From an uncultured Oscillospiraceae bacterium (lineage in GTDB: Bacteria > Bacillota > Clostridia > Oscillospirales > Oscillospiraceae), in NCBI GenBank assembly GCA_944385095.1, contig CALWVS010000001.1:1-64000 (forward strand): a DNA stretch of 64,000 nucleotides, read 5' to 3'. Made by a program: the position numbers and the translations under genes. Positions 1-64,000 of this stretch are shown here, piece after piece. The notes beneath the pieces are model-generated. The model ran no database searches, was not told the DNA's origin, and saw only the letters and a list, made by a program, of their open reading frames with translations. The number at the start of each line of letters is the position of its first letter. Position 1 is the stretch's first letter.

Positions 1-79
<79 letters not shown>

Positions 80-103
80 AAGGTCAGGATTGACCTTTGA
101 AAT

Positions 104-179
104 GCCTCCTTAGCTCAGTCGGTAGAGCATGCGGCTGTTAACCGCAGGGTCGTTGGTTCGAGTCCAACAGGTGGCGCCA
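104..179 (+). tRNA. tRNA-Asn (GTT)
   Basis: Full cloverleaf of 76 bases with anticodon GTT in the loop CTGTTAA, a GTTGG/CCAAC T stem and an encoded CCA end. The acceptor stem has one U-U mismatch (position 107 against 172). The other six pairs are standard. Confidence 0.95.
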
Positions 180-182
180 AAA

Positions 183-218
183 CGCGGCTTGCCGCCAAGT
201 TGTTTGACGGCAAGCCAC
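183..218 (+). other. Hairpin between tRNA-Asn and tRNA-Ile2
   Basis: Arms CGCGGCTTGCCG and CGGCAAGCCACG pair over 12 bases with one mismatch and an 11-12 base loop. There is no long T run after it (only TTCTTT), so it may be a processing or attenuation structure rather than a full terminator. Confidence 0.4.
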
Positions 219-250
219 GTTCTTTCCGAACGTAACGTGTGACGGCTTAT

Positions 251-327
251 GGGCCTTTAGCTCAGTTGGTTAGAGCAGCCGGCTCATAACCGGCCGGTCC
301 ACGGTTCGAGCCCGTGAAGGCCCACCA
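251..327 (+). tRNA. tRNA with CAT anticodon, probably tRNA-Ile2
   Basis: A 77-base cloverleaf with anticodon CAT in the loop CTCATAA and an encoded CCA. From memory of Bacillus tRNA-Ile2, the body (GG-CCTTTAGCTCAGTTGGTTAGAGCA and CCGGTC) resembles that species, whose C34 is converted to lysidine by TilS, more than an elongator or initiator tRNA-Met. A TilS gene is in this window at 37318-38757. The identity (Ile2 versus Met) is inference. Confidence 0.85.
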
Positions 328-330
328 CAT

Positions 331-406
331 AGGGGTATAGCTCAGCAGGTAGAGCAGCGGTCTCCAAAACCGCGTGCCGAGGGTTCGATTCCTTCTGCCC
401 CTGCCA
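331..406 (+). tRNA. tRNA-Trp (CCA)
   Basis: A 76-base cloverleaf. Anticodon stem GCGGT/ACCGC with anticodon CCA, acceptor AGGGGTA paired with TGCCCCT (one G-U), encoded CCA end. It begins only three bases after the preceding tRNA, so the two are surely cotranscribed. Confidence 0.95.
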
Positions 407-450
407 GAGTATTACAGAGCAATCTGTTTTCATAGTTATTTGTTTTAAAT

Positions 451-527
<77 letters not shown>

Positions 528-635
528 TTTAAACAACTCCAGTCGGGAGACTGTTTATAAGATCGGGCGAAAGTCCGAGCTGAGAAAATTTCAGGTGTGA
601 GCCTGTTTGAATAAAAACCCCTTTGGGGTGTGTAT

Positions 636-711
<76 letters not shown>

Positions 712-745
712 AGAAACACCAGTTTTTCTGGTGTTTCTTTTTTTG
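712..745 (+). terminator. Intrinsic terminator of the rRNA/tRNA operon
   Basis: Perfect 11-bp stem AGAAACACCAG / CTGGTGTTTCT with a T5 loop, followed by a run of Ts. It starts one base after the CCA of tRNA-Thr. Confidence 0.9.
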
Positions 746-770
746 TTTTAAAAGACAGGAGATGAAAGAT

Positions 771-1865
771 GTGGGAGAAGGCTATGTGGAAAAAATAAAA
801 TGGGCAATGAATCAACCACTCAAACCTCAGGATAGTCTTTTTATTCTGATAGGAATATTCTTGTTATTTTTTTTCATCATATGGGCGGATGGATGGTATC
901 GAACACATAAAAACAGACGATTGTCTCAAAAATTTAGGAAAGAATATCCCCATGCAGCTCTTGTTTATTTGTTCTTAGAAAATCAGCCAGTGGAAAAGGG
1001 AACTGTACATTGTATCAATGGAGTGATTTCTCCCCTTTTTTTCATTTCAGCAAAAGAACATCCTCATAAGTACAAAGGATTGGCTTTCTATGCATTGCCT
1101 GGGGAACTAACCATACAATGTATGGTTCCAGTGAAAAAAAGAGGCAAGAAAAAAATCATCACAACTGCTCCTGCCTCTTTTTCTGTAGAGACAGATGCAA
1201 GTTATGAAATGCAGATACACCTTACAGGTTGGTTGAAAGTCAATATGCTAAAAGGATATGAAATTCCTGTTGTTGTACAAGAGCCAGTTCAGAAAGTGGT
1301 TCATACAGTAGAGCATAGATTGAAAACCCCAATATTTACTGATATTGTAGCAAACTATAGAATTCAGGAGCTAAAACGGCTTGTTTTCGCTATCGTATTG
1401 TTGTATTCGCTCTTAGGTTCTCAGGTATGGCTTACCAATCTGCCAAAATATGTGTTGCTTATTCCATTTGTACTATGTTTGTTTGTACTGATTAAAATGA
1501 TAACGGTAGGTACAAAACAGTTTTATCACATTGAGAACACACTGTCAGAAAGGGTCAAGGAACAAATCCAGATACAATTTCAAAACCCCCACCCTATTTA
1601 TTCATTATTTTCTGGAGAGGTTCACCTACTGAAAAATTGCTTAATTTGCAGACAAGGTGGTATCCTGCATCTTATTTTGTTGGACCAAATTGGAAGCGTT
1701 TATGATTTGGCTTATGCTGGTACTTATGGAACAGTAAAAACAATGGTGATTGAAATGAAAAATGGGAAACGATACAAATTGGAGTTTTTTGGCAGACATA
1801 AAAAAGAGCTTTCACTTGTTCAGGCATGGATTCAGAAATATAACCCAAATATAATGGTACAATAA
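771..1865 (+). CDS. Membrane protein of unknown function
   Basis: I do not recognise a named family. The protein of about 364 residues has a hydrophobic segment near the N-terminus (around FILIGIFLLFFFIIW), a soluble middle part, a pair of hydrophobic segments at about two-thirds of the length, and a soluble C-terminal tail (SGEVHLLKNC to KRYKLEFFG) whose strand-rich look could be a PH-like domain. The start is uncertain. The open frame reaches back into tRNA-Thr, which cannot be coding. GTG at 771 is 9 bases after AGGAG and is my choice; GTG at 786 (after GGAGAAGG) is an alternative. The frame is A/T-richer than its neighbours. It may be cotranscribed with trmO, 23 bases downstream. Confidence 0.7.
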   Translation: MGEGYVEKIKWAMNQPLKPQDSLFILIGIFLLFFFIIWADGWYRTHKNRRLSQKFRKEYPHAALVYLFLENQPVEKGTVHCINGVISPLFFISAKEHPHKYKGLAFYALPGELTIQCMVPVKKRGKKKIITTAPASFSVETDASYEMQIHLTGWLKVNMLKGYEIPVVVQEPVQKVVHTVEHRLKTPIFTDIVANYRIQELKRLVFAIVLLYSLLGSQVWLTNLPKYVLLIPFVLCLFVLIKMITVGTKQFYHIENTLSERVKEQIQIQFQNPHPIYSLFSGEVHLLKNCLICRQGGILHLILLDQIGSVYDLAYAGTYGTVKTMVIEMKNGKRYKLEFFGRHKKELSLVQAWIQKYNPNIMVQ

Positions 1866-1888
1866 GCAAATAGACAGGGGTATTTATT

Positions 1889-2572
1889 ATGGAACTACAT
1901 CATTTCAAAGTGATTGCCAGAATACAGACAGACTTTAAAACAAAGTTTGGGATACCAAGACAAAGTGGATTGGTTCAAGAAGTGAAAGGGAAAATTATCT
2001 TTGAACCAGACTATCGCAATGCAGATGCGGTGCGAGGGATAGAGGACTTTACACATATTTGGCTTATCTGGCAGTTTTCCGAAGCGGTGCGGGAGCAGTG
2101 GTCACCAACAGTGCGACCGCCTCGTTTGGGTGGGAACAAACGAATGGGCGTATTTGCAACCAGATCACCCTTTCGTCCCAATGCCATAGGATTATCCTGT
2201 GTCAGGTTGGAGAAAGTCGAATACACACAAAGCAATGGTCCAGTCCTTCATGTCTCAGGGGTTGATTTAATGGATGGAACTCCTATTTATGATATAAAAC
2301 CCTATCTGCCCTATGCAGACTGTCATCCAGAGGCAGTGGGTGGATTTGCAAGCACACCAAAAGAGGCTACCTTACAGGTAGTAGACCCAAACAACTTGCT
2401 TTCTAACCTATGTGAGGAAAAAAGAACAGCTCTGGTAGGGGTTTTATCACAAGACCCCAGACCTACCTATCAAAACGACCCTAAGCGAGTGTATGGAATG
2501 TGTTTTGGTGGGTATGAGGTAAAGTTTAGAGTGGTAGACAATCAACTATGGATTGAGTCTATTTTGGAATAA
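1889..2572 (+). CDS. trmO: tRNA (t6A37) N6-methyltransferase TrmO
   Basis: TrmO (YaeB/TsaA-like family) uses S-adenosylmethionine to methylate N6 of t6A at position 37 of tRNA-Thr that reads ACY codons. The family core is visible: the GIPRQSG segment, FTHIWLIWQF, the RPPRLGGNKRMGVFATRSPFRPNAIG stretch (residues about 71-97, key PPRLGG, ATRSPFRPN) and DLMDGTPIYDIKPYLPYAD. The 227-residue length fits the family. It starts 23 bases after the unknown membrane protein and lies just downstream of a tRNA array that includes tRNA-Thr(GGT). The function is inferred from the family. Confidence 0.9.
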   Translation: MELHHFKVIARIQTDFKTKFGIPRQSGLVQEVKGKIIFEPDYRNADAVRGIEDFTHIWLIWQFSEAVREQWSPTVRPPRLGGNKRMGVFATRSPFRPNAIGLSCVRLEKVEYTQSNGPVLHVSGVDLMDGTPIYDIKPYLPYADCHPEAVGGFASTPKEATLQVVDPNNLLSNLCEEKRTALVGVLSQDPRPTYQNDPKRVYGMCFGGYEVKFRVVDNQLWIESILE

Positions 2573-2706
2573 ACTAAGATATGCAAATATCAGGAAGATT
2601 TTGCTTGTTTCCTGTGAACCAATACAGTACAATGATGAGCAGAGCAAGTTAGACTGTTCTTTGTAGTGCTCTTAAAATAGTGAAAGGTGAAGCAGGTGAA
2701 ACAATC

Positions 2707-4662
2707 ATGTGGTTAGGTGTAGATTACTATCCTGAACAATGGGATTTCTCCATGTTGGAGAAAGATTTGGATACAATTTGTGAATTGGGATGCAATGTCA
2801 TTCGTATTGCAGAATTTGCATGGCATCTCATGGAAAAGAAAGAGGGACAATTTGACTTTTCCTTTTTTGACCATGTGATAGAGCAGGCAAAAGTTCGTGG
2901 CTTAAAGATTGTACTGGGAACTCCTACAGCGACCATTCCCGCATGGCTTGCAAAAAAATATCCTGATATTTTATCAGAGTTTGAAAATGGAACCAAACGT
3001 ACCTTTGGGGGACGGCATGTATATTGCTTTAACAGTCAGATGATGTATCAATATTCAGAACGGATTATCCGGGCAATGGCAGAGCACTATAAACATGAAA
3101 CAGCGGTTGTTGCATGGCAGATTGACAATGAACTGGGACATGAGGGCAGTGACATCTGCTACTGTCATCAGTGCAGAAATGCCTTCCGTACCTATTTAGA
3201 GAAAAAGTTTGAGGGAGATATAGACAGACTGAATCAGACCTATGGAACAACCTTCTGGTCTCAGGAGTATAATGCGTTTGATGAAATCCCCATTCCTACA
3301 CAGACCATTACAACCCACAATCCTGCCCTTCGGCTGGATTGGGAGAGATTTCGCAGTGAAAGTATCGTTCGATTTGCAGAGTTCCAAAGCAATCTTTTAA
3401 AAGAAATCATTCCCAATGTGGTGGTGATACATGATTTTCCTGGAGGTGGTCTTGGAAAACATGTAGATTACTCAGTTATATCCAAAAGTCTTGATATTGC
3501 CGCTTATAACAACTATCCGGTGTGGGGTGGTCAGCGAGAGCCACTTCCACCCAATGAAATCGCTTTTGGATTGGACTATATTAGAGGGTTGAAGCAGAAA
3601 AATTTCTGGATTACAGAAGCAATTATGGGAGCACAGGGGCATGATGTGACTGGATTTTCACCCAGACCCAATCAAGCCAAAATGTGGGCTTATCAGGGAA
3701 TGGCTCGGGGCTGTGAATCTCTGTTCTTTTTCCGGTATCGTGGAGCCACCAAAGGTGCAGAGCAATTTTGCTATGGTGTTCTCGACGCAGACAATGTAAA
3801 GAGAAGAAAGTTCTACGAGGTACAGAACTTTTTCAAAGATATCAAACAGTATAAAAATGCCTTGGAAACACCCATTCAAAGTCAGGTTGCCATTGTATAT
3901 GATTATGATTCCCTTGCCGCGTTTCGCATTCAGAGACAGAGTATTCTGTTGGATTGTGAAGTGGAGATGAAAAAATATCACAAGTTTTTCTATGACCGCA
4001 ATGTTCCTGTGGACATCATTCCAATTCATGGAGATTTGACAGGATACAAGGTGCTGATTCTGCCACAGATGATGATTGCAAAACCAGAGTTTCAGAAGAA
4101 ATGTATGGAGTTTGTGGAACAGGGTGGAACACTCATTCTCACCTATCGTGATTTTGTAAAGGATATTGACAATAACCTTGTTTTTGGAAAACAGATTCCA
4201 GTGGATTTTGACTCCTTTGCTGGTGTATGTGTGGTGGAAACCGAAAGTCTGCAAGATGGACAGGTATTTCCATTGGTGGGAGAAGGACAACTGAAACATG
4301 TGCAGGGCAATGGAGGAATTTTCCGTGATATGGTGGTGCCCAGTGATGCCCAAGTATTATTGCGATATCAGGATGAATTTTATCAGGAATTTGTGGCTGT
4401 GACAAAGAAGCAGCAAAAAGATGGCTATGTGTATTATGTGGGCTGTGGGATGGAAGAGGCTGTTTTGGAAAAAATTCTGGAACAGGTGACAGCGGAGCAG
4501 AACATATCAACCATACACACAGAATCTGGAGTGGAGCTAGTGTGGCGAGGAGAGGGAGAAGGACGAATTTGCATGGTTCTCAACCATAACGACCATGAGG
4601 TGGTATATGAAAATCAAACATTAGCCCCATTCCAATGCGCAATCTATCAAACAACAATGTAA
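2707..4662 (+). CDS. Beta-galactosidase, glycoside hydrolase family 42
   Basis: A 651-residue cytoplasmic GH42 enzyme expected to release terminal beta-galactose. It starts with the family signature GVDYYPEQW. The acid/base Glu is E142 in QIDNELGH and the nucleophile is E304 in FWITEAIMG. Four cysteines that bind zinc in Thermus A4 beta-galactosidase are matched by C107, C151, C153 and C156. The C-terminal half carries the trimerisation-type domain (VAIVYDYDS onward). ATG 2707 is chosen over the GTG at 2680 because GCAGGTGA precedes it at a normal distance and MWLGVDYYPEQ is the natural family N-terminus. There is no signal peptide, so the substrate must be imported first. It appears monocistronic, with a strong terminator after it. 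Confidence 0.93.
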   Translation: MWLGVDYYPEQWDFSMLEKDLDTICELGCNVIRIAEFAWHLMEKKEGQFDFSFFDHVIEQAKVRGLKIVLGTPTATIPAWLAKKYPDILSEFENGTKRTFGGRHVYCFNSQMMYQYSERIIRAMAEHYKHETAVVAWQIDNELGHEGSDICYCHQCRNAFRTYLEKKFEGDIDRLNQTYGTTFWSQEYNAFDEIPIPTQTITTHNPALRLDWERFRSESIVRFAEFQSNLLKEIIPNVVVIHDFPGGGLGKHVDYSVISKSLDIAAYNNYPVWGGQREPLPPNEIAFGLDYIRGLKQKNFWITEAIMGAQGHDVTGFSPRPNQAKMWAYQGMARGCESLFFFRYRGATKGAEQFCYGVLDADNVKRRKFYEVQNFFKDIKQYKNALETPIQSQVAIVYDYDSLAAFRIQRQSILLDCEVEMKKYHKFFYDRNVPVDIIPIHGDLTGYKVLILPQMMIAKPEFQKKCMEFVEQGGTLILTYRDFVKDIDNNLVFGKQIPVDFDSFAGVCVVETESLQDGQVFPLVGEGQLKHVQGNGGIFRDMVVPSDAQVLLRYQDEFYQEFVAVTKKQQKDGYVYYVGCGMEEAVLEKILEQVTAEQNISTIHTESGVELVWRGEGEGRICMVLNHNDHEVVYENQTLAPFQCAIYQTTM

Positions 4663-4678
4663 AATCTGGCTGAACATA

Positions 4679-4728
4679 AGACAGCAGAATGTAAGAAAAC
4701 CGCTTACATTCTGCTGTCTCTTTTGTTA
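4679..4728. terminator. Bidirectional terminator between GH42 and M16 genes
   Basis: Perfect 17-bp stem (4679-4695 with 4703-4719) and a 7-base loop, followed by CTTTTGTTATTTT on the plus strand. It lies between two convergent genes. Confidence 0.88.
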
Positions 4729-6000
4729 TTTTATGATGTTTGCCTTTTCATGAGTAGAGAGCCAATGCTGATAATAATCATTGGACTGAATTTGACCAAC
4801 ACCGGAAAATGAAGCATTGGAGAACGTGAAAATTTCCTGGGCAAGGCATTTTAATTGTGCACAGGTGATTTGGTCATAGGCGTCTAAAATCTCTTCTATT
4901 TCCTTAATCCGTCCATAGGACAGAGTAGAGACACCCATATGGCTCATGCGAGCCTGTACTGATTCAGTACCCATAAGAATGTTTGCTTTAGTCTGTTCCT
5001 TTACACGGGTTAATTCTTCCTGTGAGGGACCGTGTTCAGCCAGAGTTTGCACAATGGATGCAATGGTATCCAGAGCCATTTGTTCCTGTTCCTGACCAAG
5101 TGCAGCATAGATTCCCACAAATCCTGTGTCTACATAGTCAGACAGATAAGAATAAATAGTATAACACAGACCACGCTGCTCACGCAGTTCCTGAAAGAGA
5201 CGAGAGGAACAGCCACCACCTAAAATAGAATTGAGTAAAATCAGTTGATAGCGTCGGGGATCAGAAAAAGGCATTCCTGGAAACGCCAGAATCAAATGGT
5301 TTTGTTCAATTGCCTTTTCTCTTATTGTTACAGCAGGGCGATAACTGGAAGGAATTTGTTCTGAACGCTGGCGTTTTGGAAGGGTGTTCAGATAATCAAT
5401 CAATGTCTGTACATGGGCATCTGTAAAGCTGCCGGCGAGGGAGACAACAATAGAAGTGGAACAATAGTGGTTATCATGCCAAGTTCGGAGCCAGTCCCCA
5501 TCCATCTGTGACAATGTGGAGGCTTTTCCCAGAATGGGGCGACCCAAAGGGGTATCCTGATAGATTGCCATAGAAAGTTGCTCTGCACATAAATCTTCTG
5601 GGGTATCTTCATACATATCAATTTCTTCGAGAATGACGCCACGCTCTAATAGCACATTTTCCTGTTCAAAGGTGGAGCAAAAGAGCATGTCACACAAGAG
5701 AGAAATGGTGCGGTCTAGGTGGGTATCCAGACAGCGGGCATAAAAACAGGTGCTTTCTTTGGTGGTATATGCATTCACCTGTCCCCCCAGAGCATCCATC
5801 TCTTTGGCCAGTGCAGAGGCGGAACGGGTTGTGGTGCCTTTGAATAACATATGCTCAATAAAATGGGCTGCACCATTTTCAAAGTCTGTTTCATGGCGAG
5901 AACCTACACCAATGAAGAAACCAATAGCAGCAGAACGCACATTGGGCATATGTTCTGTTAAAATACGCACACCATTGGATAGTGTGATCACTTCGTGCAT
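4726..6000 (-). CDS. M16 family zinc metallopeptidase (processing protease)
   Basis: A 424-residue single-unit M16 (insulinase/mitochondrial processing peptidase-like) protease. The inverted zinc motif HxxEH is H46-F-I-E49-H50, with the usual downstream Glu helix (ERGVILEEIDMYED). The C-terminal half holds the inactive M16_C domain (PYRPAV-like region, GGGCSSRLFQELREQRGLCYTIYS). This matches the Bacillus YmxG/MlpA group, thought to cleave peptides or regulate extracellular protease expression. ATG at 6000 is preceded by AAAGGAG. It is convergent with the GH42 gene and divergent from spoIIQ. Confidence 0.9.
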   Translation of the reverse strand: MHEVITLSNGVRILTEHMPNVRSAAIGFFIGVGSRHETDFENGAAHFIEHMLFKGTTTRSASALAKEMDALGGQVNAYTTKESTCFYARCLDTHLDRTISLLCDMLFCSTFEQENVLLERGVILEEIDMYEDTPEDLCAEQLSMAIYQDTPLGRPILGKASTLSQMDGDWLRTWHDNHYCSTSIVVSLAGSFTDAHVQTLIDYLNTLPKRQRSEQIPSSYRPAVTIREKAIEQNHLILAFPGMPFSDPRRYQLILLNSILGGGCSSRLFQELREQRGLCYTIYSYLSDYVDTGFVGIYAALGQEQEQMALDTIASIVQTLAEHGPSQEELTRVKEQTKANILMGTESVQARMSHMGVSTLSYGRIKEIEEILDAYDQITCAQLKCLAQEIFTFSNASFSGVGQIQSNDYYQHWLSTHEKANIIK

Positions 6001-6153
6001 AATCTACTCTCCTTTATCGTAGAAATTTAGGTCTATTATATCATAAAACGCCATGAAATAATACAATACAGATGGATTTTGAATGGTGCCTGTAAAGGCT
6101 GCAAGTAGAATGACACAAAAAGGAATTGGATGGAAGAAAAATGCCCAAAACCT

Positions 6154-6183
6154 GTATAGAGATGTAGAGAGCTGGTAACAATA
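6154..6183 (+). promoter_or_regulatory. SigF/SigG-type forespore promoter
   Basis: GTATA at 6154-6158, a 15-base spacer, then GGTAACAATA at 6174-6183. This fits the known SigF/SigG consensus (about GYATA, N15, GGNNANANTR). It lies 21 bases upstream of the spoIIQ-like start codon, which is what this gene would need for forespore expression. The match was found by eye. Confidence 0.7.
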
Positions 6184-6204
6184 GAGTTCGGAGGTGGTTT
6201 CGAT

Positions 6205-6957
6205 ATGAAACACAATCGCTTGGGAAAACTGGGCGAATTCGTACTGGGAAAGGGCTTCTACATAGTCCTATTCCTGTGCGTAGCCGCAATTGGAATTTCG
6301 GGCTATTTTTTGATTGATTTCGTCAATGTAGAAGAAGAATCTAAATCAGTCACTGCAAATCCCAGCATCACATTACCAGACAGCAGCGCATCTGTTACCA
6401 CACCGCAACCAGAACAGGAAACCAAGCAGGAGACAACGGAGACAGAGAAACCAGTACAGGAATCCATGCCAGATGACCCAGAGGCAGTGGAACCAACACA
6501 GGAAACACCAGAAGCTCCAGAAGCGCAGCAGGAGGAGCGAAAACCTGTGGTGTATACCTGGCCGGTAAAAGGAGAAATTTTGCGTACCTTCAGTTTAGAA
6601 ACTCTGTCCTATGATGTAACCATGGGAGACTGGAGAACCCACAATGGCATTGATATCTCTGCTGAAGCTGGATGGAATGTAATGGCAGCAGGAGAGGGTC
6701 AGGTTGTGGATGTGTATGAGGATGCGTTAATGGGTGTGACTGTTGTGGTACAGCAGCCAGATGGAGTTGTGGCAACCTACTCCAATTTGGCATCCAATCC
6801 GCCAGTATCTGTGGGAGATACCGTTGATACAGGAAGTATTTTAGGGCAAATTGGAGATACAGCCATTGCAGAAAGTGGACTGAAGAGTCATTTGCATCTG
6901 GAAATGACAGCAGATGAACAGGCAGTAGACCCTCTAAACTATTTGCCAGAAAAATAA
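6205..6957 (+). CDS. spoIIQ: SpoIIQ-like M23 (LytM) sporulation peptidase
   Basis: SpoIIQ is made in the forespore and spans its membrane; its LytM domain meets SpoIIIAH across the intermembrane space. This 250-residue protein has a short cytoplasmic start, one transmembrane helix (about residues 17-37), an acidic Pro/Gln/Glu-rich linker (about 45-112) and a C-terminal M23 domain. Both zinc motifs are intact: HNGID (HxxxD) and HLHLE (HxH). Bacillus SpoIIQ lacks the first His, while clostridial proteins such as that of C. difficile keep it, so this one could be catalytically active. GGAGGT lies before the ATG and a SigF/SigG-type promoter lies upstream. It is followed by the spore protease gene gpr. 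An ordinary M23 endopeptidase is the alternative. Confidence 0.85.
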   Translation: MKHNRLGKLGEFVLGKGFYIVLFLCVAAIGISGYFLIDFVNVEEESKSVTANPSITLPDSSASVTTPQPEQETKQETTETEKPVQESMPDDPEAVEPTQETPEAPEAQQEERKPVVYTWPVKGEILRTFSLETLSYDVTMGDWRTHNGIDISAEAGWNVMAAGEGQVVDVYEDALMGVTVVVQQPDGVVATYSNLASNPPVSVGDTVDTGSILGQIGDTAIAESGLKSHLHLEMTADEQAVDPLNYLPEK

Positions 6958-6963
6958 GGAAGG

Positions 6964-7000
6964 AAAATAGCTGCAATTCTATGAGTTGCAGCTATTTTTA
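6964..7000 (+). terminator. Terminator after the spoIIQ-like gene
   Basis: Perfect 13-bp stem AAAATAGCTGCAA / TTGCAGCTATTTT ending in a T run. It lies 7 bases after the stop codon and 17 bases before the gpr start, so gpr must have a promoter in or beyond this hairpin or depend on read-through. Confidence 0.8.
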
Positions 7001-7016
7001 AAAGCAGGTGTAGAAT

Positions 7017-7907
7017 ATGGACAGTATCCGAACCGATTTGGCTTTGGAAGCCAAGGAGTTATGGGAGGAGGGGGCAGAAGAAACCACCACATTACAGGGT
7101 GTAGAAGCAAGGGAATATCAATGTGAGGGTTTTGTGTGTGAAGAAGTCAGGATTTTAGATGAGAGAGGCGAACATGCCCTCAAAAAACCAGTGGGGACTT
7201 ATATTACTGTCAATTTAGAGGGATTGCTGACAGGGGAAGAAGGAATTTTTCAGCGGGCAATTCAGGCGATGGCAAAAGAATTGTCCCAGTTATTGCAGCC
7301 AAAGCAGGCACAGGGGCTTGTACTGGTGGTAGGCTTGGGAAATAGAGCCATTACACCGGATGCGCTGGGACCAAAAGTGCATGATTATACGTTAGTCACC
7401 CGTCATCTGGTGGAACATATGCCAGAACAATTTGGGGGGTTTCGTCCGGTGGTATCTCTTGCATCTGAGGTTCTGGGAACCACAGGAATGGAAAGTGGAG
7501 AATTGGTACAGGCAGTCTGTGAAAAGGTACAGCCAAGCTGTGTCATTGCAGTGGATGCATTGGCAGCCCGTTCCTTAGAGCGTCTGTGTAAAACGGTGCA
7601 GTTGTGTGATACAGGCATTACACCGGGGTCTGGAGTAGGGAATCACAGGATTGGACTCAATGAGCGTTCTTTGGGAGTTCCTGTTATTTCAATAGGGGTA
7701 CCCACTGTGGTTGAGGCAAGGACACTGGCGGTTGATTTACTGCATGGACAGGCTCACCCCCTATTAGAACAGGGAGAGGGGCTTTTTGTAACCCCAAAGG
7801 AGATTGACAGACAGGTGAATGAATTTGCAAAAGTAATTGGGTATGGGATTGGGATGGCACTGCATCAAGGCGTATGTCTTTCTGATTTAGAGTACCTGTT
7901 AGGATGA
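7017..7907 (+). CDS. gpr: GPR spore endopeptidase
   Basis: GPR (family A25) is made in the forespore as a zymogen, processes itself late in sporulation, and degrades small acid-soluble spore proteins at germination. The 296-residue protein matches the family along its length: N-terminal MDSIRTDLALEA, GNRAITPDALGP, the GTTGMESGE region and GVGNHRIGLNERSLGVPVISIGVPT (key DTGITPGSGVGN). The N-terminal propeptide is expected to end near the DLA/EA region or slightly later. It follows the spoIIQ-like gene and precedes a small membrane protein gene, forming a forespore cluster. Confidence 0.95.
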   Translation: MDSIRTDLALEAKELWEEGAEETTTLQGVEAREYQCEGFVCEEVRILDERGEHALKKPVGTYITVNLEGLLTGEEGIFQRAIQAMAKELSQLLQPKQAQGLVLVVGLGNRAITPDALGPKVHDYTLVTRHLVEHMPEQFGGFRPVVSLASEVLGTTGMESGELVQAVCEKVQPSCVIAVDALAARSLERLCKTVQLCDTGITPGSGVGNHRIGLNERSLGVPVISIGVPTVVEARTLAVDLLHGQAHPLLEQGEGLFVTPKEIDRQVNEFAKVIGYGIGMALHQGVCLSDLEYLLG

Positions 7908-7948
7908 GCAGAGAAATAGACAGTTGATGGAAAAGGGAGATGAATTAA

Positions 7949-8233
7949 ATGGTAAAAGGCATTACAAAACAGGTGATTCTGGTGAAGTCACCAGACCCCA
8001 AATTATTTGAGGAGGCAATTTTTATTGTAAAAGAGGAGGCATTGGCAAAAGAGGGATTGGATGCAGATCAGGTGATACGACAGGCAAGACAGGCTGCCGA
8101 CTGCTATTTAAAAGGGAATCGCAACTGGAAACGCACATTGCAAAAGACCTCTCTGTTGTCAGGGCTATTGTGGTGTGCCACAGGTGGAGTGTTGGCATCA
8201 GGAATCTGGATGATTTCCATGTTTTTATTTTAA
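7949..8233 (+). CDS. Small membrane protein of unknown function
   Basis: A 94-residue protein. A soluble N-terminal part of about 65 residues (KEEALAKEGLDADQVIRQAR looks helical) is followed by one transmembrane helix at the C-terminus (SLLSGLLWCATGGVLASGIWMISMFLF). I do not recognise the family. It begins 41 bases after gpr on the same strand with AAAGGGAGA before the ATG, so a sporulation-linked role is possible, but only from context. Confidence 0.65.
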   Translation: MVKGITKQVILVKSPDPKLFEEAIFIVKEEALAKEGLDADQVIRQARQAADCYLKGNRNWKRTLQKTSLLSGLLWCATGGVLASGIWMISMFLF

Positions 8234-8266
8234 AAGGTGGGGTCGGATTTCCGACCTCACCTTTCT
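8233..8266 (+). terminator. Probable terminator after the gpr cluster
   Basis: Stem AAAGGTGGGGTCGG / CCGACCTCACCTTT (14 bp with one G-U pair) with an ATTT loop. The tail TCTATAC is poor in T, which lowers confidence. Confidence 0.55.
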
Positions 8267-8374
8267 ATACAAAATTAAGTGGTCCAAGGCGTAAAAAATC
8301 AGAGAAAACACATCTATTCAAGAGAGGAAGTTGCTCTTATAATAATGGAATTATCATAGAAATGGGGGAATCAT

Positions 8375-9769
8375 ATGACCAAAGATTTGACTGTGGGAAA
8401 TCCAATGAGGTTGATTGTTGACTTTGCGGTACCAATGTTGCTGGGTATGTTGTTTCAACAGTGTTACAACATGATGGACACCATGATTGTGGGAAAGCTG
8501 CTGGGAGCTTCTGCGTTGGCGGCAGTGGGTTCTACTGGTTCCATACAGTTTTTGGTGATTGGATTTTGTATGGGTATCTGTAGTGGTTTTGCCATTCCTG
8601 TGGCACAGAAAATGGGAGCGGGAGACCACAGTGGGATGCGTCAATGTGTTGCCAATGCAGGGTGGCTGTCCATTCTGTTTGCAGTGGTGATTACCATTGT
8701 GACCTGTATATTTTGTCATCAAATTTTAACAGGCATGAACACACCACAAGATATTTATGTAGATGCATACCGATATCTTTTTGTGATTTTCTTGGGCATA
8801 CCTGCCACCTTTTTGTATAATTTATTAGCAGGTATCATACGAGCTTTGGGTGACAGTAAAACACCAGTGGTTTTTCTTGCGATTGCTTCCTTCCTCAATA
8901 TTGTACTGGATTTTGTCTTGATTCTGTATTGTAATACTGGTGTAGCGGGAGCTGCCATTGCCACAGTTGTTTCTCAAAGTGTTTCTGGCATTGCCTGTCT
9001 CCTCTATATGAGAAAAAAATACCCCATTTTACATATGACAAAAGAGGAGAGACGCATCAACGGAAGAATATGCCGGTGGCTGTGTCTGATGGGGGTTCCA
9101 ATGGGACTACAGTACTCCATTACCGCCATTGGCTCCATTGTGTTACAAACAGCAGTGAATAGTTTAGGCAGTGCCTATGTAGCAGCCATTGCAGCAGGCA
9201 GTAAACTATTCCAGATTATGTGCTGTCCTTTCGATGCAATGGGAGGCACAATGGCCACATATTGTGGGCAAAATGTAGGAGCACAGAAACTGGAACGGTT
9301 GGGACAAGGTATTCGTTCCTGTATTATTTTGGGTGTTGGGTATGCCATTTTATCCTTTGTGGCACTCCTGTTGTTTGCACCAGAGATGGCAATTCTGTTT
9401 CTGGATGCAAAAGAACAGTCCATTATTCAGGATACCGTCCAATATACCACCATTTTGGGTGCATTTTACATTCCTTTGGCACTGGTCAATATTTTACGTT
9501 TTTCCATTCAGGGAATGGGATTCAGTAATTTTGCAATTTTGGCAGGTGTGATGGAGATGCTTGCACGTACTGGTGTGGGAATATGGCTGGTGCCTGTCTT
9601 TGGGTTTACAGGTGCTTGCTGTGCCTCTCCTGCTGCATGGATTTGTGCAGACCTATTTCTCATCCCTGCCACGGTATGGTGTATCCATTCTTTGAAAAAG
9701 AAACTGTCAACAGAATGTCATGAAGATATGGACCATATGGACCAAAAAGAAAAGAAATGGTGTCTCTGA
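8375..9769 (+). CDS. MATE family efflux transporter
   Basis: A 464-residue inner-membrane protein with about 12 hydrophobic helices in two homologous halves. Family features are the N-terminal GNPMRLIVDFAVPMLLGMLFQQCYNMMDTMIVGKLLG region and the matching repeat near GVPMGLQYSITAIGSIVLQ. MATE proteins export cationic drugs, dyes or metabolites using Na+ or H+ gradients; the substrate cannot be told here. A possible -10 TATAAT is at 8338-8343 with a poor -35. It is convergent with the symporter gene and shares a terminator that overlaps its stop codon. Confidence 0.92.
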   Translation: MTKDLTVGNPMRLIVDFAVPMLLGMLFQQCYNMMDTMIVGKLLGASALAAVGSTGSIQFLVIGFCMGICSGFAIPVAQKMGAGDHSGMRQCVANAGWLSILFAVVITIVTCIFCHQILTGMNTPQDIYVDAYRYLFVIFLGIPATFLYNLLAGIIRALGDSKTPVVFLAIASFLNIVLDFVLILYCNTGVAGAAIATVVSQSVSGIACLLYMRKKYPILHMTKEERRINGRICRWLCLMGVPMGLQYSITAIGSIVLQTAVNSLGSAYVAAIAAGSKLFQIMCCPFDAMGGTMATYCGQNVGAQKLERLGQGIRSCIILGVGYAILSFVALLLFAPEMAILFLDAKEQSIIQDTVQYTTILGAFYIPLALVNILRFSIQGMGFSNFAILAGVMEMLARTGVGIWLVPVFGFTGACCASPAAWICADLFLIPATVWCIHSLKKKLSTECHEDMDHMDQKEKKWCL

Positions 9770-9792
9770 TGGAATCAGAGACACCATTTTTT
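9755..9792. terminator. Bidirectional terminator between MATE and symporter genes
   Basis: Stem AAATGGTGTCTCTGAT (9755-9770) with ATCAGAGACACCATTT (9774-9789), followed by T residues on the plus strand and preceded by A residues that serve the minus strand. It overlaps the end of the MATE gene. Confidence 0.85.
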
Positions 9793-11194
9793 AACGCCAG
9801 TAGTCTGTTTTTTCTTTCAGTCCAATATTAGATGCTTTAAAAACTGGCTTTTTTCCAGACTTTTTCTGGGTCCAATAGTCGTTCATAGCAGCAAGAGCAG
9901 GGCGAGACAGTAGGACAATTACAGGGAGGTTTAAAATTGCCATCACACCCATCAACACATCAGCAAGGTTCCATACCACATCAATACTCTGGCTGGCACC
10001 AATCAAAACCACAAACATGGCAAAGACACGGAAGCCAAACATAAAACTTTTTGGGGGAGCTTCCTTGAAAATGAAGCTCCAAGCGTTGTCTACATAGTAG
10101 AGATTGCCAATGAGTGTAGTAAAGGCAAACAGGACCATGGCAACAGTAATGAAGATGGGACCAACAGTACCAAACACAGTGGATAAAGCCTGTTGGACAT
10201 AGGGGGCACCCTGCATGGCAGCATCAGGCTCCACACCGGAACACAGGAGCATAAATGCAGTAGCAGAGCAGATTAGAAGGGTGTCAATGAAAACGGACAG
10301 CATCTGTACAAGTCCCTGCTTCACTGGATGGCTTACATTGGCAGAGGCAGCAGCGTTGGGGGCAGAACCCACACCGGCTTCATTAGAAAACAGACCACGT
10401 TTGATACCATACATCATACAGGAGCCAGTAAAACCGCCAAAAATAGCCTGAAAGTCAAATGCTCCAGAGAAAATACGTCCAAACACCTGGGGCAGTAGCT
10501 GAATGTTCATGATGATGACAATAATGGCAACCAGGACATAGAGACCGCCCATAAATGGAACCAGAGTGGAGGTAATGGCAAGGATACGCTTTCCACCCCC
10601 CATAATGCAGTAACCAACCAGAACAGCCAGAACAGCACCAATAATCCAGGGAGTTGTGGTGGGGTCATAAAAGGCATAGCCAGAAAAAGTGTCCTGAAGG
10701 TTGAAGGAAGCAACCATGTTAAAGCCAACGGCATAGGTAATAATGAGGGACAGAGCAAACACAATAGCAAGAGGACGGCTATGGAGTGCAGCCTCTATGT
10801 AATAAGAAGGACCACCATAACTCTCACCAGTTTCTGGATTGCGGCGTTTGTAAATTTGTGCCAGTGTGGATTCCACAAAGGCAGAGGCACCGCCGATGAT
10901 GGCAATGACCCACATCCAGAACACAGCACCATAGCCACCCAAACAAATTGCACTGGAAATACCCACAATATTGCCTGTACCAACACGGGAGGCAGTGGAT
11001 ACCATCAATGCTTGAAAGGAGGAGGTAGAGCCAGCTTTTTCTGGTTTTTCTCCTACCACACGGATGGATTCCGCAAACATGCGGAATTGAATGAATTTTG
11101 TGCGGATGGTGAAATACAATCCTACCGCTAAGAGCAAAATAATCAGCAAATAGGAGTACATAAAATTGCTGATTTGAGCCAAAATTGCATTCAT
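9791..11194 (-). CDS. Sodium:alanine symporter family (AGCS) protein
   Basis: A 467-residue inner-membrane carrier of the AGCS family (AlsT/DagA), which takes up alanine, glycine or related amino acids with Na+ or H+. The signature region is clear: STASRVGTGNIVGISSAICLGG (key RVGTGNI), GGPSYYIE, GLFSNEAGVGSAPNAAASA. It has about 11 hydrophobic segments. The start ATG at 11194 is preceded by AAGTGAGAGTG. It appears to be a single-gene unit. A TATAAT on the minus strand (11273-11278) may be its -10 box. Confidence 0.93.
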   Translation of the reverse strand: MNAILAQISNFMYSYLLIILLLAVGLYFTIRTKFIQFRMFAESIRVVGEKPEKAGSTSSFQALMVSTASRVGTGNIVGISSAICLGGYGAVFWMWVIAIIGGASAFVESTLAQIYKRRNPETGESYGGPSYYIEAALHSRPLAIVFALSLIITYAVGFNMVASFNLQDTFSGYAFYDPTTTPWIIGAVLAVLVGYCIMGGGKRILAITSTLVPFMGGLYVLVAIIVIIMNIQLLPQVFGRIFSGAFDFQAIFGGFTGSCMMYGIKRGLFSNEAGVGSAPNAAASANVSHPVKQGLVQMLSVFIDTLLICSATAFMLLCSGVEPDAAMQGAPYVQQALSTVFGTVGPIFITVAMVLFAFTTLIGNLYYVDNAWSFIFKEAPPKSFMFGFRVFAMFVVLIGASQSIDVVWNLADVLMGVMAILNLPVIVLLSRPALAAMNDYWTQKKSGKKPVFKASNIGLKEKTDYWR

Positions 11195-11272
11195 AAAACA
11201 CTCTCACTTTCTTCAGTTTTGTGTCAAATTGTTCTGTTTATATAAATTTAAAAACAAATTTGACCAGACAAC

Positions 11273-11278
11273 ATTATA
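11273..11278 (-). promoter_or_regulatory. Possible -10 box for the symporter gene
   Basis: TATAAT reading on the minus strand, 79 bases upstream of the symporter ATG, in an A/T-rich spacer (11195-11330). No convincing -35 box is visible 16-18 bases upstream. The rest of this spacer shows no gene. Confidence 0.35.
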
Positions 11279-11330
11279 CCGTATAAACAGTCGGTTGCAT
11301 AGGGAAACTTCCCATAAATCATAACTTTGT

Positions 11331-11377
11331 TAAAAAAACCGAAAAAACGGAGACGGTCAATGATAACCGTCTCCGTA
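11331..11377 (-). terminator. Terminator of proS
   Basis: On the minus strand the stem ACGGAGACGGT / ACCGTCTCCGT with a short loop is followed by TTTTTTCGGTTTTTTT. It lies just after the proS stop codon. Confidence 0.88.
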
Positions 11378-11394
11378 TCTGGCAGGGCAGCAGT

Positions 11395-12840
11395 TTAATA
11401 GGCTACACCCCAGTAAATCATATGTTTTGCAGGTTTGCCACAGCATACACAGGTTTCTCCTACGGACTCCTGCTCAATGGGCATACAGCGAGAGGTGACG
11501 CCAGCTTCCTCTTTCATTTTCAGCTCACAGTCCAGCTCCCCACACCACATGGTTTTGGCAAAGCCACCCTCTGTCTGCATAAATTCTTTTACATCATCCA
11601 AAGTAAGACACACCTTGGTGTGTTCCTCCAGATTCTTTTTGGCACGCTCATACAGTCCCTGATGGACAGCATCCAGCAGTTGAGTGACAGTTGTCTCCAG
11701 TTCAGCAAGGGGGACAAAAACCTTTTCCCCATTGTCACGACGGCAGATGCAGCACTGACCTTTTTCCATATCCTTGGGACCAATTTCTACACGCAGAGGC
11801 ACACCCTTCATCTCATATTGGGCAGCCTTCCAACCCATAGTCTGGTCGCTGTCATCCATCTTGGCACGGATACCAGCAGCCTGTAGACGCTCTAATAGTG
11901 CAGATGCGGCATCCAATACGCCCTCTTTGTGCTGGGCAACCGGAATTACCATAGCTTGAATGGGAGCAATGCGAGGAGGCAGCACAAGCCCATTGTTGTC
12001 ACCGTGGGTCATGATAATGCCACCAATCATACGGGTAGAAACCCCCCAGCTTGTCTGATGGGGATAGTGGAGCTGGTTGTCTTTTCCGGTAAAGGTAATA
12101 TCAAAGGCCCTGGCAAAGCCATCCCCAAAGTAGTGGCTGGTGCCTGCCTGCAATGCCTTTTTGTCGTGCATCATACATTCAACGGTGTAAGTTTCCTCTG
12201 CGCCGTTGAACTTTTCTTTGTCAGTTTTGCGCCCTTTGACTACAGGCATAGCCAGTACATTTTCCAGAAAATCTGCATAAATGTTCAACATCTGCTCCGT
12301 TTCAAAACGTGCGTCCTCCTCTGTGGCGTGCATGGTGTGACCCTCCTGCCACAAAAATTCACGGTGACGCAGGAAAGGACGGCTGGTTTTTTCCCAACGC
12401 AGCACAGAACACCACTGGTTATACAGTTTGGGCAGGTCACGATGGGAATGAATTACATTCTTATAGTGTTCACAAAAGAGGGTTTCAGAGGTGGGGCGGA
12501 TGCAGTAGCGTTCTTCCAGCTTCTCACTGCCGCCATAAGTGACCCATGCACACTCAGGAGCAAAACCCTCTACATGGTCCTTTTCTTTTTGTAGCAGGCT
12601 CTCAGGAATCAGCATAGGAAGATATACATTTTCATGCCCGGTAGCTTTGAACATCTTATCCAGTTCACGCTGAATATTCTCCCAGATGGCATAGCCATAG
12701 GGGCGGTAGATGAACATACCTTTGATAGAGGAATAGTCAATCAGTTCAGCCTTTTTACACACATCGGTGTACCACTGAGCAAAATCAACCTCCATATCGG
12801 TGATTTGCTCTACCTGTTTTTTGTTGGTATTCTGTGCCAT
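11395..12840 (-). CDS. proS: Prolyl-tRNA synthetase (ProS type 3, archaeal/eukaryotic-like)
   Basis: Charges tRNA-Pro with proline. The 481-residue length and the lack of the bacterial editing insertion place it in the archaeal-like ProS class found in many Clostridia. Class II motifs are visible: motif 2 ([23 protein letters not shown], key RPFLRHREF) and motif 3 ([11 protein letters not shown]). After the anticodon-binding domain there is a C-terminal zinc-type domain with CCICRR and [10 protein letters not shown], ending in the family-typical Tyr. No T-box leader (no AGGGTGGNACCGCG) is visible upstream. Confidence 0.95.
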
Positions 12841-12996
12841 AATTGGTTCAGTCCTTTGTTGTTATAATAAAAAAGAAAACTCGTACCAATTATTTTATAA
12901 ATTAGAACAGAAAAAGTCAAGGGAAGGGATAGAAAAAACAAAAACTTGTGTGTTAGAATGGGAACAGTGATGATGGGAATGGAGGAAATAGATTCA

Positions 12997-13521
12997 ATGG
13001 ATGCAGCAACACGCAGAAACGCCATATATACAAAATTAAAAGCGACCCAATGCCCAATCAGTGCAACTGCATTGGCTACCCAGTTTCAGGTGAGCAGACA
13101 GATTATTGTGGGAGATATTGCCCTGTTGCGTGCTGGTGGCTTGGAAATTATTGCAACGCCACGGGGTTATCTGCTGCCACAGCGTTCCTCTGCCCTGACT
13201 AAAACGGTGGCATGTGTACATGGGGCAGAGGGGATGGAGCGGGAATTGGAGTTGATTGTAGAAAATGGCTGTCAGATATTGGATGTCATAGTAGAGCATC
13301 CTGTTTATGGGCAGTTAACAGGGCAGCTCCATTTGATGACTCTGCATGATGTACAGGAATTTGTAGACCATGTGAGAAAGCATCAGGCACAGCCTCTGTC
13401 TGCATTGACAGGGGGAATCCATTTTCATACTCTGAAATGCCCAGATTTGGAATGTTATTATCGTGTTTTGGATGGGCTGAAGCGGGAAGGCTTTCTCTTT
13501 CAGGAGACAGATAGGGATTGA
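12997..13521 (+). CDS. niaR: NiaR-type niacin-responsive repressor (HTH + 3H domain)
   Basis: NiaR (YrxA) represses NAD biosynthesis or niacin uptake genes when nicotinate binds. The 174-residue protein has an N-terminal winged HTH (RRNAIYTKLKA to RGYLLP, about residues 6-58) and a C-terminal 3H domain whose conserved His residues appear in EHPVYGQ, LHLMTLHD and GGIHFHTL. ATG 12997 is chosen because GGAGGAAA lies 8 bases upstream; the frame is open further back to 12946. It is divergent from proS. Immediately downstream is a permease gene with an operator-like palindrome, a likely target. Confidence 0.88.
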   Translation: MDAATRRNAIYTKLKATQCPISATALATQFQVSRQIIVGDIALLRAGGLEIIATPRGYLLPQRSSALTKTVACVHGAEGMERELELIVENGCQILDVIVEHPVYGQLTGQLHLMTLHDVQEFVDHVRKHQAQPLSALTGGIHFHTLKCPDLECYYRVLDGLKREGFLFQETDRD

Positions 13522-13582
13522 CAAATCAAACAATCTGTGTACAATGAGGTTTACATATGTCAAGACATATGTAAACCTCATT
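13518..13582 (+). promoter_or_regulatory. Promoter with overlapping perfect palindrome (candidate NiaR operator) that also looks like a terminator
   Basis: TTGACA at 13518-13523 (overlapping the niaR stop), a 16-base spacer, TACAAT at 13540-13545. A perfect 18-bp inverted repeat (13543-13560 with 13565-13582, loop CAAG) covers the -10 box and the expected start point, the usual place for a repressor. Its core is TGTCAAGACA. The right arm runs into a T tract (13581-13586), so niaR transcripts would also see a terminator here. Which protein binds is inference. Confidence 0.75.
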
Positions 13583-13600
13583 TTTTGGGAGGGCTTGAAA

Positions 13601-14710
13601 ATGGGAAAGATAAGGGAGTTTTTAACACGAAAGAATGTAATTATCTCAGCGAAACGGTATGGAATTGATGCCTTGGGTGCCATGGCACAGGGGCTTTTTT
13701 GTTCTCTGCTCATTGGCACCATTTTAAATACACTTGGAACACAGTTTCATATTGGTGTGCTGACAATGGAACTTTTGAACATCAATGGAACAGGCTACAC
13801 AGTAGGCGGTTTGGCATCATTTATGAGTGGACCTGCTATGGCAGTTGCCATAGGCTATGCACTACAGGCACCACCCATGGTTTTGTTTTCTCTTGTGACA
13901 GTGGGATATGCCTGCAACGCACTTGGGGGAGCTGGGGGACCTTTGGCAGTGCTGTTTGTGGCAATTTTGGCAGCAGAAATAGGGAAACTGGTATCAAAGG
14001 AGACAAAAATTGATATTCTTGTTACACCCATTGTCACCATTTTAGTGGGAATAGGGGCAGCATGGCTCATTGCACCCCCCATTGGAGGAGCCGCCAGTGC
14101 CTTTGGGCAGTTGATTATGAGGACCACAGAACTACAGCCCTTCTGGATGGGTATTTTGGTGTCGGTTCTGGTGGGGATTGCTCTGACTTTGCCCATTTCT
14201 TCCGCTGCTATTTGTTCTGTACTGGGTTTGACTGGATTGGCAGGCGGTGCAGCCGTGGCAGGATGCTGTGCTCAGATGGTAGGCTTTGCGGTACTATCTT
14301 TTCGGGAGAACCGATGGGGTGGGCTGGTGTCCCAGGGGCTTGGTACCTCTATGTTACAGATGCCTAACATTGTGAAAAATCCTTTGATTTGGATTCCAGC
14401 CACATTGGCTTCTGCCGTGACAGGACCACTGGCAACCTGTCTTTTCCAGTTGGAAATGAATGGGGCAGCCATTAACTCAGGAATGGGAACCTGTGGTCTG
14501 TGTGGTCCCATTGGTATTTGGACTGGCTGGGTTTCCCCCAGTCAGGATGCACTGAATCAAGGTGCAGTGGGCATGGTACCCACTGGATTTGACTGGCTGG
14601 GGCTTGTCATGATTTGCTTTGTGTTGCCTGCGGTTTTAACTTGGGTGTTTGGGTTGTTGCTGCGAAAAATTGGTTGGATTCGAGAGGGAGACTTGACCCT
14701 TCCACAGTAG
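13601..14710 (+). CDS. PTS EIIC-like permease, candidate niacin-related transporter
   Basis: A 369-residue integral membrane protein with about 8-10 hydrophobic segments rich in Gly/Ala, resembling the PTS_EIIC_2-type family of orphan EIIC-like permeases. Marks include GIDALGAMAQGLFCSLLIGTIL, GGAGGPLAV and the GTCGLCGPIG segment. No EIIA or EIIB gene accompanies it, so phosphotransfer-driven sugar uptake is doubtful. Its own promoter carries a palindrome beside niaR, which suggests a NiaR-controlled transporter of niacin or a related compound. That substrate is inference only. ATG 13601 is 7 bases after GGGAGG. Confidence 0.75.
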   Translation: MGKIREFLTRKNVIISAKRYGIDALGAMAQGLFCSLLIGTILNTLGTQFHIGVLTMELLNINGTGYTVGGLASFMSGPAMAVAIGYALQAPPMVLFSLVTVGYACNALGGAGGPLAVLFVAILAAEIGKLVSKETKIDILVTPIVTILVGIGAAWLIAPPIGGAASAFGQLIMRTTELQPFWMGILVSVLVGIALTLPISSAAICSVLGLTGLAGGAAVAGCCAQMVGFAVLSFRENRWGGLVSQGLGTSMLQMPNIVKNPLIWIPATLASAVTGPLATCLFQLEMNGAAINSGMGTCGLCGPIGIWTGWVSPSQDALNQGAVGMVPTGFDWLGLVMICFVLPAVLTWVFGLLLRKIGWIREGDLTLPQ

Positions 14711-14730
14711 AAAAAGATTTCCAAAAACCA

Positions 14731-14758
14731 TTGACAAAATTGAAAAATCAGATATAAT
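14731..14758 (+). promoter_or_regulatory. SigA promoter of rpsF-ssb-rpsR
   Basis: TTGACA at 14731-14736, a 16-base spacer and TATAAT at 14753-14758. The leader that follows (about 14765-14847) can form two hairpins: TGACTG/CAGTCA near 14768-14786 and GCTCCTAAC/GTTAGGGGC near 14797-14819. Such leaders in Firmicutes can bind the S6:S18 complex; I could not confirm that specific motif. Confidence 0.8.
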
Positions 14759-14847
14759 AATAGGGCTTGACTGTAGAAATCAGTCAGGATATCCTTGCTC
14801 CTAACAGAAGGTTAGGGGCCACAAGACCATAAGGAGGTGCAACAAAT

Positions 14848-15144
14848 ATGGCAAAGATTAACGCAAACTACGAGGCAATGTATATCCTGGATCCCACCCT
14901 GGGTGAGGAGGCTGTCGCTGCTCTGGTGGCTAAGTTTAAGGGCGTTGTTGAGGCAAATGGTACTGTCTCTGAGGTTGATGAGTGGGGCAAGCGTCGCCTG
15001 GCCTATCCCATCAACGATATGATGGAGGGTTACTATGTGCTGATGACCTTCAACGCTGCAGCAGCCATTCCTGCTGAGCTGGATCGTATTTTCCGAATCA
15101 CTGATGGCGTGATGCGTTCTCTGATCGTGTGTAAGGATCAGTAA
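14848..15144 (+). CDS. rpsF: 30S ribosomal protein bS6
   Basis: The 98-residue bS6, which pairs with bS18 on the platform of the small subunit. It has the typical start NYEAMYILDP, the segment WGKRRLAYPIND and YYVLMTFNA. AAGGAGGTGC lies before the ATG. First gene of the rpsF-ssb-rpsR operon, 15 bases before ssb. Confidence 0.97.
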   Translation: MAKINANYEAMYILDPTLGEEAVAALVAKFKGVVEANGTVSEVDEWGKRRLAYPINDMMEGYYVLMTFNAAAAIPAELDRIFRITDGVMRSLIVCKDQ

Positions 15145-15159
15145 GAGAGGCGAAGAACA

Positions 15160-15690
15160 ATGTTGAATAGAATTATCATTATGGGGCGATTGACCCGTGA
15201 TCCAGAGCTGCGTCGTACTCAGACAGGTCTGCCTGTGGCATCCTTTACCCTTGCAGTTGATCGGGATTTTAAGGATAAAACCACCGGGGAGAAGGGCGTC
15301 GATTTTATTGATGTAGTTGCATGGAGGAGTACAGCGGAGTATGTCAGCCGTTATTTCACCAAAGGACGCATGGCAGTTGCAGAAGGTCGACTTCAAATGC
15401 GTGATTGGACGGATAAAGACGGCAATAAACGTCGTACTGCCGAAGTAGTTGCAGAAAATGTATACTTTGGAGATTCCAAGCGTGACGGGGATGGTGGAAG
15501 CTATACTGGTAGTGCAGGGGCTTCTGGTGGTTATTCTAACAACAATTATCCATCCAATCAATATGCCTCACAAAATAGTTATAATGCCCCAGTATCTGGA
15601 CCGGAGAATTCCGGTTATGGGTCATCTTCCAGTTTTGGAAATGACCAATACAGCGATATGTCCGATATTGACGGTGATTTACCGTTTTAA
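15160..15690 (+). CDS. ssb: Single-stranded DNA-binding protein
   Basis: A 176-residue SSB. An OB-fold N-terminal domain (MLNRIIIMGRLTRDPELR to ENVYFGDSK, about residues 1-108) is followed by a Gly/Ser/Asn-rich linker and the acidic tip DIDGDLPF, which recruits repair and replication partners. It lies between rpsF and rpsR, the standard Firmicute arrangement. Confidence 0.97.
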   Translation: MLNRIIIMGRLTRDPELRRTQTGLPVASFTLAVDRDFKDKTTGEKGVDFIDVVAWRSTAEYVSRYFTKGRMAVAEGRLQMRDWTDKDGNKRRTAEVVAENVYFGDSKRDGDGGSYTGSAGASGGYSNNNYPSNQYASQNSYNAPVSGPENSGYGSSSSFGNDQYSDMSDIDGDLPF

Positions 15691-15727
15691 TCTTGAACCG
15701 ACATGGTTTTAAAAGGAGGTTACACTC

Positions 15728-15973
15728 ATGGCTATGGAACGTGAAAACCGTGCTCCTCGCGGTCGTAAGCGCCGCAAGGTTTGTGCTTTCTGCGTAGATA
15801 AGGTAGAGTGCATTGACTATAAGGATGCAGGTAAGCTGCGCCGCTACACTTCTGAGCGTGGTAAGATTCTGCCTCGCCGCACCACTGGCACCTGTGCAAT
15901 GCATCAGCGTCAGCTGACCGAGGCAATCAAGCGTGCCCGTCAGGTTGCTCTGCTGCCCTATGTGACTGACTAA
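15728..15973 (+). CDS. rpsR: 30S ribosomal protein bS18
   Basis: An 81-residue bS18 with the core [21 protein letters not shown] and [18 protein letters not shown]. The N-terminal part keeps a CAFC pair, the zinc-type (C+) form. AAAAGGAGGT precedes the ATG. Last gene of the operon; a hairpin terminator follows at 16032. Confidence 0.97.
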
Positions 15974-16031
15974 TCAAGGTCACAGGTTCTTTTTTGCAGT
16001 AAGAGAGCGGAAAAGATATAGAATTGTGCTT

Positions 16032-16070
16032 AAAATGGCATGTCCTTTCATGGGGCATGCCATTTTTGTG
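16032..16070. terminator. Terminator between rpsR and the small minus-strand gene
   Basis: Stem AAAATGGCATG / CATGCCATTTT with a partly paired loop, followed by TTTGTG on the plus strand. It is symmetric enough to serve both convergent genes. Confidence 0.75.
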
Positions 16071-16319
16071 CTATTCATAAATTTTTCCCATATACAAAAG
16101 TTTTGCAACAGTTTGATAGTCTGTATGTTCTGAAAAAATATCGTCATCGCTAGAAGATGTGTCTTCAAGATAGCTTGCAATTTGCTCCAGATAATCAGAA
16201 ATAGAGGGATTCACCCATTCATTGGCATGTTCTTTTGCATCCATTGCCAATGCGTTTATAAAACTGAGAAGTTCCGTTCGGTTTGTAATGTGTTCTATTT
16301 GCTCTACTAGATCTCTCAT
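16071..16319 (-). CDS. Small acidic protein, DUF7660-like
   Basis: An 82-residue acidic protein. The segments ITNRTELLSFINALAMD, WVNPSISDYLEQIASYLED and the helix-rich end resemble the DUF7660 group of small proteins, some of which sit in immunity-protein contexts. I know no experimental function. It stands alone between the rpsR terminator and a large palindrome. No toxin-like gene is beside it. Confidence 0.6.
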   Translation of the reverse strand: MRDLVEQIEHITNRTELLSFINALAMDAKEHANEWVNPSISDYLEQIASYLEDTSSSDDDIFSEHTDYQTVAKLLYMGKIYE

Positions 16320-16384
16320 AACTACATCCTATAAAATTTGAAGTTTCATAATGTTTAAAAAAACCCAGCTTTATTTTCAATAGT

Positions 16385-16432
16385 CCCACTCCCATTCATG
16401 AAATGGTATGCCATTTCATGAATGGGAGTGGG
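16385..16432. repeat. 22-bp perfect inverted repeat
   Basis: Arms 16385-16406 and 16411-16432 pair perfectly around the loop TATG. The start of the arm reads CCCACTCCCATTCATG. It lies between the start of the small acidic gene and the end of the GH13 gene, both on the minus strand. Neither strand has an immediate T run (minus strand has T7 only about 20 bases on), so it is not a canonical terminator. Confidence 0.85.
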
Positions 16433-16449
16433 AAAGAAATAAAGGGAAA

Positions 16450-18324
16450 TCATGAATGTTTCATTTCGTGGGTCAAAAGCGACATAAGACTGGCAGAGCG
16501 GGGGGGAAGGGTGAGAATATGCCCCTCAGAGGAGACTTGCAGACGTGCAGAACCAAGCAACAACTGAATCCGCTCCTGTTCTTCCAGTGGCAGAGTTGCG
16601 CTTTCATCCCCTGTGTTAAAGGCGGCTAGAATCGTTTGCCCTTCTATGCTGCGTGTAAATGCCAAAATATGTCCAGTTCCGGCACGATAGACAATATCAC
16701 CTCGACGCAGTGCGTTGTGTTGTTTGCGCAGGTGTCCCAGTCGAGAAAACCATCCCAGCAATTCTGAATCCTCACGTCCCCAAGGGAAGGTACGGCGGTT
16801 AAAGGGGTCCTCAAATCCCTCCATACCAGCTTCATCACCATAGTAAATGGTGGGAGAACCTGGGAAAGCAAACAAGAGAGCAGCCCCCAGTTTTAGAAGT
16901 TCTTTGCCACGCCTTCTCTGGTCTGGTTCCAGATGGAAATTAGCACGCCACTCTCTGGAGTGGTCACGGCAGTCACTGCCAGTTCCTAACAGAGTTAAAA
17001 TGCGGGGTGTGTCGTGTGTGCCCAGAGAGTTCATAGCTGAGTAAAAGGCGAAAGGTGGGTAGTTCTCTCGCAAGGTTTCCATATCTTCTACAAAATATCG
17101 GGCATCTCCACCCAACAAATATTGTAGACAGGCGTTACGGAATGGGTAGTTCATCAGACCATCGCAGTGCCCCCCTAAAATATGGCGGCGACGGACCCCA
17201 TAAGCCATTTTAGTGGAGCCATCTTCCCACACCTCACCAATGACCACTGCATTGGGGTTTTCTGCTCGGGCAGCCTCATGAATTCCATGTACAAAATCAT
17301 CTGGCAGTTCGTCTGCGACATCCAGACGCCAGCCATCTGCACCCGCACGCAGCCAGCGGCGCACCACAGAATTTTCATCCCCAAAAATAAAAGCACGATA
17401 GGAGGGGTCGTGTTCATTCACGGCTGGCAGAGAGTAAATTCCCCACCAACTTTCATACTGGTCTGGCCAGTGGATAAAGTTAAACCAGGAGCGGTAAGGA
17501 GAGGTCTCAGACTGAGAAGCACCTGCTTCCTGATAGAAACCATCCCCGTTGAAGTAGCGGCTTACATAGCCAGTATGATTGAACACACCATCCAGCATGA
17601 TTTTCATACCTAACTGGTGTGCCTTGTCACAAAGCTGAGAAAATTCTTCATTGGTTCCCAGCATAGGGTCCACACAATCATAATCAGCAGTTCCATATCT
17701 GTGGTTTTCAGCAGCCTCAAAAATGGGACAGAAATAGAGCGTCTCCACCCCTAAATTGTGTAGATACTCCAGTTTTTCCATAATACCACGGAAATTACCA
17801 CCAAAGAAATCACGGTTGCGAATTTCACCGTTTTGGTCTGGGCGATACTCTGGGGTCTCCTGCCAAGAGGCATGAACCCAGCGACCACCAACCATACCGG
17901 TGGGGTCAGGAACACGGGTGCGGCGGAAACGGTCCGGGAAAATTTGGTAGGTTGTACCCTCGCCAAACCAGCTTGGAACCACCTCTTGATTGTCATACAC
18001 TGTGAGCTGAAAGGGTCCCAGTTCCTGTTTCATTTTTCCATCAATACGGGTCAGCGTAAAGGAGTACCAAATAAGACCGACATACCCCTCTGTCTCCAGT
18101 GTACAGGAAAACAAATCCCGGTTTCCATCCATACCGCACCAAGGCAGAGGAATGGTGACAGCGCGGTTTTCCTGAAATTCATAATAAGCGGTTAATGTGG
18201 CGTAGGAAAACCCCTCCTGACGGTAGGGGCGAAGGGTCAACTGTACAGGGGTACCAGAGGCAACAGCTCCGTAGGGAGTTTTGTACCGTAAATCCCTGGA
18301 GTTAAAAGTGGACTGATGGGACAA
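16450..18324 (-). CDS. Alpha-glucan hydrolase, GH13 (neopullulanase/maltogenic-amylase-like)
   Basis: A 624-residue enzyme without a signal peptide, expected to act on maltodextrins or cyclodextrins in the cytoplasm. Residues about 1-115 form an N-terminal beta domain, as in neopullulanases. The catalytic barrel follows (TTYQIFPDRF, DGVFNH at 245-250). The nucleophile is D335 (GWRLDVADE), the acid/base E364 (VVIGEVWED) and the stabiliser D438 (LGTHDTPR). A C-terminal beta domain begins near LAFTRS. It is about 90 bases from the kinase gene upstream and may be its own unit. Confidence 0.92.
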   Translation of the reverse strand: MSHQSTFNSRDLRYKTPYGAVASGTPVQLTLRPYRQEGFSYATLTAYYEFQENRAVTIPLPWCGMDGNRDLFSCTLETEGYVGLIWYSFTLTRIDGKMKQELGPFQLTVYDNQEVVPSWFGEGTTYQIFPDRFRRTRVPDPTGMVGGRWVHASWQETPEYRPDQNGEIRNRDFFGGNFRGIMEKLEYLHNLGVETLYFCPIFEAAENHRYGTADYDCVDPMLGTNEEFSQLCDKAHQLGMKIMLDGVFNHTGYVSRYFNGDGFYQEAGASQSETSPYRSWFNFIHWPDQYESWWGIYSLPAVNEHDPSYRAFIFGDENSVVRRWLRAGADGWRLDVADELPDDFVHGIHEAARAENPNAVVIGEVWEDGSTKMAYGVRRRHILGGHCDGLMNYPFRNACLQYLLGGDARYFVEDMETLRENYPPFAFYSAMNSLGTHDTPRILTLLGTGSDCRDHSREWRANFHLEPDQRRRGKELLKLGAALLFAFPGSPTIYYGDEAGMEGFEDPFNRRTFPWGREDSELLGWFSRLGHLRKQHNALRRGDIVYRAGTGHILAFTRSIEGQTILAAFNTGDESATLPLEEQERIQLLLGSARLQVSSEGHILTLPPRSASLMSLLTHEMKHS

Positions 18325-18413
18325 ACGGAATCATCCTTTCTTTGTCAATAGAATCAATGAGATAGAATACACCACCATTTTGAAAAATGGTGGCGCATGA
18401 AGAGAGCAACAAA

Positions 18414-19349
18414 TTAGTACTGATAAGTGCCGCCACCAATGAACTCACGCAAAAGGGCGTCTTTGGCAACCAAAGCTGGATCGATTGCCTCAAAATACTG
18501 AAATGCCTGTGCCATATCAATGAGTTCAGCACGGCGTACATTTTCCTCGGGAATAGATTGCAGCATAGGCAGGGCATAGTGTTTCATCACAGATACTTCA
18601 TATGGGAAGGAGGAGTCAAACATGATGTCTGCTTTGTTTTTATAGGGAGAGATATACAGTTTTTCGCCTCGACGTACATTTGCCCACATATCTAAAGTGT
18701 CTGTGGCATCGGTACCACGGAAATTGTAGTCACGCACCACTCGACGGGTGAGGCGCATCCAAGTTCCTTTGAAGCGAAGCACTGCCCCATCGTTGACATT
18801 GGAACGGGCTGAAATATACAGTTTTGTAGCCTCAGGGTGTTGTGCTGTGATTTCATCATTGAGGGCATGAATTCCCTCAAAAACTGCAATTTCATTCTTG
18901 CCAAGCTTCAGGGGGGTGCCTCGGCTGTCATTGCGCATTTGACGGACAAATTCGTACTTCGGAATGATAATTTCTTCTCCATTGGTTAAAGCAGTAAAAT
19001 GCTGGTCTAATAGTTCCATATCCAGACACAGTGGAGACTCATAGTCAATAGCACCTTCTGGAGTGCGAGGAGCAGTTTTTGGATGAATGGTTTTAAAATA
19101 GTTATCCATCGCCACTGCATGTGTATTGACCCCTCGACGTTGTAGTTCCTCTGCAATTTTTAATGCAGTGGTGGTTTTGCCAGAGCCAGAGGGACCAGAG
19201 AGCAATACAATGGGGCTTTGTTCTAGGTTGGATAAAATTTTATCTGCTGCCAAAGCCACTCTTTGGGCATAGTTTTCGTCGCACTCAGCCAAAAATTCTA
19301 CAACATCCGACTGAATTCTGCGATTGATTTCCTGTAGTTGATATGCCAT
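18414..19349 (-). CDS. Uridine kinase-like nucleoside kinase
   Basis: A 311-residue P-loop kinase of the uridine kinase/phosphoribulokinase family. Walker A is GPSGSGKTT (about 52-60), followed by the AMDNYFK substrate-loop motif and an FEGIHAL strand. An N-terminal region of about 40 residues precedes the kinase core. Such kinases phosphorylate uridine or cytidine, but this longer, relA-linked form may have another substrate. It is 28 bases after hemZ and appears to be the last gene of the recJ-relA run. Confidence 0.8.
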   Translation of the reverse strand: MAYQLQEINRRIQSDVVEFLAECDENYAQRVALAADKILSNLEQSPIVLLSGPSGSGKTTTALKIAEELQRRGVNTHAVAMDNYFKTIHPKTAPRTPEGAIDYESPLCLDMELLDQHFTALTNGEEIIIPKYEFVRQMRNDSRGTPLKLGKNEIAVFEGIHALNDEITAQHPEATKLYISARSNVNDGAVLRFKGTWMRLTRRVVRDYNFRGTDATDTLDMWANVRRGEKLYISPYKNKADIMFDSSFPYEVSVMKHYALPMLQSIPEENVRRAELIDMAQAFQYFEAIDPALVAKDALLREFIGGGTYQY

Positions 19350-19377
19350 AACACTCCACTCCTTCTCAAGTGACTTT

Positions 19378-20877
19378 TTATTGCTGATAAAATTTTAGAA
19401 TCTGGTCTTTTTGTGCCAATACCTTTTCAAAACCAGAAAGGTAGTCATGGGGGTATTTGGGGTTGGGCAGACGGAGAATTTTCCCAGTGGAGCGGTTGAC
19501 CAGTTTGGTCATGCCACCACCGCCCACAGATAAGACCGTTTGCAATTCTTCCATCATGACAATATTGTATACACTTTCGGTACCAGGTTTACACCAGCCT
19601 ATATTTTCCAGTGAGCCTGACATATATTTTTGTCGATACAAGTAGTACGGGGTATAGTTGGCTGTTTGCAGTGCACAAAATGAGTAGTCAAGCATCTGAG
19701 AGACCATGTCTCCTTGATTGGATTGACAGCCGGATTCCATCAACTTGGAACCCTTCTTCATTGCCAGAGTATGCACTGTAATATTTTCAGGTGCCATAGC
19801 CAGTACTCCATCTAAGGATTGACAGAAACCAGAGTAGGTATCCCCCGGCAAACCGGCAATTAAGTCCATATTGATGGACGAAAAGCCCATAGAACGGGCA
19901 AGCTGGTAGGTATCTATAATATCCTGTGCGGTATGTTTGCGACCAATGGTTTCCAATACAGAATCCTGTAATGTCTGTGGATTGATGGAAATGCGATCAA
20001 TCTGGTGCTGACGAAGAACTGCCAGTTTCTCTGGAGTAATGGTGTCAGGACGCCCTGCCTCTACAGTATATTCTATACACCCAGATAGGGGAAGATGTTT
20101 TTTTGCTACACTGAGTAGGCGGTCAAGCTGTGTGGCAGACAAAACGGTAGGGGTGCCGCCTCCTACATAGAGGGAGTAAATAGAAAACCCCATGTTCTCA
20201 AGAATGTTGCCAGTATAGATTAACTCCTGTTCCAAGTGTTCCAGATAGGGCTCTACCAGATGCAGCATTTTTCCAATCTCCCCAGAGACAAAGGAGCAAT
20301 AGGAGCAGCGTGTGGGGCAGAAGGGAATTCCAATATAGAGAGATACTTGTGTAGGGGACAAGGTCTGCTCCACACTCAGGCTGTAATGGGCACAATTGGT
20401 GGCAAGCTTTGCACGGACAGGGGACACATGATAGACCTGCTCCAGTTCTTTCTGCGCAGCTTCTGGGGAATAACCCTGCCGCATAGCTTTGGTGGGTAAC
20501 TTCACGGGTCGTACTCCGGTCAAGGCACCCCAGGGGGGATGCGCCCCTAAAATGGCAACACCAGCCTGATAAAATGCCAATTTCAAGGCGTGCTGTATGG
20601 AGTGGTAGACCTGCTCTGGTGAAAGGTCCAGTTCCTGAGAGGGAAAGGAGATGGCACCAGATTCTCTTTGTCCATTGCGAACCACTTGTGCAGTGATTGT
20701 GGTGTCTATATCTCCACGGTGCAGGGAAAAACAGGCGGAATTTTCCTGTTCAGAAAAGGGGTCTGATGGGTAATCTGGTTTTTCCCCGGGGAATAGCATC
20801 AGCATCATTTGCTCCACCGAATAGAGATAGCGTTGAGGTTGGTAGTCATAGTTATCAATTTGAAAAAATAGCTTCAT
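19378..20877 (-). CDS. hemZ: HemZ, coproporphyrinogen dehydrogenase-like radical SAM protein
   Basis: A 499-residue HemN-family protein close in length to Bacillus HemZ. The radical SAM cluster motif is C187xxxC191xxC194 (IPFCPTRCSYC), followed by the GGGTPT and VEAGRPDT segments of the family. HemN-type enzymes oxidise coproporphyrinogen III without oxygen; the exact activity of HemZ in Clostridia is not settled. The N-terminal 180 residues are the HemZ-specific domain. It begins 9 bases after the MBL gene in the same run. Confidence 0.9.
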   Translation of the reverse strand: MKLFFQIDNYDYQPQRYLYSVEQMMLMLFPGEKPDYPSDPFSEQENSACFSLHRGDIDTTITAQVVRNGQRESGAISFPSQELDLSPEQVYHSIQHALKLAFYQAGVAILGAHPPWGALTGVRPVKLPTKAMRQGYSPEAAQKELEQVYHVSPVRAKLATNCAHYSLSVEQTLSPTQVSLYIGIPFCPTRCSYCSFVSGEIGKMLHLVEPYLEHLEQELIYTGNILENMGFSIYSLYVGGGTPTVLSATQLDRLLSVAKKHLPLSGCIEYTVEAGRPDTITPEKLAVLRQHQIDRISINPQTLQDSVLETIGRKHTAQDIIDTYQLARSMGFSSINMDLIAGLPGDTYSGFCQSLDGVLAMAPENITVHTLAMKKGSKLMESGCQSNQGDMVSQMLDYSFCALQTANYTPYYLYRQKYMSGSLENIGWCKPGTESVYNIVMMEELQTVLSVGGGGMTKLVNRSTGKILRLPNPKYPHDYLSGFEKVLAQKDQILKFYQQ

Positions 20878-20886
20878 AGCAATACC

Positions 20887-21501
20887 TTAATGGGCAAGGG
20901 CTTCCAAAACAAAAGGATTTTGTCTCCGTTCCCGCTCCAAGGTAGAGGATACATCGTGCCCAGGGCATACATGGTAGTCCCCCTCCAGTTGTGCCAGTCG
21001 TTTCAGAGAGGACAAAATTTCGGGATAGCTGCCTCCGCGCAGGTCAGTACGTCCACAGGAGCCACAAAAGAGGGTATCTCCAGTGAATAAAATATCCCCT
21101 ACCTTTAAGGTGACAGAGCCACGAGAATGCCCAGGAGTGTGCAGGACCTCAATGGTCAGATCCCCTAGCTGCAATGTGTCCCCTTCATCATAGAGAAGCA
21201 AATCATCCAGTTGACTGGCTAAGGGAAACAGGGTGGAGCCAGCTCCATTTGCATCCGCCTGATGGATATAGACCTGTACATGGGGCAGTGCTTTTTTGAT
21301 TTCGGGAACGGCGGTGGTGTGGTCATAGTGACCATGAGTTAAAAGAATATAGGAGAGAGAAACACCACGTTCTTCCACCATTTTTAAAATGCGGGGGGCT
21401 TCATCTCCGGGGTCAATAAGTGCTGCCTGGTGTGTTGCTTCATCTTCTAATAAATAACAGTTGGTGCCAATGGGACCCACCTGCATGACAGTTACCTTCA
21501 T
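20887..21501 (-). CDS. MBL-fold hydrolase (glyoxalase II-like, YqgX-type)
   Basis: A 204-residue metallo-beta-lactamase-fold protein. Metal motif THGHYDHT (HxHxDH), then TPGHSRGS and TGDTLFCGSCGRTD, as in hydroxyacylglutathione hydrolase-like proteins. The substrate is unknown. It lies 17 bases after dtd in the relA run. Confidence 0.9.
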   Translation of the reverse strand: MKVTVMQVGPIGTNCYLLEDEATHQAALIDPGDEAPRILKMVEERGVSLSYILLTHGHYDHTTAVPEIKKALPHVQVYIHQADANGAGSTLFPLASQLDDLLLYDEGDTLQLGDLTIEVLHTPGHSRGSVTLKVGDILFTGDTLFCGSCGRTDLRGGSYPEILSSLKRLAQLEGDYHVCPGHDVSSTLERERRQNPFVLEALAH

Positions 21502-21518
21502 GAAAAATCCTCCATTGT

Positions 21519-21959
21519 TCAGGTTTCAGTATCAAATAAAATGGTGACAGGACCGTCATTGACGGAATGCACCTTCATATCAGCTCCAAATTTCCCATGT
21601 TCTACCACAAAACCACGCTGGCGGCAGGATTCCATAAAATGCTCATAGAGAGGAATTGCCAAATCAGGTTTGGCTGCGCCAGTAAAACCAGGACGGCGGC
21701 TTTTGGTGTCAGCATATAGGGTAAATTGGGAAATCACCAGCAACTTTCCGCCTACCTGCTCCAAATTCAAATTCATTTTTCCATTTTCATCTTCGAAAAC
21801 ACGCAGGTTACAAATTTTTTCAGCCAGTTTCTCTGCGGTGGCTGTGGTATCATTGGGACCAACCCCCAAAAGAACCAGATAACCGGTCTGAATTTCTCCT
21901 TCTGTTACACCGTCAATGACAACAGATGCAGAGGAGACACGGGTGACAACGGCACGCAT
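21519..21959 (-). CDS. dtd: D-aminoacyl-tRNA deacylase
   Basis: Dtd removes D-amino acids (and glycine from tRNA-Ala) wrongly attached to tRNA. The 146-residue protein starts with MRAVVTRVSSASVV and has both active-site signatures, SQFTLYAD and the C-terminal NDGPVT (Gly-cisPro-type). It lies 13 bases after relA, a common Firmicute pairing. Confidence 0.96.
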   Translation of the reverse strand: MRAVVTRVSSASVVIDGVTEGEIQTGYLVLLGVGPNDTTATAEKLAEKICNLRVFEDENGKMNLNLEQVGGKLLVISQFTLYADTKSRRPGFTGAAKPDLAIPLYEHFMESCRQRGFVVEHGKFGADMKVHSVNDGPVTILFDTET

Positions 21960-21972
21960 TCCATCACTTCCT

Positions 21973-24204
21973 TTACTTCCCGTTGGAGCGGGCTACATGG
22001 TAGACGCCCTGAATGTTGTTGAGTTTGTTAATGACGCTGGACAGCTCCTGTTTGTCTTTCACTTCCAGCTCTATGGTCATAATGGCGTGACCATCTGCCA
22101 TTGCCCGCACATTGAGGGCAGTGACCTTTACTTTTGCAGAGGAGAGGGCAGTGGCAATGTCCAAAGTGAGATTATCCCGATCTTTGGCAGAGAGTTCCAC
22201 TGTGGTTTTGTAGTTGGGAAGGTTGCTCTCCACCCAGGAGACTTTTACCCAGCGGTCTGCCTCGTTTGGTTTTTGACGCTCAGGCTGTGCATTGGGGCAA
22301 TCTGCACGGTGCACAGAGACACCATATCCTCTTGTCACAAAGCCCACTACAGCATCGCCGGGGACAGGGGAACAGCACTTTGCAAATTTTACAAGACAGT
22401 TGCCCATACCCTCTACAATGATGCCAGAATCAGAGTGTTTGGGGGTTTTACTTTGAGAACTGGAGGAACCAGAGTTGGGGAGAATCACAGCCTCTGCTGT
22501 TGTACGGGCTGCTGCTGCGGCTTTCTCTGCCTGCAACCGTCCCAATCGCTGTAATTCCTCTCGAATACGTGCCACAGATTTGGCAGCGGTGGTACCACCA
22601 TAGCCAATGGAAGCATACAATTCATCCAAGGTTCCCAGACGTACTTTGTGTAAAATGTGGGGGAGTACCTCATCAGAAGTAATGGTGGCAAGGGAAATGC
22701 CTGCATGTTTCAGTTCAGACTCAAAGAGGGAGCGACCAGTGGCAATATTTTCCTCTCTGCGTTCCTTTTTGAACCACTGGCGAATTTTGTTGCGTGCTTC
22801 ATTGCTTTTAGCCAGCTTTAACCAGTCACGGCTGGGACCTTTGGCATTTTTAGAGGTAATCACCTCCACAATATCGCCATTTTTCAACTGTGTTTCATAG
22901 GGAACCATGCGACCATTTACGCGGGCACCCACCATACGATTGCCCACGGCAGAGTGGATGTTATAAGCAAAGTCAATGGGAGTGGCACCAGCTGGAAGAC
23001 TTTTCACATCTCCATTGGGAGTAAAGACAAACACCTCATCGGCAAACATGTCCACCTTCAGGGTGCGTACAAATTCCTCTGCATCAGTATCCTGTTGACT
23101 TTCCAACAGCTTTCTGACCCACTCGAAGTCCTGTTCTGAGCCTAATTTTTCATTGGCCAATCCCTGTTTATATTTCCAGTGAGCAGCAACACCGTACTCA
23201 GCCGTCTGGTGCATTTCCCAGGTTCGGATTTGCACCTCAAATGGAATACCCTCACGACCAATCACAGTGGTATGGAGGGACTGATACATATTGGGCTTTG
23301 GAGTGCCAATATAGTCCTTAAAACGTCCCAATACCGGCTTAAACATATCATGGATACATCCCAGCACATTGTAGCATTCTGGAATGTCATCCACAATGAC
23401 ACGGAAAGCGTAGAGGTCAAAAATTTCGTCTAATGTCTTGTTTTGCGTAAACATTTTGCGATAGAGGGAGTAGGTATGTTTCACACGACCGTAGACCTTG
23501 CAGCGGATGCCATCCTGATTGAGCCGCTCTTGAATGCGCATTTGAATGGAGCCTAAAAATTCCTCATGGGCGGCAGAGCGTTTTGCCATCTCATCCTCAA
23601 TTTCCTTGTAACCCACAGGGTCAAGGTAGCGCAGGGACAGGTCTTCTAATTCCCACTTTAGCTTTTGCATACCGAGGCGGTGAGCAAGTGGGGCATAGAT
23701 TTCCATCGTCTCCAGACTTTTTTCACGCTGTTTCTTGGGAGACTGATACTCCATTGTGCGCATGTTGTGGAGGCGGTCACAGATTTTAATGAGAATCACA
23801 CGGATGTCATGGGCCATTGCCATGAGCATTTTACGCAGATTCTCCATCTGTTCCTCCTCTTTGGAGACATATTGTACTCTTGTCAGCTTTGTGACGCCCT
23901 CCACCAGCTCTGCAACAGGGACTCCAAACCGCTTGGCAATGTCATCGTGGGTGGCATTGGTGTCCTCAATACAGTCATGGAGCAGTGCAGCCACTACAGA
24001 GTCTACATCCAGCCCCAAATCTGCCACAATATCGGCAACTGCAAGGGGATGGATGATGTATGGCTCTCCGCTTTTTCGTAACTGTCCATGATGTTCAGAG
24101 TCAGCATAGGTAAACGCATCAAACAGTTTTTGTGTGTTTAAATTTGGTGTATAAAGAGAAACCTTGTTCTCCAGTGCTTGGTATCGCTCTAAAATTGGAT
24201 CCAT
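21973..24204 (-). CDS. relA: RelA/SpoT bifunctional (p)ppGpp synthetase/hydrolase
   Basis: A 743-residue stringent-response enzyme. Order of domains: HD hydrolase (H52, H76-D77 in LLHDCIED), synthetase (KDYIGTPKPNMYQSLHT, residues about 220-340), TGS (VFTPNGDVKSLPAGATPIDFAY, about 390-450), zinc-finger/RIS region with CCSPVPGD, and an ACT domain at about 665-743. Intact HD residues suggest it both makes and degrades (p)ppGpp. It lies 47 bases after recJ. Confidence 0.96.
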   Translation of the reverse strand: MDPILERYQALENKVSLYTPNLNTQKLFDAFTYADSEHHGQLRKSGEPYIIHPLAVADIVADLGLDVDSVVAALLHDCIEDTNATHDDIAKRFGVPVAELVEGVTKLTRVQYVSKEEEQMENLRKMLMAMAHDIRVILIKICDRLHNMRTMEYQSPKKQREKSLETMEIYAPLAHRLGMQKLKWELEDLSLRYLDPVGYKEIEDEMAKRSAAHEEFLGSIQMRIQERLNQDGIRCKVYGRVKHTYSLYRKMFTQNKTLDEIFDLYAFRVIVDDIPECYNVLGCIHDMFKPVLGRFKDYIGTPKPNMYQSLHTTVIGREGIPFEVQIRTWEMHQTAEYGVAAHWKYKQGLANEKLGSEQDFEWVRKLLESQQDTDAEEFVRTLKVDMFADEVFVFTPNGDVKSLPAGATPIDFAYNIHSAVGNRMVGARVNGRMVPYETQLKNGDIVEVITSKNAKGPSRDWLKLAKSNEARNKIRQWFKKERREENIATGRSLFESELKHAGISLATITSDEVLPHILHKVRLGTLDELYASIGYGGTTAAKSVARIREELQRLGRLQAEKAAAAARTTAEAVILPNSGSSSSQSKTPKHSDSGIIVEGMGNCLVKFAKCCSPVPGDAVVGFVTRGYGVSVHRADCPNAQPERQKPNEADRWVKVSWVESNLPNYKTTVELSAKDRDNLTLDIATALSSAKVKVTALNVRAMADGHAIMTIELEVKDKQELSSVINKLNNIQGVYHVARSNGK

Positions 24205-24251
24205 AATCTCACCTCATAATGGGATTCATACACAACACAGAGAAACTTATA

Positions 24252-26321
24252 CTAGGAGAGAAAGGTGTGTAAATATTTTAGGATGGAAGATGCCTCAAGA
24301 TCTACCTTTTGTGTTGTAGGATGTAATGTGATTTGAATACATTCTGTGTGTTCTACTGGTGTCAGAGACAAAAGCCCACGTTCTTCCATCACTTCCAGAC
24401 AGATGGTAGTTCTATGGGGCAACTCCTTTTGATGATAGGTACGTGCAACGGTTTTGGAAATGTGTGCAATAGTCTGTTCCACATAAGGACGACCAGTGCA
24501 CTGCATTTGCAAGTAACGCCATAGAGAGGCAAATTCACTGCGCTCTGGAATCAGAACCCTTGCCTCATCAGGGGAGAGGGGGGCTTTGAGGTGATATTTC
24601 TCCAGAGCTTGCCGTTCTAGCTCAGAACGAGACATGGCATGGCGTAAATCAACCAGTTGCAGTTGTACTGTGCGAGTGCCTCGAAACTCATTGATTTGAG
24701 GATAGAAAGCCACATCAATACGACTTCCCACACCAATACCCAACTCCCCTCCATCAGCAGAGAAAAAAATGGCATCAAAGCAGGTGCCTCTTACTTCCAA
24801 TTTTAACTTCAAGTGACGACCACGCCCAACCTGTGCAGCGGAGAGTACGTGGGTACCAGTGAGAGCCAGAATCGGTCTGGGATTGCCCGTGCCACACGGT
24901 TCCAATAAATCAAGGGACTGTATTTCCTCAACGGTCAGTTCATGGGGGGATGCAATTTTGTCAACAGAGAGAACAGACAAAGGCTGAGCGCCTTGAAGCG
25001 CCTGTTGTACAAGGGATGTAAGCCGTTGGGTGAGCTGAGGCAGCTGGGATTCCTGCACTGTAAAGCCAGCAGCCAGTGCATGACCGCCAAAGCCGTCCAG
25101 TAAATCACTACAGGCTGACAATAATTGAAACAGATTGATGCCACCCCAGGAGCGGCAGGACCCTTTCCCAGCACCGTGGTCCAGACACACCATAAAGGTG
25201 GGGCAGGCGTACTTTTCTGCCAGTCTGGATGCCACAATCCCAACAACACCCTGATGCCAGTGTTCAGAAGCCAGAACAATGACACCATTGGGAGGGGACT
25301 GATCCAAACGCTCCACACACTCCTGAAAAATATCCCCTTCAATGGTTTGCCGTTCCCGGTTTAAAGCACATAACTCCTGCGCCAACAGAGAAGCACGCAA
25401 CGGGTCACGGGTAAGGAGCAATTCTGTGGCAAGACCAGCCTTTCCCATGCGACCGGCCGCATTGATACGGGGAGCCAGCGTGTACCCGATGGAAACAGAG
25501 GTGAGAGGTTTTTCCCCTAAATTAGACTCCCGTATCAACTGCGCCAATCCAAGCCGCCTGGGATGTTCCAGCACAGCAAGACCATGCTGTACAATGGTAC
25601 GGTTTTCACCGGTCATGGGCATAACGTCTGCAACGGTTCCAACCGCTGCCAAATCACAGTATTCCTGAAATGCCTGAAAGGCTTCATGTTCTGCACCAGC
25701 CAGAGCCATCACCAGTTTTAGGGCAACCCCAACACCGGCAAGCCCTTTGAATGGATAGGGGCAATCAGGGCGATGGGGGTCTACCACTGCAACAGCATGA
25801 GGCAAACATTCTTTACATTCGTGATGGTCTGTAATCACCACATCTATCCCCAAAGTGTGGGCATATTCCACTTCTTTGGCAGCCGTAATGCCACAGTCTA
25901 CTGTCACAATCAGGGTCACCCCCAGTCCGGAAAGGGTAGCAACGGCGTCTGTATTCAGACCATATCCCTCCTCAATCCGGTCTGGAATATAAGAGACAAC
26001 CTTTCCTCCAATTTGGGATAGGTAATCAGTCAGGAGACAAGTAGAGGTAATCCCATCTACATCATAGTCACCATACACGGCAATGGTTTCCCCTCTGGCG
26101 ATGGCGGCATAGATGCGCTGGACCGCTTCCTTCATATCTTTCATAAGAAGGGGGTCTGGCATCGGTTCATCCCAAGGGGTGAGCAGTGGACGGACTTCCT
26201 GGAGAGAGGTGTATCCACGTGCAGATAAAATGCCAGCCAGCAGGGAGGAGATACCAGATGAAGTCAAACAGTCATATGCCTGAGAATTTTGGGGGAGCAC
26301 TTCCCATTGTTGGTATTTCAT
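24252..26321 (-). CDS. recJ: Single-stranded-DNA-specific exonuclease RecJ
   Basis: A 689-residue 5'-3' exonuclease used in recombination and mismatch repair. DHH motifs are clear: VYGDYDVDGITSTCL, TVDCGIT, ITDHHE and the DHHA1 region (GIVASRLAEKY, GGHALAAGFT). An OB-like domain and a Firmicute C-terminal extension follow. ATG 26321 is chosen over an upstream frame opening because GGAGGGA precedes it. First gene of the run recJ-relA-dtd-MBL-hemZ-kinase. Confidence 0.95.
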   Translation of the reverse strand: MKYQQWEVLPQNSQAYDCLTSSGISSLLAGILSARGYTSLQEVRPLLTPWDEPMPDPLLMKDMKEAVQRIYAAIARGETIAVYGDYDVDGITSTCLLTDYLSQIGGKVVSYIPDRIEEGYGLNTDAVATLSGLGVTLIVTVDCGITAAKEVEYAHTLGIDVVITDHHECKECLPHAVAVVDPHRPDCPYPFKGLAGVGVALKLVMALAGAEHEAFQAFQEYCDLAAVGTVADVMPMTGENRTIVQHGLAVLEHPRRLGLAQLIRESNLGEKPLTSVSIGYTLAPRINAAGRMGKAGLATELLLTRDPLRASLLAQELCALNRERQTIEGDIFQECVERLDQSPPNGVIVLASEHWHQGVVGIVASRLAEKYACPTFMVCLDHGAGKGSCRSWGGINLFQLLSACSDLLDGFGGHALAAGFTVQESQLPQLTQRLTSLVQQALQGAQPLSVLSVDKIASPHELTVEEIQSLDLLEPCGTGNPRPILALTGTHVLSAAQVGRGRHLKLKLEVRGTCFDAIFFSADGGELGIGVGSRIDVAFYPQINEFRGTRTVQLQLVDLRHAMSRSELERQALEKYHLKAPLSPDEARVLIPERSEFASLWRYLQMQCTGRPYVEQTIAHISKTVARTYHQKELPHRTTICLEVMEERGLLSLTPVEHTECIQITLHPTTQKVDLEASSILKYLHTFLS

Positions 26322-26372
26322 TCCAATCCCTCCTTTCCGTTCAGATGGAATTATTATGGACATGTTACAGGT

Positions 26373-26402
26373 ATTATAGCATATTTTATATAAAAGGCAC
26401 AA
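26373..26402 (-). promoter_or_regulatory. Promoter for recJ
   Basis: On the minus strand: TTGTGC (26402-26397), an 18-base spacer, TATAAT (26378-26373). It lies about 50 bases before the recJ start codon. Confidence 0.6.
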
Positions 26403-26428
26403 GGGAAAATGGAGAAGGGGAAAATCCC

Positions 26429-26469
26429 TTGTGAGTGAGAGAAAAACGTGATAAAATAAACCGGTTTAT
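26429..26469 (+). promoter_or_regulatory. Promoter for mnmG with a 14-bp palindrome at the start point
   Basis: TTGTGA at 26429-26434, a 17-base spacer, TAAAAT at 26452-26457. The perfect palindrome ATAAACCGGTTTAT (26456-26469) overlaps the -10 box and the likely start point. The mnmG ATG is 30 bases further on. Confidence 0.6.
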
Positions 26470-26498
26470 GATATATGATACAGTTGGGGAATGAGAAC

Positions 26499-28373
26499 AT
26501 GATAAGACAATATGATGCAGGATGTTATGATGTGGCAGTGATTGGAGCGGGACATGCAGGGATTGAAGCAGCTCTGGCATGTGCCAGATTGGGTCTGAAT
26601 ACACTGTGTTTCAGCATCAATTTAGATGCAGTTGGAAATATGCCCTGTAATCCAGCCATTGGCGGAACGGGGAAAGGGCATTTGGTACGGGAATTGGATG
26701 TACTGGGGGGAGAGATGGGCAAAGCAGCCGACAGGGCATGTATTCAGTATCGGGTACTTAACAAAGGAAAAGGACCTGCGGTGTGGTCTCTGCGTGCACA
26801 GGCGGACAGACGGGAATACCAAAAGGTGATGAAGCACACACTGGAGAAGCAGGAGCATCTCTGGGTGAAACAGGCAGAAGTAGTAGAAATTTTAACAGAA
26901 CACAACCAAGTGACTGGGGTTGTTACCCATACAGGAGCCACCTATCAGGTGCGTGCTGTGGTCATTGCCAGCGGTACATTCCTAGGGGGGCGTACCATTG
27001 TGGGGGAGGTTGTGCGGGATTCAGGACCAGATGGTCTGGCAGCAGCTTTGCCATTGACTGAGTGTTTGAAAAAAATGGGGCTGTCTTTGAGACGGTTTAA
27101 AACGGGCACCCCACCCCGTGTCAACGCCAGAAGCGTGGATTTTTCCAAAATGGAGGTACAGGAGGGGGATGCAGATGCCCAGCCTTTCTCTTTTTCTACC
27201 CAGGAACAGCCGGAAAATCAAGTGGTGTGTTGGCTCACCACCACCACAGCCAAAACCCATGAGGTCATCCGAGCCAATTTGGACCGTTCCCCCCTTTACT
27301 CCGGTGTGATTGAGGGAGTGGGACCCAGATATTGCCCATCCATTGAAGATAAAGTAGTGCGGTTTGCAGACAAAGAGAGACATCTGCTGTTTGTAGAACC
27401 TATGGGGTTAGATACAGAGGAACTGTATATTCAGGGCTTTTCCTCCTCACTGCCAGAGGAAGTACAAGTGGAGATGTTACACACCATCCCAGGATTGGAA
27501 CAGGCAGAGATGACCAGATGTGCCTACGCCATTGAGTATGACTGTATTGACCCAACAGAGCTATATGCCACACTGGAAACGAAAAAAATCAGTGGGCTTT
27601 ATGGAGCGGGGCAGTTCAATGGTTCTTCTGGCTACGAGGAGGCAGCGGTGCAGGGATTTGTGGCAGGAGTCAACGCAGCATTAAAACTGTTGGGACGGGA
27701 ACCACTAATTCTCAGACGGGACCAGGGCTATATTGGCGTGTTGATTGATGATTTGGTGACAAAGGGCACCAATGAGCCATACCGTATGATGACATCCCGT
27801 ACCGAATACCGACTGCTGCATCGACAGGACAATGCAGACCAGAGGTTGACTGCCATTGGCTTTCAGTTGGGTCTGGTATCAGAACAGCAGCTCCAGGCAG
27901 TGGAGGAAAAATATCAGGCAGTGGAGCGGGAGAGCAAGCGACTGGAGCACACAGGGGTGGCACCCAGTGAACCATTGGAACAATTCCTCCAAAGTCATGG
28001 GGAAACTGCGGTTCAGAATGGAGCAAGACTGGCAGACTTATTACGCAGACCTACCATTCACTACAATGAACTTGCACCATTTGACCCACAGCGACCCGAC
28101 CTATCCACAGCAGTTGGAGAGGCAGTGGAAATTAAAATTAAATATCAGGGCTATATTGACCGACAGTTGCGACAGGTGGAGGAAATGCAGAAACTGGAGC
28201 GCACACCACTGCCAGAAAATATGGACTATGGGTGCATTCAGGGGTTGAGACTGGAAGCAAGACAGAAACTAGACCAGATTCGACCTCAGAATTTGGGGCA
28301 GGCGAGCCGGGTATCGGGTGTATCCCCTGCGGATATTGCAGTGTTAATGGTATATCTGAAACAGAACAGATAA
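26499..28373 (+). CDS. mnmG: tRNA uridine-34 modification enzyme MnmG (GidA)
   Basis: With MnmE, MnmG adds the cmnm5 group to wobble U34 of several tRNAs, using FAD. The 624-residue protein has the FAD motif [14 protein letters not shown] near its N-terminus, [16 protein letters not shown], the GTFLGG and RLKTGTPPR-like (RFKTGTPPR) segments, and the C-terminal helical domain ending in [16 protein letters not shown] 26499 is chosen over 26475 because GGGGA is 8 bases upstream of it. No mnmE is in this window. Confidence 0.95.
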
Positions 28374-28391
28374 ACAGACAAAGGAGTTTAT

Positions 28392-29285
28392 ATGGAACTG
28401 AGACAGGTAAAAGATCATACATGGGTGCTGGAGGGATTTGAGTATATCCCCATCTATCGTATTGACCAACACAAGTGTATTTTTTTAGATACAGGATTGG
28501 CACAGGAGCGACAGGACATAATAGAGGCGATAGAGCAATATGCACTGGAACCTGTGGGAGTGCTCTGTTCCCATGCCCATGTGGACCATGGAGGAAACAA
28601 CCGTTTTTTACAGGAGACCTATGGTATTCCTGTGGCAATGACAGCGGCAGAGGCTGGCATGTGTGCAAGCCTTCTGACTTTAAAATGCTACTTTCTGCTT
28701 TTGACACCGGAGACTGTAGAGCGTGAGGCAGCAGGACTGGTACAACATCCTGATGTGATTGTACCGCCAGAAAATGGAAAGTTCTCCTTTGTGGGAATAG
28801 ACTTCGAAATCATTCATACACCAGGGCATTCAGCAGGGCATATTGTCATCGTTACACCAGATAAGGTGTGTTATGTTGGAGATGCGTTGCTTTCTGTGGA
28901 GATGATGGGCTCTAAACTTCCCTATAGTTTGTCCCATAAACAGGCAGCCGTGAGCCGCCAGCGGTTGCGGGATATATCCTGTGAAAAATTGATTATGGCA
29001 CATAGGGGGGTTGCAGAGGGCAGTGAATTGCCCTCCCTGATTGACCAAAATGACGCACTGCTTGCACAGAGAGCGGCAGAAATTCAGTCTCTGGTGGTTC
29101 GTCCTATGACTGCCAGCGAAATTTCCAGAGCAGTATGCAATTATTATGAGTTATTTACAAAAAAAACCAGCCGTTCTCTGCGATTTGAGCGGAACATTCG
29201 CTTTTTTATCGAATATCTGGTAGATGAAGGGCGGCTTTTTATGAGCACAGAGGCTGGTGTGACAAAGTATAGCCAACTGCAATAA
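28392..29285 (+). CDS. MBL-fold metallohydrolase
   Basis: A 297-residue metallo-beta-lactamase-fold protein. Metal motif CSHAHVDHGGN (HxHxDH), then TPGHSAGH and the strand YVGDALL. The C-terminal third is helical and could be a winged-helix (YELFTKKTSRSLRFERNIRFFIEYLVDEGRL), as in some RNA- or lactonase-type MBL proteins. The substrate is unknown. AAAGGAG precedes the ATG, 18 bases after mnmG, so it is likely cotranscribed. Confidence 0.85.
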   Translation: MELRQVKDHTWVLEGFEYIPIYRIDQHKCIFLDTGLAQERQDIIEAIEQYALEPVGVLCSHAHVDHGGNNRFLQETYGIPVAMTAAEAGMCASLLTLKCYFLLLTPETVEREAAGLVQHPDVIVPPENGKFSFVGIDFEIIHTPGHSAGHIVIVTPDKVCYVGDALLSVEMMGSKLPYSLSHKQAAVSRQRLRDISCEKLIMAHRGVAEGSELPSLIDQNDALLAQRAAEIQSLVVRPMTASEISRAVCNYYELFTKKTSRSLRFERNIRFFIEYLVDEGRLFMSTEAGVTKYSQLQ

Positions 29286-29411
29286 ACAGGGGTACAACAG
29301 GAAAGTGGTCTTAACTCCATAGAAAAATGGACGATATATATGGTGGTATGTGAGAATGTTTTGTGGGGCAGAAGAACAAGTGCAAACAGAAGAACAAGGA
29401 GTGACCAACAG

Positions 29412-29954
29412 ATGATGTTATATCCATTAGATACCCCGTTTTCAGGGAAACTGCCGTCCAGTATCCATGGGACACAGCCAGACCAGACTTCCGCAAATGT
29501 CATACAATCTGATACCACCTTTCAAAAACCAGAAAAGCTGTCTGATGGGACCAGTTTACAGACAGGAAACTATGACACCTTTCAACTGACAGAGGAACAA
29601 TCAGAAGTGACATTAAATGTACCAGAAGAAATGACACATGAAGTTCCAAGAAAATGGACCATCATGTTGGAAACCATTCAAAGCAAAAACCAACAACTGA
29701 TGGAGAGTTTGGCAAAGGCGGACAGCATGAACCTGTCCTTTGGGGACAGACTAACGTTCTTGAAAGAAGAGGGAGAAAAGTGGGTGTCAAACGTCCGTGA
29801 AAATGACCCAGAAATGTTTGTGGCATGGCTCAAGCTCAGCAAAGACCATATTGAAGAAGGCAGAAGTGATTTGGCTGGTCTACCGTCTGACTTTACAATG
29901 GAGGACTATTACTCTTATGTAAAGGATGAGGAACCATATTCTGTCTTAGCATAA
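29412..29954 (+). CDS. Hypothetical protein
   Basis: A 180-residue soluble, acidic protein that I do not recognise. The N-terminal 70 residues are Thr/Ser/Gln-rich and probably disordered; the rest looks helical (KWTIMLETIQSKNQQLMESL, FLKEEGEKWVSNV). There is no signal peptide or membrane segment. ATG 29412 follows AAGGAG at 10 bases; the frame is open upstream to 29340. It ends at a bidirectional terminator shared with spoIIE. Confidence 0.6.
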   Translation: MMLYPLDTPFSGKLPSSIHGTQPDQTSANVIQSDTTFQKPEKLSDGTSLQTGNYDTFQLTEEQSEVTLNVPEEMTHEVPRKWTIMLETIQSKNQQLMESLAKADSMNLSFGDRLTFLKEEGEKWVSNVRENDPEMFVAWLKLSKDHIEEGRSDLAGLPSDFTMEDYYSYVKDEEPYSVLA

Positions 29955-29975
29955 TGAAAAATGGGAATAAATGAA

Positions 29976-30022
29976 AAATCCAGCAAGAAGGGAACATGAA
30001 ATACATCCTTCTTGCTGGATTT
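29976..30022. terminator. Bidirectional terminator
   Basis: Perfect 16-bp stem AAATCCAGCAAGAAGG (29976-29991) with CCTTCTTGCTGGATTT (30007-30022). It lies between two convergent genes; short A and T runs flank it. Confidence 0.8.
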
Positions 30023-30028
30023 CAAACG

Positions 30029-32368
30029 TTATGCAGATTTTTCCCTCTCCATTAGCTGCACTACCAGAGCAGTGCGGTCATCTGTGGCAGTTTGAGGGCT
30101 TTGGGTGAGAAGCTGTTTGGCAAGTTCTTTTGGGCTCTCCCCTGTAAAGGCAGAGAATAATTCCCGAATCCACTGGTCATCCTCAATACTGCACACACCA
30201 TCACTAATCATAAGCACACAATCCCCAGCGTTCAGGTGAATGGGGGTGCGGTCTGGGTTGGTATTTGGGTCCAGAGATAAGCCAGCGGGCAGGGAGGTTC
30301 CAGTGATGCGACGAATGGTGCTTCCTTTTTTCAAATAGGTAGGCGCAGCACCGAACTTAAACAGAATTCCATCCCCAGTGTAGAGGTTGAGTTGTAAAAG
30401 GTCAATGGTTGTAAATGCCCCCAGTTCTTCTTCTCGCAGTGCAAGAGCAGTGTTGAGTGTTTTGAGTGCGTGTTCTGTTTCCATCCCAGCCTGTAAAAAT
30501 TGTTCCAGTAGCCGCAATGCCAGTGTACTTTCTCGATTGGCATGAATCCCACTGCCCATTCCATCGCACAGAAGCACGTATAAAGTGCCATCTGAACGCT
30601 TAAAATAAGTACCAGCATCCCCACTGACGGTTTCCCCATCCTTCTTTTGTGCGGCAACGCCAGCAATCGCCATAAATGGTTCCTGTTGTACTAAAATAAG
30701 ACGATTGGGAAGCTGTTCTTCCATCCGCATTGGAACGGGAAACAGGTTCATCAGTTGGGAGAGGGCATTGGATGAGGCGAGCAACTGGCACTCCATGCCA
30801 CTGAGCTCTACCCACAAAAGCCCACGGGAGTCCCGGTAGGTGCAGCCCTGCCACTCCCCTCCCAGAGACAGAAGAAACTGGTGCAAAGCAGTATTGTAGC
30901 GAGGTTCCGGCACCAACTCCTCACTGAGTTCTGTGGCAGCTTTTCCCAGAAGCGATGCCATTTCTCCATATTGACTGCACACCATAAGGCGGCTCTGTTG
31001 AATTTTATGCTGGTACTGTCTGCGGTAGAGCAGAGAGGTCAATTCCTGATTCACAGCGGAGAGAAATTTTGCGAAATGAATACAGCGACTGGAGAAGTAT
31101 TGAGGGAAATCCCCAGCTTCTCCCTGCCCTCGCTCCAGCATGGCTTGTGTGGCATCGTTGAGTGCATTAAAGGTGGTCACATAGTTCTTTTCCCAACAGT
31201 CCGCACAGAGGGTACAGAATTTGCAAACACGGCAGGCGGCACGGTCAAAAATGGTGGCAATGTCATTGTCATTGCTGGGCGGTCGAAAACCAGTGCGCAT
31301 GGTTTCATAAAGTGTACGAAATGCCTGGGCAGTGGCTTCCAGTTTTTTTTGAACCAACAAGCGGTGGTCTGTGGAGGGAACTGCTTCTGGAGTCAGCCAG
31401 ATGCCAAGCCGTCTCAGAGGACGTTCTGGAAGAAGCAGAAAGCCAATAGAGGCTAGCACAGTTTCATATAAAATAGAGATGGGCAGTCCATACTCCCAAG
31501 TCCATAAAACGGCTGCGCTGTTGGTCAATACATAGGCAAGGACTGTATATCGCCGTTTTTTGTGGTGGTAAAATCCAGCACATAGTCCCGATATACCAAA
31601 CGCCATGGCATACATAGGGTTACTGTTGGCGGCAATGTCCATAGAAAGCCCAGCAATCAGTCCCAAAACTGCCCCAGAAGTACAGTTTCCCTGCCATGCG
31701 ACCGCCAAAACCATGACAATTGCCAAGGTACGACCAAGGGAGATATGACCAAAAAGTGAGATGGGAGAGAGTGCAATGAGAAGGGTACACAGGAGAAACA
31801 CAAGGCTGGCTCTGCGTTGGGGGGAGAGAATGCGGTCACTGTGCCCACAGCGCAGCGGCAAAAGAAGTTGCCGGTAGCACCAGCAGCCCCCAGCTGTGAC
31901 AAAACATTCCAAAAGAAAGTAAATCACATCCACAGTGCGCCAGCCGTGTTCTGACAGGTAGATAAAACTGGTACAGCCAGTCAGAAAGCCAGCACATGCT
32001 GGCATAACCCAAGGGTGCCGCAGTGCTTTTAGGTCATAAAAGGCAAACTGAACTGAAAAGGTTAAAATTGCCGCAGAAGCATACCGCAGCCCATCCACAA
32101 AACCCATGAGAGCAAAATACCCAAACACTGCCCCCAGCAGTGCCGCAGCACCACATACACCAGAACCGGCAGCACCCACCAGAGAAACCCCAAAAGGGGC
32201 ATACCCACCAAAAATGGAAGCACCAGAACAGATTGCTGCAAGGGTGAAATGAATTCCAACATCCGCACTGCGCAGGAGGGCAGATGCCTGCATAGTCACC
32301 TCCCCTGTTGGTATGGAATGCCAGTTCCATCTTTTTAGTTTGGCTGTAAGCGAATCCTTGGCTGCCAT
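30029..32368 (-). CDS. spoIIE: Stage II sporulation protein E (PP2C phosphatase)
   Basis: SpoIIE localises to the asymmetric septum and dephosphorylates SpoIIAA, releasing SigF in the forespore. The 779-residue protein has a multi-helix membrane domain (about residues 30-310), a regulatory middle region with a Cys cluster (CRVCKFCTLCADC) and a C-terminal PP2C domain (LLCDGMGSGIHANRES, AGDCVLMISDGVCS). ATG 32368 is chosen because AAGGAGG lies 8 bases before it. SigF released here would act on the spoIIQ and gpr cluster of this window. The 284 bases upstream (32369-32652) hold a minus-strand TATAAT at 32466-32461 but no clear Spo0A box that I can identify. Confidence 0.94.
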   Translation of the reverse strand: MAAKDSLTAKLKRWNWHSIPTGEVTMQASALLRSADVGIHFTLAAICSGASIFGGYAPFGVSLVGAAGSGVCGAAALLGAVFGYFALMGFVDGLRYASAAILTFSVQFAFYDLKALRHPWVMPACAGFLTGCTSFIYLSEHGWRTVDVIYFLLECFVTAGGCWCYRQLLLPLRCGHSDRILSPQRRASLVFLLCTLLIALSPISLFGHISLGRTLAIVMVLAVAWQGNCTSGAVLGLIAGLSMDIAANSNPMYAMAFGISGLCAGFYHHKKRRYTVLAYVLTNSAAVLWTWEYGLPISILYETVLASIGFLLLPERPLRRLGIWLTPEAVPSTDHRLLVQKKLEATAQAFRTLYETMRTGFRPPSNDNDIATIFDRAACRVCKFCTLCADCWEKNYVTTFNALNDATQAMLERGQGEAGDFPQYFSSRCIHFAKFLSAVNQELTSLLYRRQYQHKIQQSRLMVCSQYGEMASLLGKAATELSEELVPEPRYNTALHQFLLSLGGEWQGCTYRDSRGLLWVELSGMECQLLASSNALSQLMNLFPVPMRMEEQLPNRLILVQQEPFMAIAGVAAQKKDGETVSGDAGTYFKRSDGTLYVLLCDGMGSGIHANRESTLALRLLEQFLQAGMETEHALKTLNTALALREEELGAFTTIDLLQLNLYTGDGILFKFGAAPTYLKKGSTIRRITGTSLPAGLSLDPNTNPDRTPIHLNAGDCVLMISDGVCSIEDDQWIRELFSAFTGESPKELAKQLLTQSPQTATDDRTALVVQLMEREKSA

Positions 32369-32567
32369 AGCCGTTTCCTCCTTCGTATGGGGCAAATGTG
32401 CATACATTGCCGTAATTTTTCTGTGAAGCCCGTTCCACTTCACTGGTCTGTGGGGTTGCCATTATATTCCATGAACATCAAGAAGGAAGTCGGAACAGGG
32501 AGTGGGGATAGACTGTGACAGAAAGACTTACAAAGGGAGAAATGAATGCCCCTTTCGCAAGTTCTAC

Positions 32568-32596
32568 TTGTAATTCTATGGGAAATAGACTACAAT
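32568..32596 (+). promoter_or_regulatory. Promoter for the asp23-fakA operon
   Basis: TTGTAA at 32568-32573, a 17-base spacer, TACAAT at 32591-32596. It lies 57 bases before the Asp23 start codon. Confidence 0.65.
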
Positions 32597-32652
32597 ATAG
32601 CCAGTATCTATGAAATTGCATCCTATCCTCAGTGAAAGGAAGGTATCAACGG

Positions 32653-33000
32653 ATGAAGTTACAAAATGAATTAGGTGAAATTCGGATTAGCAGCGAGGTG
32701 TTTACTGCTGTAACAGGCAGTGCTGCTACCAACTGCTATGGCGTGAAAGGAATGGCAGTCCGTTCCAAGACAGATGGGCTTGTCCACCTGCTCAAACGGG
32801 AGTCCATGGCAAAAGGAGTAAAGGTCTACTACAATGAGGATGGTACCGTATCCATTGAGCTGCACATCATTGTAGAAAATGGTGTGAACATTATGGCTGT
32901 CAGCCGTTCTATTATGAGTGAAGTCCGCTATGTTGTCAGTAAAACAACCGGAATTGAAGTGAAATCTGTGGATGTCTGTGTGGACTCCATGCGTTTTTAA
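32653..33000 (+). CDS. Asp23/Gls24 family protein (YloU-like)
   Basis: A 115-residue Asp23/Gls24 protein (GEIRISSEVFTAVTGSAATNCYGVKGMA; IVENGVNIMAVSRSIMSEVRYVV). This family is linked to envelope stress, and YloU is regularly encoded just before the fatty-acid kinase FakA/YloV, as here (21 bases apart). ATG 32653 is chosen because AAGGAAGG lies 9 bases upstream. Confidence 0.93.
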   Translation: MKLQNELGEIRISSEVFTAVTGSAATNCYGVKGMAVRSKTDGLVHLLKRESMAKGVKVYYNEDGTVSIELHIIVENGVNIMAVSRSIMSEVRYVVSKTTGIEVKSVDVCVDSMRF

Positions 33001-33021
33001 AGGAGCGTCAAAGAAAGGAAT

Positions 33022-34671
33022 ATGTCTGAGATGAAACAAACCATTCATGCGGTTGATTTTCAACACATGGTCATCCATGCCGCTGCCTCCATCCATGCAC
33101 AGAAGCAGCATATTAACGACTTAAATGTGTTCCCTGTCCCCGATGGAGATACAGGAACCAATATGAGCCTGACCATTGCGGCGGCAGCCTCAGAGATGAA
33201 AAAGAAGGACTATGAGACAGTGGGACAGGCTGCCCAGGCAACTGCCTCTGCCCTGTTGCGGGGAGCCAGAGGAAACTCTGGTGTCATTTTGTCTCTGCTG
33301 TTTCGTGGCTTTGCCAAAGCGATTAAGGAGCGAGAGAGCATTGATGGACGGGATTTGGCGATTGCCCTTGATTTTGGTGTTGCAGCCGCTTACAAGGCAG
33401 TAATGAAGCCAGCAGAAGGCACCATTTTGACCGTGTCTCGTCTGGCAGCAGCCAGGGCAGCCGGTGCAGCCCGGGAGAATCCCTCTGTGGAACATGTATT
33501 ACAGGCAGCCATTCAGGAGGGACAGGTGGCGCTGGACAATACCATCAACCAGAACCCAGTTTTGAAAAAAGCGGGTGTGGTGGACGCTGGTGGTAAGGGA
33601 TTTCTTGTGATTTTACAGGGAATGCTGGACGAATTACAGGGTGTCCCCATGCCTGAAGTTGTGGAAGATGAAGTGGCACCTGCGGAAAAGGCAGAATTTG
33701 GCGCATTTTCCACCGAAGAAATTCAATTTGGCTATTGTACAGAGTTTATCTGTTCCAGAGACAACCAGAAGGACCCTGAAAAACTGCGTGCGTTTTGCAG
33801 CCGTCTGGGTGATAGTCTTGTGTTGGTGGACGATGATGATATTATCAAAGTACATGTCCACACCAATGAGCCAGGTACTGTGTTGCAGGAGGCTTTGACC
33901 TATGGTGCCCTGCTAAAAGTAAAAATTGAGAATATGCGAGAGCAGCACACCGAAATTTTGGAGGAAGTTGGTGCAGTACAGGAGACCGCCCCAGCCAAAG
34001 CAGCACCAGAAAAAAAATATGGGTATGTGGCAGTGTGTGCTGGTACAGGGTTGGAAGCGGTGTTCCGTGATTTGGGTGTGGATGGTGTCATCTCTGGTGG
34101 TCAGACCATGAACCCATCTACCGAGGATATTTTGAAAGAAATTGACCGTACCCCAGCGGAAATTGTATTTGTGTTGCCCAATAATAAGAATATTATTATG
34201 GCAGCAGAACAGTGTGTGGGGATGTGTGAGGATAAAACCGTAGTGGTACTTCCCACCAAGACGGTGCCCCAGGGCATTGCAGCTATGATGGCAGTGGACC
34301 CTGAACTGGAGATGCAGGAGCTGTCTGAGACCATGCAGGAGGCATTTGCACAGGTCAAAACAGCAGAAATCACCTATGCTGCCCGTAATTCTGATTTTGG
34401 TGGCTTTGCCATTCAACAGGGGGACTATCTGGCACTGTTGGAACATCAGCTCTTTGGCACAGACCAAAATTTAGAGGCTCTTGTGGAAAAGTTACTCCAA
34501 TCTGCGGAGATACAGAACGCCGAGTTTATTTCTGTGTTCTATGGAGAGGATGTCACAGAGGAGCAGGCAACAAAAATGGAGCAACTCATTGTGGATGCCT
34601 GTCCAAATGCAGAGGTGAATCTACTCTATGGTGGGCAGCCAGTCTATTACTACATGATTTCTGTGGAATAA
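33022..34671 (+). CDS. fakA: Fatty acid kinase FakA (DAK2/YloV)
   Basis: FakA phosphorylates fatty acids bound to a FakB (DegV) protein, feeding exogenous fatty acids into phospholipid synthesis. The 549-residue protein has the N-terminal DAK2 kinase domain (NVFPVPDGDTGTNMSLT, LLRGARGNSGVILS), a middle FakB-contact domain (CTEFICS, VHVHTNEPG) and the C-terminal DegV-like part (GDYLALLE, LYGGQPVYYYMISVE). No FakB gene is adjacent. Confidence 0.92.
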   Translation: MSEMKQTIHAVDFQHMVIHAAASIHAQKQHINDLNVFPVPDGDTGTNMSLTIAAAASEMKKKDYETVGQAAQATASALLRGARGNSGVILSLLFRGFAKAIKERESIDGRDLAIALDFGVAAAYKAVMKPAEGTILTVSRLAAARAAGAARENPSVEHVLQAAIQEGQVALDNTINQNPVLKKAGVVDAGGKGFLVILQGMLDELQGVPMPEVVEDEVAPAEKAEFGAFSTEEIQFGYCTEFICSRDNQKDPEKLRAFCSRLGDSLVLVDDDDIIKVHVHTNEPGTVLQEALTYGALLKVKIENMREQHTEILEEVGAVQETAPAKAAPEKKYGYVAVCAGTGLEAVFRDLGVDGVISGGQTMNPSTEDILKEIDRTPAEIVFVLPNNKNIIMAAEQCVGMCEDKTVVVLPTKTVPQGIAAMMAVDPELEMQELSETMQEAFAQVKTAEITYAARNSDFGGFAIQQGDYLALLEHQLFGTDQNLEALVEKLLQSAEIQNAEFISVFYGEDVTEEQATKMEQLIVDACPNAEVNLLYGGQPVYYYMISVE

Positions 34672-34705
34672 ACTGAGAGGCACAGAAAAAGGATTAGAAA
34701 GCAAT

Positions 34706-34752
34706 AAAAAATCAGCGGAAAGTGTATTTATCTCACTTTCTGCTGATTTTTT
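34706..34752. terminator. Bidirectional terminator between fakA and ftsH
   Basis: Stem AAAAATCAGCGGAAAGTG with CACTTTCTGCTGATTTTT (one G-U pair) ending in a T6 run on the plus strand and a matching A run for the minus strand. Confidence 0.85.
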
Positions 34753-34779
34753 GCTTGTCAAACAATTTAGTTCATATGT

Positions 34780-36657
34780 TTATGCTTCGAGAGGAATCAA
34801 TCCCTGAAAAGCCGCATCTTCCGGTTCTGAAAATACCTTTTCAAATACCGAACGCTCCATAGTTTCATAACTTAGGAGATATTGGGCAGTCAGCTCCAAT
34901 TCCTTGCGGTGTTGTGTCAAAATCTCCTCACAGCGGCGGTAGGCAGTGTTGACAATGGACTGTACTTCTTCATCAATCAGCCCAGCAATTTCTTCGGAGT
35001 AGCTGCGTGCCTGAGCCATAGAGCGACCAATGAAAATTTCACTGCTGCTGTTTTCATAAGAGATGGTACCCAGTTTTTCACTCATGCCATATTTCGTTAC
35101 CATAGAACGAGCAATTTCTGAGGCTTTTTGAATATCATTGGAGGCTCCAGTAGAGATATCCCCCAGCACAAGCTGTTCAGCCACACGACCGCCCAGACAT
35201 ACCGCAATACGCTCCTCCAGTTCACGCTTTGAGAGGTAGGCTTTGTCCTCTTGGGGTAGAGAAATGGTTAAACCGCCAGCAGGACCACGGGGTACAATGG
35301 TAATCTGATGAACTGGGTCCTGAGTTTTTAATTCATGGATGACCACAGCATGCCCAGCTTCGTGGTAGGCAGTGAGCATTTTGGACTGAGGTGTTACCAC
35401 ACGGCTTTTTTTCTCTGGACCAGCAATGACCTTCAACATGGCATCCTGTAAATCAGAACGGCTGATAAAACGTTGATTGGCTCGACCAGCCAACAGGGCG
35501 GCCTCGTTCAGTAAGTTTTCAAGGTCAGCACCTGTAAAACCTGCGGTGGCTTTGGCTACATCGGAGAGGGAAACATCTTCTCCCAATGGCTTTTTTCGGG
35601 CATGTACTTTTAGAATTTCCTCACGCCCTTTGATATCAGGCAGTCCTACATAAATTTGACGGTCAAAACGACCAGGTCTGAGAAGTGCAGGGTCTAATAT
35701 ATCCTGTCGGTTGGTAGCAGCCATGACAATCACCCCATCATTGGAAGCAAAACCGTCCATCTCCACCAACAACTGGTTTAGAGTTTGCTCACGTTCATCG
35801 TGACCACCACCCAGACCGGCTCCACGCTGACGACCCACTGCATCAATCTCGTCAATAAAGACAATGGCAGGGGATTCTTTTTTTGCTTGGTCAAAGAGGT
35901 CACGAACACGGCTTGCGCCTACACCTACATAAAGTTCCACAAAATCAGAACCAGAAATAGACAGGAAGTGGACATTTGCCTCACCTGCTACCGCTTTGGC
36001 AATGAGAGTTTTACCAGTGCCAGGAGGTCCAACCAATAAGACGCCTTTTGGAATGCGAGCCCCCAAAGAAATGAACTTTTGTGGGTCACGGAGAAATTCT
36101 ACAATTTCCTGTAGTTCTTCCTTTTCTTCTTCTGCCCCTGCCACATCTTGAAAGGTGACACGTTTGGTCTGATCTGTGATGGTTCGAGTACGTGCACGAC
36201 CGAAACGGTTGGCACCATTGTTGCCACCATTATTGGCATTCACCTGCTGGAAATACATAAAGTACCAGAACCCAATCATCAGTAGCACAGCCAGCAGATA
36301 GGGGAGAGATTGATACCACCAGGAGTCACGCACACTGGGATAATACGTATAGTCCTCCAAAACACCAGAAGCACGCTGTTGGTCAATCAATGTGTGCATA
36401 TCATTGTAAAACACATCAAAATTTGCAAGCTCAAATTGCTTTTTGGTTGTGGTATCGTCTTCACCACGCAGTTCAAGGGTAATCACATGGTCTTTGATAG
36501 TAAACGATTTTACTTTTTCCTGTTCAAACAGGACACGGATTTGATGATAGCTTGGACTTTGCTGTCGATTCATCTGTTGAAGTGTATTGATGGAAAACAT
36601 CATCAGCAGAAACACAGCAACATAAATCACAAGATCTCGGGGGCTGATTCGCCTCAA
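34780..36657 (-). CDS. ftsH: ATP-dependent zinc metalloprotease FtsH
   Basis: A membrane-anchored AAA protease that removes misfolded membrane proteins and short-lived regulators. The 625-residue protein has two transmembrane helices (about 8-25 and 117-136), the AAA module (Walker A GPPGTGKT at 210-217, [16 protein letters not shown] region RPGRFDRQ) and the protease domain with HEAGH at 432-436. The start is TTG at 36657, preceded by GGAAGTGAG. It is the last gene of the gdpP-rplI-dnaB-tilS-hpt-ftsH run. Confidence 0.95.
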
Positions 36658-36735
36658 CTAGCTCACTTCCTTTCCGGCGGGTGCAGAGATGCAACAGTGG
36701 AAACGGTCCGCCAACTGTTCCACATGTGAGGGGTG

Positions 36736-37278
36736 TTACCCACCGTATACCTCAGGTTTCAGAATGCCAATGTAGGGGAGATTGCGATAGTGTTCTGCAT
36801 AGTCCAGACCATAGCCCACCACAAAGGCATCAGGAATGGTAAAACCAGAATAGTGTACTTCCACAGGTTTGACCCGTCGATCAGGTTTATCCAACAGAGT
36901 ACACAGACGGATAGAGGCAGGCTTGCGCTGCTGCAACACGTTCAACAAATAGCTCAATGTATTACCGGAATCCAAAATATCCTCAACAACTAAAATATGT
37001 TTACCAGAGATATCACTGGACAAATCCTTTGTAATTTGCACTTGACCTGTGGAGGAAGTGCCTGAGCCATAGGAAGATACAGACATAAAATCCACGGTAC
37101 AGGGGAGATCAATGCGGCGGCACAGATCAGCCATAAAGACAAAAGAGCCACGCAGAACACTGATTAAGACTACCTCTTTACCCTGATAGTCCCTCATAAT
37201 TTCATTTGCAATTTCCTGGCAACGCTGGGAGAGCTGTTCCTCTGTAAAAAGAACAGATTGAATGTCTTTTTCTAGCAT
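36736..37278 (-). CDS. hpt: Hypoxanthine phosphoribosyltransferase
   Basis: Converts hypoxanthine or guanine and PRPP to IMP or GMP (purine salvage). The 180-residue protein has the PRPP motif ILVVEDILDSGNTLSYL and the segments VLRGSFVFMADLCRRI and YAEHYRNLPYIGIL of HPRT. The tilS-hpt-ftsH order is a classic Firmicute cluster. Confidence 0.96.
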   Translation of the reverse strand: MLEKDIQSVLFTEEQLSQRCQEIANEIMRDYQGKEVVLISVLRGSFVFMADLCRRIDLPCTVDFMSVSSYGSGTSSTGQVQITKDLSSDISGKHILVVEDILDSGNTLSYLLNVLQQRKPASIRLCTLLDKPDRRVKPVEVHYSGFTIPDAFVVGYGLDYAEHYRNLPYIGILKPEVYGG

Positions 37279-37317
37279 AGAATTCAGTCCTTTCGTTGTT
37301 ATAAATTATCACACAAT

Positions 37318-38757
37318 TTATAGAAAATAGGTCGAATTTTGTGTTTGTAAGTGGGAAGTTTGTATGCTGCATTGAATTTGCCAAGCAAGCTCTCCCTTGG
37401 ATGGCAAAAAATGAGCATCTGGACCCAGTTGTGTCACAGCGGCTAACTGTCCATCTGTAATAAAAACAGGTAATGCGTTTCGGATATGAGCTGGAATTTT
37501 CTCATCAATCATCCATTTCTTTACCGTTTTTCTTGGTCGGTTGGGTAATGTGAGCAAATCACCTTGCCTCCGACATCGCACCATTAAAATAGGGCATTTG
37601 ATTTGGGATAAATAAAAGCAAAAAGTCCCCTGTGTCTGACCTTGGTATACTGTTGGTTCACAGGTGATGACCCACTGTCCTGCTATCGTTTCCCCTACCA
37701 TAGAGAGGGGGATTTCCTCGGACAGCGAAACGGTCTGCTTGTGTTGAATCACCAGACGGTCATACTCTCGACAGGCGAGAAGTCCATTGGGCAGAGAGAG
37801 ACTGGCAGAGGGCGACGGGGAATGGCACAGAGCAACTAACTGCTCTAAGTGGTAGCTGGTGCAGTTGTCATTGCCTTGTGTAGCAAAGCCAAGGAGAATG
37901 CGCACTGCTCTGCGTGCAAGGGGTGGAGGCATCTGCCCAATGAGATGGGCACTGGCGGAACAGCCACAGGGCTCCTGCTGAATTTCTCCCATTTGTATTT
38001 TGGCTGTCTGGGTCAAATATTCCTCGTCCTCCCATACAGTCTGTGCCATGGTTGAAATACGTTCCATCAGATTTGGGTTTAATGATTCTAATTCTGGAAG
38101 GACACAGTAGCGAATCCGATTTCGTGTATAGGTCAAATCCCGATTGGAGGGATCCTCACGCCAGGGGAGACCGTGATAGCGCAGATATTGTTCAATTTCC
38201 TGCCGCCGTGTTGTCAGTAGAGGACGAATAAGCAAACCCCGTTTGGGAGGAATGCCACGCAACCCCCGTAGCCCACAGCCTCGGATAAGATGCAGTAAAA
38301 TGGTCTCCATATTGTCGTTGGCGTGGTGGGCAGTTGCGATGTAGTCAGCCCCAACTTGTCTGGCTGTCTCATAGAGAAAGGCGTATCGCATCTCACGGGC
38401 AGTTTCCTCCAGACCTTGCTTCCGCAGTTTTGCCTCTTTTGCTACATCACCACAGCCGGACACCAGAGAGACAGCAGGATATTCCTGAATGGAACCATCA
38501 GACTGAGGAAGTTTTTGCACAGTACAGCACAGAGAAACAAACTGCTGAACAAATTCAGCATCACAAAATGCCTCTCCCCCTCGCAGTTGGTGGTTATAGT
38601 GTGCTGCCACCAGATGAAATCCAAACACAGGGCGGAGATGGTAGAGACGATGGAGCAGATAAATGGAATCTGCCCCTCCAGAGACAGCACAGAGAATGGT
38701 GCTGCCTGGAGGAATTAAGTTGTATGTTTCAATCAGAGAAACCATAGAATCGTGCAT
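37318..38757 (-). CDS. tilS: tRNA(Ile)-lysidine synthase TilS
   Basis: TilS changes C34 of tRNA-Ile2 (CAU anticodon) to lysidine so that it reads AUA. The 479-residue protein has the PP-loop motif AVSGGADSIYLLH, AAHYNHQLRG, TAHHANDNMET (ATP/Lys site) and the C-terminal TilS domain. ATG 38757 is chosen: GGAGG ends 4 bases before it; an ATG 12 bases further in is also possible. Its likely substrate tRNA is at 251-327. Confidence 0.94.
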   Translation of the reverse strand: MHDSMVSLIETYNLIPPGSTILCAVSGGADSIYLLHRLYHLRPVFGFHLVAAHYNHQLRGGEAFCDAEFVQQFVSLCCTVQKLPQSDGSIQEYPAVSLVSGCGDVAKEAKLRKQGLEETAREMRYAFLYETARQVGADYIATAHHANDNMETILLHLIRGCGLRGLRGIPPKRGLLIRPLLTTRRQEIEQYLRYHGLPWREDPSNRDLTYTRNRIRYCVLPELESLNPNLMERISTMAQTVWEDEEYLTQTAKIQMGEIQQEPCGCSASAHLIGQMPPPLARRAVRILLGFATQGNDNCTSYHLEQLVALCHSPSPSASLSLPNGLLACREYDRLVIQHKQTVSLSEEIPLSMVGETIAGQWVITCEPTVYQGQTQGTFCFYLSQIKCPILMVRCRRQGDLLTLPNRPRKTVKKWMIDEKIPAHIRNALPVFITDGQLAAVTQLGPDAHFLPSKGELAWQIQCSIQTSHLQTQNSTYFL

Positions 38758-38777
38758 ATGTCCTCCAAGCCCAAAAC

Positions 38778-40133
38778 TCAATATTCACTGTGTTTCCAAT
38801 CAATGTTATCAAATGCGGTATACTCTGGCATCCACTGTAACTGAACCGTTCTGGTTTCACCGTGGCGGTTTTTTGCAATAATGCACTCTGCCAGATTTGG
38901 AGTGGCACTGTCCCGATCATAGTAGCCCTCTCGATAGAGAAACATAACAATATCAGCATCCTGTTCAATGGCACCAGATTCACGCAGGTCGGACAGCATA
39001 GGACGTTTATCACTGCGGCTCTCATTGGCACGGGAGAGCTGAGACAGGCACAGCACAGGTACATTCAAATCCTTTGCCATCAGTTTTAATGCACGGGAAA
39101 TTTCAGAAACTGCCTGTTGACGGTTTTCACTGGAATTGGATTTTCCACCAGCAGATTGCATCAGTTGCAAGTAATCAATGACAATCAGCCCCAAATCTTT
39201 GATGGGACGGCATTTTGCCTTAATGTCTGCTACGGTGACAGAGGAATCATCATCAATCAAGATTTTGGTATTGTTAAGAGAATCTACTGCATCAGAAATT
39301 TTCAGCCATTCTTCCTCTGACAGATTACCGGTCATCAAGTTCTTATTGTCTACAAAACACTCGCTGGAAATCAGCCGCATTGCCAGTTGTTCCCGGCTCA
39401 TTTCCAGAGAAAAAAAGGCAACTGTTTTTCCGGAGGTTTTTCCAGCTTTTAACAGGACATTCAAAGCCATAGAGGTTTTGCCCATACCCGGACGGGCTGC
39501 CAGCAAAATCAGGTCTGATTTGTTTAAACCAGAGATGGCACGGTCTAAATCCACAAGACCTGTGGGCAGACCGGGAATATCAGAATCACTCAATGCCAGT
39601 TCATTCAGTCGGTCGTACACATCAATCATCACAGAGGCAATGGGCATCAGTCCCCGATAGGTGCGACCCTCACGAATATCATGAAATTTTTGTTCTGCTG
39701 CATCCAGAACCATCTGACCAGTTTCTGTGCCCTGCTGCACAAGAGAAGAAATCTCATTGGCAGTTTCTGCAACTTGACGCAAAAGAGTTTTGTCTTTGAC
39801 AATGGAAATATACTCTTTTACGTTGGATGCAGTGGGAGTGGCATCCATTAACTGAAGGAGATACCGCTGAGAGACTTGGTCCTGAAAGGTGCCATTTTTC
39901 CGCATCCCTTCCAGAATGGTGACTGCATCAATGGTTTGGGCATAATTGAACAGTTCATAAATGGTCTCATAGATATCACGATTTTGCTGGATATAGAAGT
40001 CATTTGGCTTTAGCTGGTCGATGACTTCAGGAACACAGCGTGCATCAAAGAGAATGGACCCCAATACCGCTTGTTCCGCTTCTACGCTATGGGGCAGTTG
40101 CCGGAGTAATAATTCATCCTCAATGGATGCCAT
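38778..40133 (-). CDS. dnaB: Replicative DNA helicase DnaB
   Basis: The hexameric 5'-3' helicase of the replication fork (DnaC in Bacillus naming). The 451-residue protein has the N-terminal DnaG-contact domain (LPHSVEAEQAVLGSILFD) and the RecA-like core (Walker A ARPGMGKTS, FFSLEMSREQLAMRL, LIVIDYLQLM). ATG 40133 follows a perfect AGGAGGTGA at 5 bases. Confidence 0.96.
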   Translation of the reverse strand: MASIEDELLLRQLPHSVEAEQAVLGSILFDARCVPEVIDQLKPNDFYIQQNRDIYETIYELFNYAQTIDAVTILEGMRKNGTFQDQVSQRYLLQLMDATPTASNVKEYISIVKDKTLLRQVAETANEISSLVQQGTETGQMVLDAAEQKFHDIREGRTYRGLMPIASVMIDVYDRLNELALSDSDIPGLPTGLVDLDRAISGLNKSDLILLAARPGMGKTSMALNVLLKAGKTSGKTVAFFSLEMSREQLAMRLISSECFVDNKNLMTGNLSEEEWLKISDAVDSLNNTKILIDDDSSVTVADIKAKCRPIKDLGLIVIDYLQLMQSAGGKSNSSENRQQAVSEISRALKLMAKDLNVPVLCLSQLSRANESRSDKRPMLSDLRESGAIEQDADIVMFLYREGYYDRDSATPNLAECIIAKNRHGETRTVQLQWMPEYTAFDNIDWKHSEY

Positions 40134-40167
40134 AGTGTTCACCTCCTGTGAATACAATCAAAGAGTG

Positions 40168-40207
40168 TGCCCTCATCCCAGGATTATGGGTACCGGAGAT
40201 GAGGGCA
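40168..40207 (-). other. Hairpin between rplI and dnaB
   Basis: Stem TGCCCTCATC / GATGAGGGCA around a 20-base partly paired loop. There is no T run on the minus strand, so it may be an mRNA processing or stabilising structure that separates rplI from dnaB expression rather than a terminator. Confidence 0.45.
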
Positions 40208-40227
40208 GAAAACCCATGATAATATTG

Positions 40228-40674
40228 TTATGCTTCTACAACCTGTACTTTTACTGTACCAACAATTTCATAGCCCAGCTTAGCTTTGATCTGATAGCCA
40301 CCGCAGGCTTTGATGGGCTCATCCAGCACCAGTTTTGACTTTGCAATCTGAATGTTGTGCTGGGCGGATAGATATTCAGAAATCTCTTTTGCAGTAACTG
40401 CACCAAAGAGGCGTCCACCCTCGCCAGCTTTAGCGGGAACAGTGACGCTCAAAGTTTCCAGCTTTTTGGAGAGTGCTTCTGCTTCTGCCTTTTCCGCAGC
40501 TTCCTGTGCCTTGCGTGCCTTCTCCTGCTGTTTCATAGTATTGATATTTTCAGCGGTTGCAACTACAGCCAGTTTTTTAGGGAGCAAAAAATTGCGGGCG
40601 TACCCATCGGATACTTCCACCATCTGACCCTTCTTACCCTGTCCCTTTACGTCCTGCTGTAAAATTACTTTCAT
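40228..40674 (-). CDS. rplI: 50S ribosomal protein bL9
   Basis: The 148-residue bL9: N-terminal KVILQQDVKGQGKKGQMVEVSDGYARNFLLPKKLA region (key GYARNFLLP), a long charged helix (KAQEAAEKAEAEALSKKLE) and the C-terminal domain with GEGGRLFGAVTAKEI. Located between gdpP and dnaB, as usual in Firmicutes. Confidence 0.97.
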   Translation of the reverse strand: MKVILQQDVKGQGKKGQMVEVSDGYARNFLLPKKLAVVATAENINTMKQQEKARKAQEAAEKAEAEALSKKLETLSVTVPAKAGEGGRLFGAVTAKEISEYLSAQHNIQIAKSKLVLDEPIKACGGYQIKAKLGYEIVGTVKVQVVEA

Positions 40675-40708
40675 ACCTAAATTCCTCCAATTTTAAAGAA
40701 ATCATTTA

Positions 40709-42691
40709 CTAATTATCAAGATATTGGTCAATGGAGTGGTGTAGTTCTGCCACCACCTGTTCCAATGTCTTATCAGGAATCTGTCCACCAGCGGCGGCGG
40801 CATTGCCACCACCTCCCAGTGGTTCCAGAATCACCTGTACATTATGTTCCCCCATAGAACGGGCAGAAATGATAATACGCTCTTTGTCGGGATAGAGCAC
40901 AAAGGAAGTGTCAATTCCGATAATATTGAGCAATTCATCGGCAGCTTGAGCGGCTGTGATACGGCTTACTGTATGGTCTACCACTGCAATGGCAATTCCC
41001 TTTCGATACAGTTTTGCATTTTGAATGATAGAATATTTGGAAATGGTACCTTCCAAATCATTTTGAAACAGTTTTTTCACTTCTCCAGTGTCTGCACCCG
41101 CACGACGTAAAAATGCAGCCGCTTCAAAGGTGCGTCCACCTGTGCGCATGGTAAAGTTTTTGGTGTCCAATACAATGCCAGCCAAAAGAGCCTCAGCCTC
41201 TGCACGAGTCAGGTCAGTGGGGTCTGCAATATATTGCAACAGTTCTGTCACCAACTCTGAAGCAGAAGAAGCATAGGGTTCATGGTAGTTTAAAGCAGCC
41301 CCTTCGATGTAACTGGCTGCACGGCGATGATGGTCAATCACAGCAACACGGTGGCAGGCATCCAAAAGGGGAAGATACTGCACTTGTTCAGGTCGGTTGG
41401 TGTCCACCACTACCAGCAGAGTTCGTTCATCCACCAGTTGCATGGCATCCTGTGCCCCGACAAAGCAGGTCTGATATTCTGGCAACAACAACAACTTTTC
41501 CATCAGAGGTTTCGCTGGCGGAGTACCAGCTTCCTGTACAATATAGGCAGGAACCCCTTTCTTTCGTGCAATGGCACACACGCCAGCAGCAGCACCAATA
41601 CAGTCATTATCTGGGGCTTTGTGACCCATAATAATCAAGTGGGAGGCATCTGCTACCAAAGCAGAGATGGCATTTGCCATCACGCGGCTTTTCACCTTGG
41701 TACGCTTCTCTGTCTCTCTGGAGCGACCGCCATAGAACTCAAAGGTGTGTTGATTGCGAATGACAGCCTGATCACCACCACGGGAGAGAGCCATCTCAAT
41801 GGATAGATTGGCAAATTGCAACAGTTCTTGAAAACTGCTGGCACCTTTTCCAACACCAATGGAAAGGGTGGCAGAAAGCCCAGAGGGATTCATCACTTGA
41901 TGAATGGTATCCAATACATCAAATTTCTGGGCAACAAACTGGGAGAGATATTGCTCCTCAAAGAAATAGATGTAGCGGTCCCGTTCCACGCGGCGCAGCA
42001 TACCGCCAGTGCCAGCTACCCAGGCATCCAAACGGGCATTCAGCTCAGAATAGATGGTGGAGCGTTGATTTTCTGTCAGATTGCTCATCAAATCTTCGTA
42101 GTTGTCTAATAACAGCACAGCGGCTACCGGACGGGTAGCATCGAACTGGTCCCGAATGTGACAAAGTTCTGTAATATCCACCCAATAAATGGTGGCAAGA
42201 AATCCATTGCTGCGGTCTCCTGTGCGTACAATGTGACCATACAGACGAAAGGTACGCCCATTGAGAGCCAATTCATAGGGGGCCTCTGTTTTGCCCTCCA
42301 ACAGCCAACGGGGGTCAAAATCAGGAACGATGGTGGACAGCTTTGCATCAAAGAGATGTTCTTTTTCGTTGGTTAACTGCAAAAAACGGTCGTTACTCCA
42401 AATAATATCCCCATTTTCAGGTCGAAAAATCACCATGGGCAGGGGGGAATTGATCATGGTATCCTTAGTTGCCATATCCACATTGCCAGTGATGTTTTCA
42501 ATATACTTGGTAATTTCCCGACGACGCTTGTGGGAGTTTGTACGGTGATAGATGCCCAACAATAAGATGATCATCAGTTCCACCAGAGCCAGGGGAAAAG
42601 AAAACCAAAAGCTCACCAGTGCAAAGACCAGTAAAACAAGAAAATAAAGTTGTACACTTGGCTGCAAAATCTGAATAAACTTTCGATTCAA
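40709..42691 (-). CDS. gdpP: Cyclic-di-AMP phosphodiesterase GdpP (YybT)
   Basis: Hydrolyses c-di-AMP and so affects wall, potassium and osmotic balance. The protein of about 660 residues has two N-terminal transmembrane helices, a PAS-like domain, a degenerate GGDEF domain and a C-terminal DHH/DHHA1 domain (IMGHKAPDNDCIGAA, VVVDTNRPEQV, AVIDHHRRA, the GGGGNAAAAGG segment). I place the start at TTG 42691, 9 bases after GAGGAGG; a TTG at 42712 is the alternative. First gene of a long operon running to ftsH. Confidence 0.94.
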   Translation of the reverse strand: MNRKFIQILQPSVQLYFLVLLVFALVSFWFSFPLALVELMIILLLGIYHRTNSHKRRREITKYIENITGNVDMATKDTMINSPLPMVIFRPENGDIIWSNDRFLQLTNEKEHLFDAKLSTIVPDFDPRWLLEGKTEAPYELALNGRTFRLYGHIVRTGDRSNGFLATIYWVDITELCHIRDQFDATRPVAAVLLLDNYEDLMSNLTENQRSTIYSELNARLDAWVAGTGGMLRRVERDRYIYFFEEQYLSQFVAQKFDVLDTIHQVMNPSGLSATLSIGVGKGASSFQELLQFANLSIEMALSRGGDQAVIRNQHTFEFYGGRSRETEKRTKVKSRVMANAISALVADASHLIIMGHKAPDNDCIGAAAGVCAIARKKGVPAYIVQEAGTPPAKPLMEKLLLLPEYQTCFVGAQDAMQLVDERTLLVVVDTNRPEQVQYLPLLDACHRVAVIDHHRRAASYIEGAALNYHEPYASSASELVTELLQYIADPTDLTRAEAEALLAGIVLDTKNFTMRTGGRTFEAAAFLRRAGADTGEVKKLFQNDLEGTISKYSIIQNAKLYRKGIAIAVVDHTVSRITAAQAADELLNIIGIDTSFVLYPDKERIIISARSMGEHNVQVILEPLGGGGNAAAAGGQIPDKTLEQVVAELHHSIDQYLDN

Positions 42692-42736
42692 GAAAAATTT
42701 CCTCCTCTCCAATGAACTAGATGAAATCAGTGTTTC

Positions 42737-42765
42737 ATTATATCAGATAAATCAAAAAAAAACAA
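42737..42765 (-). promoter_or_regulatory. Promoter of the gdpP-ftsH operon
   Basis: On the minus strand: TTGTTT (42765-42760), a 17-base spacer, TATAAT (42742-42737), about 45 bases before the gdpP start. Confidence 0.65.
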
Positions 42766-42848
42766 TAAGGGGGCAGGTGGAAACCGGGTTATTTTTGAGA
42801 ATAAAAATCCTGTGAACAGACAGGAAGGTCCATTCACAGGAGAGAAAG

Positions 42849-43046
42849 TCAATAGGTGGGTCTACAAGGGCTGAGTGCCCGGAATTGTCTTGTCATGGTG
42901 AGACATACTTCATTATAATACTCTAAATATGCCTTTTTTTTCTGACGCTGTTCCCGTTGTTTTTCCTGCATCTGATGGAAAGAAGCACAGGATTTATGAC
43001 AGCCGGTGTGATAGTTTGGACAATTTGTTTGACATGGAAGCATCAT
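42849..43046 (-). CDS. Small Cys-rich protein of unknown function
   Basis: A 65-residue protein with a compact Cys/His pattern near its N-terminus (LPCQTNCPNYHTGCHKSCASFH) followed by a charged helix (EKQREQRQKKKAYLEYY). Small proteins with a C-P-x-Y-x-x-GCH-x-x-C-x-x-(Y/F) pattern occur in Clostridia and their phages; they look like metal-binding knuckles but I know no function. The start ATG at 43046 follows AAAGGGG; ATG 43043 is equally possible. The stretch from 43047 to 43349 contains no other gene I can support. Confidence 0.6.
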   Translation of the reverse strand: MMLPCQTNCPNYHTGCHKSCASFHQMQEKQREQRQKKKAYLEYYNEVCLTMTRQFRALSPCRPTY

Positions 43047-43310
43047 AAACACCCCTTTTGATTCATTCCCTGTGAGGGAGGGCAAAAAAACACGGCAAAT
43101 CCCAACTGGTTCAGAATACATCTGTAACCAATGAAATTTGCCGCAGTTTATGCCTTACCTCAATTTCCTGACTCGTCTTTTGATACCACTTCATATCAAT
43201 CACCTCAGCCTTTGTTTGATGGCAAGTTCAGTATAACAGATTTTACTGAGAGAATCCAGAGGATTTGTGTAATTGATAGGTTAAATTCAGAGCCAGCCCT
43301 AAATCAAACG

Positions 43311-43338
43311 TGGCAGGCAGTCAATAGACTGCCTGCCA
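43311..43338 (-). terminator. Hairpin after kdgK, possible terminator
   Basis: Perfect stem TGGCAGGCAGTC / GACTGCCTGCCA with loop AATA, 12 bases past the kdgK stop on the minus strand. The tail ACGTTTGATTT is only mildly T-rich. Confidence 0.6.
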
Positions 43339-43349
43339 GAACAGAGGGA

Positions 43350-44423
43350 TTAACGCTTGATATCATAGCTCATATTCATGAGATTGAGAATGGTATTTGC
43401 ATCATCTGTAATATTTGCATCCCCATGAAGGGTGTGTTTGATGGCACTGCTTGCCACAGCAAAGTTTAGCATGTCCAGGGGTTGGTAGTGGTTCATCATA
43501 GCATAAATCAGACCACTGGCAAAGGCATCTCCGCCTCCTACTCGATCCAGAATGTTAAAGGTAAAGAGTTTGCTTTCAAATGTCTGTCCCTCATACCACA
43601 TAAAGGCCTTTAAACTGTTCTCACTGCCACTGTAGGCATAACGCACATGGCGTGCAATGCACTTCAAATTGGGATAGCGATCCACAAAATGCCTAAAAAT
43701 CTCATCCTGTTGTGCAAAATCAGGCTGGAATGGCACATTGTCTTTCCAATCTCCTAATTCATGGTTGTCCTCATCTTTCCAGAGGTGATAAGGCTCAATG
43801 CCAAACAACACATCCACATAAGGCAAGCATTGGGTACAAAAATCTCTTGCCTGTTCCCAAGTCCATAAAAGACTGCGGAAATTTCCGTCGAAACTGACCG
43901 TTAAACCATGTTCTTTGGCAACTTTCAGGCAGTTCATAATCAAATCTGCACAGTTGGGAGAGAGGGCAGGGGTAATGCCGCTGAGATGCAGCCAATCATA
44001 GCCGCTGAGCAGTACATCCAGATCCACCTGTGAGAAGTCATATTCACTGATGGCACTTTGCTTTCGGTCGTAAATCACCTTGCTGGAACGAATTCCATAC
44101 CCAGTCTCCAAATAGTAAGTTCCCAGACGATGGGTTGGGGTTTCGGCAGGTGTGCTGAGAATAATAGGAGAACAGTGTACATCATTGCTCCGCAGCATAC
44201 GAATGGCACTTTTTCCCAGACTGTTGTTGGGAACAACCGTAAAAAAGGTGCTGTCAATCCCCAAATTGGCAAGAGCCAGAGCAATGTTTGCCTCACTGCC
44301 GCCATAGCTTGCCTCAAATCCAGTTGCCATACGGATTTTCTCATAATTAGGTGGTGTAAGACGGAGCATAATTTCGCCAATGGTAATAAACTTTTGTGTG
44401 GAATGGTCTGTGGGGTGCAACAT
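43350..44423 (-). CDS. kdgK: 2-keto-3-deoxygluconate kinase-like PfkB sugar kinase
   Basis: A 357-residue PfkB-family kinase. Family marks: GEIMLRLTPPNYEK start, the substrate loop YGGSEANIALALANLG, and the ATP/anion-hole motif RVGGGDAFASGLIYA. Placed just after uxaC, it most likely phosphorylates 2-keto-3-deoxygluconate in hexuronate breakdown. The assignment leans on context, since PfkB members differ in substrate. uxaB/uxuA/kdgA partners are not in the window. Confidence 0.82.
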   Translation of the reverse strand: MLHPTDHSTQKFITIGEIMLRLTPPNYEKIRMATGFEASYGGSEANIALALANLGIDSTFFTVVPNNSLGKSAIRMLRSNDVHCSPIILSTPAETPTHRLGTYYLETGYGIRSSKVIYDRKQSAISEYDFSQVDLDVLLSGYDWLHLSGITPALSPNCADLIMNCLKVAKEHGLTVSFDGNFRSLLWTWEQARDFCTQCLPYVDVLFGIEPYHLWKDEDNHELGDWKDNVPFQPDFAQQDEIFRHFVDRYPNLKCIARHVRYAYSGSENSLKAFMWYEGQTFESKLFTFNILDRVGGGDAFASGLIYAMMNHYQPLDMLNFAVASSAIKHTLHGDANITDDANTILNLMNMSYDIKR

Positions 44424-44521
44424 AGAGAACCCTCCTCCGAGTACAGAAAATTAGCATGCAAATAAAATGCGACAACCAAGACACAGAAGCAATCTTTGGA
44501 ACACTGTGCCCATTTCCGTGA

Positions 44522-45955
44522 TTACAGATTGAAGTAACGCACAGCGTTGTAATAGCAGACACCTTCAACAATCTTTTTCAAAGCAGCTTCATCATTGGGA
44601 TACTCTCCATTTTCTACCCAGTTACCCACCAAATTGCAGAAAATGCGACGGAAGTAGTCGTGACGTGCATAGGAGAGGAAAGAACGGGAGTCTGTAAGCA
44701 TACCGACAAAGTTTCCAAGTATGCCCAAGCTGGCAAGGGATTTCATCTGCTCCTCCATCCCAGTTTTGGTGTCATTGAACCACCAGGCAGAGCCATGCTG
44801 GATTTTTCCGGGCAGTTCAGGGGATTGGAAACAGCCAAGCAGGGTACCCAGCTGGGCATTGTCCACAGGATTCAAAGAATAGAGAATGGTTTTGGGGCAT
44901 TCACCGGTTTCTTCAAGGGCAGAGAGCAACTGAGCAATATTTCCACCACAGGTATTTTGATTGATCATATCATAACCGGTATCCGCACCCAGTTTACGGA
45001 AAGCACGTTCATTGACATTGCGCAGACAGGAGTAATGGAGCTGCATGACAATGTTCAGACGATGATAGGCTCTACCCAAATGCAGCAAAAGAACGGTCTG
45101 ATATTTTTCGGCTTCTTCCACACTGACAGTTTGTCCATCCATTGCTTTTTTATAAATTGCATTGACCTCGTCCATAGATGCTGTGCGGAAAGGCACATAG
45201 TCAAGACCATGGTCGCTGGCACGACAGCCCACAGAGGCGAAAAACTCAAGTCGGGTTACAAGGGCATCACATACATCCTCCACACTGTTCAGAGAGGATT
45301 TGCCCACACTGTCAGCCAATTTCTTGATATAGTCAACAAAACCCTCTTTATGAATGTTCACAGCCTTATCTGGGCGGAAAGAGGGGCAAACCTTAGTAGA
45401 AATGGTGGAATCTTCAGCAATCTTTTTATGCCATTCCAGAGAGTCAATGGGGTCATCTGTGGTGCCAACCATAGCTACATTTGCCTGCTGAATGAGACCA
45501 CGAACGGTCATAGTATCCTCAGTGCGCAGTTTCTGACTGCAAGTTTCCCAAATTTCATCTACAGAGGCAGGAGACAGACAGCCATGGTAATCAAAGAACT
45601 TACGCAGCTCCAGATTACACCAGTGATACATGGGATTTCCAATGGCAAGCTCTAATGCCTCGGAAAACTTACGCATACGGTCAAGCCCTGGCTGACTGCC
45701 AGTTACATAGTCCTCACTCACCCCATTGGAACGCATCAAACGCCACTTATAGTGGTCGCCAGCCAATGTGCCATCAGGATTTTCTCCCCCTAGCCACACC
45801 TGAGCCAGATCATCAAATCGACGGTTCTCATAAATTTCCTGAGGGGAAATATGACAGTGATAATCTACAATGGGAAGTTTTTCTGCATAGTCATGAAAGA
45901 GATGTTTGGCTGTTTCTGTTTCCAGCAAGAAATCTTTGTCCATAAAAGCTTTCAT
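44522..45955 (-). CDS. uxaC: Glucuronate (uronate) isomerase
   Basis: Converts D-glucuronate to D-fructuronate and D-galacturonate to D-tagaturonate. The 477-residue protein starts MKAFMDKDFLL and carries the family segments IVDYHCHISPQEIYENR, GTTDDPIDSLEWH and LTDSRSFLSYARHDYFRRI. ATG 45955 follows AGGAGG; an in-frame extension upstream has no ribosome site. It has its own promoter with an operator-like palindrome and is followed by kdgK. Confidence 0.95.
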   Translation of the reverse strand: MKAFMDKDFLLETETAKHLFHDYAEKLPIVDYHCHISPQEIYENRRFDDLAQVWLGGENPDGTLAGDHYKWRLMRSNGVSEDYVTGSQPGLDRMRKFSEALELAIGNPMYHWCNLELRKFFDYHGCLSPASVDEIWETCSQKLRTEDTMTVRGLIQQANVAMVGTTDDPIDSLEWHKKIAEDSTISTKVCPSFRPDKAVNIHKEGFVDYIKKLADSVGKSSLNSVEDVCDALVTRLEFFASVGCRASDHGLDYVPFRTASMDEVNAIYKKAMDGQTVSVEEAEKYQTVLLLHLGRAYHRLNIVMQLHYSCLRNVNERAFRKLGADTGYDMINQNTCGGNIAQLLSALEETGECPKTILYSLNPVDNAQLGTLLGCFQSPELPGKIQHGSAWWFNDTKTGMEEQMKSLASLGILGNFVGMLTDSRSFLSYARHDYFRRIFCNLVGNWVENGEYPNDEAALKKIVEGVCYYNAVRYFNL

Positions 45956-46008
45956 AAATTTGTTCCTCCTAAAAAGTAAATGGGGAAAGATGCCCTTCAC
46001 TGTAATAT

Positions 46009-46036
46009 ATTATAATACTTGTATACTAGAAAACAA
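46009..46036 (-). promoter_or_regulatory. uxaC promoter with a palindrome in the spacer
   Basis: On the minus strand: TTGTTT (46036-46031), a 16-base spacer, TATAAT (46014-46009). The spacer holds CTTGTATACTAG (46018-46029, plus-strand reading), a near-palindrome of the GTATAC type used by several GntR-family hexuronate regulators. The regulator is not in this window. Confidence 0.5.
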
Positions 46037-46158
46037 GATAGAGACCACAAAATTATGGTAGAAAATTTTAATCGGTAAATAAAAAACTCTGATATCATAC
46101 CCCATAGTGGCGGTGCATAAGGTAAAAGGAAGAAAGCGGTATGGGAGGTAGTCAGTAT

Positions 46159-46920
46159 ATGAAACCAATTATTTTGTGCAGGAAAAAGTGGCTGGTTGCA
46201 CTGGGAAGCGGAATTCTTGGTCTTGTCATTTTATATTTAGCCTGTTGCCCTGTGACTTTGGAGACATCTGCCACTGTGCGCCAACTCCCGATTTACTGTG
46301 TACAGAGAGACCAGCCTATGATTTCCATTAGCTTTGATGCAGCATGGGGAAATGAAGATACACAGGAATTGATTGATATTTTGGAGCGATATCAGGTAAA
46401 AGCAACCTTCTTTGTGGTGGGGGATTGGGTAGAACGCTACCCAGAATCCGTCAAAGCATTGCATGAAGCAGGGCACGAAATTATGAACCACTCCAACACC
46501 CACGCCCACTACCCACAGTTGTCTGTGGATGAAATTGTGGTTGATTTACAGGCGTGCAATGAAAAAATTGAAGAAATTACAGGGGAATGCCCTACATTGG
46601 TGCGCCTTCCTTATGGGGATTATGACGACAAATCCATCCATGCAGTGCGCTCCATCGGAATGGAGCCAATCCAATGGGATGTGGACAGTTTAGACTGGAA
46701 AGAGATCCCCGCATCGGAAATTTCCCAGCGGGTCATTAACAAGGTACAATGTGGTTCTATTGTCCTATTCCATAATGCAGCTCTCCACACACCAGAGGCA
46801 TTGCCTACCATTTTGGAGACGTTGATACAGGATGGATATACCTTTGTGCCCATTTCCCAATTATTATTGCAGGAAGAATATACACTGGATCATGAGGGTC
46901 GGCAGTGCCCGGTTTCTTGA
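46159..46920 (+). CDS. Polysaccharide deacetylase, PdaB-like
   Basis: A 253-residue NodB-domain protein anchored by one N-terminal helix (VALGSGILGLVILYLACC). The NodB motifs are in the PdaB form: SFDAAWG in place of TFDDG, HSNTHAHYPQL (H-x3-H metal site), RLPYGDYD and VLFHNAA. PdaB-type enzymes are made in sporulation and are needed for stable cortex. I chose ATG 46159 (GGGAGGT, 9 bases upstream); ATG 46141 with AAGGAAG is the alternative. It is divergent from uxaC and convergent with rfbG. Confidence 0.85.
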   Translation: MKPIILCRKKWLVALGSGILGLVILYLACCPVTLETSATVRQLPIYCVQRDQPMISISFDAAWGNEDTQELIDILERYQVKATFFVVGDWVERYPESVKALHEAGHEIMNHSNTHAHYPQLSVDEIVVDLQACNEKIEEITGECPTLVRLPYGDYDDKSIHAVRSIGMEPIQWDVDSLDWKEIPASEISQRVINKVQCGSIVLFHNAALHTPEALPTILETLIQDGYTFVPISQLLLQEEYTLDHEGRQCPVS

Positions 46921-46946
46921 GCGGAACCAGCCCTTCATCCCATCTT

Positions 46947-48014
46947 TCAAGCCTCTAGATATGCCAGGATCTGACGCACCATTTCCTGTTCAATATCGCC
47001 TCCATTCTGCCAAACCTGGCTCCATGCAACGGTATATTGAACTGCATCATCAATATGCCACCTGGGCTGCCAGTGGAAGGTGTGTTTTAATTTGGTGCAA
47101 TCTAGCTTTAAAAAGTTTGCTTCATGAGGGGCATTGGGCTGGGCATGGCTGGACCATGTTAGTCCATTGCCCCATGTTTGACAGAACAAATCCACAAGAT
47201 GCCCTGTTGTAACACAGTCACAGTCATCAGGACCTACATTGTACCAACCAGCATAGTTGCGATTCTCAAACTGTTTTTGTGCAATCATAAGGTAGGCAAA
47301 GAGTGCCTCTAAAACATGTTGATAGGGGCGAATAGAATGGGGGTTTCTCACAATAATTTCTTTTTTTGAGATTGCAGCTCGCACACAATCTGGAATGATG
47401 CGGTCATTGGCAAAATCGCCACCCCCGATGACGTTGCCTGCCCGTACAGTGGAGACAGAAGGGGCATCCGGAGCATGGAAAAAGCTGTTGCAATAACTAT
47501 GGGTAACCAGTTCAGAACAGGATTTTGAGTTGGAATAGGGGTCATAACCGTCTAGCATCTCATCTTCCCGATAGCCCCAACACCACTCCCGGTTCAAGTA
47601 CACTTTATCTGTTGTAACATTCACAACAGATTTCACAGGAGTGCCTGCACAGCGTACACATTCCAATAAATTGACAGTCCCCATTACATTGGTCTCATAT
47701 GTGAGAACAGGATTTCGATAGCTGTCACGAACAATGGGTTGTGCTGCCAGATGCAGTACGATTTCAGGTTGCACTTCATCGAAAACCTTTATCAGTGTCT
47801 GTTGCTCCCGAATATCCCCAGTCCATGAAGTAATTTTTTCCGAAAGCCCTGACAGAGCAAACAGATTTGGCTGTGTAGGAGCAGACAAAGAATACCCTGT
47901 AATTTCTGCACCAAACAGGTGTAAAATCTCACATAGCCATGCCCCTTTAAAACCAGTATGCCCTGTAATCAATATTCTTTTTCCATGAAAAAAGGTTGGG
48001 TTTAGTATGCCCAT
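46947..48014 (-). CDS. rfbG: CDP-glucose 4,6-dehydratase
   Basis: Converts CDP-D-glucose to CDP-4-keto-6-deoxy-D-glucose for 3,6-dideoxysugars or related surface sugars. The 355-residue SDR protein has the NAD motif ITGHTGFKGAWL, HLAAQPIVRDSYRNP, the Thr-Asp in NVTTDKVY and YxxxK as YSNSK. Its ATG shares one base with the rfbF stop codon (TGATG), so translation is probably coupled. Confidence 0.94.
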   Translation of the reverse strand: MGILNPTFFHGKRILITGHTGFKGAWLCEILHLFGAEITGYSLSAPTQPNLFALSGLSEKITSWTGDIREQQTLIKVFDEVQPEIVLHLAAQPIVRDSYRNPVLTYETNVMGTVNLLECVRCAGTPVKSVVNVTTDKVYLNREWCWGYREDEMLDGYDPYSNSKSCSELVTHSYCNSFFHAPDAPSVSTVRAGNVIGGGDFANDRIIPDCVRAAISKKEIIVRNPHSIRPYQHVLEALFAYLMIAQKQFENRNYAGWYNVGPDDCDCVTTGHLVDLFCQTWGNGLTWSSHAQPNAPHEANFLKLDCTKLKHTFHWQPRWHIDDAVQYTVAWSQVWQNGGDIEQEMVRQILAYLEA

Positions 48015-48796
48015 CAATCTGCCCACACTTTCCATGGGGCTTTTCCTAAAGCCCACATTTCTTCTAGTTGTTGTTTTTCTCTCACTGTATCCATACACTG
48101 CCAGAATCCAGTGTGTTTATATGCCATAAGTTCCCCTTCCTTTGCAACCCGTTCCAAAGGGGATTTTTCCAGTATCACATCATCACCATCAATGTATTGG
48201 ATAAATTCTGGTTGACAGACCATATATCCAATGTTGATTAGGTTTCCATCGCCCTGTGTCTTTTCCCGAAATTCGTTGATATGCCCATCTGGATCAATAT
48301 CCAGCACACCAAACCGTTGACCGGCATTGTAGGCGGAGATTGTGACCAGTTTTCCATGGGAGCGATGGAACGCCAAAAGGTTTTTGATATTGATATTAGA
48401 TACACCATCTCCATAGGTTAACATAAATGGCTTATTACCTACAAAATCTTTAATTCGTCGAACACGTCCACCGGTCATGGTATGGAGTCCAGTATCTACC
48501 ACAGTAACCTTCCAAGGTTCAGAGGTATTTCGGTGTACAATAATTTCATTTTTACCCCTGGTAAAATCATAGGTAATATCAGAGGTATGTAGAAAATAGT
48601 CGGCAAAATACTCTTTGATTACATGTTGTTTATATCCAGCACAGATGATAAATTCGGTAATTCCATAGTAGCCGTATAACTTCATTATATGCCATAAAAT
48701 TGGCATACCACCCAAATCCACCATGGGTTTTGGCTTGAATTGGCTTTCTTCAGAAATTCTGGTGCCAAAGCCACCTGCTAAAATAACCGCTTTCAT
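48014..48796 (-). CDS. rfbF: Glucose-1-phosphate cytidylyltransferase
   Basis: Makes CDP-glucose from CTP and glucose-1-phosphate. The 260-residue protein has the nucleotidyltransferase start MKAVILAGGFGTRISEES, KPKPMVDLGG, TYGDGVS and the family-typical GYMVCQPEF and KHTGFWQCMDT. It feeds rfbG directly. No further gene of a dideoxysugar pathway is present here. Confidence 0.96.
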   Translation of the reverse strand: MKAVILAGGFGTRISEESQFKPKPMVDLGGMPILWHIMKLYGYYGITEFIICAGYKQHVIKEYFADYFLHTSDITYDFTRGKNEIIVHRNTSEPWKVTVVDTGLHTMTGGRVRRIKDFVGNKPFMLTYGDGVSNINIKNLLAFHRSHGKLVTISAYNAGQRFGVLDIDPDGHINEFREKTQGDGNLINIGYMVCQPEFIQYIDGDDVILEKSPLERVAKEGELMAYKHTGFWQCMDTVREKQQLEEMWALGKAPWKVWAD

Positions 48797-48854
48797 GTCT
48801 TTATCTCCTTACTATATCCACAATCCGACTATAAACGAGGGACAATGATCAGGA

Positions 48855-49796
48855 TTATCGTTCTGTACGGATTGGATTGGTGAGAAAGTCCTGATATGCC
48901 AAACGAATACCATCCTCAAGTTCAATTGTGTGGTGCCAGCCAAGAGCATGGCTTTTTGATACATCTAAAAGTTTACGTGGTGTACCATTTGGACGGCTGG
49001 TATCCCACAGAATTTTACCCTGATACCCAACGATAGATGCTACCAGTTCAGACAATTCTTTGATACTTAATTCTTTTCCAGTGCCTGCATTTACAGTTTC
49101 ATTTCCACTATAATGGTTCATTAAAAAGACACACAGATTTGCAAGATCATCTACATATAAAAACTCACGTTTTGGGCTGCCATCGCCCCAACAAGTGACA
49201 GTAGGCAGATTTTGCTCTTTGGCTTCATGAAAGCGACGAATCAGGGCTGGTAATACATGGCTGTGAGTGGGATGATAGTTGTCATTTGGACCATACAAGT
49301 TTGTAGGCATAACAGAGATAAAGTCGGTTCCATACTGACGATTTAGATACTCACAATATTTAAGACCAGAAATTTTTGCCAATGCATATGCCTCGTTTGT
49401 TTTTTCAAGCTCAGAGGTAAGCAGGTAACTTTCTTTCATTGGCTGAGGTGCCATGCGTGGATAAATACAAGATGATCCTAAAAATAAAAGCTTTTTACAT
49501 CCATTTTGCCATGCAGCATGGATAACATTCATTTCCATAGTCATGTTTTCATACATAAAGTCAGCGAGTGCCTGTTGATTTGCTACAATACCACCAACTT
49601 TAGATGCAGCTAGAAACACATAATCTGGTTTCTCTTGTTGAAAAAATGTCTCAACATCTAACTGTCTACACAAATCTAAATCATGATGAGTACGCGTTAC
49701 AATATTATCATAATCACAACGTTTCAGTTCACGTATAATGGAGGAACCAACCATACCCGTATGCCCTGCTACATAAATTTTAGAATTCTTTTCCAT
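48855..49796 (-). CDS. fcl: GDP-L-fucose synthase
   Basis: Epimerase/reductase that converts GDP-4-keto-6-deoxy-D-mannose to GDP-L-fucose. The 313-residue SDR protein has AGHTGMVGSSIIREL, FLGSSCIYPRMAPQP, YALAKISGLKYCEYLN (YxxxK), MPTNLYGPNDNYHP and WGDGSPKREFLYVDD. ATG 49796 follows GGAGGGC. Gmd, which makes its substrate, is not in the window. It is the first of three same-strand sugar-nucleotide genes. A weak minus-strand promoter (TATAAT at 49877-49872) may serve it. The 309 bases upstream (49797-50105) hold only promoters, no gene that I can see. Confidence 0.93.
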   Translation of the reverse strand: MEKNSKIYVAGHTGMVGSSIIRELKRCDYDNIVTRTHHDLDLCRQLDVETFFQQEKPDYVFLAASKVGGIVANQQALADFMYENMTMEMNVIHAAWQNGCKKLLFLGSSCIYPRMAPQPMKESYLLTSELEKTNEAYALAKISGLKYCEYLNRQYGTDFISVMPTNLYGPNDNYHPTHSHVLPALIRRFHEAKEQNLPTVTCWGDGSPKREFLYVDDLANLCVFLMNHYSGNETVNAGTGKELSIKELSELVASIVGYQGKILWDTSRPNGTPRKLLDVSKSHALGWHHTIELEDGIRLAYQDFLTNPIRTER

Positions 49797-50027
49797 ATTA
49801 AGCCCTCCAAAAGCTCTCTGCTTAAATACAAGCAGTGAATCTATAAAAATAGAAACTTCAATTCTATCACCATTATACACGTTTCCTTCTATCCGTAAAG
49901 TTGTTTTGTTATTTTTTTGGAGATATAGGTAAATATGATATAGAGAACAGTAGATTCAAATAAAACATGCCTTCTTGTTTTATACCATACATCCCTTCTT
50001 AAATGACAGAAAAAAGCACAAAAATAT

Positions 50028-50056
50028 TTGTGACTCAAAGGAAAATCTGGTATAAT
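50028..50056 (+). promoter_or_regulatory. Promoter of the sugar-sensing operon
   Basis: TTGTGA at 50028-50033, a 17-base spacer, TATAAT at 50051-50056, 50 bases before the response-regulator ATG. Confidence 0.65.
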
Positions 50057-50105
50057 AGCATAGATTTTCTGAGGAGAATAATACAGGGAAAGGGATGGTA
50101 TACCG

Positions 50106-51377
50106 ATGGCTGTAAAAAATTTGTATACTGTAGTTGTGGCAGACGATGAGGATGAATTGCGGGAAGCTGTGTGTACCATGATTCCCTGGGAGGAGTATGG
50201 GTTTTGTCTGGTTGGAAGTGCCAGTAATGGATTAGATGCTTTGCAACTGGTAGAAAAACACGAACCGGATTTGTTGCTCACCGATATTCGTATGCCATTC
50301 ATATCAGGAATTGAACTGGCTCGACAGGTACGGGAAGTGCGACCAGCCATCAATATTGCATTTCTCAGTGGGTATGATGACTTTGAATATGCCAAACAGG
50401 CGATTCAATATAACATTATTAGTTATATGCTGAAACCATTGACCATTGAGGGCATTGGTGCAGAACTGCGGATTATCAGACAAAAAATTGATGCACAATT
50501 TGAACTATTTCGACAGGCTTCTAAGGTGGAAGGGGCAGATATGCGTGCAGCAATGGTCATGCCTCTGGTGTTGGATGACTATGCCCATATGGAGGAAAGT
50601 GGGCAAATAGAGACATATGCGCAGCAATGTGGTCTGCTACGAGATGAAAAAGACAGACCCTATTATACAGTGATGGTGTCAACATTACAGGAGGAAGACG
50701 GAAGCAGAGGTGCACCGCCATCATTTGTAGCCTCTGTGGATTCTCTGGCTGGCAAGTACCTGCGCAGTATCAGTTTTTTTACTTCTGGTCGAGTGGTTAC
50801 TGTACTGTTGGGAAATCCATCCGATTTTGAAGAATATCTACATATTTTGGCAGATGAGATTGTACAGATGGCTTCCCGTGTACTTGGGAAAGGGTGTCGT
50901 ATAGGAATTAGTCGTATTGTCAGAACGCTGGGAGAAATACACACTGCATATCGAGAGGCAATGGAGGCGTTGGGGCAGGGAGACGGTAAAATTCAGTTTA
51001 TCAGTGACCTGGCACCAGCAGTCAAAGGGGGCAACCTGTTGTGTAAACGGGCCATAGATACCATTTCTCAACATTATATGGATGCCAATCTCTCATTGGT
51101 TTCTTTAAGTGCCATGTTGGATGTAAGCCCAAATCACCTCAGTGCATGTATCAAGAAATATGCAGGAGAAACTTTTATCAATATGTTAATCCGAAAGAGA
51201 ATGGAGGCAGCAAAAGAACTGCTGGCAAACCCAGAATTCAAAATTCAGGATATAGCCCAGCGTTGTGGCTATACAGACCAGCACTATTTCAGCTATTGTT
51301 TTAAAAAATACTGTGGAGAGTCCCCAAACGCTTTGCGTAGACGACTGGAGGCAGAAAAAGGGAGTGAAAGCAAGTGA
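50106..51377 (+). CDS. YesN-type response regulator with AraC DNA-binding domain
   Basis: A 423-residue regulator. The receiver domain (residues about 7-125) has acidic pocket DDE at 13-15 and phospho-acceptor D60 in LLTDIRMP. A middle region of unknown fold follows, then the AraC-type double HTH at the C-terminus (SLVSLSAMLDVSPNHLSACIKKY; KIQDIAQRCGYTDQHYFSYCFKKYCGESPN). The YesN/YesM class usually controls carbohydrate uptake. Its stop overlaps the kinase start (GTGA). Confidence 0.93.
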   Translation: MAVKNLYTVVVADDEDELREAVCTMIPWEEYGFCLVGSASNGLDALQLVEKHEPDLLLTDIRMPFISGIELARQVREVRPAINIAFLSGYDDFEYAKQAIQYNIISYMLKPLTIEGIGAELRIIRQKIDAQFELFRQASKVEGADMRAAMVMPLVLDDYAHMEESGQIETYAQQCGLLRDEKDRPYYTVMVSTLQEEDGSRGAPPSFVASVDSLAGKYLRSISFFTSGRVVTVLLGNPSDFEEYLHILADEIVQMASRVLGKGCRIGISRIVRTLGEIHTAYREAMEALGQGDGKIQFISDLAPAVKGGNLLCKRAIDTISQHYMDANLSLVSLSAMLDVSPNHLSACIKKYAGETFINMLIRKRMEAAKELLANPEFKIQDIAQRCGYTDQHYFSYCFKKYCGESPNALRRRLEAEKGSESK

Positions 51378-53089
51378 AACGGCACTTCTCCCATACGGGG
51401 ATACGGATTACTACAATTTTGGTCTCTATGGTTGTAGGGGTTGTGGCAGTTATCCTATGTTGTTGTATTTTATTGTTTCTTGACCGATATCGCAGTGCTA
51501 TGATACAAACCGCCCGTACCACAAGTGCTCAGGCAGTGAGTCAGGTGTCCAACACGGTGAGCAATTATTTGTGGGATATGGGGCAGGCAATGGAACTGGT
51601 GGAGCAATCCATTGCACAGCCAGAACAGGAGAGAAGTGAGCGGCTAGATTCCTTTTTGACCTTTCGACCGGATGTTGTGGCAGTGACAAGCTATACTGCG
51701 ACTGGAGAGTTAATGCAGTGTTGGTCTCTGGGCAGAGAGCCAAAAGAGAATCTGTTTGCCAATCTTTCCTTCAATTTACAACAGGTGCAACATGCACAGG
51801 GAACTGTGATGTCAGCCCCCCATGTAACCACTTTATTTGAAGGATATTATCCCTGGGTTGTCACCATGACAGCCCCACTGCCTCAGGGCAGTGAGGTGAG
51901 TTGGGTCTCACTGGATTTGAGTTTTTCCAGTATTTCCAGCTATATCAACAATGTAAGCATTGGGCAACGAGGCTACTGTTTTCTGATGGATGCAAAAGGG
52001 AACATTGTTTATCACCCCCAACAACAGCTTCTCTATGCTGGGTTAAAAAAAGAGGACACAGAAAGTCTGGCAACATTGTCAGATGGGATCTACAACGATG
52101 ATGCCATCATTCATTGTATTACCAGTGTGGAGGGGAGTGATTGGAGAGTGGTGGGGGTGAGCTATGTTGATGAACTGGTCAATCGAAATGTAGTGGAGAT
52201 GTTGAAAATTTCCGGTGTTGTTGCAGTCGTAATATTATTGGTTGCTTTACTGACCAGTTGGCTCCTTTCCAACTTTCTTGGGCAACCCCTGAAAAAATTG
52301 GCATCTGCAATGGAGAGTTTTGAGGCAGATGCAGATCACTTCACTTACTGCCCTGTTGGCGGCACAAAAGAAGTGCAGGAGTTGTCCTGTTCATTTGGAC
52401 ATATGGTAATGCGCATTCAACAGTTAATGACAACAGTACGAGAAGAAGAAATCAATCTGCGCAAAACAGAACTCAAGGCACTGCAAGCCCAAATCAACCC
52501 ACATTTTCTATACAATACATTGGATTCCATTGCTTGGATGTGTGAGAGAGGACGTAATGCAGATGCAGTGAATATGGTACATGCACTGGCCTGTCTATTC
52601 CGTATCAGTATTAGCAAGGGGCATGAACTCATTCCCATTGCAAAAGAAATCCAACACGCAGAAAGCTATCTGCAAATACAGAAATACCGCTATAAGAATC
52701 AATTCACTTACCAATTTGATGTAGACCCACAGTGCCTAGATTACTACTGCAATAAAATCACCCTTCAGCCAATTTTGGAAAATGCCATCAATCATGGCTT
52801 GAATTTGCTGGTGGATGAAGGACAGATTTTGGTGAAGGTGTATCAGGATGGGGAGGATATCATCTTCTGTGTACAAGATAATGGGGTTGGTATGAGTCAG
52901 GAAAAAATTGAGGCGGTGCTACAGGATGGCAAACGGGAAAATACAGGGATTGGCATAAAAAATGTCAATGACCGGCTGAAAATTTATTTTGGCAAAGAAT
53001 ATGGACTGCAAATTTCCAGTAAACCGGATGAGGGAACCTGCGTCACCATCAGAATGCCCAAACAGCGGGAGGGAGAGTATGGCAAGTAG
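51374..53089 (+). CDS. YesM-type sensor histidine kinase
   Basis: A 571-residue kinase. It has an N-terminal transmembrane helix (TTILVSMVVGVVAVILCCCILLF), an extracellular Cache-like sensing domain (about 40-270), a second transmembrane helix (ISGVVAVVILLVALLTSWLL), HAMP, then the His_kinase domain (QINPHFLYNTLDSIAWM; His is the acceptor) and an HATPase domain (LQPILENAINHGL, DNGVGMS, GTGIGIKNVNDRL). The start is GTG 51374 inside the overlap with the regulator gene. Its end overlaps the binding-protein gene by 11 bases. Confidence 0.93.
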   Translation: MKRHFSHTGIRITTILVSMVVGVVAVILCCCILLFLDRYRSAMIQTARTTSAQAVSQVSNTVSNYLWDMGQAMELVEQSIAQPEQERSERLDSFLTFRPDVVAVTSYTATGELMQCWSLGREPKENLFANLSFNLQQVQHAQGTVMSAPHVTTLFEGYYPWVVTMTAPLPQGSEVSWVSLDLSFSSISSYINNVSIGQRGYCFLMDAKGNIVYHPQQQLLYAGLKKEDTESLATLSDGIYNDDAIIHCITSVEGSDWRVVGVSYVDELVNRNVVEMLKISGVVAVVILLVALLTSWLLSNFLGQPLKKLASAMESFEADADHFTYCPVGGTKEVQELSCSFGHMVMRIQQLMTTVREEEINLRKTELKALQAQINPHFLYNTLDSIAWMCERGRNADAVNMVHALACLFRISISKGHELIPIAKEIQHAESYLQIQKYRYKNQFTYQFDVDPQCLDYYCNKITLQPILENAINHGLNLLVDEGQILVKVYQDGEDIIFCVQDNGVGMSQEKIEAVLQDGKRENTGIGIKNVNDRLKIYFGKEYGLQISSKPDEGTCVTIRMPKQREGEYGK

Positions 53090-54059
53090 ACAGAGTATAT
53101 GGATTGTAGTAGGGCTCTTGTTGTTTGGGCTTTGTGGTTGCACCACACAGACAACTGCACCAGAACAGCATTCTGTGGCTCTAGTGGCAAAATCTACAAA
53201 AACTGAATTTTGGTTATCTGTTTTCGCAGGTGCAGAGGCAGCAGCCACAGAATACAACTTAAAGCTGACAATTATGGGACCGGAGACAGAGGAGGACTAT
53301 GAGACGCAGAATGAAATGGTGGCACAATGTGTAGAACAGGGGGCACAGGCACTGGTATTTTCTGCGATTGATTATGATAACAATGGAGCAGCGATTGATG
53401 CAGCGGCAAAAGCTGGCAGCAAAATTGTAGCAATTGACAGCAATGTAAATTCTGAAGCGGTCAGTACCTATATTGGAACGGATAATTACGCAGCAGGGCA
53501 GATGGCGGCTCAGGCAGCGTTGGAGCGAGTGGAAGGGCAACTGAACATTGGCATTATTAACTACGATATGAGCAGTGCCAACGGACAGGAACGGGAACGA
53601 GGTGCCATTGATACCTTTACAGCGAGTGGAAGGGCAAAAGTATATGGTGTCATCAATACATTGGCAGAGGCATCCCAGTCCAAATTGGATACAATCAATC
53701 TACTGCAACAATACCCTGATATCAATGTGTTACTGGCGTTCAATGAGCCAACCAGCATGGGGGCAGCACAGGCAGTGGAGGAAATGGACTGTGTGGAACA
53801 GATTTTTTTGGTGGGGTTTGATTCCAATGTAGAAACGGTAGATGGTTTGCAGGAGGGGAGTGTGGATGCACTCATTGTCCAGAATCCCTATGCAATGGGG
53901 TATCTAGGGGTGGAGAGTGCCTATAAATTACTGACTGGTCAGGGGGGCACATTACAGGAGACTGTGGATACATCCACTCAGATTGTAGACAGAAATAATC
54001 TGTTTTCTATGGACAGTCAAAAAGCCCTGTTTTCCTTTGAACAACGCAGAATACCGTAA
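53079..54059 (+). CDS. Sugar-binding lipoprotein, probably a sensor partner of the kinase
   Basis: A 326-residue periplasmic-binding-protein type I fold (ribose/galactose-binding class) with a lipoprotein signal (LFGLCGC, lipid Cys C21). Here the domain order is the normal one: VALVAKSTKTEFWLSVFAGAE at the start, ALVFSAIDYD, then YIGTDNYAAGQMAA and VLLAFNEPTSMGAAQA. ATG 53079 follows GGGAG and overlaps the kinase gene by 11 bases. No permease genes follow directly. This is like XylFII, which senses xylose for LytS in Clostridium. A role as ligand sensor for the kinase is inference. Confidence 0.88.
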   Translation: MASRQSIWIVVGLLLFGLCGCTTQTTAPEQHSVALVAKSTKTEFWLSVFAGAEAAATEYNLKLTIMGPETEEDYETQNEMVAQCVEQGAQALVFSAIDYDNNGAAIDAAAKAGSKIVAIDSNVNSEAVSTYIGTDNYAAGQMAAQAALERVEGQLNIGIINYDMSSANGQERERGAIDTFTASGRAKVYGVINTLAEASQSKLDTINLLQQYPDINVLLAFNEPTSMGAAQAVEEMDCVEQIFLVGFDSNVETVDGLQEGSVDALIVQNPYAMGYLGVESAYKLLTGQGGTLQETVDTSTQIVDRNNLFSMDSQKALFSFEQRRIP

Positions 54060-54142
54060 AAGTGCACAAAATAAGAGGATATGCTTTTGGTATTGTGTCG
54101 GAAAACAATAAAAATTTACCCATGATTCGGTGAAAATTCCCC

Positions 54143-54171
54143 TTGTTTTTTTACGTCATTTCCACTAAAAT
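54143..54171 (+). promoter_or_regulatory. Possible promoter of mglBAC
   Basis: TTGTTT at 54143-54148, a 17-base spacer, TAAAAT at 54166-54171, about 73 bases before the mglB ATG. This suggests the importer genes are transcribed separately from the sensor genes and could be the target of the YesN-type regulator. Confidence 0.5.
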
Positions 54172-54244
54172 TACAGGTGTCAGGTGGGACCTCACTGGTG
54201 AAACCCACAAAATGTGAGGAATGAATGAAAAAAGGAGAATGAAC

Positions 54245-55555
54245 ATGAAAAAAGCACTTGCACTTACCTTAGCGGCAACCATGGCTCTTGGTTTAACTGC
54301 CTGTACAGGCGGCACCACATCTTCAGGTTCTACAACAGGCTCCACATCAGGTACAACCTCCAGCGCAGCCAGCAGCGGCACAGGAACCTCTCAGGTTGCC
54401 AACAAGGACAAGCCCTTAGTTTGGTTTAACCGTCAGCCCTCCAACAGCTCCACTGGTGAGTTGGACATGAACGCTCTGAGCTTCAACAAAGATACTTACT
54501 ATGTTGGTTTCGATGCCAACCAGGGTGCCGAACTTCAGGGCACCATGATTATGGATTACATTAAGGCAAACATCGACACCATCGACCGCAATGGCGACGG
54601 TATCATCGGCTATGTATTGGCCATTGGTGATATTGGTCACAATGACTCTATTGCCCGTACTCGTGGCGTACGTGCTGCTCTGGGTACCGCAGTTGAGGTA
54701 AATGGAGCCATTGACAGTGCTCCAGTTGGTACTAACACAGATGGCACTGCAACCGCAGTAAAGGACGGCACACTGGAGGTCAATGGTAAGACCTACACCA
54801 TCCGTGAGCTGGCTTCTCAGGAGATGAAGAACTCCGCTGGTGCTACTTGGGATGCTGCGACTGCTGGTAACGCCATTGGCACATGGACTGCTTCCTTTGG
54901 TGATTCCATTGATGTAATTGCTTCTAACAACGACGGTATGGGTATGTCCATGTTCAACGCATGGTCTAAGGAGAGTGGTGTTCCCACCTTCGGTTATGAT
55001 GCCAATGCTGACGCTGTGGCAGCCATTGCAGAAGGTTACGGCGGAACCATCAGCCAGCATGCTGACGTTCAGGCTTATCTGACTCTGCGTGTACTGCGCA
55101 ACGCTCTGGACGGTGTGGATATTGATACTGGTATCGGAACTGCTGACAGTGCTGGCAATGTGCTGACAGATGATGTGTATTACTATGATGAGGAGCAGCG
55201 TTCCTACTATGCTCTGAACGTAGCTGTGACCGCTGAGAACTATCAGGACTTCATGGATTCCACAAAGGTCTATGAGCCAGTTTCCAACCAGCTAGATGCT
55301 GCCACCAGCCCTGAAAAGAGTGTGTGGCTGAACATCTACAACTCTGCTGATAACTTCCTCAGCGCTACTTATCAGCCCCTGCTGCAGAACTATGATGATC
55401 TGCTGAACCTGAAGGTAGAGTACATCGGTGGTGATGGTCAGACCGAGGCCAATATCACCAACCGTTTGAGCAACCCATCTGCCTATGATGCATTTGCCAT
55501 CAACATGGTGAAGACTGATAACTCTGCTTCTTATACTGCTCTGCTGAGCCAGTAA
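54245..55555 (+). CDS. mglB: Galactose/glucose-binding lipoprotein MglB, circularly permuted
   Basis: A 436-residue lipoprotein (signal peptide with LTAC, lipid Cys C20) with a Ser/Thr/Gly linker to about residue 53. The mature part follows E. coli galactose-binding protein (GBP), but starts at the strand matching GBP PVVFFNKEP (here KPLVWFNRQP). It runs to the GBP C-terminus (YYALNVAVTAENYQDFM, about 321-337). After a linker it ends with the segment matching GBP residues 1-100 (VWLNIYNSADNFLS to AFAINMVKT, about 360-424). GBP ligands are conserved: D369 and F371 (GBP D14, F16), N420 (N91), H132, D134, R138 (H152, D154, R158), W202 (W183), N229 (N211), D252 (D236); N256 is Q271. The calcium loop DRNGDGIIG is present. 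ATG 54245 follows AAAAGGAG. Codon choice looks adapted to high expression. Confidence 0.92.
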   Translation: MKKALALTLAATMALGLTACTGGTTSSGSTTGSTSGTTSSAASSGTGTSQVANKDKPLVWFNRQPSNSSTGELDMNALSFNKDTYYVGFDANQGAELQGTMIMDYIKANIDTIDRNGDGIIGYVLAIGDIGHNDSIARTRGVRAALGTAVEVNGAIDSAPVGTNTDGTATAVKDGTLEVNGKTYTIRELASQEMKNSAGATWDAATAGNAIGTWTASFGDSIDVIASNNDGMGMSMFNAWSKESGVPTFGYDANADAVAAIAEGYGGTISQHADVQAYLTLRVLRNALDGVDIDTGIGTADSAGNVLTDDVYYYDEEQRSYYALNVAVTAENYQDFMDSTKVYEPVSNQLDAATSPEKSVWLNIYNSADNFLSATYQPLLQNYDDLLNLKVEYIGGDGQTEANITNRLSNPSAYDAFAINMVKTDNSASYTALLSQ

Positions 55556-55613
55556 TAGGAAGGAATCGGTGGGTTTTGCTCTAACCGAGTAATTAGTACG
55601 TGTAATGTTGTGG

Positions 55614-55678
55614 TTCGGGAGAAGGAATTCTCCGTTCTGGGAAGCGATTCTCTGTACGGCAGAAGGAATTCTCCCGAA
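55614..55678 (+). repeat. Repeated hairpins between mglB and mglA
   Basis: AGAAGGAATTCTCC occurs twice (starting 55620 and 55661). Each copy can fold as a small hairpin with a GGAA tetraloop (GGAGAA/TTCTCC for the first). The outer parts TTCGGGAGAA (55614-55623) and TTCTCCCGAA (55669-55678) can also pair with each other. There is no T run. It sits in the 242-base gap before mglA, so it may protect the mglB message or lower read-through. Confidence 0.6.
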
Positions 55679-55797
55679 GCACTTCCAAGGAAGATTGACC
55701 CGGCAGGCTCGGCCTTTTGCTGACTCTGCCAAAACAGCCAGCTTCCACAAGGCTGGGAGAGGTGCTGTTGGAATTTGCAATAATGGGAGTAACTACA

Positions 55798-57306
55798 ATG
55801 GCAGATGCGAAAGACGATATTGTCCTGTCCATACGTGGTATGTGTAAGTCTTTTGGTCGCAATCGGGTGCTGGATCACATTAACTTGAACGTGAAGCGTG
55901 GCACTGTAATGGGGCTGATGGGCGAAAATGGTGCTGGCAAGTCCACCATGATGAAGTGTCTGTTTGGCACCTACCAGAAGGACGAGGGAAAAATTTTCCT
56001 GAATGGAAAAGAAATCAATTTTACAGGTCCTAAGGATGCGCTGGAAAATGGAATTGCTATGGTGCACCAGGAACTGAACCAGTGCCTGGAGCGCAATGTA
56101 ATTGACAACCTGTTTCTGGGGCGTTATCCTACCACATCTACCGGCATGGTAGATGAGGGACGCATGAAGAAGAAAGCTTCAGAGCTGTTCAGAAAGCTGG
56201 GCATGACTGTCAATTTGACACAGCCTATGCGCAATATGTCTGTTTCTCAGCGGCAGATGTGCGAAATTGCAAAGGCAATTTCCTATAATTCCAAAGTAAT
56301 TGTATTGGATGAGCCCACCTCATCTCTGACTGTGCAAGAGGTGGATAAGCTCTTTGAGATGATGCGGATGCTCAAGGAGCAGGGCATTGCTCTCATTTAT
56401 ATCTCCCATAAGATGGATGAGATTTTTGAAATTTGCGATGAAATTTCCGTGTTGCGTGATGGTAACTTGGTGATGACAAAAAGTTCCAAGGAAACCAATA
56501 TGAATGAGCTGATCTCCGCTATGGTGGGACGCTCTTTGGAAAGTCGTTTCCCACCAGTGGACAATACACCAGGAGATACCATTCTGTCTGTGCAACACCT
56601 GTCTACAAAGTATGCCCCGCATCTTCAGGATATTACCTTTGATGTGCGGGAAGGTGAGATTTTTGGTCTCTATGGTCTGGTGGGTGCCGGTCGTACCGAG
56701 TTGATGGAGACAATCTTTGGTGTACGAACCCGTGCAGCTGGTCGAGTTTACTTCAAAAACCGCCTCATGAACTTCAATAGTGCCAAAGAGGCAATCGACC
56801 ATGGATTTGCTATGATTACAGAGGAACGAAAAGCAAATGGATTATTCCTGAAATGTGACCTCACCTTTAACACCACCATTGCAAACCTGAACCAGTATAA
56901 GTCAGGCATTGCATTATCCGATGTAAAGATGGTCAAAGCAACCAATAAGGAAATTAAGACCATGCACACCAAATGTATGGGACCAGATGATATGATTGCC
57001 AGTCTGTCAGGCGGCAACCAACAGAAGGTGATTTTTGGTAAATGGCTGGAGCGGGAGCCGCAAATCTTTATGATGGATGAGCCAACCCGTGGTATCGACG
57101 TGGGTGCAAAGTACGAAATTTACGAGCTGATTATCAACATGGCAAAGCAGGGAAAAACCGTCATTGTGGTTTCTTCTGAAATGCCAGAAATTTTGGGCAT
57201 TACCAACCGAATTGGGGTGATGTCAAATGGACACCTCTCTGGAATTGTCAATACAAATGAGACAAACCAGGAGGAGCTGTTGAGACTCAGCGCAAAATAC
57301 CTATAG
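55798..57306 (+). CDS. mglA: Galactose/methylgalactoside ABC transporter ATP-binding protein
   Basis: A 502-residue tandem ATPase typical of CUT2-family sugar importers. First domain: Walker A GENGAGKST, signature-like SVSQRQMCEIAKA, Walker B VIVLDEPTSSL. Second domain: altered Walker A GLVGAGRTE (as usual for this family), signature LSGGNQQK, Walker B FMMDEPTRGIDVG. ATG 55798 follows GGGAG at 8 bases; the longer upstream frame has no ribosome site. mglC begins 15 bases after it. Confidence 0.95.
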   Translation: MADAKDDIVLSIRGMCKSFGRNRVLDHINLNVKRGTVMGLMGENGAGKSTMMKCLFGTYQKDEGKIFLNGKEINFTGPKDALENGIAMVHQELNQCLERNVIDNLFLGRYPTTSTGMVDEGRMKKKASELFRKLGMTVNLTQPMRNMSVSQRQMCEIAKAISYNSKVIVLDEPTSSLTVQEVDKLFEMMRMLKEQGIALIYISHKMDEIFEICDEISVLRDGNLVMTKSSKETNMNELISAMVGRSLESRFPPVDNTPGDTILSVQHLSTKYAPHLQDITFDVREGEIFGLYGLVGAGRTELMETIFGVRTRAAGRVYFKNRLMNFNSAKEAIDHGFAMITEERKANGLFLKCDLTFNTTIANLNQYKSGIALSDVKMVKATNKEIKTMHTKCMGPDDMIASLSGGNQQKVIFGKWLEREPQIFMMDEPTRGIDVGAKYEIYELIINMAKQGKTVIVVSSEMPEILGITNRIGVMSNGHLSGIVNTNETNQEELLRLSAKYL

Positions 57307-57321
57307 TGGGAGATAACGTAT

Positions 57322-58983
57322 ATGGCAGCGGTAAAAACAAATATTTTAACGGCTGAACAGGAGGCAAAGCTCCGTCAGTCCATTGATGAATATGTAGGCA
57401 GTATCCAAAGTAAGATTGATGCACTTCGTCAGGATGGCACCGATAAGGTGGTAGAATTGCAAAATAATTTGGACAGCCTGAAGCGTGACCGAATTTATAC
57501 ACAGCAGGAAAAAGATGCACTGGCAGCCAAGTGGACTCAGGAGCTGGAACAGGCAAAGGCAGTGGAAGCCAAAAACAAGGATGAAATTTCTCGTTTGATT
57601 GCAGATGCTGAGACCTATCTGAATGCACATTTTGATAAGGACTACTATCAGGCTGTGGTAGCAAGCTGTAAGGAAGAAAGAGCAGAGGCACAGGCAAAAT
57701 ATCAGGAAGCTGTGGCAAGACTTCAAAAAGAGCATCAGGAGACTATGTCTAAGCTCACAGATCAGCATGAGATTAAGGATGAGAAGTACGTCCATAAAAA
57801 TCGCCTGTTTGATGCAAAAATGCAGCTTGCCAAGAATTTGCAGGAAATTAAGGACAGACAACACAATGCCTTTGATCATCGCTATCATTTGATTGACCTG
57901 TTGCGCATGTCCCGCTTTACCATTGGGGAGACAATACAGCAAAAGTGGGAGAACTACAAGTATACATTCAACCGCCGTGACTTCCTGTTGCGCAATGGAC
58001 TGTATCTTGCCATTATTGTGATTTTCATTGGTCTGTGTATTGCAACTCCCATTATCAAAGGTCCCAATGTTCAGCTTTTGACCATGAACAATGTGTTGAA
58101 TATTTTGCAGCAGGCCTCTCCCAGAATGTTCCTGGCACTGGGTGTTGCTGGTCTGATTCTGCTGGCTGGTACTGACCTGTCCATTGGTCGTATGGTTGGT
58201 ATGGGTATGACAACCGCTACCATCATTATGCACCAAGGTCCCAATACTGGTTCTGTTTTTGGTCATATTTTTGACTTCTCCACAATGCCAGTGTTTGTTC
58301 GTGTTGTTCTTGCATTGGTAGTATGTATCATATTGTGTACTGTTTTTACTACCATTGCTGGTTTCTTTACAGCAAAGTTTAAGATGCACCCCTTTATTTC
58401 CACCATGGCAAATATGCTGGTCATTTTCGGATTGGTTACTTACTCCACAAAAGGTGTTTCCTTTGGTGCTATTGACCCCAACATTCCCAAAATGATCATT
58501 CCTCGCATCAACAATTTCCCCACCATTATTTTGTGGGCAATTGCAGCCATCGTTGTGGTATGGTTTATCTGGAACAAGACCACCTTCGGTAAGAATCTGT
58601 ATGCAGTAGGTGGCAACCCTGAAGCAGCAGCAGTGTCCGGTATCTCTGTATTCTGGGTTACTGTGGGAGCCTTTGTTATGGCTGGTATTCTGTATGGCTT
58701 TGGTTCTTGGCTGGAGTGTATCCGCATGGTTGGTTCCGGTTCTGCCGCTTATGGACAGGGCTGGGAAATGGATGCCATTGCAGCTTGCGTGGTAGGTGGC
58801 ATTTCCTTTACTGGTGGTATTGGCAAGATTTCTGGTGTAGTTGTTGGTGTGTTTATCTTCACTGCTCTGACCTATGCCCTCACCATTCTGGGTATTGATA
58901 CCAACCTGCAATTTGTGTTCTCTGGTATTATCATTCTGGTGGCTGTTATGCTGGACTGTCTGAAGTATGTTCAGAAGAAGTAA
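57322..58983 (+). CDS. mglC: Galactose ABC transporter permease MglC with N-terminal coiled coil
   Basis: A 553-residue protein. Residues about 222-553 are a CUT2 permease like MglC: ALGVAGLILLAGTDLSIGRMVG, FTAKFKMHPFISTMANML, NLYAVGGNPEAAAVSGI, EMDAIAACVVGGISFTGGIG, LDCLKYVQKK, with about 8-10 helices. Residues about 10-220 are an extra, charged, heptad-like helical region rich in Glu/Lys/Gln (for example VELQNNLDSLKRDRIYTQQEKDALAAK), with no signal peptide, so it should be in the cytoplasm beside MglA. Usual MglC proteins are about 330-340 residues and lack it. There is no stop or internal ribosome site separating the parts. Confidence 0.93.
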   Translation: MAAVKTNILTAEQEAKLRQSIDEYVGSIQSKIDALRQDGTDKVVELQNNLDSLKRDRIYTQQEKDALAAKWTQELEQAKAVEAKNKDEISRLIADAETYLNAHFDKDYYQAVVASCKEERAEAQAKYQEAVARLQKEHQETMSKLTDQHEIKDEKYVHKNRLFDAKMQLAKNLQEIKDRQHNAFDHRYHLIDLLRMSRFTIGETIQQKWENYKYTFNRRDFLLRNGLYLAIIVIFIGLCIATPIIKGPNVQLLTMNNVLNILQQASPRMFLALGVAGLILLAGTDLSIGRMVGMGMTTATIIMHQGPNTGSVFGHIFDFSTMPVFVRVVLALVVCIILCTVFTTIAGFFTAKFKMHPFISTMANMLVIFGLVTYSTKGVSFGAIDPNIPKMIIPRINNFPTIILWAIAAIVVVWFIWNKTTFGKNLYAVGGNPEAAAVSGISVFWVTVGAFVMAGILYGFGSWLECIRMVGSGSAAYGQGWEMDAIAACVVGGISFTGGIGKISGVVVGVFIFTALTYALTILGIDTNLQFVFSGIIILVAVMLDCLKYVQKK

Positions 58984-59018
58984 GGGTGCCACGGTCTGAA
59001 TTGTATTGCTGAAAAACA

Positions 59019-59065
59019 AGAAAGTCCCGGCAGGATGTGATCACATCCTGCCGGGACTTTTTGTA
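59019..59065. terminator. Terminator after mglC
   Basis: Very strong 20-bp perfect inverted repeat (59021-59060, AAAGTCCCGGCAGGATGTGA and its complement) with a T5 tail on the plus strand and A residues for the minus strand. It lies between convergent mglC and asnS. Confidence 0.92.
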
Positions 59066-59109
59066 GCTTGTTGAAAAGAATGTTGATTTCCATTCAACAC
59101 CTGCTTTTA

Positions 59110-60504
59110 TTAAAATTCTGCGTTGCCTACGGTACGGGGGTGCAGTTCCACATCTCGGATGTTGGAAATACCTGTGAGATACATCACCATACGTTCAAAG
59201 CCCAAGCCATAACCGGCATGGCGACAGGAGCCATAGCGGCGCAAGTCACAGTACCACCAGTAATCAGCGGGGTTCATACCCAGTTCTTTGATACGGGCTT
59301 CCAGAATGTCAATGCGCTCCTCACGCTGGCTTCCGCCGATGATTTCGCCAATGCCAGGAACCAGACAATCAGCAGCGGCAACCGTTTTTCCATCCTCATT
59401 GAGTCGCATATAGAAAGCTTTGATTTCCTTGGGATAATCTGTGACAAAGACGGGACGTTTGTAGACTTCCTCCGTGAGATAACGCTCATGTTCTGTCTGG
59501 AGGTCACAGCCCCAGTCTACCTTATAATCAAACTTGTCATTGTTCTGTTTGAGAATTTCCACAGCCTCTGTGTAGGTAACACGACCAAACTTGGCAGATG
59601 CCACATGTTCCAGACGCTCTTTCAGACCCTTATCTACAAAGGAGTTGAAGAAGTTGATTTCATCTGGGCACTTTTCCAAAACTGTGTTGATAATATACTG
59701 AATCATGGCTTCTGCTGTGTCCATATAATCCCCAAGGTCAGCAAATGCCATTTCAGGCTCCACCATCCAGAATTCAGCGGCATGGCGTTGGGTGTTGGAA
59801 TTTTCTGCTCGGAAGGTGGGACCAAAGGTATACACATTGCCGAAGGCCATGGCAAAGTTTTCTGCATTTAGCTGCCCGGAAACGGTCAGGCTGGCACGTT
59901 TGCCAAAAAAGTCTTTGGAGTAGTCCACAGAGCCATCTGGATTTTTGGGGACATTTTCCAAATCCAAAGTGGTGACCTGGAACATCTCACCGGCACCTTC
60001 ACAGTCACTGGCGGTGATAATGGGAGTGTTGATGTAGACAAAACCGCGGTCCTGAAAGAAGCAGTGAATGGCGTGGGCAGCCACAGAACGCACACGGAAG
60101 GCAGCAGAAAACAGATTGGTACGGGGACGCAGATGCTGGATGGTGCGCAAAAATTCCACACCATGACGTTTTTTCTGGAGGGGATAGTCAGGGGCAGAGA
60201 CACCCTCTACCTGTACAGAGGAGGCCTTGATTTCCAGTGGTTGTTTTGCCTCAGGGGTCAGTATGACTTCACCAGTCACAATGAGGGCTGCACCTACATT
60301 CTGCCCTGTGATTTCTTTATAATTTTCCAATACAGAGGCATCCAAAACCACCTGTAGATTTTTGAAGCAGGAGCCATCATTCAGCTCTACAAAGCCAAAG
60401 GTTTTCATATCACGGATGGTACGAGCCCAGCCACAGACTGTGACAGTCTGATGACCTAGGGTCTCCTTGTCCGCAAAGATTGCGGCAACGGTCATACGCT
60501 CCAT
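59110..60504 (-). CDS. asnS: Asparaginyl-tRNA synthetase
   Basis: Charges tRNA-Asn. The 464-residue class IIb enzyme has the OB-fold anticodon domain ([24 protein letters not shown]), motif 2 ([21 protein letters not shown]) and motif 3 ([13 protein letters not shown]). The final GNAEF is typical of AsnS rather than AspS. GGAGAG precedes ATG 60504; a promoter lies upstream. A tRNA-Asn gene is at 104-179. Confidence 0.96.
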
Positions 60505-60560
60505 AGTGTTGTCTCTCCATTTCTAATCAAAATTGGCACTTTCGTGCACAGTTACCCCAT

Positions 60561-60589
60561 ATTATATCCCTAACTATGTTTTTTTACAA
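60561..60589 (-). promoter_or_regulatory. Promoter of asnS
   Basis: On the minus strand: TTGTAA (60589-60584), a 17-base spacer, TATAAT (60566-60561), about 57 bases before the asnS ATG. No T-box leader is visible. Confidence 0.7.
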
Positions 60590-60630
60590 GAGGATACTTC
60601 AAGGGCAGTGCTCCTTTTTTAAGCTGTAGA

Positions 60631-62748
60631 TTATGGTATGGGATGGGTTGGGGTTTCCTCAATAAAACAAGCAACTTTCTGATAGACCTCGCTTTGCTTG
60701 ATTACCATCAACCTGACATCATCTGGTTCATATTGAGAAAGAATTTGTTTCACTTGTTCTGCTAACTCTAATAGCTCAGGGCTGGCAGAGGCTAGGCGTT
60801 CTTGATGTTCGATGAAATCAAGTTGGATCTCAACCATATCTTTCAGATCAGGGTGTGCCTTAAGAGCCAAATTTAAGAAACTCACTGCCTGAGTAAACTG
60901 TTGTGTCTGTAGGGCATGTTCTTCCTGTACAAGATACCATAGGCACTGGTGGAGTGAGGGCAGGATGGAGATATCATCCTGGGAAAGGTTTGGCTGATAA
61001 ATACAGGACAGAAGACGATGAGCCAGTGTGCATAGATGTTGTAACAGAGAAACAGCATCTTTATGGTGGGCAAAGGTTGGATTGCACAAAGCATAAAAGA
61101 TGATTTCCACCTGAAAGTTTAGTGCAATGGTACCAAAAAAGCTGTCCCCTTCCCACTGGAGTAGATGAGGTACAAATTCTGCATCATACTTTCCAAGTGT
61201 TTTTGCAATGGGGAGCAACTCTTCATGGGGTTGTGTCTGGTAGAATGACAGTGGGAAATGGGCATTGCATGCAATGACATGATTAAGAACAGGGGGAGGG
61301 ATTTCCCCCCAGTTCTGAATGTTTCCTAAAATACACTCAATTTCAGTAGGGTTCTCCATAGCCATCACCTGTGCGCCTTTGCCCATATCAATGGATACGT
61401 CTTGATAGAGCCGCCACTCCTCCCGTGCCTGACCGGGCAGGAAAGAGAGTGCCATCCGCTTCAGACATCCTTCCCGACGGGCAACGGCACGGGGTGAGGT
61501 CTGTTCCACGTGCAGAAAATGCGACATATGCTCTGCCACAATGTCAGGAGTTTCCGGGCAGTGCAGCAAAAGAACCGCAGCGTCCAGAATGGCCATGGCA
61601 ATTTTGGGTGGGGTGTTGTCCGACACGGGAATGGTGCGCAGTGCCGTTAATGCCCGTTCGTCCTGATGTAGGTTGGCAGCGGACATCGCCTCCATAATGT
61701 AAATTTCCTGCTGTGTCTGTATGGCAGCACGATAGAGACCGGACACCCCGAAATTGGTGATGGGGTACCCTCCGGAATAGTATTTTTGAATGCCTGCATA
61801 GTAGGATGGAACCAGCTCCAGCACAGCTTCATAACGGTCTGAGAAGAAGGCGCGATAAATGGACTGATAGACAATATCCACCTCTGTATAGGGGGAGTGG
61901 GGGAACAGCTGTTGCGCCAGAGCCACCCAGTCGTCAAACTCAGGCATCTGGTAGCGGTTGGCCGCATCCACACATTTTCGTAAAATAGCCGGACTTAACT
62001 CTTCCCAGTGTGCGCCATGAGGTTCCATGGTAATCCATCGAACGCAGGCTCTGGCATATTGTTGCGCCTTTTCCGGAATGCCAACACCAGCATCCAGACA
62101 CTCCATCAACAGACCTCCGTCTTGAGAAAATCCATCTTCCAGCTGTGGCTCCAACAGAGCCAGATTGCGCTCAGCTTTTCTCAGTGCATTTTCTTTGGTC
62201 TCGTAGGCGTAGCCATCGTGATGGAGAATGGTGTGAGTGAAGGCGTGCCAGCAGGAACCGGCTGGCAAATCCCACCGCTCATGAATGACACTGGTGTAGC
62301 GAATGCCAGTAGCCATGCGCAGCATGCGTATGGCAGCAAAGTCGGTGTATTCTCCCAGCATATCAGGGGTAATATAGTTGCGGATGGTCAGAGTACACAC
62401 AGTGAGGTGGTCGTACTGTCTGGCAGAGAGAAACGCCATCAGTTCAGACAAATCTTCGTCAAAAAATTCATCTGCATCAATGGACAGGTACCAGTCTCCC
62501 GATGCACGATCCATCACTGCGTTTCGGGCAGCGGAAAAATCATTGCACCAGGGAAAATCAAAGCAGAGATCTGCATACTGCATGGCAAGTTCACGGGTTC
62601 CATCGGTAGAACCAGTGTCAGCCACAATCAGTTCACATGGGATGGCATCCCGCAGAGGTTGCAGTGATTGAAAACACCGCTCAATACAGCGCATTTCATT
62701 TTTGACAATCATACCGATGGTCAAAATGGGCTTTTGAGTTGTTTCCAT
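60631..62748 (-). CDS. Family 2 glycosyltransferase with long helical C-terminal region
   Basis: A 705-residue protein. Residues about 8-230 are a GT2 (GT-A) domain: LTIGMIVKNEMRCIERCFQSL, ELIVADTGSTDGTRELA, the DxD-type motif SIDADEFFDED, and HERWDLPAGS. The remaining 470 residues are mostly helical and may be TPR-like repeats. It lies directly downstream of the flagellin gene on the same strand, so it is a good candidate for flagellin glycosylation; this is inference. ATG 62748 is chosen with AAAGGAG 11 bases upstream; the upstream in-frame extension runs through the flagellin terminator and is rejected. Confidence 0.85.
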   Translation of the reverse strand: METTQKPILTIGMIVKNEMRCIERCFQSLQPLRDAIPCELIVADTGSTDGTRELAMQYADLCFDFPWCNDFSAARNAVMDRASGDWYLSIDADEFFDEDLSELMAFLSARQYDHLTVCTLTIRNYITPDMLGEYTDFAAIRMLRMATGIRYTSVIHERWDLPAGSCWHAFTHTILHHDGYAYETKENALRKAERNLALLEPQLEDGFSQDGGLLMECLDAGVGIPEKAQQYARACVRWITMEPHGAHWEELSPAILRKCVDAANRYQMPEFDDWVALAQQLFPHSPYTEVDIVYQSIYRAFFSDRYEAVLELVPSYYAGIQKYYSGGYPITNFGVSGLYRAAIQTQQEIYIMEAMSAANLHQDERALTALRTIPVSDNTPPKIAMAILDAAVLLLHCPETPDIVAEHMSHFLHVEQTSPRAVARREGCLKRMALSFLPGQAREEWRLYQDVSIDMGKGAQVMAMENPTEIECILGNIQNWGEIPPPVLNHVIACNAHFPLSFYQTQPHEELLPIAKTLGKYDAEFVPHLLQWEGDSFFGTIALNFQVEIIFYALCNPTFAHHKDAVSLLQHLCTLAHRLLSCIYQPNLSQDDISILPSLHQCLWYLVQEEHALQTQQFTQAVSFLNLALKAHPDLKDMVEIQLDFIEHQERLASASPELLELAEQVKQILSQYEPDDVRLMVIKQSEVYQKVACFIEETPTHPIP

Positions 62749-62814
62749 AGGATGTAACACTCCTTTTACTATCGGATTTTGGAACAGGGACTGAAATACA
62801 ATCCACATTCCAAA

Positions 62815-62852
62815 AGCAAATAGAACTGGGGCGAGCCGTGCGCCCGCCCCAG
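62815..62852 (-). terminator. Terminator of the flagellin gene
   Basis: On the minus strand CTGGGGCG / CGCCCCAG with an 11-base loop is followed by TTCTATTTGCTTTT. It lies about 47 bases after the flagellin stop codon. Confidence 0.75.
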
Positions 62853-62898
62853 AAACATGCTTGTGATTTTGTTGTGTGGTCGTATCCACAGAACCAGA

Positions 62899-64000
62899 TT
62901 AGCCCAGCAGCTGCAGAACGCCCTGAGGCACCTGGTTGGCCTGAGCCAGCATCGCCTGAGCGGACTGAATCAGGATGTTGTTCTTGGTGTAGTCCATCAT
63001 TTCCTCTGCCACGTCGGTGTCACGGATGCTGGACTCAGCATTCTGGATGTTCTCCTCCATGACAGACAGGTTGTTGATGGTGTGATCCAGACGGTTCTGG
63101 GTGGCACCCAGAGTACCGCGGATGTCAGACACCTTGTTGACAGCGGCCTTGATGATGTCAATGGCTGCCTTAGCACCCTCAGCGTCACCGATATCCAGAT
63201 CAGCCAGACCCAGGGACTCCACGTGGGTGTCCTCAATGGCCACAGACAGCTGGTTGAAGTCATCAGAGGTGTCGCCAATCTGCAGATCCAGTGTGCCGCC
63301 GCCCTGGGACAGCTTGTCGTTGCTGAAGATGATATCAGTAGCCACCACATCGCGAGAGGTATCATTTGCTTTGGGAACCTCTGTCTGCATCCCGGTGACG
63401 CGGGTGATTTCAGTGGCAACAAGTCTGGCGGCATCCTGGTCCAAGGTACCATCTGTGGTAATTAGATTAATGTCGCCATCCAGCGCCTTTTTGGTGTCGT
63501 TGGACAGATCGTCAGTGCTGTCCAGCAGCAGGAACTTGTGCCCGTTCAGCTCAAACACCTTTGCCATCAGGTCATCCATTTCATCGGTGCTCGCTGCAAG
63601 CTTGTCGGTCATTTTGGCCAGATCAAATTTCTGGAGAGCATCATAGGACTGAACCGTTGTGGTTGCCTGCCCTGCACCAGTGGTTGGATTCTGGAAACCA
63701 GCGGAGTTCACAAAGGCATCGGTAAAGTTGTTGGTGAAGTTGGCACCGGTCACTTCGGCGCCAGCGGAACCCTCCACCTTTGCTTTCATGTACAGAGTAC
63801 CATTGGCGGAGGTGGACACATCGAAGTTGGCAGAGAAGGTATCGTCTGCCTTCAGGCTGTTCAGAATGGCAGTGGTCAAATCTGCTGCTGTCAGATTGCC
63901 AGTGGCAGTGGACAGATAGTACTTGCTGCCGGTGTTGTCGGTGAAGTAGTTTTTGGTGACAGTGGAGTTGTCAATGCCGGACTGGTCGCCGTGGTAGGTC
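62899..64000 (-). CDS. fliC: Flagellin, C-terminal part (runs off the window)
   Basis: The visible 366 residues are the C-terminal part of a flagellin; the N-terminus lies beyond position 64000 and the reading frame stays open to the edge. The conserved D0/D1 C-terminal helix is complete (TLGATQNRLDHTINNL, DTDVAEEMMDYTKNNIL, QSAQAMLAQANQVPQGVLQLLG). The part before it is Thr/Ser/Asp/Asn-rich and corresponds to the surface-exposed variable domain, a usual site of O-glycosylation. The codon use is G/C-richer than in most of the window. A terminator follows, then a glycosyltransferase gene. Confidence 0.93.
   Translation of the reverse strand, partial: TYHGDQSGIDNSTVTKNYFTDNTGSKYYLSTATGNLTAADLTTAILNSLKADDTFSANFDVSTSANGTLYMKAKVEGSAGAEVTGANFTNNFTDAFVNSAGFQNPTTGAGQATTTVQSYDALQKFDLAKMTDKLAASTDEMDDLMAKVFELNGHKFLLLDSTDDLSNDTKKALDGDINLITTDGTLDQDAARLVATEITRVTGMQTEVPKANDTSRDVVATDIIFSNDKLSQGGGTLDLQIGDTSDDFNQLSVAIEDTHVESLGLADLDIGDAEGAKAAIDIIKAAVNKVSDIRGTLGATQNRLDHTINNLSVMEENIQNAESSIRDTDVAEEMMDYTKNNILIQSAQAMLAQANQVPQGVLQLLG

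Follow-up and report, generated by a model that had tools for sequence, protein, structure and literature searches.

Gene organization of the locus

The features of the locus are collected in Table 1, with positions given for the window, i.e., the whole 64,000-nucleotide stretch of DNA that was analyzed. The central gene encodes a permuted, putative sugar-binding lipoprotein of the MglB type, and a sequence resembling a ribosome-binding site (AGGAG, 54233-54237) precedes its ATG. As in the TpMglB-2-like group discussed below, the gene adjoins those for an MglA-type ATPase (NF008215, 666 bits, below the cut-off of 828) and an MglC-type permease (NF007014, 272.6 bits, below the cut-off of 386). 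The terminator-like inverted repeat that follows mglC is one of 12 in the region, versus 9.7 expected by chance, and has the longest stem among them.

Directly upstream of the permuted mglB, the three ORFs at 50106-54059 overlap head to tail. The second binding protein of the locus, encoded by the last of these, gives a single uninterrupted match to PF13407 (residues 63-318), which corresponds to the ordinary order, and reaches no NCBIfam cut-off. Trios of binding protein, kinase and regulator, such as XylFII with LytS, are known from the literature, where the two names occur together in 13 papers. The three genes probably constitute a three-component sugar sensor, in which the second binding protein is probably the partner of the kinase.

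Two other regions, both on the minus strand, were noted in the window. The cluster at 46947-49880 encodes a GDP-L-fucose synthase-like protein (just under the cut-off), a glucose-1-phosphate cytidylyltransferase and a CDP-glucose 4,6-dehydratase, and is the start of a CDP-sugar route. The 752-residue product of the gene at 60631-62889 has, at its N-terminal end, a SunS-like glycosyltransferase region that scores 73.6 bits (cut-off 350).

Table 1. Features of the permuted mglB locus (positions in the window).
Feature	Position	Strand	Basis or remark
AraC-type response regulator	50106..51377	+	
Sensor histidine kinase	51374..53089	+	dCache, His_kinase and HATPase over cut-off; HAMP below
Second, ordinary (collinear) substrate-binding lipoprotein	52989..54059	+	PF13407; first start codon given
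Permuted MglB-type protein, putative sugar-binding lipoprotein, 436 aa	54245..55555	+	ATG at 54245, stop ends at 55555
Signal peptide with lipobox LTAC at its end	54245..54304	+	Sequence
Ser/Thr/Gly-rich linker, residues 21-53	54305..54403	+	Sequence
Equivalent of GBP ~83-307, residues ~54-337	54404..55255	+	Alignment to EcMglB; profiles
New connector from old C-terminus to old N-terminus, residues ~338-359	55256..55321	+	Gap between aligned segments
PF18610 (Peripla_BP_7), equivalent of GBP N-terminus, ligands D369 and F371	55313..55522	+	
MglA-type ATPase	55717..57306	+	NF008215; first start codon given, true start may be downstream
MglC-type permease, 553 aa	57322..58983	+	PF02653 over cut-off
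Extra N-terminal arm of MglC, ~210 aa, charged	57322..57951	+	Comparison with EcMglC and other MglC
Inverted repeat, 18 bp, terminator-like	59021..59060	.	Between mglC and convergent asnS

Segment order of the binding protein

The first-pass annotation had proposed, from the sequence alone, that the segments of this protein are rotated relative to the galactose-binding protein (GBP) of E. coli, EcMglB. Alignments and profiles bear this out, since both place the GBP N-terminus at the C-terminal end of the chain: residues ~54-337 correspond to EcMglB ~83-307, and residues 360-433 to EcMglB 5-77 (alignment and hhalign). The chain had been thought to open at GBP ~104; the actual opening is near EcMglB 83-86 (mature numbering), about 20 residues away. 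The predicted linker of about 20 residues between the two segments (~338-357) is present within the connector of Table 1, and so is the lipobox, the cysteine of which (residue 20) would carry the lipid.

In local alignment with EcMglB (from the E. coli K-12 genome, L114; mature numbering), residues 50-350 scored 213 against the whole protein, versus a mean of 39.0 (sd 5.9) for 300 shuffled sequences, and 72 of the 182 aligned positions were identical between residues 57-290 and EcMglB 86-275. The corresponding profile of the N-terminal part matched GBP between residue ~83 and the C-terminus with an hhalign E-value of 1.8e-33. The pairwise match of the C-terminal part is weak: residues 351-436 scored 42 against EcMglB 1-105 (300 shuffles: mean 26.6, sd 4.8, best 48), with identity at 20 of the 70 positions aligned between residues 360-433 and the EcMglB N-terminus. 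Against EcMglB 96-309 the same residues scored 29, at the level of shuffled sequences (mean 29.3). As sole proof, the single-pair alignment of this part was rejected as too weak, its score of 42 lying below the top shuffle.

The profile of the C-terminal part matched the N-terminal part of collinear GBPs with an hhalign E-value of 1.8e-5, over 68 columns in order, versus 0.27 for the remainder of GBP. These E-values are modest because the underlying alignment is of low diversity (63 rows, Neff 1.3). The same region carries PF18610 (Peripla_BP_7), with residues 357-426 matching positions 1-70 of 71 (136.3 bits, cut-off 36.8), but this model spans the moved segment only; a literature search by its Pfam name found no paper. 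The MglB equivalog NF011924, which has the ordinary order, matched in two stretches with 85.2 bits, under its cut-off of 420. Judged by these comparisons of sequence, the circular permutation relative to EcMglB is real.

Sugar ligands and calcium site

Ten sugar-contact residues of EcMglB are tabulated in the paper on TpMglB-2 (PMC4990184). Their equivalents in the window protein are D369, F371, N62, H132, D134, R138, W202, N229, D252 and Q271; nine of the ten are identical, the exception being Q271 for Asn-256, and all ten positions are invariant in the 63-row alignment, which was drawn from 81 sequences (the window protein plus L031-L110). The initial assignment of the D14 and F16 equivalents to D369 and F371 was right, whereas N420, which had been named as the counterpart of N91, equals EcMglB N66; the N91 equivalent is N62, at the start of the mature chain. 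The ligands of both parts have nevertheless been kept, as originally proposed, the tenth being a Gln as in TpMglB-2, and this supports the view that the permuted protein probably binds sugar. The calcium loop (D114, N116 and D118 of the window protein, plus D223) is also kept; the calcium site deviates in having Gly for Q142 and Asp for E205.

A known counterpart in Treponema

The first-pass annotation knew of no permuted GBP in nature. That claim to novelty is wrong, because a glucose/galactose-binding protein that is permuted in nature has been published with its structure, namely TpMglB-2 (Tp0684) of Treponema pallidum (PDB 5JX2, 6BGC, 6BGD; PMC4990184). A permuted protein of the GBP type is already known, and there is no new topology here. 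The paper, published in 2016, reports the crystal structure, the circular permutation, glucose binding and closure on the sugar; glucose is preferred to galactose, and a "fourth hinge" followed by an extended stretch occurs at the connector. It describes the topology as present in many Gram-positive bacteria too, with numerous gut commensals among them, and its tree includes one group of treponemes and spirochaetes and another labelled "Gram Positive/Gut"; the subclass names "Type Ic / Cluster Bc" are proposed (PMC4990184). Proteins of this group are characterized by the strand order 5-4-6-1-2-3 in the N-lobe and by a fourth crossover.

In a phmmer search of PDB sequences, residues 52/53-434 of the window protein matched 5JX2, 6BGD and 6BGC in one stretch (E 2.7e-90 to 2.6e-88), whereas the E. 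coli- and Salmonella-type GBPs were matched in two. The match covers residues 19-385 of the 387 in the 5JX2 chain, and the two proteins are collinear from end to end. The paper's search for homologues of TpMglB-2 called for matches over more than 90% of its length with aligned N-termini (PMC4990184), as was found for the window protein.

The two proteins share the rotated order across the full mature chain and the same kinds of operon partners; by its lipobox LTAC, the window protein would be a lipoprotein like TpMglB-2. They also share the altered calcium site (Gly for Q142, Asp for E205), the Gln at the position of EcMglB N256 (Q271 here) and the other sugar residues, except at the position of EcMglB D14, which is Asn in TpMglB-2 and Asp here. 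They differ in that N62 lies 42 residues past Cys20 in the window protein, versus 18 in TpMglB-2 (in the numbering of the paper), and in about 14 extra residues of the window protein around positions 153-172. Moreover, the host is here Gram-positive, by its named relatives, and sensor genes lie upstream. EcMglB shares the family, the sugar ligands and the calcium loop with the window protein, but its segments are in the ordinary order.

Distribution of the permuted protein and its operon

When 84,980 species genomes were scanned, 462 stretches were found to encode a relative, and the best 80 of these were kept for detailed analysis. The permuted protein was found in all 80 of these best loci, in each case spanning residues from 47 or earlier to at least 434, and in 79 of them in one piece. 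The titles of these 80 include many Lachnospiraceae, Oscillospiraceae, Flavonifractor, Agathobaculum and similar gut names. Within the same set of 80 out of 462, MglA follows the permuted mglB in 75 loci, and the other five end at most 423 bases from the gene; MglC was seen in 71, and the other nine end at most 1,490 bases from mglB. Close relatives of both the window kinase and the second binding protein lie upstream in 33 of these 80 best loci. In a further locus (L084) a relative of the second binding protein is present and the kinase is in pieces, and at the other kept loci the available DNA either contains a more distant regulator, located on one side or the other, or lacks one.

PF18610 was rare in evenly drawn samples: counting the genome of the window itself, it occurred in 3 of the 291 genomes sampled for the class and in 2 of the 398 sampled for the phylum. 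In the window's genus, it was detected in 14 of 37 genomes, and an ordinary MglB (E <1e-40) in nine (G004, G007, G011, G013, G020, G025, G030, G032 and G035). None of the 37 carried both; the chance of such a lack of overlap is 0.0066, with kinship ignored and with many of the genomes being incomplete drafts. None of the five matching phage records contains most of the query. Plasmid-borne copies were observed: in Treponema saccharophilum the permuted mglB-mglA-mglC set (L183:8917-13405) is on a 382-kb plasmid, and in Agathobacter rectalis (L184) it is on a 252-kb plasmid, with integrase and IS91 genes a few kb away.

The N-terminal arm of MglC

The MglC protein of the window carries an additional N-terminal arm, in which no membrane segment is apparent by eye. 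Given the usual topology of MglC, the arm would lie in the cytoplasm. A heptad-like signal with a period of 3.5 emerged from a crude count, which does not by itself prove a coiled coil.

Most (73 of 75) of the complete MglC ORFs in permuted loci were at least 510 residues long, the shortest intact one having 510 (L100); the other two stem from a single split gene. Measured against EcMglC, the arms in permuted loci comprise 207-223 residues, with two exceptions (43 and 166). In collinear loci, all seven complete MglC proteins (EcMglC included) have 334-376 residues and arms of 0-21. In T. saccharophilum, the permuted MglB (46% identity) and MglA are followed by an MglC of 562 residues, the arm of which matches that of the window with an E-value of 2e-7 across an 82-residue stretch. 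The split gene is that of Eubacterium plexicaudatum ASF492 (L082:9008-10665), where two ORFs (177 and 397 residues) overlap and the break lies within the arm, reflecting either a broken gene or a sequencing error.

A search with just the arm retrieved the same 3 of 291 class genomes as PF18610. In a search of 60 relatives, the arm was found in 16 genomes and PF18610 in 14. One of the two genomes with the arm and without PF18610 (G026) has a fragment of the permuted protein at a contig edge; in the other (G009), the permuted protein was not found. In G009 (L188:2578-8157), the MglC frame continues from 1,333 residues antisense to an opposite-strand frame of 1,310 codons, an arrangement suggestive of a contig joint or rearrangement.

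Comparison with known domains gave two candidates, neither of which was retained. No Pfam model exceeded its cut-off on the window arm, the best being CotJB (E 0.021, 15.4 bits, cut-off 29), and the DUF3671 match to the MglC of a relative (E 0.0011, 18.9 bits) was under the cut-off of 34. Matches of the arm to PDB sequences were weak, the best being to a kinesin (E 0.019). In the literature search, none of the papers listed dealt with an MglC with an N-terminal extension, judged by titles and the beginnings of abstracts.

It is conceivable, if doubtful, that the permuted MglB and the armed MglC form a distinct importer subtype, in which gating or placement of the transporter may be a role of the arm, and that arm and rotation were fixed together and inherited as a package replacing the ordinary Mgl system. 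Shared inheritance would explain the link between arm and rotation equally well as a functional tie.

Origin of the permutation

In a tree of 24 MglA sequences, the 17 from permuted loci, including that of T. saccharophilum, split off with support of 100/100 (ultrafast bootstrap and SH-aLRT) from six collinear rows and EcRbsA on the opposite side; T. saccharophilum and G301 lie nearest the base of the permuted group. The rows of this tree were chosen by hand, its root is uncertain and the branches of EcRbsA, L120 and EcMglA are long. A quick tree of 39 rows (26 permuted and eight collinear) agrees with it and contains two partial sequences (L118 and L122) that were left out of the smaller tree. 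The simplest reading is that of a single origin and later operon transfer: the permutation would most likely have arisen one time only, within an ancestral gene for GBP, and then have spread with the operon between Clostridia and spirochaetes. Horizontal sharing is also suggested in PMC4990184. No duplicated or half-way gene was seen in the PF18610 samples (291 class and 398 phylum genomes, with few carriers); the permutation would presumably have come about by the usual route of duplication and trimming.

An alternative that the TpMglB-2 paper leaves open is recruitment of the C-terminal segment from a different binding-protein gene, with later convergence on the GBP N-terminus; the Treponema segment is there reported as 13% identical to EcMglB (PMC4990184). 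The similarly low pairwise identity here (20/70) and the modest E-values that go with the low Neff are compatible with such an event. We nevertheless consider it improbable. The C-part profile matched the whole collinear GBP profile (19 rows, EcMglB twice) with an E-value of 7.5e-5 (1.8e-5 for the N-terminal part), versus 0.7 for an RbsB-seeded CUT2 set and 0.34 for the family of the upstream sensor binding protein (52 rows). The CUT2 set (28 rows) is mixed: some of its members are binding proteins of the sensor type, and at least one, L180, is a collinear MglB. Both sets can be matched, because the GBP N-terminus, used as a yardstick, reaches 1.2e-22 and 4.8e-6 against them, respectively. Among six single CUT2 proteins of E. 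coli, EcMglB was the best (0.033), followed by AlsB (0.076), AraF (0.21), RbsB (0.27), XylF (0.56) and YtfQ (0.76); the second binding protein of the window gave 0.12. In addition, the D14 and F16 ligands are both kept in the moved segment. On these sequence grounds, the favoured reading is that the moved segment would be the N-terminus of GBP itself, and the rearrangement a true permutation.

Separate origins of the permutation in Clostridia and in spirochaetes might be suspected from the different phyla concerned and from binding proteins that are just 46% identical. The end-to-end collinearity with the Treponema protein, the single MglA group and the fact that T. saccharophilum has an MglC extended in the same way render this very unlikely. 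The probability that an assembly error, frameshift or misreading mimics the permutation is negligible, given the same protein on other contigs at all 80 of the best 80 loci out of 462 and the same topology in a crystal structure (PMC4990184), and no points in favour of such an error were found.

Membrane anchoring

The authors of PMC4990184 discuss the shifted position of the anchor and the notion that the permutation could suit membrane tethering. Of 100 permuted ORFs whose 5' end is closed (93 of them distinct), 91 have a lipobox-like motif ahead of the first strand. Lipobox-like motifs also occur in all five ordinary MglB proteins encoded beside mglA (L119, L120, L121, L126 and L132), in collinear loci from the same genus and order as the window, and lipid anchoring alone therefore needs no permutation.

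Proposed function and significance

Taken from its sequence relationships, the protein is, with a probability of about 95%, a permuted, TpMglB-2-like lipoprotein that binds the substrate of an ABC importer of the Mgl type (CUT2), which would take up glucose and/or galactose. By analogy with the solved homologue, both chain ends would build one lobe and a fourth crossover would join the lobes. The protein would close on its sugar in the manner of other binding proteins and pass it to MglC, with uptake powered by MglA. Upstream, the kinase and regulator, with their own ordinary binding protein, would probably sense the sugar and turn the operon on, as suggested by the order of the genes.

In place of a false claim to novelty, the analysis documents that many gut Clostridia have the topology published for Treponema. 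It also touches two questions that the TpMglB-2 paper leaves open (PMC4990184): the anchoring result bears on the relation between permutation and membrane tethering, and the profile comparisons bear on the origin of the moved segment, which resembles the N-terminus of GBP itself.
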